Virus record (IMG/VR): IMGVR_UViG_3300033148_000546
Coordinates: 1-20,703 of that record
DNA from: a virus
Strand: one strand, 5' to 3'
Length of the DNA: 20,703 nt
The notes under the pieces were generated by a model that saw only the letters and a list, made by a program, of their open reading frames with translations, was not told the DNA's origin and did no database searches. The position numbers were made by a program, and so were the translations under genes. Shown piece by piece: positions 1 through 20,703 of this stretch (the first letter of the stretch is position 1; the number at the start of each line of letters is the position of its first letter).

Positions 1-369
1 CTGTACCTTTAATTTCTCTTGAGTAAGCTCGCTCTTAATAACCTGAGTGCCGTCAATTAACTGCTGCTTACCAGAGGCAATGGATTTTGTACCCTGAGAA
101 ACATCAGTCTTAAGCTTTGCTATTTGACCGTTTAAGTTTCCAGCCAATTCTTCAGAAGCCTTCAATCTCAGTTGAGCTGCATCTCTCTCAGCCTTAACCC
201 TTTCAGTCTCAGCTCTTGCGCCCTCAATTTCTGCCATAACCTCTTTACGAGCTTCCTCTTTTGCCCTGAGCTTAATATCAGACATTAAAGTTTGATACAT
301 GCGATCAGCAACTTCAGCCTGTGGAGCTTCTTTCTGCCTCGCTTTTTCTAATCTTGATAGAACGCTCAT
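1..369 (-). CDS. Coiled-coil phage protein, 3' end beyond the window
   Basis: This frame opens with ATG at 369 (MSVLSRLEKARQKE...) and stays open for 123 codons to the window edge, so only the N-terminal part is seen. A modest ribosome binding site (TAAGG, 8 bases upstream) supports the start. The visible part is almost entirely charged and helical: residues about 1-85 are rich in Glu, Lys, Arg and Ala with heptad-like spacing, which suggests a long coiled coil. No enzyme motif is visible. It is the first gene after the giant ejection protein and has its own upstream gap with a repeated 15-base element, so it may begin a new transcription unit. Tail fibre or spike, lysis-associated or other late functions usually lie here in podoviruses, but the sequence does not decide between them. 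Confidence 0.75.
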   Translation of the reverse strand, partial: MSVLSRLEKARQKEAPQAEVADRMYQTLMSDIKLRAKEEARKEVMAEIEGARAETERVKAERDAAQLRLKASEELAGNLNGQIAKLKTDVSQGTKSIASGKQQLIDGTQVIKSELTQEKLKVQ

Positions 370-481
370 TGTATTACCTTAGTTATTTCAATAATTTATT
401 CAACCGCTAGTGCGTCAGGAAGCCGTCTGATTTTCCACTGGAGGAGGGCAGCAAATTACCCGACGACTCCCATCTGCTTGG
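370..481 (-). other. Non-coding gap between the giant protein and the coiled-coil gene
   Basis: This 112-base gap is one of only two gaps over 100 bases. On the minus strand it holds a moderately GC-rich first half with weak inverted repeats and no T-run, so no convincing terminator. The shared 15-base element follows at 401-415, then an AT-rich stretch leading to the ribosome binding site of the next gene. No good sigma-70 promoter was found: TTGAAT follows the element, but no -10 hexamer lies at a suitable distance. Confidence 0.6.
401..415 (-). promoter_or_regulatory. Repeated 15-base intergenic element, copy 2
   Basis: On the minus strand this reads ACGCACTAGCGGTTG. The same 15-mer with one C-to-T change lies at 15644-15658 in the gap before the capsid gene. 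Both copies are followed by AT-rich sequence and then a late gene. Such reuse in the two main gaps suggests a phage-specific promoter or control site. Its function is inferred, not shown. Confidence 0.45.
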
Positions 482-3400
482 TTAATCCCTTGGTGCGCCA
501 GTTAATATCACCATTGGATTGTCTGTTTCCCCGTTCATTAAAGCCATATATCCGTCAAGCGTCCTATTGGCTTGGAATCCGGGGCCGGGAGCCAAATAAC
601 CAACCCCCTTAATAAGGTTGCTTACATCTCCTTCTGTGAAATCTCCAGTAGCCACATCAATAGTGGCTTTTGGTAATTTCGCCACCGTTTCCATTGCCGC
701 CTCGACAGGAGAAAGCCTTACGCTGAAGGCTTGAGTCTCTGGATCGAACTGTTTCAACATAGTGGGGAATATGTCCCTAAATACTGGAAACAGTTGTCCT
801 GCAAACAACAGTGAAGACCTTGCAGCACAAGTGGGTAGATTTTCAAAAATCTCATCCAGGCTATCGCCGCACTGTCCTCTAGCAATCGCTTCCAAGGTGG
901 CTGGAATAGTAATCACCCCCAAAGTCGTTAGCGTCATCCGTTGAGCTGCCTTTATTCGACGGCCTTCAGACCATTCTTTTGAGCTAATTCTTTGGCTTAC
1001 TACCATCTGCCCCAATTGAGCAGAGAAAAAATTGTAATACATAGTAATAATTCGCTTGAACTCCCCAGCAGCCCCCGCGCCACCAGAAATTTTAGCAAGA
1101 TCAACAGTTCTTCCGCTGCCCTGAGTCTGCCGAATAACTCTTCCCGCAAATTGTCTGGCTGCTTTAGAGTCGTTATTGTATATGCCCATGCCTTTTTCAA
1201 AGGCGGCAACATAAGCAGGCACAGTCACAGCCCTATCCATCATTCCCAGCCCTATAAGCCAAGTAGACATGCTTGGGCCAATATTTCCTTTACCTAAAAA
1301 TCTATTAGCTTCTGTACTTAAATCTCTGTCATAACCTCTTATCCTTTCCCTCATGTATTCATCTTCCATAACCCAATCGTATAATTTCCTTCCTTTCAAG
1401 CTTGTTAGCTTGCTCATGGCCTTTAAGAATCTGCCCGCACCAACTTGTCTAATCGCAGGAGAAACGCCAAGAACATTGATAGCTACCGTGTTAAAACTTG
1501 CTCCCATCATATTTATGAGAGTATTTCTTCTCGCGTACCATAAAGTCCTTTCCGTGAACCCTTGAGGAACAATTGGCTTTACAGCAACCTCCCTTACTCG
1601 CTGAAGTAAAGCGTTATAAACATCTGGACCCGATATGTTCTTTATTGCGTTACCAATCCGTTTGCTTTTCATTAAACGATAAGTGTCGGTAACTGCTTCT
1701 CTATGAGTAACGTCATGGATTGTTTCATTTATTTTATACGTCATACCAGTAAGTGACAGGTTTAGTGGCTTTTTAACCCTATCAAGCCTTTGCTTGCTGG
1801 CGCTCTGTCTTGTGGCGGCACTTGTAGCTGTTCCGCCCCGCAAATCTCTGATAGCATCGTCTGTATTATAATCGTATGCCCTTACATCAAGATCACCATC
1901 ATAAACAAGAGGAACATAACCACCAGTCAATATCCCTTTGGAAGTTTCATATGATAGAGCCTCTACTTTTTTTGCCGGAAGCCCCTTAGTTCTTTCATCA
2001 ACACCCTTTAATCTTGGCCATATAATAGTGTCAGACATCGCCCAAAATGCATTAACAAAATCAATGTCCCGCTTTTCTAGTGTTTCTAATATTTTCCGTA
2101 TCATAGGTTCCGAGTATTCGTTCCCATCAATCAGTCTTTGGCGACCTTCTGGATTTCCATAGTTCAAAGCGATAGCGATCCGCTTTTCTCTGGTAAAGTA
2201 TTCATCCCCAAGCTTTATTTTTGACGAAGAAAAGGCCAATCGCTCCTTAACTGAGTATGCTTTTGTGAACGGACTCAAAAAATCTGAAATCTCCTTCATT
2301 AAAGTTGACTGATCATCAGCGGCCTCGCTTAAACGGCCAAAAAGAGAATCAAATATCTGCTCCCCTTTACCGAGGGTCATCGATTCAAGAAGATTCTCCA
2401 AATTAAGGAATTCGGCATCAAACTTGCTTTTGAATTTACCGCTAAATTCTTTAATTGCTGGCCTAGTGTCTTTCTTGTAAGGAATAGGCTGGTCTTCTTC
2501 ATCAAAGACTTTAGGGTGAACCTCACGCAGCTCCCCGAGAATCGCCTGCTTCTCTTCTTCAAACATCATATTCCGGCGCTCTATGTACATATTCTGCTCA
2601 CGCCTAGCAAGATGCTCCAACTGTTTTAGTGTATCCCTCAAGCCCCGTACTTCTTCTAATGTCATTTCCTTATAGTGCTTCTTGAAACGCTCATCAGCCA
2701 TTTTCGGGTCAATATCAACATTTACAGCGTCTAATCTGTCTGCCTCGCTTTCCATAAACTTAGCAAGAGAATCAATCTCTTTTAAGGTCACGCTCTTTCG
2801 TAGGTCAAATCGAGCCAACAAAGCGTCTATCTGCTCAAGATATTCACCCCTCAGATTCTTTCTCGTACCCTCACGGTCAAATTTCTTGAGATAGCGAACC
2901 ATCTTCTCTGTCTCAGTTTGGGCATTATTAGCCGCACGGAAGAAGTGATTGTTCAAAACTTGAGCGCGTTTATGTTCAGCAGCCGAATCCCTATCACCTT
3001 GGATAATGGATTTCTCTGCATTCTTAGCAGCACGAGTTTCAGCAGCCGCATACTGGAAGGGGCGGATTTCTCTGATCTTCTTTCGGGATATAGCCTCTTC
3101 AGCGTATTGTTTAGCCGCTCTGGATAATACGTTTCCAGTAGCAGCTCTCTTGGTTAGGCTTGAAAGCTCTGTATGTAAGAATCGAGTATGTGCCTCGTTA
3201 TGGATGGCTTCCTCAGCAGCCCTCTCAATCACTACAGGGTCGGTTAGGTCTCCGTAGGTCTCCAGCATCCTTTCGTCTGTCAGGCGGTCTATATGAGTCT
3301 TCTGTGGCTCTGCTTGGCTAAGTCTCTGGATTAATTCATCGCCAGACGTAAATCCGAACATTTCAGCAACAATATCAGGATGTAAACCGTCTTTTCCGAG

Positions 3401-6400
3401 CATTCCCGTTTTGCCCGTACCGAGATTTCTCCAATCAACCTCAGCTTCCATGCCTCTAATTTTGTCAAAGTCTGCATTAACTGAGTATTGGGTATCCCCA
3501 CGCAGGTCTTTATCTAACTTATTTAGCAAGTCGTTAGCCGTATAAGGTTCAGGCAGGTATCCAAGCTGAGATAACTGTTCAGCCATTCCGTCAAAACTCA
3601 ATCCGCCTCGTTTAAATACACGTTTCCCGAATACAGGCTGTGCAGTAAAGTCAGCAGGGTCAATTCCTTGGGCCTCAGACTCTTCTCGACTAAGACCTCC
3701 GAGTTTTGCAATAGCCACTTGAAGACCGTCAATCTCTGAATCAACCACTTTAGGATCAGATTTAGCTCCCTCGTAAGTTTCTTCAACTGTTTTCAGGTCA
3801 ATCTTATGAATCTCAGCTTTAACATCGCTATCCAGTAATTCACCTTTCTTGGCAAAGTTCATCGCTTGGTAAGTTGTTTCCCGTGAAACCTCTTCAGCGA
3901 CTTCAGCCCTCATAGCCTTACGTTTAGCCTTAGCCTCCTTCTGAAGCTCTCTCAGGGCTTTTCCTTTGGCTTTGGATAACCACTTCATATCCCTGAGAGA
4001 ACGTGTCTGTAGCTGGCTCTCGCTCATTACGCGCCGTCTTTCGTCCATATTCTGATAGTCAATCCACTGCTTCTCGGTCATTCCGGCTTCTTCAGCACTC
4101 TCAAACAGAGGTTCGTAAGCGCGGGCAACTTCCTTTTCTCTAATCTGTTCTTTAGTAGCAAGCATTCTGTCAAATACCTGAGTAACTTCAGGGGTTAAAG
4201 TGACGTTTAATTTAGCGAGATTCTGATAGACGTTCAGCAGCCAATCCCTGAATCGGGAGAATAGAGACTGCATTTCAATGTTGGGCGATTTGCCCTCGAA
4301 TAAATAGGCTTCAAAGGCGCGGGCTACCTTTTCATGACCGTCTCGACGCTGCTCAAGAGTCATTCCATTCCACACTTCCAGATTCTCGACTTCAACAAAG
4401 TCAAGAAGTGTCTGCATGTCCTGAGCTATTTCAGGATTCTCAGCCGCTAATGTCTTGTAGGACTCAAAGAAAAAATGGCCGCTTTCATGGAGGAATGTAC
4501 TTAAATCAGCATTCTCTAATAAAGTAATCAATGCGCCATCATCGAACTGGATTTGGCCTCTGGCTTCTTGGCGGTAAATACTTGGATCGGTTGGATCGAA
4601 TGCGCCCACATTTTCTACCGATTTAATATTTGTTTTCCCAGAATCAAAAACATGAACATGCGCTGTTCCTTGCTCAATATCCATAGTCTTAAAGCGAGAT
4701 TCAGCATTTTTTAAAATAATAGCGTCATATCCAAGCTCTTCGATTATCTCCCCTATAAGATGGAACCCGATTAATTCCCCTTTCTCTCCTTCTGCGTACA
4801 TCATGCTTTCTGACTCGCGCATTAAGGCTTCAATAGAATCGCTAGTTGCCTCTGATCCCAATTCATATACCTGACCAGCAAGCTCCGCCGCATCAACATC
4901 ATTACGGGTTGCAACAACTTGAATCGCTTCAGCTAAAGGATGTTCCTGATCTGCCTCAATATCCCATCTAGCCTCATCAATTTCATCCTCATAGGTATCT
5001 ATATCGACCTCAACTTCTTTTACTGTTAAGTCGTTATTATCTGCCACCTGCTCAATGGCAAGTTTCTGTGTTTCTTCATTATCAACAAATTCGAGCCACT
5101 GCGTTTCACCACCAACAATGAATGGATTTTCCATTTTCACAAAAAGCTCTAGCGTTTGCTCACCCCCGCCAGACAATTCTCGTCGCGCTAATACTTTGCC
5201 TACTTCATAAGCTGCGTCTGAATCATCCATATCGGCAACTTGCGCACTTACAATTCTTAACTCGCTAGTGCTTCTATACAAAGAATCAAGAACTTCTTTT
5301 CGCCCTTTTTCATCAAACTGATCTTCTAATTTCTGCTGTAATTGTTCAGATCGTTGCTCTATACGAGAAGTTAAATCTGGCCCCTCGCCCGCATAATTGT
5401 CTGAAGCGTCTTGCTCACTTGAGGTAAAGTAATTAACAGCACCAAATTGGCCTTCAAAGTTCCCGCGAGTTGCGTCAAAAGCATCAAATTCATGGGTAGT
5501 TCCATGGTAAACCTTAACCACAAACGGGCCTTCTCCGGTAAAATCAAAATCATTAATCCCCCATCCTTCTATGACTTGTACATCTGCGCCGCCCGCCCAA
5601 TTCTTAAATTGCTCTGATTCTTCGTCTACTACAGGAGTTTGATACAAAGCAGCAACAGGCTCTCTGTACATAGATTCACTAATAGTAAAATCTTTCTTTC
5701 TGCCTTTATTCTCAACAAAGCCAAAACGCTTATAGAATTTAACGAGCCTAGCTCTTGATGTGGTGCCTTGAAAGTCATCTTTTACTGCTGGAGTAAGGGT
5801 TACTCGCAGACCTTTGCTGTCCGCAAAATCAATAATTGCTTGCATGGCTTTTGTGCCTACACCCTCTTTTCGCTCTCCTTTTGGGACAATGATAGTATCG
5901 AGCTTTAAGTCGCCATTGGACTCAAACAAGTTGAGACTTTTAAGTCCTAACGACTTTTCCAAATTATCAGAAAAAGTCTGAACATCCCCCGCCTTTAGTG
6001 CGGCCTGCTCATAAGCCTCACCCGCTAAAACCTTTTCTAATCTAACTCTATTCTCAGCTTGGTCGGCACGATGAGCCTCATGTAACTTAGCCATGTAAGC
6101 GTCTACTTCTTCAGGCGGGATAACCATTGTTACGCTGGAATCTTCTTGCATTTTAGTAAATGATTCTTTAAGAGTTGCCCCAGGCTTAGTAGCTGGTCTG
6201 AACCCATTCGCATAAAATAATGCAACGGATGATTCGCTTGAAGCGGCTGCGGATATTTCAGCAGGGTCATATAACCTCAATACATCGGAAAGTATTTTAC
6301 GGCCTACACCTTTGCCACGTTCAGATTCTTCTACTACAAAGTCTGTAATAGAATTTTTACGAGGCGCAAATTCTGCATCTTCCATGACTGTGATATGTGC

Positions 6401-8131
6401 AGCATCCGTTGAATATTGCTTCCCTAGTGATGTGTCAGTAACATTCAAACCCAATTCTTCAGGGGTGCGTTGCTCTAACACCATATCTCCGATAACTGGG
6501 GCACCACGAACCTCAAGCCCGAATTGCTCATAGACCTCTTCAGGTGTTTTGCCAATACGATCTGCTACGGTTACGGCAAAGGCTTTGTGAAGTTGAGAGT
6601 ATTTCTCAGCCGCTTCCTCAGTAAATCTACCCGTCTTAACAATCTGCTCTTTAATCTTGGTCGCTACCGTCTCAGCCGAAGTGCGAAATTCACTTTCCAC
6701 TTCTTGCTCTTCCAAGATACGTTCAGCCTCAGCTTCAAACTGTTCATTGCCTTGTTCTACCCATTCGTTAGCCTCCTTAGCATTCATTCCGTCCATATCG
6801 TTTCTAACCACTTCGGTCAGTTGGTCATGGTATTCCGACAGATAAGTTAAGTAGTCTGATTTCTGGATAACGACATCACCCTGAACCGCAAGGGCTTCGG
6901 TGATAGTTTCCTGTAACTCTGGAGGAAGAGTCTCTAAAATCTCTGGATTGGACTGAAAGAATACCTCAGCATCTTCAGGGGACAAGAAAACTTCCTCTTC
7001 AGCGCCCACAACCTCGTCGAGAAATTTCTTCATCTCTTCAGGGGAGCGAGACTTTAATTTAGTCTCGTTAACAGTTTCAATCTGACCATCTAAAGCCTCT
7101 TGCTTATTTAAAGCATCTTCGGACTTGTTCACATCACTACCGTAACGACTTAACGCGCCAGCACCACCAACTATCCCACTCTGAACTATCGTGGCTATAA
7201 GCGTCTCATAGGCCGCTTCAGGACGTTCCTTAAAATAATCGCCCCAAGTCTTATCAGGGTTTGCTATTGCTGTGTCTATGGCGCTTTGGACAATCTCTGC
7301 AACTTGTTCGCTTGGTAATTCTCTTGCTAAAAGCCCTGCAAGGAACTCCCCCGCGCCTACCTTGCCAAACTTACTCACAAGAAAGCCCATAGGCATTAAT
7401 TCAGTAGCGACTTCAACAGCACCTTCACCAACACTTCCCAAAAGAGCCATCTCAGGAGCCGCCCCACGCGCCCTGTATTTAGGATAAGCTTCGGCCTCCA
7501 CACCCACGCCCATTGCCATTAATGCAGGAACAGGGCTTTTAGCAATAACCGAAGCAATCAAAGCAGGGGCTTGACGGGTCAGACTTGTCAGCCCTCCGTA
7601 AACGCCACGCATAGTCGAGGTTTCAAACTCAGGGTCAAATCTTTGTGTTTTAGTCTCAGCCGCCGCAAACTTCTGTTCAGCGGATTTTCTCATTCTCTCA
7701 GACCCAATAAGATCAGCCCACTGCATTCGTATACCTTGGCGAATCTTTTCAAATCCTTCCACCGCGCCGACATGAAGACCTTTCATGGTTGAGATATATC
7801 CAGGCTCAGGCCCGCGAATACGAGAGAATGAATTCTCTACTTTCGACAAAGCGTCCACATCATCATGTGCAACGGAAGCAAAGTTAGGGTTTTGGAATGA
7901 TTTCTTTAAATACTCGGTACTCTGTAGCTTCTCGTATATTTCACGGTCTGAGACTATCTTGTTTATCTCAGGATTTCTTTCGGCCAAGTCTACAGGCACG
8001 TTTAACTTCTTAGCAGACCTTTGAATTTGAGCGTGAGCATCTGGATTCTGGTTAGAGCCAAAATCTATAGAAGTCTGGAGCATCCTACCGCTCCCGGTTA
8101 GCTCCTTGTAAATTTCCTCATCTGTTCTCAT
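482..8131 (-). CDS. Giant polyvalent virion/ejection protein (gp16 position) with two GNAT-like, one ART-like and one zincin-like domain
   Basis: This 2549-aa protein is nearly twice the length of T7 gp16, whose place it takes after gp13-, gp14- and gp15-like genes. It starts at ATG in an ATGA overlap with the gp15-like gene. Visible regions are: a conserved N-terminus (about 20-105); hydrophobic, Gly/Ala-rich, possibly membrane-active segments (175-330); GNAT-like domain 1 (569-660) with RGKGVG at 605-610 and a late FYANGF; GNAT-like domain 2 (728-825) with RKEGVG at 754-759 and FYKRFGF at 799-805; an ADP-ribosyltransferase-like domain (870-1180) with YHGT at 875-878, NYFTSS at about 900 and GYDAII at 1134; a zincin-like domain (1190-1340) with HESGH at 1215-1219 and AFEAYL at 1272-1277; a conserved polyvalent-type region (1440-1560); a helical part (1650-1960); and a conserved C-terminal phage region (2125-2430). 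No soluble lytic transglycosylase motif was found. Ejection into the host is inferred from position. Enzyme activities are motif-based. Confidence 0.85.
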   Translation of the reverse strand: MRTDEEIYKELTGSGRMLQTSIDFGSNQNPDAHAQIQRSAKKLNVPVDLAERNPEINKIVSDREIYEKLQSTEYLKKSFQNPNFASVAHDDVDALSKVENSFSRIRGPEPGYISTMKGLHVGAVEGFEKIRQGIRMQWADLIGSERMRKSAEQKFAAAETKTQRFDPEFETSTMRGVYGGLTSLTRQAPALIASVIAKSPVPALMAMGVGVEAEAYPKYRARGAAPEMALLGSVGEGAVEVATELMPMGFLVSKFGKVGAGEFLAGLLARELPSEQVAEIVQSAIDTAIANPDKTWGDYFKERPEAAYETLIATIVQSGIVGGAGALSRYGSDVNKSEDALNKQEALDGQIETVNETKLKSRSPEEMKKFLDEVVGAEEEVFLSPEDAEVFFQSNPEILETLPPELQETITEALAVQGDVVIQKSDYLTYLSEYHDQLTEVVRNDMDGMNAKEANEWVEQGNEQFEAEAERILEEQEVESEFRTSAETVATKIKEQIVKTGRFTEEAAEKYSQLHKAFAVTVADRIGKTPEEVYEQFGLEVRGAPVIGDMVLEQRTPEELGLNVTDTSLGKQYSTDAAHITVMEDAEFAPRKNSITDFVVEESERGKGVGRKILSDVLRLYDPAEISAAASSESSVALFYANGFRPATKPGATLKESFTKMQEDSSVTMVIPPEEVDAYMAKLHEAHRADQAENRVRLEKVLAGEAYEQAALKAGDVQTFSDNLEKSLGLKSLNLFESNGDLKLDTIIVPKGERKEGVGTKAMQAIIDFADSKGLRVTLTPAVKDDFQGTTSRARLVKFYKRFGFVENKGRKKDFTISESMYREPVAALYQTPVVDEESEQFKNWAGGADVQVIEGWGINDFDFTGEGPFVVKVYHGTTHEFDAFDATRGNFEGQFGAVNYFTSSEQDASDNYAGEGPDLTSRIEQRSEQLQQKLEDQFDEKGRKEVLDSLYRSTSELRIVSAQVADMDDSDAAYEVGKVLARRELSGGGEQTLELFVKMENPFIVGGETQWLEFVDNEETQKLAIEQVADNNDLTVKEVEVDIDTYEDEIDEARWDIEADQEHPLAEAIQVVATRNDVDAAELAGQVYELGSEATSDSIEALMRESESMMYAEGEKGELIGFHLIGEIIEELGYDAIILKNAESRFKTMDIEQGTAHVHVFDSGKTNIKSVENVGAFDPTDPSIYRQEARGQIQFDDGALITLLENADLSTFLHESGHFFFESYKTLAAENPEIAQDMQTLLDFVEVENLEVWNGMTLEQRRDGHEKVARAFEAYLFEGKSPNIEMQSLFSRFRDWLLNVYQNLAKLNVTLTPEVTQVFDRMLATKEQIREKEVARAYEPLFESAEEAGMTEKQWIDYQNMDERRRVMSESQLQTRSLRDMKWLSKAKGKALRELQKEAKAKRKAMRAEVAEEVSRETTYQAMNFAKKGELLDSDVKAEIHKIDLKTVEETYEGAKSDPKVVDSEIDGLQVAIAKLGGLSREESEAQGIDPADFTAQPVFGKRVFKRGGLSFDGMAEQLSQLGYLPEPYTANDLLNKLDKDLRGDTQYSVNADFDKIRGMEAEVDWRNLGTGKTGMLGKDGLHPDIVAEMFGFTSGDELIQRLSQAEPQKTHIDRLTDERMLETYGDLTDPVVIERAAEEAIHNEAHTRFLHTELSSLTKRAATGNVLSRAAKQYAEEAISRKKIREIRPFQYAAAETRAAKNAEKSIIQGDRDSAAEHKRAQVLNNHFFRAANNAQTETEKMVRYLKKFDREGTRKNLRGEYLEQIDALLARFDLRKSVTLKEIDSLAKFMESEADRLDAVNVDIDPKMADERFKKHYKEMTLEEVRGLRDTLKQLEHLARREQNMYIERRNMMFEEEKQAILGELREVHPKVFDEEDQPIPYKKDTRPAIKEFSGKFKSKFDAEFLNLENLLESMTLGKGEQIFDSLFGRLSEAADDQSTLMKEISDFLSPFTKAYSVKERLAFSSSKIKLGDEYFTREKRIAIALNYGNPEGRQRLIDGNEYSEPMIRKILETLEKRDIDFVNAFWAMSDTIIWPRLKGVDERTKGLPAKKVEALSYETSKGILTGGYVPLVYDGDLDVRAYDYNTDDAIRDLRGGTATSAATRQSASKQRLDRVKKPLNLSLTGMTYKINETIHDVTHREAVTDTYRLMKSKRIGNAIKNISGPDVYNALLQRVREVAVKPIVPQGFTERTLWYARRNTLINMMGASFNTVAINVLGVSPAIRQVGAGRFLKAMSKLTSLKGRKLYDWVMEDEYMRERIRGYDRDLSTEANRFLGKGNIGPSMSTWLIGLGMMDRAVTVPAYVAAFEKGMGIYNNDSKAARQFAGRVIRQTQGSGRTVDLAKISGGAGAAGEFKRIITMYYNFFSAQLGQMVVSQRISSKEWSEGRRIKAAQRMTLTTLGVITIPATLEAIARGQCGDSLDEIFENLPTCAARSSLLFAGQLFPVFRDIFPTMLKQFDPETQAFSVRLSPVEAAMETVAKLPKATIDVATGDFTEGDVSNLIKGVGYLAPGPGFQANRTLDGYMALMNGETDNPMVILTGAPRD

Positions 8132-9741
8132 TTCTGCTGAAGGCTCTTGTACTCAGCTAGGATATTGTTCTCTGTAACCTCTGTTCCGTCCCTAGATAAT
8201 CTCAAGGCAAGCTCATCAACCATGTATGAAGGAACGCCCTCGACCTCAATGATTCCAGCGGCTATTTCAGTATTCCACCAGTAACCACGCTCCCTGATTA
8301 CATCAATAGAAAGCCTTTCGGTGATCTCCTGAATTTCTTTGACGGAAGGCTCTTTCCCTGTAGAGGCTTGCAAGGACTCGATTTCCTGATCAACACGCTT
8401 ATAGAAAGCCCTGACCTTATCGCCAGCACTTCCATCTTTCGTAGCTTCTTTAGGCTCTAAACCTATGCCAGCAGCAGCCCTGCTCATAACCTGAGTTTTC
8501 GTTGCTGATATAATCAATTTCTTCTCGTCTGTCTGGAGATTAATAATCTGCTTACGGTCACTTTCAGAAAGATTGTAAGCAAGCGGATTCATCTCTTGAA
8601 AGGCTTTAGGATCATCTCTTGCCATTAATTTAAGTTTGTAGTAATCCGCTCCACCATTAGGAACATCTTCACCTTTAGCATCAAGTTTTGCTCTATTCTG
8701 CAAAGAAGCTCTTTCCTTACCGTCCATCCCATCTAATACGGAAGCTGGAATCAGGTCATATGCGTCTTCAGAAGAAACACCGTTATCAATTGAATCAGAA
8801 TAGGTACTCCACGCACTCTCACCAAAAGCCTTTTGTTCACGGTCTTTGATCTGATTAGCCTCTGAATATCTCGCAGTAACACGCGCTAAGGCCGCATCTC
8901 TGACCTCTGAGGGTAATTTCCTTGCCTTGGCCCTTGCTTCAGTCTCACTCAGACCTTCATTCACATAGCCATCCACCTCTTCCTGAGATTGTTCTTTAAT
9001 TCCACCGGCTTTTAGCAGACGTTTAATATCATCCTGTCTATCACCTAGAATATTCTTTTGGTTCTTCTCGAAGTACGATTTAGCCAGTTGATAATTACCA
9101 TCATCATTGGCTTGTATAATTACGCCTTCGTGGAGGTTCGATACATTAGACTTGATTAAAATCTTCCGAGCATCACCCTTCAGTCCAAGACGATCAGCCT
9201 CAGCCTCACTCAGCTTTTGAGTCCTTAACAAAGACCCTTTAACCACAGCAGGATTGTCATAATCAGATGAAGCGATGTCTAATTCAGCCGCCACACCACC
9301 ATCAAAGGTCTGTTTCTGGAAAGCACTCTGCTCTTTAGTTGTGTGGTTTATCAGGTTTTCCGAGTAACCCAGTCTACGGACAGAAGATCGGCGATCAAAC
9401 GCTTCTCTCTGGTCGTCATTTCTCAGCGTTTCTGATATGTTTTTTGAAGCCTCGTCAAACCGAGCCGTATAATCGTTGTAAAAGTCTTCCCCAACATCAC
9501 CAGACTTAACGCGAGTGAATCCGTCATCACCTTTACTGAGGCGAATCATATCCTGCTGGAGTCGTGTATCAGCGTCTTCTACTCGATACTTGTCATCTTC
9601 AATCTTCTTCTTGGCTAAAACCCCACCAAGCCCAGAAATCGTATCTCCAATCTTTGCAGGCGCGGGCGCTTCATAGGCAGGCGTTATCCCACCAAATCCG
9701 GGTGTAACTCGTTGTCCTGATGTATCCGGTAATTTAGGCAT
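8128..9741 (-). CDS. Internal virion / ejection protein, gp15-like
   Basis: This is a 537-aa charged, helix-rich protein without obvious membrane segments or enzyme motifs. Its opening (MPKLPDTSGQRVTPGFGG) is the basic, Pro/Gly-rich N-terminus common to phage internal virion proteins of this class. The frame is open upstream to a GTG at 9765. The ATG at 9741 is preferred because a purine-rich GGGAAGA lies about 9 bases before it and it overlaps the upstream stop codon by only a few bases. By position, length and composition it corresponds to T7 gp15, an ejectosome component that forms part of the DNA channel across the periplasm. It overlaps the giant protein by ATGA, so the two are probably translationally coupled. 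The identification rests on order and general character rather than on a diagnostic motif. Confidence 0.75.
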   Translation of the reverse strand: MPKLPDTSGQRVTPGFGGITPAYEAPAPAKIGDTISGLGGVLAKKKIEDDKYRVEDADTRLQQDMIRLSKGDDGFTRVKSGDVGEDFYNDYTARFDEASKNISETLRNDDQREAFDRRSSVRRLGYSENLINHTTKEQSAFQKQTFDGGVAAELDIASSDYDNPAVVKGSLLRTQKLSEAEADRLGLKGDARKILIKSNVSNLHEGVIIQANDDGNYQLAKSYFEKNQKNILGDRQDDIKRLLKAGGIKEQSQEEVDGYVNEGLSETEARAKARKLPSEVRDAALARVTARYSEANQIKDREQKAFGESAWSTYSDSIDNGVSSEDAYDLIPASVLDGMDGKERASLQNRAKLDAKGEDVPNGGADYYKLKLMARDDPKAFQEMNPLAYNLSESDRKQIINLQTDEKKLIISATKTQVMSRAAAGIGLEPKEATKDGSAGDKVRAFYKRVDQEIESLQASTGKEPSVKEIQEITERLSIDVIRERGYWWNTEIAAGIIEVEGVPSYMVDELALRLSRDGTEVTENNILAEYKSLQQK

Positions 9742-10168
9742 TAGCGTACATCTTCCCTGCACCACTTAAAACGGTGGCATAAGATTTAGTTTTACTCACA
9801 GCTTGCGTTTCCTGACCAAATTTCTCAGCCAATGAGCCTTCGTATTTCAATTTCTCCGCTTTGGACTCCGCTTCGTACATCGCCACATTCGCCTCATAAA
9901 CGCCTTCGCCATGAATATCAGCAATCAGGTTATCAATGTCCTGAGCCGCTCCACCTGCGGAAGCTACAGCTAAAGCGCGAGACGCCATCAAATCTGATTG
10001 CCTTCCCGCTTCTAGTGCTTTTCTCTGCCCCACAGCCACTTCCTGAGTAGCTGAGACCTCATTCAAGACCTTTTGCACCTTGCCTCTACGCATTGACTGA
10101 TAACCGGCCTGCTGTTCCTCACCGGCGCTTAGAACCGTTCCCACGGCCATAAAGATTAGACTCGCCAT
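9734..10168 (-). CDS. Internal virion protein, gp14-like
   Basis: This 144-aa protein starts at ATG 10168 with a strong ribosome binding site (GAGGTGA) and overlaps the preceding gene by 13 bases. The N-terminus (about residues 3-16) is hydrophobic. The rest is Ala-, Glu- and Gln-rich and helical, with a central segment (about 45-75: RKALEAG ... SRALAVASAGGAA) of the kind seen in small phage internal core proteins that lie before the two large ejection proteins. This fits T7 gp14, the outer-membrane part of the ejectosome. Its last bases overlap the start of the gp15-like gene. No catalytic residues are visible. Function is inferred from context, composition and the hydrophobic N-terminus. 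Confidence 0.7.
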   Translation of the reverse strand: MASLIFMAVGTVLSAGEEQQAGYQSMRRGKVQKVLNEVSATQEVAVGQRKALEAGRQSDLMASRALAVASAGGAAQDIDNLIADIHGEGVYEANVAMYEAESKAEKLKYEGSLAEKFGQETQAVSKTKSYATVLSGAGKMYANA

Positions 10169-10497
10169 ATATCACCTCGATAATGTTCAAAGCCTGCATG
10201 AATTAACAATTTCTCGCTTCCTTCTATTTCTGGATCAGCCTGAGCGTAAACCGGGATGTTGGGCAAAATATCCAGATATTTACGGTAGACTTTCACAACC
10301 ATTCGCTTAAAAGACTTATGCTCTCTCAATTCGTCCGATATATCCGTAAAGACAATCGCCTTCCCATTGTCCAATGTTAAGCCAGCAACGCCCACAGGTT
10401 TATCCCCATCCATAACGATTAAAGACTTAAAGGTTTCTTTTGGAGGCTCACCATAGAACTTGGTTAGAAGCTCCTTTGTTCCGTTAACAACAATCAT
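10156..10497 (-). CDS. Small GNAT-like protein in the gp13 position
   Basis: This 113-aa protein shows the reduced plan of a GNAT fold. A PVGVAGL strand (about residues 36-42) is followed by a short hairpin and a helix, then PVYAQADPE, and finally the SEKLLIHAGFEHY segment resembling GNAT motif B. The Q/R-x-x-G-x-G/A loop that binds the acetyl-CoA pyrophosphate is absent: the corresponding stretch reads DELREHKSFKR. It is therefore probably a structural or degenerate member. T7 gp13, in the same genomic place and needed for virion assembly, has likewise been described as acetyltransferase-like. It starts at ATG 10497 in an ATGA overlap with the nozzle gene and has no strong ribosome binding site of its own, so coupling to the upstream gene is likely. 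Confidence 0.65.
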   Translation of the reverse strand: MIVVNGTKELLTKFYGEPPKETFKSLIVMDGDKPVGVAGLTLDNGKAIVFTDISDELREHKSFKRMVVKVYRKYLDILPNIPVYAQADPEIEGSEKLLIHAGFEHYRGDIWRV

Positions 10498-13124
10498 TCA
10501 AATACCGCCGCCAATACTGTGCAGGGTCTCGGAGATGCTGCCTGCAAGCAAAGCCTTGCGTCTGAATCCCATTCCCCCGGAAAGGAGAAAGACTCTTCAT
10601 CGAATGTCGAGTGTACCGTATCATCAGGAGTAATAACCCCGTTTTTTTCTAAAGGCAAATCGTCCATGTTAGTAAAATCAGGCCCGTATTTTAACCCTTG
10701 GTAATGCGAGTTATATAAAATAACACCCAAGCGGGTAACTTTCTTCTTGTTGGTTAATTCCATTTCCCTATAAGACAATTTAGAAGACTTCCATTGAGCC
10801 GTGTATCCAAGACCTATGCAAGCGTCTGTCACCGCCTCAGACAGCGTTATAGCCCCACTAGAGACTGTGTATGTACCTAAATCTTTCCCCCCGCCCCAAA
10901 CTGCTACCGTCTCGCCTTCAAGATGAGTCAATCCAGTCATCGCTGTCGTAGAAGCCCCCGAATAAACAATGTGTGAATCTAGCTGTCTCGAAGTCGTTCC
11001 GCCCTGACATTGAGACTCTAAAGCCCATTTTTCCAAATACCTGACTACCGAGCCATCTATGGTTCTTTTCACAACGTAGTAAACAGCGTCTTCACCATCA
11101 CCATTTCCGCCAGGAAGAATAACAACGTCTTCAACAAACCCACCCGAATGTTTAACCCAGCAGGATATATTCTCAGTTTTATCGTGAAGCATTATAAATA
11201 CCGTACCATCTGTGCGTACACAGTGAATTCGAGTATCTGGCTGTCTTTGAACAGCAATATGGATAATCGGAGAGCTGCCCGCTTCTGGGTAAAAATTAGT
11301 CAAATCATTGGATTGATATTCATAGCTTTCACCAAACCCGGCTTCGTAAAGTCTTGATCCGCCCCTTTGGACGTAAATAGCCAAAGCATCTAATTTAGCC
11401 GCCCCCACTGCATCAGACCCTTGAGTAGAAAAGGACTTCATGTGCGCGTTACTTGGAGTAAGTGGCTCGTCCTCAGAAGAGGATCGACAAGCAAATTCAG
11501 CACCCTCAGCCCCCACAAGAAGTCTACGAGTTGCTACCATCCAGTTAATCGTATCCACCGGCCCAGAGCCTATTGTTCTTGTGATTGGCCCTGAGTCTCC
11601 CACAGTAAGATCGTCAAAAGTCGTAAAAGCATCGGACACAGAAAGCCATAATTTATCCTTACCTGCCCATCCTAAACGACCCTCAGCTAAAGCTACCGAA
11701 GAAGGAAATCCACGACGAGAAGACCATTCACCCTCATACCAGTCATCTGTAGCGTCTGTATTGCCTAAATCAGTAATAACCTCGGCACTCACTGAAGTAG
11801 CGGACGAATAAGCCGTTATCCTTGTCACGCCCTCAATTGATCCTATGGCGTAGTCCATCGTACAAACCACAGTGTCCGTTCCGTAGTCTCCAGTCTTAAT
11901 ACCTAATTGATACCATGCAATCTGATTATCTAGGCCGTCATCAATTGACACGGTTGTATCTGCGGTATAAGTAGTGACATCTTCCCACGGCCCCGTACTC
12001 GCCGTTAACGATCTCTGCAAGGTTATGGTTGAGTCAGCCCTACCTGATATGGTTAGCGTAAAGACTCGTGAACTGGTTACTCCAGTCACCCGGATAGTAT
12101 TCGTGAACGTGTTCTGAGCAGTCAGAGAGGATGAAACCGTCTGTCCTGTTGAAGTTAAACGATAAAGACCGCCGACATCCGTGCTTTTAAATAGCGGATT
12201 TGAAGCGGCTAAGGTCACATTTCCACTAATCGCACTTGGCGTGATAGTGGTAGGGCTGATGTTTATTCCTCTAAATGGCCCGTCATTAGTCTTGTATTTA
12301 ACAACCGACCATGAATTTGTCGCTCTACGCTCAATCTTATATTGTTGATAACCTCTTGCAGCACAGAAGATAATATCTCCAGACTGGTCGTATCTGATTT
12401 TAAAAAGATCAGCAGAATCCCATGGAGCGGTTACTTCCATTGTGCCGCTTGAGGCTATATCACACGAGTCTACGAGAACCTGTCGCTTAACGCGGGATGA
12501 AAACTCAATAAAGAAGTTACCCGTAGGCGTTAAAGCTAATGAATGACTGCCCGTATCCAAGGTCGTTTCAGAGATATAATCGTCATCACCCGTTGTTGAT
12601 CCTACCCTTAAAGTGACTGGGCCTCTTTCAATGACAATATCCAGAGCATGTTCAATGCTTTGATCACCAACGGCTACTGTAACTTCCTGTTCTCTTATCG
12701 CTGCTGCTGTCCCATTACCAGTAAGACCTAAATAGTCTCCTGTAACCCATACAGAAACACCGCCAGATTCATCATTATCAACCCAGCTTGCATGGAGACT
12801 TGATGTAAAGTTCGGGCCGTCTATCGTTGTAGATACTGACGTTCTGGAGATCAAAGTATCATCAACCCAAACCCTCAAAGTTGAGTCTGTGATCTCACAC
12901 AAAGCCAGATCGTCAGTGGAAAATACAAAAGGGATGAACTCAACTGCTAGATTATTGCGAGTAGTGCCGAGATACTTTTTCCCAGGCCGCAACATCATAG
13001 AACCCAAGTTTCTAGGCATCCAGTTGTCATAGGTCTCAGCCGATAAAGCAGTACGGTCTATATCCGTTCTCGCTAAAGCAAGGGGCGATATAAGACCTCT
13101 ATTAAAAGCTCTTAATGCTTTCAT
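10494..13124 (-). CDS. Tail nozzle / tail tubular protein B-like
   Basis: This 876-aa, beta-rich, Ser/Thr/Gly-rich protein lies directly after the tail tubular A gene, as T7 gene 12 does. The N-terminal part (FNRGLISPLALARTD, about 7-21, then NWMPRNLGSMMLRPG, about 34-48) is the usual opening of phage nozzle proteins. The most conserved block starts at W462 (WYEGEWSSRRGFPSSVAL) and runs on through EGRLGWAG, SVSDAF and RTIGSGPVDTINW, a typical signature of this family. Residues about 300-440 form a Ser/Thr-rich beta segment that may be an inserted domain. The protein would form the distal tail tube through which DNA leaves. The ATG at 13124 overlaps the upstream stop (TGATG), and there is no strong ribosome binding site. 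Confidence 0.85.
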   Translation of the reverse strand: MKALRAFNRGLISPLALARTDIDRTALSAETYDNWMPRNLGSMMLRPGKKYLGTTRNNLAVEFIPFVFSTDDLALCEITDSTLRVWVDDTLISRTSVSTTIDGPNFTSSLHASWVDNDESGGVSVWVTGDYLGLTGNGTAAAIREQEVTVAVGDQSIEHALDIVIERGPVTLRVGSTTGDDDYISETTLDTGSHSLALTPTGNFFIEFSSRVKRQVLVDSCDIASSGTMEVTAPWDSADLFKIRYDQSGDIIFCAARGYQQYKIERRATNSWSVVKYKTNDGPFRGINISPTTITPSAISGNVTLAASNPLFKSTDVGGLYRLTSTGQTVSSSLTAQNTFTNTIRVTGVTSSRVFTLTISGRADSTITLQRSLTASTGPWEDVTTYTADTTVSIDDGLDNQIAWYQLGIKTGDYGTDTVVCTMDYAIGSIEGVTRITAYSSATSVSAEVITDLGNTDATDDWYEGEWSSRRGFPSSVALAEGRLGWAGKDKLWLSVSDAFTTFDDLTVGDSGPITRTIGSGPVDTINWMVATRRLLVGAEGAEFACRSSSEDEPLTPSNAHMKSFSTQGSDAVGAAKLDALAIYVQRGGSRLYEAGFGESYEYQSNDLTNFYPEAGSSPIIHIAVQRQPDTRIHCVRTDGTVFIMLHDKTENISCWVKHSGGFVEDVVILPGGNGDGEDAVYYVVKRTIDGSVVRYLEKWALESQCQGGTTSRQLDSHIVYSGASTTAMTGLTHLEGETVAVWGGGKDLGTYTVSSGAITLSEAVTDACIGLGYTAQWKSSKLSYREMELTNKKKVTRLGVILYNSHYQGLKYGPDFTNMDDLPLEKNGVITPDDTVHSTFDEESFSFPGEWDSDARLCLQAASPRPCTVLAAVFE

Positions 13125-13768
13125 CAGCCGATCAACTGATTGCGGGAGCCACGGTCTCTATGTCCTCCTAAGCGAGAGCGGGATTGTACGAAGTTGCCCG
13201 GTGCTGGGAATTGTGTGGGGCCAGCCATCGCATCTTTATTCTTGGCTATCTTGAGTTTCTTTTCTTCCCACTTAATAACAGAATTGCGCTTTTTCTCATC
13301 AGAGGTAAGCTTGAATATAACCTTTGAGGCAAAGTGCGCCGCCACAAAGTCTGCATAAGTAGCAGGATATAGAGATAAATCACTCCCATAAGAGGAATCG
13401 TTAGATACATATCGGACGTAAATTTCATCAATATCGGCATACCAATACCCCGTCTCATCGACGTATCTCAAAAGGGGGGTATTAAAGTATTCATCAGAAC
13501 AAACAGCAGAAGTAATCACCCAGTCATCAGGCTTGGTAAAAGCTCGCCGATTCCCATAACTAGGCGTTATGTCGGCATCGTAATCAATACGAACTGTTCT
13601 CATGGCAAACTTCCATTGTGCCATCTCAAGACATGCCTCAATACCGTCATTATCCCAAACTGTATCAAGCAAGCGACGAGGCTCACGCTCCTCAGTCAGA
13701 GAGGCAAGCTGCCTTTCTCCGCAAATCATTAGCGCGGAATTATATATCTTGAGACGGGACGTACTCAT
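13124..13768 (-). CDS. Tail tubular protein A-like (gp11, adaptor/gatekeeper)
   Basis: This 214-aa protein is close in size to T7 gp11 (about 196 aa). It shows the family pattern: an N-terminal helix (SRLKIYNSALMICGE), a helix ending in EMAQWKFAMRT, then a FTKPDDW segment, a YVSND loop and PATYADFVAAHFASKV, and a late KIAKNKDAMAGP with a basic tail. It would sit between portal and nozzle and close the head after packaging. It starts at ATG 13768 in an ATGA overlap with the upstream gene, and it ends in a one-base overlap with the nozzle gene. The Arg/Gly-rich C-terminus (about 190-214) is somewhat longer than usual. Confidence 0.85.
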   Translation of the reverse strand: MSTSRLKIYNSALMICGERQLASLTEEREPRRLLDTVWDNDGIEACLEMAQWKFAMRTVRIDYDADITPSYGNRRAFTKPDDWVITSAVCSDEYFNTPLLRYVDETGYWYADIDEIYVRYVSNDSSYGSDLSLYPATYADFVAAHFASKVIFKLTSDEKKRNSVIKWEEKKLKIAKNKDAMAGPTQFPAPGNFVQSRSRLGGHRDRGSRNQLIG

Positions 13769-14217
13769 GCTTCAATGGTTTTCTTGTAGCCTGCAAGGAA
13801 TTTGTTAGCCTCATCCTTTTCCATCTTATTCTTAATTACAGTGCTGTCAGACTTACGAATGACACTGAATTTGTTTACCGGGCCTTTCCATAGGACTTCA
13901 AACTCAGCCATTTCTTCTTCGGCTTGAGTCATTGATACGTCTGAATTAGTCAATGAATGGAAACTTAATTCTTTAACCTTGGCCCATGTACGATCACAGG
14001 CAAGGATTAGAAGTTCTGCAAAATAAACTCCGTCATCTACTCGAACTTCAATACGATCATAAGGACGGAATTGTGCGGCTACGTGTGACCAGTAGCTAGG
14101 ATTCATAATATCTTCTTTGGTCGTACCCTGTTCTGCGGTTACTACCCACAGAGTACGGACGAAATCACCGCTCTTCATGCGGTTCATGTTGACCTTTAAA
14201 CCTTTATTTTCACTCAC
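13765..14217 (-). CDS. Conserved phage structural-region protein of unknown function
   Basis: This 150-aa protein starts at GTG 14217, supported by a strong ribosome binding site (TGAGGAG, 6 bases away) just after the terminator. It belongs to a type often found between capsid and tail genes. Its features are YWSHVAAQFRPYDRIEVRVDDG (about residues 42-63), then YFAELLILACDRTWAKV (about 65-81), a middle Thr/Gln/Glu-rich stretch and LWKGPVNKFSVIRKSD (about 109-124). No catalytic motif is visible. The first half looks like a small beta-barrel and the end is charged. Position suggests a minor head, neck or tail role, but no function is known to me. Confidence 0.75.
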   Translation of the reverse strand: MSENKGLKVNMNRMKSGDFVRTLWVVTAEQGTTKEDIMNPSYWSHVAAQFRPYDRIEVRVDDGVYFAELLILACDRTWAKVKELSFHSLTNSDVSMTQAEEEMAEFEVLWKGPVNKFSVIRKSDSTVIKNKMEKDEANKFLAGYKKTIEA

Positions 14218-14231
14218 GATATTCTCCTCAG

Positions 14232-14265
14232 AAAAAAGGGAGCCAAGGGTTTCCCCAAGACTCCC
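14232..14265 (-). terminator. Rho-independent terminator after the capsid block
   Basis: Read on the minus strand, GGGAG and CTCCC close a hairpin. Inside it lie a U-G and a C-G pair, a 2-by-2 internal loop, then GGG and CCC around a GAAA loop. Six T residues follow immediately (14232-14237). This is a textbook intrinsic terminator, placed 6 bases after the stop of the 114-aa head gene. T7 has its main late terminator at the same relative place, after gene 10. It probably lowers but does not abolish expression of the tail genes. Confidence 0.85.
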
Positions 14266-14271
14266 AAGTGG

Positions 14272-14616
14272 TTAAGCAAATGTTGAAGTCATAGAACCGC
14301 CAGTAGACAGATTAGCGCCAGATGTCGAAACACCTGAGATAATACCTGTTACCAGAATATGACCCGTTGAACTCTCCGTGCTAAAGGTAGTAGCCAACAT
14401 AACGTCACCATTCCTCATACCCAGACGTTGACCGTCTGTGAAGAAGTTTGATGCCATAATGTCAGTAGACAGATTAGAGGAGTTATACATCCACAAACCT
14501 TGTCCCTCTGCTACCGAAGTAGAGTTAATGTTATTCGTCGGTGCTAGACCGCCTCGTGCAATAAGCATAGGAGGATTAGCGACAGACGATGCTGCTGTTG
14601 AGCCTACATAAGACAT
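14272..14616 (-). CDS. Small Gly/Ser/Thr-rich head protein, possibly a decoration protein
   Basis: This 114-aa protein starts with MSYVGSTAASSVANPPML. The frame is open further upstream to 14709, but the ATG at 14616 is chosen because an excellent ribosome binding site (TAAGGAGGTG, whose TAA is the capsid stop) lies 4 bases before it. The sequence is low in charge and rich in Ser, Thr, Gly and Ala, with alternating hydrophobic residues (MLATTFSTESSTGHILVTG) as in a small beta-sandwich. It is encoded directly after the major capsid gene and before the terminator, so it should be made in amounts close to the capsid protein. A capsid-decorating or stabilising role is the best inference; no family motif confirms it. 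Confidence 0.75.
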   Translation of the reverse strand: MSYVGSTAASSVANPPMLIARGGLAPTNNINSTSVAEGQGLWMYNSSNLSTDIMASNFFTDGQRLGMRNGDVMLATTFSTESSTGHILVTGIISGVSTSGANLSTGGSMTSTFA

Positions 14617-14627
14617 TTCACACCTCC

Positions 14628-15476
14628 TTAAGCGTAAGCAGAGCCATCGTGAGTAGCCACGACAACGCCTGAGTTTTGCAAGAGAACACCACCCATATAC
14701 ATAGTGCAACGTGCATATGAATAATCCTGTTCGTCGTCATAACCGACCGCAACGCCCATACCAGAGGTATCAGCAGCATGACCAGTTGAAGACTTGTGAT
14801 ACAAGAACGATTTCTCGCTATTGGTTCCTTTGCCCGGCAGATTTGGATGGGAAATAATCAATGTATTCCTCCACCGATATGCCATGGGTTGATCTTTCCA
14901 TTCTGCGCTATCGCCAGCATAAGGCCGTACCGGTGTGTAATCCGCGCTAGCGAACTCCGGTGCTTGCTCAAGATAGGCAAGGAATGAAGGTTGGCACAAC
15001 AAGGTAATATTTGAATCCCATGGAACAGAGGCATTCTGTAGCTTCACAGACATACTCTGGAACAGGTCAACATTAGGAACCGTAGTAGTGCCACCAACCG
15101 TTACCGTTCCAGTATTCAAGACAGTAGTGATTTGGTCGTCAATCTTACGATTCACTGTACCCATTGTGGTTTCCTGCATGATTCGACGTTGATCACCCTG
15201 AGAGGCGAAGATGTTGAATCCTGTCTTCCGAACTAAGTCATGCTCTTCTGTCAGTGTTGCAGTGTTTTGGGTTAAGTTATCGGCACGAGCGGGGATTAGT
15301 CCGTTTACGCCTCGGGTTACTGTCTCTGCTGTGCCTGAATCTGCAACAAGAAAGACAGCTTGATTACCCTTAATTACCGCCTCGGTAGTCACCGTGGCCC
15401 GAAGCAACGAAGATCGCTGCTCAAAGCCGTGGATATACTCTTGGCGATACTGGGTTTGCATTGCTGTATCAGCCAT
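14628..15476 (-). CDS. Major capsid protein
   Basis: This 282-aa protein matches a widespread capsid family of podovirus- and siphovirus-like phages. Diagnostic segments are YIHGFEQRSSLLRATVT (about residues 14-30), VTRGVNGLIPARADNLTQ (53-70), then EEHDLVRKTGFNIFASQGDQRR (77-98), and near the end GYDDEQDYSYARCTMYMGG followed by LLQNSGVVV. An HK97-type fold is expected. It starts at ATG 15476 with a very good ribosome binding site (AAAGGAG) and has a 181-base leader with a promoter-like sequence, consistent with high expression. Scaffold lies upstream and the small head protein downstream. No protease gene is present nearby and there is no clear N-terminal propeptide, in keeping with a separate scaffold. 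Confidence 0.88.
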   Translation of the reverse strand: MADTAMQTQYRQEYIHGFEQRSSLLRATVTTEAVIKGNQAVFLVADSGTAETVTRGVNGLIPARADNLTQNTATLTEEHDLVRKTGFNIFASQGDQRRIMQETTMGTVNRKIDDQITTVLNTGTVTVGGTTTVPNVDLFQSMSVKLQNASVPWDSNITLLCQPSFLAYLEQAPEFASADYTPVRPYAGDSAEWKDQPMAYRWRNTLIISHPNLPGKGTNSEKSFLYHKSSTGHAADTSGMGVAVGYDDEQDYSYARCTMYMGGVLLQNSGVVVATHDGSAYA

Positions 15477-15657
15477 AATTAGCTCCTTTGCTAAGTTCGT
15501 TTGAACCTTACACTGGGGAAGCCATCATGGTTTTAATCAGGGGAGCCGTTAAAGGGGCTGACGCTGACCGATCCGGGGCCGTGCTTTGGTGTTAGTATGG
15601 ATTACTCCATAGTTGAGTTTATAGTTTAGTATTAATATGTTAGCAACCGCTAATGCG
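15477..15657 (-). other. Capsid gene leader and promoter region (non-coding)
   Basis: This 181-base gap between scaffold and capsid is the longest in the window. In the direction of transcription it holds the repeated 15-base element overlapping the scaffold stop, an AT-rich stretch with a sigma-70-like promoter, a GC-rich central block (about 15546-15585) with several short inverted repeats (AGCC/GGCT, CCGG), and a strong ribosome binding site. No open frame of note exists. The GC-rich block could form a 5' hairpin that stabilises the capsid mRNA. Confidence 0.6.
15618..15646 (-). promoter_or_regulatory. Sigma-70-like promoter candidate for the capsid gene
   Basis: On the minus strand TTGCTA (15641-15646, 4 of 6 consensus) is separated by exactly 17 bases from TATAAA (15618-15623, 5 of 6). 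Spacing and AT-rich context are good. The -35 hexamer overlaps the end of the repeated 15-base element. The stretch also contains TAATAC and CTATA words recalling the T7 RNA polymerase promoter, but with wrong spacing. Whether host or phage polymerase uses it is unknown. Confidence 0.5.
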
Positions 15658-15658
15658 T
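15644..15658 (-). promoter_or_regulatory. Repeated 15-base intergenic element, copy 1
   Basis: On the minus strand this reads ACGCATTAGCGGTTG and begins within the scaffold stop codon. It differs at one base from the copy at 401-415. It lies 168 bases before the capsid ATG and touches the -35 hexamer of the promoter candidate. A weak hairpin (AACGC with GCGGTT, one bulge) is possible, but no T-run follows, so it is not a terminator. Confidence 0.45.
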
Positions 15659-16506
15659 TACTTCATTTTTTCCTTGCCTTCAAGAAGGTCTCTGTACCGC
15701 TGCTGATTACCTTCAGCTTTTGGCCCTTTCCAGTATTCTGAGTTCTTATTGCCCATCATACTTTCAAAGTTCTTCATCTCGTCCTCAATAGCGCCCTTGA
15801 GGTTATCACCGGCACCTGGGACTAATGTGGTAGCAGGATTAATGTCGAGAGCCATATCAATCAGCCATTTCAAAGCCCCCTGATCAGAAGACAAGGGAGA
15901 ACCATCTGCAAATCTGGCTCCCCATATCTTATCCTTTACTCCATCTGGAGCGGTATCAAGAAGACCGTTAATCCGGTTTAAATTAGCGCGATACTCTGTA
16001 CCCCAGTCAGCACGTAGAGCATCTTCTGTTTCAGCTTGAATCTTGGCATCATTCTCAGCCATTGCTTCGACAATCTTCTCTTCGTTCTGGTAATGCCATT
16101 CAATAGCCTCTTTGGCCATATTGGCAGGCATGTTCTTTCCGTGAGCAAACTCAAGAAAGTCGTCGATAATCGGTTTATCGTCCTCACCAACCACAAGACC
16201 GTCATCAAATGTCAGATCGTACTTATCGGCAGAGGCAGGAATACCATTACCCTCTCGCCATTCGGCCTTTGCTTCGTCTGTGCCTTCTGTGGGGAACTCT
16301 GAGACCTTTTTATACTCGCCTGACCGCATCTTATTATTAGCCGCGATAAGGCCATCAAACGCCGCGCTAGGACTTGCATAGCGGGATAAAGCATTTAGTT
16401 TGCCTTCATCCTCGCCAGCATAGTTCTCACGCCATGTATCAGGGTACTGTGCAGGCTCTACAACCTCTTCCACCACTTCTTCGATAACTTCTGCTGCTTC
16501 AGCCAT
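15658..16506 (-). CDS. Capsid assembly scaffold protein
   Basis: This 282-aa, strongly acidic protein lies directly before the major capsid gene, the usual place for a scaffold. The N-terminus is a Glu/Val-rich stretch (residues 3-18). The middle is helical and charged (AEAIEWHYQNEEKIVEAMAEND-like, about 130-175). The end is basic and helical (EYWKGPKAEGNQQ, then RYRDLLEGKEKMK), as in podovirus scaffolds, where the C-terminal helix docks on the coat protein. It starts at ATG 16506 with a strong ribosome binding site (GAGGAG), one base after the previous stop. It is expected to guide procapsid assembly and then leave the head. The call rests on position, charge and the C-terminal pattern. Confidence 0.8.
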   Translation of the reverse strand: MAEAAEVIEEVVEEVVEPAQYPDTWRENYAGEDEGKLNALSRYASPSAAFDGLIAANNKMRSGEYKKVSEFPTEGTDEAKAEWREGNGIPASADKYDLTFDDGLVVGEDDKPIIDDFLEFAHGKNMPANMAKEAIEWHYQNEEKIVEAMAENDAKIQAETEDALRADWGTEYRANLNRINGLLDTAPDGVKDKIWGARFADGSPLSSDQGALKWLIDMALDINPATTLVPGAGDNLKGAIEDEMKNFESMMGNKNSEYWKGPKAEGNQQRYRDLLEGKEKMK

Positions 16507-16507
16507 T

Positions 16508-16768
16508 TTATTCTCTCCTCAGTTTACTTGGGTTAAGCTTTAACATCTTGATAATCTGATTCCCTACATATCTTTTTCCTTCAGCAAAGGCGGTCTCGTG
16601 AGTATCGCCGGGGCGATAGGACATATCATTAGTCTTACAAACTTCTTCGATAATCCACTTCAAAGCTCTTTTCTGTAGCTCAGGACTAGCCTCACCTCTT
16701 TCCAGTTGTTGAATAGCGGTAGCGTCTGCTGCCTCGTAATCTGCGGGCTTGAAAGCGCCATTCTTCAT
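16508..16768 (-). CDS. Bbp19-like small phage structural protein
   Basis: This 86-aa protein starts at ATG 16768 in an ATGA overlap with the portal gene. Its core matches the pattern of Bbp19-like phage proteins: a helix (LQKRALKWIIEEVC, about 31-44), then SYRPGDTHETAFAEGKRYVG (about 50-69) and a final helix (QIIKMLKLNP). The aromatic residue, the A-F-x-E-G-x-R and V-G positions are the conserved part. Bbp19 was named from a Bordetella phage structural protein; its exact function is not known. The location between portal and scaffold agrees with a minor head component. The family assignment is from memory of the pattern and needs a profile search. Confidence 0.65.
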   Translation of the reverse strand: MKNGAFKPADYEAADATAIQQLERGEASPELQKRALKWIIEEVCKTNDMSYRPGDTHETAFAEGKRYVGNQIIKMLKLNPSKLRRE

Positions 16769-18372
16769 TGCATTGCTGCCTCAACTGGAGCTATGGTTGC
16801 AGCTACATCAGCGCCTTGCTGCATTGTTTCTAGCATCTGGGTAGTCTGCTGGGACTCTTGAGCCTGTTTAACGGATATTTCTACATCACGCTTAGAATGT
16901 ACCCATTCAGCAGGTATCCCAACCGATGTCATTGCATCTCTTAAAGCTGTTGGTGTATCCATAATGTATAATGACGTTGGATCAAATTCAGCCGCCGAGG
17001 CTAGAAGCTCTCTTGCTTCAAGGAATTTCTGTCCTTTCTGCTGTTCAATAACGTCATGTAGGGGTGATTCATATTTAAACTCAACATCCATCCCTTTAAG
17101 ACTTGGCGGTATATCGTGAGGCGAACCAAAAGCACCAGCTCTCATCAGAATATCAAAGTCCAGCTCACAAACAGTACCGTTTCTCTCTGATTCCATAGGC
17201 TCAAAGATGGGCAATGCGCCGCGAATGTACTCTTGAACCCGTTGTCCTACCTCGTAAGCGGTCATTTCTGGCGCTCTTTCTGGTAGTGAAAGCTTATTCA
17301 GATAGAAGGCTTGAGCAATCATTGATCGAGAGTCGTTGATCATCTCGTCGCCAAAAGGAAGTCCTCTCAGGTCTTGAGTGATCGGCCTTAACGCAGAGCC
17401 TAACTTCTCATCATACTCATGGTCTACCCACGTTAAACCACCTGCATAGGTCGATACATCAGACCTCACAGCGTCTACGGTTGCTATCAAAGGTGGGTTT
17501 ACTGCCTTCTCACCAGCCTCCAATAAGGCATAAGTCATGGACTGGATTAATCTTGCATCAGGCAGCGCCGTGATAGTTGCAGGGCTGAAAGCATACTGAG
17601 AACCTGAAACAGTCTGCCATCTGGATATTGCGTATTCTTGATTCCACACAGGTACAGCTTCCATTACATGATCATGTTCAGTGTCGTAATAAATAGACCA
17701 AAATGGTTTCCCCTTGGCTTCACCTTCATACATATCGGCCTCACAGATAATATGCAGGCAATTAATCTTTTTGAATGGCTCTTTATCTGCTATCCGCGTG
17801 ACTTTCTCATCAACCTTCTTGAATAATCGGACAAGATCACGAGCAAATGGCTTCCACTTCCTACCAATAGTTCCCACCTTGCCCTCTTCATTTTCCTGCC
17901 AGACAACATCTCTTAAATGCCAGTTACGATGAATAAGACCATTAGCCTCACCATTCAGCCGACAGCTCACAACACATTGTCCAAATGCTGAGTAATCGTG
18001 GTCAGCTTCTTTCATAGCTCTATTAAACATCGCACCACGAGCATACATAGCCCTACGCTGTATTTTGGCTGTCCTCTCTAGCCATCGCTTGGCTTCGTTG
18101 TTCTCCCTCTCGTCATCTTCAGGAGCCATTCTGAACCACTCTTTTTCAGTGGGTCGTAACATAGCTCCGATCTGATCACCCAGGTCTCTCCGAGTTAAAA
18201 TAGGATATGAGGTCATCAAGTTGCCAGCAAACTCATTGCCGTGCTGCCTGCGGACAGTAAAATCTGCGCGCTCAGGATAGAAGTTCTCTGCAATCTCCTG
18301 AAGCAACGTAATGTAAGTCATTCGATCAGCGAATAACTTTTCTACCGTCTCTTTGATATGCTTGGCGTTCAA
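16765..18372 (-). CDS. Portal protein / head-to-tail connector (T7 gp8-like)
   Basis: This 535-aa protein has the length of T7 gp8 (536 aa) and the layout of podovirus connectors: an N-terminal helix, ENFYPERADF (about 29-38), RRDLGDQIGAMLRPTEKEWFRM (about 61-82), a middle beta region ending in WSIYYDTEHDHVM, then ALLEAGEKAVNPPLIAT and FYLNKLSLPERAPEMTAYEVGQR with a long C-terminal helix rich in Gln. It forms the dodecameric ring for packaging and tail attachment. The start codon is TTG: its TTGA overlaps the TGA stop of the upstream gene, with a weak GTGAG 8 bases before it, so translation probably depends on coupling. The first internal ATG (at 18321) has no ribosome binding site. Confidence 0.88.
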   Translation of the reverse strand: MNAKHIKETVEKLFADRMTYITLLQEIAENFYPERADFTVRRQHGNEFAGNLMTSYPILTRRDLGDQIGAMLRPTEKEWFRMAPEDDERENNEAKRWLERTAKIQRRAMYARGAMFNRAMKEADHDYSAFGQCVVSCRLNGEANGLIHRNWHLRDVVWQENEEGKVGTIGRKWKPFARDLVRLFKKVDEKVTRIADKEPFKKINCLHIICEADMYEGEAKGKPFWSIYYDTEHDHVMEAVPVWNQEYAISRWQTVSGSQYAFSPATITALPDARLIQSMTYALLEAGEKAVNPPLIATVDAVRSDVSTYAGGLTWVDHEYDEKLGSALRPITQDLRGLPFGDEMINDSRSMIAQAFYLNKLSLPERAPEMTAYEVGQRVQEYIRGALPIFEPMESERNGTVCELDFDILMRAGAFGSPHDIPPSLKGMDVEFKYESPLHDVIEQQKGQKFLEARELLASAAEFDPTSLYIMDTPTALRDAMTSVGIPAEWVHSKRDVEISVKQAQESQQTTQMLETMQQGADVAATIAPVEAAMQ

Positions 18373-18695
18373 CCTAATGTCTCACTTGCGCCAGAGAGGA
18401 TAGTAGAAGCTCGTCCACCTCTACGCTGCCTGCGTCTGGATGCAGTCTTCCTACGCTCCGCCTTACCTGTTTCTGGATCAGGAATAGGTTTAATTCGTCC
18501 TCTTGCTGCTATCTTTTCCTTAGCGGCTGCTTGAGTAGCCTTACGCTCTTCACGTACATCAGGAGCTTCTAGCTTGCCACCTTTCTTGAATGTTTCGCCG
18601 CCAGGATGAAATTTAGCTTTATCCATAACATTCATAACATCCGCGTCATACCCTAACTGTACTAATGTATCCTTAATGTTGCCTTTCTTACCCAT
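18369..18695 (-). CDS. Small basic protein between terminase and portal
   Basis: This 108-aa protein starts at ATG 18695 with a good ribosome binding site (AGGAGAAGG) in a TAATG overlap with the terminase stop. The N-terminal half is mixed. The C-terminal half is very basic (AERRKTASRRRQRRGG, about 78-93) and ends in RASTILSGASETLG. A basic stretch followed by an S/T-I/V-L ... LG ending recurs in small phage proteins encoded beside portal genes. Its charge suggests nucleic acid or terminase contact. It could be a head-tail or packaging accessory; no function is known to me. Confidence 0.65.
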   Translation of the reverse strand: MGKKGNIKDTLVQLGYDADVMNVMDKAKFHPGGETFKKGGKLEAPDVREERKATQAAAKEKIAARGRIKPIPDPETGKAERRKTASRRRQRRGGRASTILSGASETLG

Positions 18696-20041
18696 TACCT
18701 TCTCCTTCCGCTAATTACTTTAGGAGATTGGCCACGCTTGTTAAACGTCCTCTTCTGCTCAATCCATTCTAATGCTGAATTACTTTCTTTGGCCCCATAG
18801 TACCAAGCCATAATTACTGCGTCTCCATCGTCTGTAGATCGACCTAAATCTTTGCAGACATCTTCTTTTGACTTCGCTGCTATGCCGTTAGGCGTTACTT
18901 TGTAGGTTGCTGCCGTTAAATCACCTAGAACCTTGGCTCCGGGCGGTAATGATATTGGCGAGCCACCGGGCTGACCGGGATCAAGTGCTTCACGAAACAA
19001 CCATAATGCCGCTGTACGGGTATTGGTGAACTTTAACTTACCATCCCTGCTTCTTCGAGTAGACTTCTCAGCACCCTTGTATCCTTGTACGTCAACCTCA
19101 TTCTCATTTAGTATCTCGTACATTGAGCCGCCGTAACCGCCACCAAGATCAACAACGATAGTTGCGCTATTCCTACGGTTAGCAATAACGTGCCCAGCAC
19201 TCACGCTACCAATTCTATCTTTAGGGATTGATTTAGCAGGTATTGAGACTATTGGCGCGTACCAGCCATCATATCTTGGCGCTATCACCAATGGATCACT
19301 GCCACCACCAGTAGCATCTACACCTATCGAACACATAGGAATGCCTCGCGGGGGATCAGGTCGCCATCTCTGTTGGGCTAATCTCACCCATTCAGTCGGT
19401 ATGACCTGATTCGGAGCATCCCTGAATGAAGTCTTGAACCCACCCATGAGGACAGACCGAAGCTCTTCAGGCATAGAATCTAATTCTTTGTCGTAATCAG
19501 TCCCGTGTAAAAATGGATTATCTTGTACAGAAGCAGGGATATACGTGTATGACTTTGGAGTGATGTGCTTCTTTCTATCTTCCATCCACACAGGTTCAGG
19601 GCCATCAACCCAAACGTGTTTGTCTTCAGTGTCCAGTACAGCGTATCTCAGCTCTCCCGGTTTAGCCGGGTCTGGATGCTTATCGTCTAGCCATGGAGCA
19701 AACCATTCCACAACCCACAAACCTTCAGCAGATAATGGAGGATTGGTCGCAAGCACCACACGTTTCCTCTGATTGGGATCATCTGCACAACGCAACCAGC
19801 CCATTAATGTTCTTATTTGTATCTCGGCAAAGTGAGTAGCTTCGTCAATACCAATTAAGTCATGTGGATTACCCTGCCAATGTTGCTCGTCGCCTACCTT
19901 GGAAGCTGCACCAAAATCAATCACCTTCCCGTCTGGCCGCCTTAGCTTAGGAGGAGGGCTGCCATTAAACCCATCTTTACCACCGTTGAACTTCTGAGCT
20001 TCCTCCAGCAAGTGACCAAGATCGGTGTACTGCCTACGCAT
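18695..20041 (-). CDS. terL: Terminase large subunit, C-terminal part lacking Walker A
   Basis: This 448-codon frame holds most of a terminase large subunit. It has Walker B (DLIGIDEATHF, D66-E67), the LATNPP coupling motif (97-102) and the RNase H-like nuclease with GVDATGG (D242), VVDLGGGYGG (D298) and a DDGDAVIMAW end (D405/D407). Family members of this type are about 520-560 aa and carry a P-loop about 30 residues before RRQYTDL. Here the frame begins at MRRQYTDL, with no ribosome binding site before the ATG, while the matching N-terminus lies in another frame just upstream (20202-20042). The P-loop itself is in neither. As written it cannot give an active packaging ATPase. A deletion of about 80 bases (length 1 modulo 3) or an assembly error is likely. 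Confidence 0.88.
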   Translation of the reverse strand: MRRQYTDLGHLLEEAQKFNGGKDGFNGSPPPKLRRPDGKVIDFGAASKVGDEQHWQGNPHDLIGIDEATHFAEIQIRTLMGWLRCADDPNQRKRVVLATNPPLSAEGLWVVEWFAPWLDDKHPDPAKPGELRYAVLDTEDKHVWVDGPEPVWMEDRKKHITPKSYTYIPASVQDNPFLHGTDYDKELDSMPEELRSVLMGGFKTSFRDAPNQVIPTEWVRLAQQRWRPDPPRGIPMCSIGVDATGGGSDPLVIAPRYDGWYAPIVSIPAKSIPKDRIGSVSAGHVIANRRNSATIVVDLGGGYGGSMYEILNENEVDVQGYKGAEKSTRRSRDGKLKFTNTRTAALWLFREALDPGQPGGSPISLPPGAKVLGDLTAATYKVTPNGIAAKSKEDVCKDLGRSTDDGDAVIMAWYYGAKESNSALEWIEQKRTFNKRGQSPKVISGRRR

Positions 20042-20202
20042 AAAACGTCTGCTTTAGAGTGGTATGCATCCGTCTGAGGGCCGGGGCTAGGTATCCACGC
20101 CATATCCTTGGTTGCTGCCATAACCTCAGCAAATAGAGTCTCCCTGCCCTCTGGAGGCAAGGCTTCTATCTTCTCAAGAACTTCGGCAAGCATTCCGGGC
20201 AT
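19942..20202 (-). pseudogene. terL: Terminase large subunit N-terminal fragment, out of frame
   Basis: The first 54 codons (20202 to about 20041) encode the N-terminus of the terminase: a helix (MLAEVLEKIEALPPEGRE), then WIPSPGPQTDAYHSKADVL, the segment that normally runs directly into the P-loop. After ADVL the frame reads nonsense (CVGSTPILV...) over the region that encodes RRQYTDL in the neighbouring frame, and it ends at 19942. The ATG at 20202 overlaps the upstream stop (TAATG), so this is the original gene start. The fragment is annotated as part of a broken terL. An 86-aa product is possible but would have no expected function. Confidence 0.8.
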
Positions 20203-20696
20203 TAGGGTTTTCTCGGTGGGCCGCCATGTTCTTTGCCATCATCTATTGGCTGATAACCTTCACCCTTAAGAATTGGCGGATGCACAATTTCTTCGATCTT
20301 ATCCATCGTTATAACATCTCCCTGTTGAATTTCGATACCGTCCAAGTCATCTGGAACCGAGGCTGCATCAAGCATAGCTCCAGCTTTGGCAATATTAGCC
20401 AATCCTATTCCCTGTAACGCAGGCACATCAGGCGGGGATGTAAACTCCTGACCCATTGTATCCAAATTCCCTAACCAGCTATGTAAATGCCAGTCTTGAT
20501 CATCCATGGCACCTTTAAGGAAATGCATCTGTTGGGTGTTTGCGTCGATAGCTGCTTGATGTTCTTGAACTCGACGAGCCAAATCTCTTGCTCTTACTGT
20601 TGCTTTAATCCAAGCGTGAGAGTTTTCACACACTCCGTAGAGTGGAGCAGGTCTTAACAAGTCTGATTCTGGAGGAACACCAACTTCAATACCCAT
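20202..20696 (-). CDS. Unrecognised protein in the terminase small subunit position, possibly partial
   Basis: At least 164 aa, with ATG at 20696. The frame remains open to the window edge 7 bases upstream, so the start is not certain and no ribosome binding site can be seen. Residues about 28-65 form a charged amphipathic helix (KATVRARDLARRVQEHQAAID). A Pro/Ala/Gly-rich middle follows, and then an acidic end (DLDGIEIQQGD, MDKIEEIVHPP) and a basic PPRKP tail. Its stop overlaps the terminase ATG, which is where a small terminase subunit would lie, and the length would fit. I see no clear helix-turn-helix, so this role is only a suggestion. Confidence 0.55.
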   Translation of the reverse strand: MGIEVGVPPESDLLRPAPLYGVCENSHAWIKATVRARDLARRVQEHQAAIDANTQQMHFLKGAMDDQDWHLHSWLGNLDTMGQEFTSPPDVPALQGIGLANIAKAGAMLDAASVPDDLDGIEIQQGDVITMDKIEEIVHPPILKGEGYQPIDDGKEHGGPPRKP

Positions 20697-20703
20697 AGAA
20701 CGA

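What the first reader, a model, noticed from the sequence alone, without database searches (positions are those of the whole stretch)
482..8131. Ejection-type giant protein carrying two GNATs, an ADP-ribosyltransferase and a zincin
Seen: motifs of two GNAT-like domains (RGKGVG, RKEGVG), an ART-like domain (YHGT ... NYFTSS ... GYDAII) and HESGH in one 2549-aa frame at the T7 gp16 position. Known: phage polyvalent proteins string effector domains together, and T4 injects an ADP-ribosyltransferase with its genome. Inference: this virion protein delivers several host-modifying enzymes at once, acting before any phage gene is expressed. The pairing of two acetyltransferases with an ART inside a T7-like ejectosome protein is the best candidate here for an undescribed system.
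Basis: partly seen in the sequence, partly recalled or inferred. Interest (0 to 1): 0.75.

Follow-up and report, generated by a model that had tools for sequence, protein, structure and literature searches.

The report
Phage protein with swappable effector cassettes
This giant phage protein has a fixed frame with one slot in which related phages swap host-modifying enzymes; each enzyme ends in a short leucine-x-glutamine tag beside a built-in protease, as if the protein were made to be cut into separate weapons.

Summary
The 2549-aa frame is real. Two GNAT domains and the zincin motif are confirmed, and the ADP-ribosyltransferase (ART) is supported by profiles. The protein belongs to a known family (Bordetella phage BPP-1 Bbp10, phrog_9880) and a known class (phage polyvalent proteins). 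GNAT-next-to-ART was already described in 2017, so the pairing is not the novelty.

Two things look new. (1) All cargo sits in one slot between a constant N-terminal body and a conserved zincin. Over 60 members the slot is 14-1417 aa and holds 91% of the length variance; some slots are empty. Near-identical scaffolds carry unrelated cargo: ART, GNAT, PBECR/MuF-C nucleases, a GHKL ATPase. (2) Nearly every cargo boundary ends in an [LFY]-x-Q tag: before the zincin in 72/76 members against 22% background, and in 36/40 members of a second set drawn from bacterial genomes. Cargo of the same families in proteins outside this family mostly lacks it (12/45 against 54/62). The window has exactly four such tags in its slot, one per junction.

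Best reading: a late, probably virion-packaged effector polyprotein cut after Q, most simply by its own zincin. Cleavage, packaging and injection are inferred, not shown. T7 gp16 homology was not found.

The parts
482..8131 (-). Bbp10/phrog_9880-family polyvalent protein, 2549 aa
   Evidence: ORF and translation; phrog_9880 E=0 over 1159-2538; tblastn to BPP-1 Bbp10 and Caulobacter phage BL94 gp037
6509..8131 (-). constant N-terminal body, residues 1-541 (LPD22 at residues 18-103 = 7823-8080)
   Evidence: Pfam LPD22; aligns to relatives up to residue about 541 and not beyond
6470..6472 (-). junction tag VLEQ|RT, Q554 (N-body / GNAT1)
   Evidence: family-wide enrichment
6107..6448 (-). GNAT1, residues 562-675 (acetyl-CoA loop RGKGVG 605-610)
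   Evidence: Pfam Acetyltransf_10 over cut-off; 37% identical to free-standing 130-aa genes of jumbo phages HRDY3 and fHe-Yen9-02; PDB acetyltransferases by profile
6005..6007 (-). junction tag AYEQ|AA, Q709 (GNAT1 / GNAT2)
5654..5980 (-). GNAT2, residues 718-826 (acetyl-CoA loop RKEGVG 754-759)
   Evidence: Pfam Acetyltransf_1/_7 over cut-off; 60-63% identical to domains of unrelated giant proteins of Ruegeria phage 45A6 and Vibrio phage 1.232.O; PDB acetyltransferases by profile
5639..5641 (-). junction tag ALYQ|TP, Q831 (GNAT2 / ART)
4577..5584 (-). ART domain, residues 850-1185, H876-Y901-D1136, interrupted by helical insertions
   Evidence: 70% identical to L102 where MPTase is 39% and C-body 24%
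4568..4570 (-). junction tag IYRQ|EARG, Q1188 (ART / zincin)
4061..4549 (-). zincin metallopeptidase (MPTase), residues 1195-1357; HESGH 1215-1219 (4475-4489), candidate third ligand E1274 or E1267
   Evidence: invariant HExxH and E..A...E.Y in A1 and in 93/95 members; CLCA_X paper used Bbp10 700-1000 as a seed (PMC3650047)
482..4060 (-). constant C-terminal body, residues 1358-2549, predicted all-helical
   Evidence: AlphaFold2 of residues 1361-2549, pLDDT 78.7, no PDB match; length sd 62 aa over 60 members
8128..9765 (-). upstream late gene at the structural-lysozyme position, overlaps the giant gene by 4 nt
   Evidence: phrog_10475/phrog_1044; gene order
9734..10168 (-). internal virion protein
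   Evidence: phrog_418, E 8e-9

Best explanation
The protein is a late, probably virion-packaged effector polyprotein. Constant N- and C-terminal bodies carry it into the particle and out with the ejection machinery. Between them one slot holds exchangeable effectors, here GNAT1, GNAT2 and an H-Y-D ART, each closed by an [LFY]-x-Q tag. The conserved zincin just behind the slot most simply cuts after these glutamines, in the head or after entry, and frees the effectors, which acetylate and ADP-ribosylate host or defence proteins early in infection. Shown: the domains, the slot, cassette swapping and the tags. Inferred: packaging, injection, cleavage, the cutting enzyme and the targets.
For: Domains. 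Slot: over 60 non-redundant full-length members N-body length sd 55, slot sd 377 (14-1417 aa), C-body sd 62; slot = 91% of length variance, 6 empty. Cargo by Pfam: ART, GNAT, PBECR1/3/5, MuF_C, LPD3/23/37, GHKL ATPase, DUFs. Swapping: scaffolds 94-97% identical with largely unrelated cargo (L056/L057, L077/L091) or cargo gain (L097/L098); empty/loaded sisters L064/L080, L013/L005, L041/L160/L050. Tags: before the zincin 72/76 vs 22%, N-junction 66/76 vs 28%, top of 80 h-n-X patterns in both; second set 36/40 vs 19% and 30/40 vs 24%. After GNAT2: family 22/27, other proteins 9/34 (p 2.6e-5). After ART: family 32/35, of which 18/19 not next to the zincin, other proteins 3/11. In L064/L080 the cargo enters exactly after Q (TLDQ|PRDT vs TLDQ|GAAG...VMHQ|PRDT). 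Q codons follow the gene's own usage (49/71 CAG, 51.2 expected), so protein-level selection. The window has exactly four strict tags in its slot, at its four junctions. Zincin residues conserved in 93/95. BPP-1 capsid proteins are not cleaved (PMC3863775), which argues against a general head protease there. Late-module position.
Against: No proteomics, cleavage or activity data were found. Members are related, so the percentages are not independent events (34 clusters at 65% zincin identity: 31/34 and 27/34). The family/non-family comparison confounds the zincin with everything else that differs. Three of about a dozen empty members lack the tag, and a few loaded members do too. N-bodies are also enriched in hxQ away from junctions. 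The ART+zincin model gave no PDB fold match. Q at P1 is not a known specificity of zincins as far as I recall.
Confidence: 0.52

Rival explanations
1. The tags are real processing sites, but another enzyme cuts them: a head or host protease in trans. The zincin does something else, such as attacking a host protein.
For: T4-like and giant-phage prohead proteases cleave ejected head proteins after h/A-x-E motifs, an analogous site logic (PMC5694885). A window scaffold-position protein has a weak 'protease' PHROG match, E 0.0034.
Against: BPP-1 MCP and cement protein are uncleaved in virions. Tags track membership in the zincin-bearing family.
Confidence: 0.18
2. The tags are not cut. They are a structural linker or docking motif that lets independently folding modules be joined, and the protein is delivered and works as one chain.
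For: N4 virion RNA polymerase, also with an MPTase domain, is packaged unprocessed (Iyer 2017). The tag before the zincin is next to conserved sequence ((A)RG).
Against: The tag is short, with a fixed P1 Q and P3 hydrophobic residue while flanks vary, and it recurs after ART and GNAT ends far from the zincin.
Confidence: 0.25
3. The tags mark DNA recombination points: short homology used for cassette exchange, without protein function.
For: Insertions coincide with the tag (L064/L080).
Against: Q codons match gene usage and P3 uses many Leu/Phe codons, so DNA is not conserved.
Confidence: 0.05
4. The protein is a non-virion late protein, for example involved in lysis (GenBank names it 'lysis protein', 'lysin' or 'beta/gamma crystallin').
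For: Such names in annotated relatives.
Against: No lysis domain found. It lies in the internal-virion module with its own separate endolysin downstream. Polyvalent class context.
Confidence: 0.06

Closest known systems
Bordetella phage BPP-1 Bbp10 / phrog_9880 family
   Same: Same N-body, zincin and C-body, and same gene position
   Different: BPP-1 carries one PBECR1 nuclease domain in the slot; the window carries two GNATs and an ART
Phage polyvalent proteins (Iyer et al. 2017, PMC5512222)
   Same: Multidomain late-module protein with LPD22, ART, GNAT and MPTase; the paper describes GNAT next to ART and proposes MPTase autoproteolysis
   Different: In what I read (abstract, peptidase, ART and GNAT sections plus term searches) there is no fixed slot and no junction motif or cleavage site
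CLCA_X zincin family (PMC3650047)
   Same: Bbp10 residues 700-1000 seeded the family; HExxH zincin in phage proteins
   Different: Published consensus HExxHxxxD; most members of this clade, the window included, have E at that position
T4 Alt and prohead-protease-processed ejected proteins (T4, phiKZ, SPN3US)
   Same: Injected ART (Alt); ejected head proteins cut after h/A-x-E
   Different: ART is H-Y-D rather than R-S-E; the tag has Q rather than E; several effectors in one chain with the protease in cis
Polymorphic toxins (Zhang et al. 2012, PMC3482391)
   Same: Constant trafficking body, exchangeable effector cassette, releasing peptidase
   Different: Slot is internal, holds zero to several effectors, and no immunity genes were seen
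T7 gp16 ejectosome protein
   Same: Position: last and largest of the internal virion proteins
   Different: No sequence or fold match found; no lytic transglycosylase domain found

Membership tests
Bbp10 / phrog_9880 | full-length profile match and gene position | tested here: met
   phrog_9880 E=0 over 1159-2538; BPP-1 Bbp10 itself and the empty-slot Vibrio member match the same profile
Phage polyvalent proteins | several disparate catalytic and LPD domains in one late-module protein | tested here: met
   LPD22, GNAT, ART, zincin, late module
Phage polyvalent proteins | packaged in the virion and injected | not testable with these tools
   no proteomics found in the library
ART-PolyVal / Tox-ART-HYD2 | H-Y-D active site | tested here: met
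   H876, Y901, D1136 invariant in the five closest ARTs; published configuration
ART-PolyVal / Tox-ART-HYD2 | profile score over cut-off and ART fold | tested here: inconclusive
   27.0 bits vs 31.2, 35.3 summed; hhalign prob 99.8; profile of sister domains finds PDB ARTs at E 0.01-0.4; AF2 model without a PDB match
GNAT acetyltransferases (two domains) | acetyl-CoA loop RxxGxG and profile over cut-off | tested here: met
Zincin metallopeptidase | HExxH plus downstream acidic ligand | tested here: met
T7 gp16 | homology of the ejectosome body | tested here: not met
Self-cleaving polyprotein | cleavage at specific junction sites | not testable with these tools
   only the conserved candidate sites are shown

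The most novel reading that the evidence does not exclude
Bbp10-type proteins are phage effector polyproteins. A zincin in cis cuts after glutamine at [LFY]-x-Q sites that close every effector module, so phages can swap, stack or delete injected effectors in one slot without redesigning delivery. This would be a bacteriophage counterpart of Q-site polyprotein processing in animal RNA viruses, with a metallopeptidase instead of a 3C-like protease.
Probability: 0.42. Interest if true: 0.85.

Novelty: new variant of a known kind. Interest (0 to 1): 0.66.

Why it matters
It was proposed in 2017 that zincins of polyvalent proteins release their effectors, but I found no published cleavage site. A short tag at the module ends makes that question directly testable by N-terminomics or by Q-to-A changes. 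The slot also gives a ready index of injected phage effectors: anything between the two constant bodies is a candidate, and empty/loaded sister phages are natural controls for what each effector does.

Tried and rejected
Pairing of GNAT and ART as the novelty: rejected, already described. T7 gp16 homology: no match. Fold confirmation of the ART with Foldseek: no match, left inconclusive because the MSA had 23 rows and the insertions dominate. dN/dS: saturated; codon-position identity (0.77/0.85/0.44 for the ART vs L102; 0.69/0.85/0.35 for GNAT2 vs L120) shows purifying selection instead. Plasmid relatives of the ART: none. PADLOC: no hit. DNA-microhomology origin of the tags: not supported. 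Transmembrane scan: one 19-residue stretch above 1.6 in the window's N-body, not a family feature of the N-body (7 of 81), while 51 of 81 C-bodies have one.

Full report
Observation. The window holds the late structural module of a BPP-1-like podovirus on the minus strand: terminase, portal, scaffold-position gene, capsid, tail tubes, an internal virion protein (phrog_418), a gene at the structural-lysozyme position and the 2549-aa giant. A second, almost identical contig (L001) shows that a tail-spike-like gene, an endolysin and further small lysis-region genes follow. Pfam finds LPD22 and GNAT over their cut-offs and a partial ART-PolyVal match.

ART. The partial match is not chance. Its close relatives (L102 70%, L061 48%, Myxococcus phage Mx1 and Tunturiibacter phage Tunturi_5 31-34%) share H876-Y901-D1136 and helical insertions. 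The profile aligns over both halves to ten slot domains of the same family that are clear ART-PolyVal (prob 99.8, E 5e-28). A profile of those ten domains finds bacterial mono-ART toxin structures as 17 of its 18 PDB hits, though weakly (E 0.01-0.4). H, Y and D are the published triad of polyvalent ARTs. A direct AlphaFold/Foldseek test was inconclusive.

GNATs. GNAT1 resembles free-standing 130-aa genes of jumbo phages. GNAT2 is a widespread mobile domain with at least 323 relatives in IMG/VR, 60-63% identical to domains in unrelated giant proteins. An ART lies in the same frame in 24 of 79 GNAT2 loci and starts within 80 aa in 13, in line with the 2017 statement that this GNAT typically has an ART neighbour.

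Slot. N-body and zincin anchors were located in 80-odd relatives. In 60 non-redundant full-length members nearly all length variation lies between them (91%). Six are empty. Of 50 loaded slots looked at with Pfam (the window included), 19 have an ART-PolyVal match, 11 a GNAT match (one of them weak) and 10 a PBECR or MuF_C match; others have LPD3/23/37, a GHKL ATPase or DUFs. Cargo turns over faster than the scaffold: L056/L057 have C-bodies 96% identical and cargo 41% over only 200 of about 680 aa; L077/L091 94% and unrelated cargo; L079/L088 83% with ART versus PBECR5; L064 empty versus L080 with a GNAT at 90%. L041, L160 and L050 are close relatives with zero, one (GNAT2) and two (GNAT2+ART) modules. 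Against L102 the window's ART is 70% identical while the zincin is 39% and the C-body 24%, which means the module has been exchanged.

Tags. Reading the junctions showed a recurring hydrophobic-x-glutamine. In 76 members it is within 20 aa before the zincin in 72 (background 22%) and within 25 aa after the N-body in 66 (28%). Among 80 patterns of the form h-n-X it ranks first in both places. Consensus: P4 I/L/A/V/T, P3 L or F, P2 any, P1 Q. After thinning to 34 clusters the counts are 31 and 27. The pattern was found on the first set; 40 further members from bacterial genomes, mostly beta- and gammaproteobacteria, gave 36/40 and 30/40 against 19% and 24%. The tag also closes modules that are not next to the zincin: 18 of 19 such ARTs. 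The same module families in proteins outside this family mostly lack it: GNAT2 9/34 versus 22/27 (p 2.6e-5); ART 3/11 versus 32/35; pooled p about 2e-10, not corrected for relatedness. In sister pairs the cargo enters exactly after Q. Codon use argues for selection on protein, not DNA. In the window the strict form ([ILVAT][LFYM]xQ) occurs four times in the slot, at Q554, Q709, Q831 and Q1188, the four junctions (1.5 expected by shuffling).

Mechanism. The zincin keeps HExxH and the second-helix acidic residues in 93 of 95 members. Iyer et al. suggested autoproteolysis for such domains from the processing of P1 DdrB, but also note the unprocessed N4 polymerase. BPP-1 capsid proteins are not cleaved, so a general head protease is less likely there. 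The simplest chain is therefore packaging, ejection, cis cleavage after Q, and action of freed effectors. Only the sequence signatures are shown; every later step is inference. In other phages, ejected head proteins are cut after h/A-x-E by a prohead protease, which is the nearest working analogy and also the basis of the trans-protease rival.

Limits. Relatives were selected by similarity to this zincin, counts are not phylogenetically independent, and the control proteins differ in more than the zincin. Three of about a dozen empty members lack the tag. No experiment on any member of the family was found in the open library searched.

Noticed in passing
10156-10497 (-): 113-aa gene between tail nozzle and internal virion protein looks GNAT-like by eye (KPVGVAGL ... 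IHAGFEHYRG), but no library matched it significantly.
   Followed up: partly
14272-14709 (-): 145-aa frame overlapping the end of the capsid gene in another reading frame; whether it is a gene was not examined.
   Followed up: no
residues about 916-980 and 1010-1128 of the giant (about 4750-5390): Helical insertions inside the ART between Y901 and D1136, conserved in L102 and L061 and partly in Mx1 and Tunturi_5; these hide the domain from Pfam.
   Followed up: partly
L082 4037-7024: Slot cargo with a GHKL (Hsp90/gyrase-type) ATPase domain, unusual for an injected phage effector.
   Followed up: no
L221, L223, L065: Empty-slot members that also lack the LxQ tag, as if the site is lost when there is nothing to release; weak statistics (p 0.036).
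   Followed up: partly
L014, L015: Giant proteins of Myxococcus phage Mx1 and Tunturiibacter phage Tunturi_5, annotated as NUDIX hydrolase, carry the same ART subtype; Tunturi_5 has a second, partial ART match.
   Followed up: partly
GenBank records of relatives: Family members are annotated as lysis protein, lysin or beta/gamma crystallin; no lysis domain was seen, so these names look inherited rather than tested.
   Followed up: partly

Follow-up and report, generated by a model that had tools for sequence, protein, structure and literature searches.

The large terminase and its P-loop

The Walker A motif is the ATP-binding motif of the phage large terminase subunit, TerL, and the P-loop that carries it is a known hot spot for TerL inteins, according to PMC5050341. 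In the mycobacteriophage examples of that paper, the intein is located in the P-loop, between the Lys and the Thr. On the side of sequence assembly, the closest described case is the local misassembly of QUAST, which PMC6350398 defines by a join where less than 1 kb is lost.

The DNA studied here, called the window, is a virus record of 20,703 bases represented by a single contig. Its genes, mostly on the minus strand, form a phage head and tail module. When compared with phage TerL (PHROG 2 and 979, Pfam Terminase_6N), two fragments of the window are collinear with the intact protein and are recognized by the families, with similarity over both the ATPase and the nuclease parts, but the gene as assembled has no in-frame Walker A segment (GGxxGGGK[ST]) and its frame is broken. 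As in a QUAST local misassembly, in the definition cited, the two flanks are on the same strand and in order, and a short stretch between them is lost; a second assembly of the phage adds four cases. Unlike the QUAST setting, the judgement here comes from relatives and the second assembly and not from a reference genome of the phage. The sequence comparisons make it very probable that the missing P-loop was lost during metagenome assembly.

The frame break in terL

The N-terminal part of the gene (20041-20202, minus strand; 54 codons) is the open reading frame that begins at 20202, runs from MPGMLAEV to TDAYHSKADVL, where it departs from the terminase frame before reaching the P-loop. It is 81% identical over 53 amino acids to locus L117 on contig 3300033153_001470, which is the same contig as that of the relative L002. 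The terminase frame picks up again in the open reading frame from 20041 (minus strand) with MRRQYTDL (MRRQYTDLGHLLEEAQKF), and the remaining part of terL, RRQYTDL to the end of the gene (18695-20041, minus strand), contains the Walker B-like and nuclease parts. This C-terminal part is 89% identical to L002 over 448 amino acids and 46-100% identical to 21 viral loci. At 18698-20041 it matches the terminase large subunit families phrog_2 (1.3e-20) and phrog_979 (2.9e-20), and it scores 22.4 bits against PF03237, for which the cut-off is 22. The TerL of L002 had no match in Pfam at 0.001, yet it is recognized by PHROGs; a sequence search of the PDB with the same protein returned nothing at an E value of 0.001. 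Both parts of the gene show purifying selection in comparison with L002 (dN 0.133 and dS 1.126 for the N-terminal part; dN 0.081 and dS 1.381 for the C-terminal part). Against L003, the dS of the C-terminal part is saturated.

MAFFT alignment with L002, L003, L004 and L006 leaves just one gap in the window, 82 columns wide, at 20041/20040 on the minus strand. It is bordered by ...GACGTTTTA on one side and by TGCGTAGG... on the other, and the sequences are in register on both sides. The four relatives are of equal length across this stretch, in which the 82 bases encode LYGGEPGGGKSSLLLGLA(L/F)N(K/N)HRRSLI and one additional base, that is, 27 residues including GGEPGGGKS. The Walker A motif is therefore gone from the terL of the window as assembled. 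The edges of the gap are found two codons ahead of the GG of the motif and about 18 codons beyond its K, and the cut falls within a codon, which leaves a shared base and shifts the frame. An earlier note on this DNA had placed the frame break between ...YHSKADVL and MRRQYTDL and had proposed that a Walker A segment of about 27 residues, 79 or 82 bases long, was absent, a length of 1 modulo 3 for which a one-base error is no remedy. The open reading frames and the alignment confirm the break and settle the length at 82 bases. The statement that the P-loop is "precisely missing" was too strong, as the edges are not fitted to the motif.

No Shine-Dalgarno-like stretch was found by eye ahead of the ATG at 20041, and for this reason the ATG is very likely not a genuine start. 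With the exception of terL, the long open reading frames of the window are all open. Downstream of terL are the portal protein (PF12236), the major head or capsid protein (phrog_3437) and tail and late proteins. The order used for comparison is terL, a small open reading frame, portal, an open reading frame, a scaffold-like open reading frame and capsid, in which the portal and the capsid were matched; the open reading frame at 15658-16506 has no Pfam match and its scaffold-like role is a guess. A product of 2549 amino acids, encoded at 482-8131 on the minus strand, includes stretches that resemble acetyltransferases and matches phrog_9880, a family of unknown function, over a long region. It may be one of the injected virion proteins of podovirus type, which is also a guess.

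The P-loop in related phages

Nineteen of the 21 viral loci reach the P-loop, which is contiguous in 17 and interrupted by an in-frame intein in two (L008 and L019). A larger census was obtained by a profile-based scan with two patterns, one just ahead of the P-loop and one within it. In the best 80 of its 442 confirmed terL loci, ranked by match, a contiguous GGxxGGGK[ST] in one frame is present in 77, an in-frame intein in three and a deletion in none, although the ranking and the patterns are biased towards intact genes. Three census contigs duplicate L002, L003 and L012, all with intact terL, and further contigs overlap the set of 21 loci. Since none of these 80 related loci has such a deletion, the deletion in the terL of the window is beyond chance. 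The 30-mer that spans the junction has no exact match in any other viral contig searched, and a blastn search of the phages collection with 804 bases gave no match. No relative with the same terminase arrangement lacking a P-loop was found among the homologous phages examined.

The possibility that the arrangement works as it stands, with a terL fragment without its own P-loop and packaging driven by another ATPase, was one of three options listed in the earlier note. In its favour there is nothing beyond the contig itself. The motif GGxxGGGK[ST] occurs at no other place in the six frames of the window, and of two looser [AG]xxxxGK[ST] strings, one is in an open stretch of 17 codons and the other inside the 2549-amino-acid open reading frame; neither is similar to the lost motif. 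Within the window and the 5,307 bases that the second assembly adds to it, which still leave the genome incomplete, no other ATPase or P-loop of the terL type was seen. The role of Walker A in TerL, as given in PMC5050341, the ATG at 20041 and the absence of the arrangement from relatives all argue against a working variant, which is extremely improbable. Among the observations that would undo its reading, the earlier note had named the same arrangement in homologous phages and a P-loop encoded elsewhere, and neither was found in the sequences described above.

A second assembly of the same phage

A second contig in IMG/VR, IMGVR_UViG_3300033143_000660 (24,987 bases; here G001, the same as loci L031/L032), differs from positions 1-20006 of the window by 3 mismatches and is 99.9-100% identical to it. 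By this measure of sequence, G001 and the window are the same phage. A 34-mer in the capsid gene had G001 as its sole match, and no third assembly of the phage was found.

Four stretches present in the window, all given here on the minus strand, are missing in G001. The loss of 131 bases at 15425-15555 deprives the major capsid gene (14628-15476, phrog_3437) of its start, and the loss of 61 bases at 14188-14248 (58-61, with an edge ambiguity of 3 bases) takes away the start of the open reading frame at 13765-14217. The loss of 63 bases at 10062-10124 is in frame and inside the open reading frame at 9734-10168, and that of 71 bases at 294-364 shifts the frame just past the start of the open reading frame beginning at 369. 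The joins show microhomology of 0, 3, 0 and 0 bases, respectively; the value of 3 is taken from overlapping BLAST segments, and the script output for the same site is 1/0. The version of the window is matched at the 131-base site by L033/L034, a co-occurring phage, and at the 61-base site by L034. At the 63- and 71-base sites, L033/L034 gave no match.

From what the two contigs contain, a living relative that differs by 3 substitutions and has four such losses is not credible. Assembly is the best explanation of these losses and, to judge from their clean edges and size, they are of the same kind as the gap in terL. They establish that small repeat-free losses occur in assemblies of this phage. 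Furthermore, contig G001 ends at position 20006 of the window (minus strand), 35 bases past the terL junction. Because two assemblies fail at one place, this place in terL appears to be hard to assemble. With clean losses of 61-131 bases at four sites of a near-identical contig, G001 is also a warning about the contigs of dataset 3300033143.

Inteins at this site in relatives

Several relatives carry an intein inside the stretch that is lost from the window. In L053 (the same as L008), L101 and L110 an in-frame intein is inserted between hmm positions 65 and 66, GGGK|S/T, and the TerL intein of L019 (3-2258) also lies between the Walker A Lys and Ser/Thr. LAGLIDADG or homing endonuclease domains were identified in L008 and L019 with Pfam. 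The intein of L008 (L008:1649-4330) starts with Gly-Leu-Ala-Leu-Asp, not with Cys or Ser, and ends with PTHN|T; it is presumably of the class 3 type. A different intein, with a Cys start and a TGN|S end, is found in L118 (L118:1483-3156; contig 3300033153_001186, from the dataset of L002), where the site in the P-loop region of TerL is FYGG|C...N|SAGGGKT. The inteins of L008, L101, L110 and L019 are in the position of the TerL1-a type P-loop inteins described in PMC5050341. In contrast to this type, the window has no intein, which enters only as a possible reason for the break in the assembly. No in-frame intein splice blocks are present at the Walker A position of the window, whereas they are present in L008, L019, L101, L110 and L118.

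These relatives suggest a narrower form of the assembly explanation, by which the phage has a P-loop intein, or its population is mixed for one, and the assembler broke at this site and joined the outer ends. The lost sequence would then be the 82 bases and about 1 kb more. An intein would account for two assemblies failing at one spot, and the site is the intein hot spot of TerL that PMC5050341 describes. On the other hand, no intein joined to the flanks of this phage was found: the exact 27-mer to the left and the exact 31-mer to the right of the junction had no match in viral contigs, G001 reaching neither flank, and a scan with the N-terminal part found only relatives with at most 81% identity. 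The 77 of 80 census relatives have no intein, and the four other sites of loss in G001 require none. The intein is thus a rather unlikely part of the explanation.

A possible deletion in the phage itself

A defective genome was another option of the earlier note. A real deletion in a defective phage, such as a decaying prophage or a packaging-deficient helper-dependent variant, would have come to dominate the assembly. The deletion is indeed encoded in the deposited contig, and the join is clean with the correct neighbours on both sides. Decay of the genome is, however, difficult to reconcile with a module that is otherwise open and intact and with the purifying selection on both parts of terL. 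By the same reasoning G001 would be another genome, defective in a different way, in which four genes are broken or shortened although it has only 3 substitutions; this is very unlikely. Moreover, a protein scan of bacterial genome contigs with the C-terminal part produced 14 pattern matches, none of which (0/14) was confirmed, so that no relative in a bacterial contig was found. A defective phage as the source of the gap is, on balance, highly unlikely.

The 82-base loss brackets the GGGK|S/T intein site of the relatives, and a real deletion might also be a scar left when intein homing failed. In that case, a homing endonuclease specific for the intein-free Walker A site would have cut it, and end-joining would have removed about 30 and 52 bases on its two sides; the resulting packaging-dead genomes would be carried by intact sister phages. 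The probability of such an event is slight indeed.

Origin of the gap

Of a defective genome, an assembly effect and a real variant, the assembly loss is by far the best explanation, and it is strengthened by the losses in G001, by the end of that contig and by the purifying selection on both terL parts, while the other two options are not favoured. The gap is most probably not a real biological feature, and only a minor share of this estimate goes to an assembly loss with an intein. The assembly loss is favoured because four like losses without edge repeats are found in G001 in other genes; these losses and the junction 30-mer without an exact match in viral contigs are what was found of the marks of an artefact. 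The contig ends that flank a hard spot in terL were probably joined and the bases between them dropped, presumably by the joining step of the assembler. The hard spot could have arisen from low coverage, from branching with co-occurring relatives or from an intein polymorphism, and with an intein present more than 82 bases would be missing.

A counterpoint is that the five sites of loss have no obvious common composition or hairpin. The GC content of the four segments lost from G001 is 0.397-0.524, compared with 0.452 for the window, and the folding energy per base of the lost segments ranges from -0.227 to -0.342, the background value being -0.239 (sd 0.039). Folding is stronger than average in the 131- and 58-base segments and not in the two others, and the L002 P-loop segment has an average folding energy. 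Hairpins or GC content as the common cause of the losses were rejected because of these mixed folding energies and ordinary GC content. The window has no direct repeat of 18 bases and no inverted repeat of 16 bases.

Another conceivable cause of the breaks is branching with a co-occurring relative. An exact word of 32 bases is common to the window (19968-19999) and to the co-occurring phage L033/L034, close to the junction and to the end of G001, and a shared exact word of 29 bases starts precisely where the 61-base loss has its right edge. The number of words of at least 20 bases shared with L033/L034 is 23-25, and since most of them are away from the losses, branching behind the breaks is only a possibility.

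Losses of this sort are not general in IMG/VR, as there is no N in 124 loci (700,377 bases, some overlapping or from the same contig) and none of the 80 terL loci is broken. The contigs of L009 and L002, which are close neighbours and come from the two datasets, show no gap against each other over 5,323 bases.

Implications

Losses of 60-130 bases that have clean edges, keep the order and involve no N or repeats can hide in otherwise near-identical viral contigs and can mimic a missing catalytic motif or a missing gene start. A comparison of near-identical contigs from sister assemblies reveals them cheaply. Were the deletion real, the phage would have a packaging motor without an ATP-binding loop, or its terminase P-loop would offer the first trace of homing that failed. 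The evidence nowhere favours a real deletion over an assembly loss, and since the same kind of loss is found in other genes of G001, no unusual phage biology need be assumed. It is almost certain that terL is complete in the phage and includes an ordinary Walker A motif, with or without an intein.
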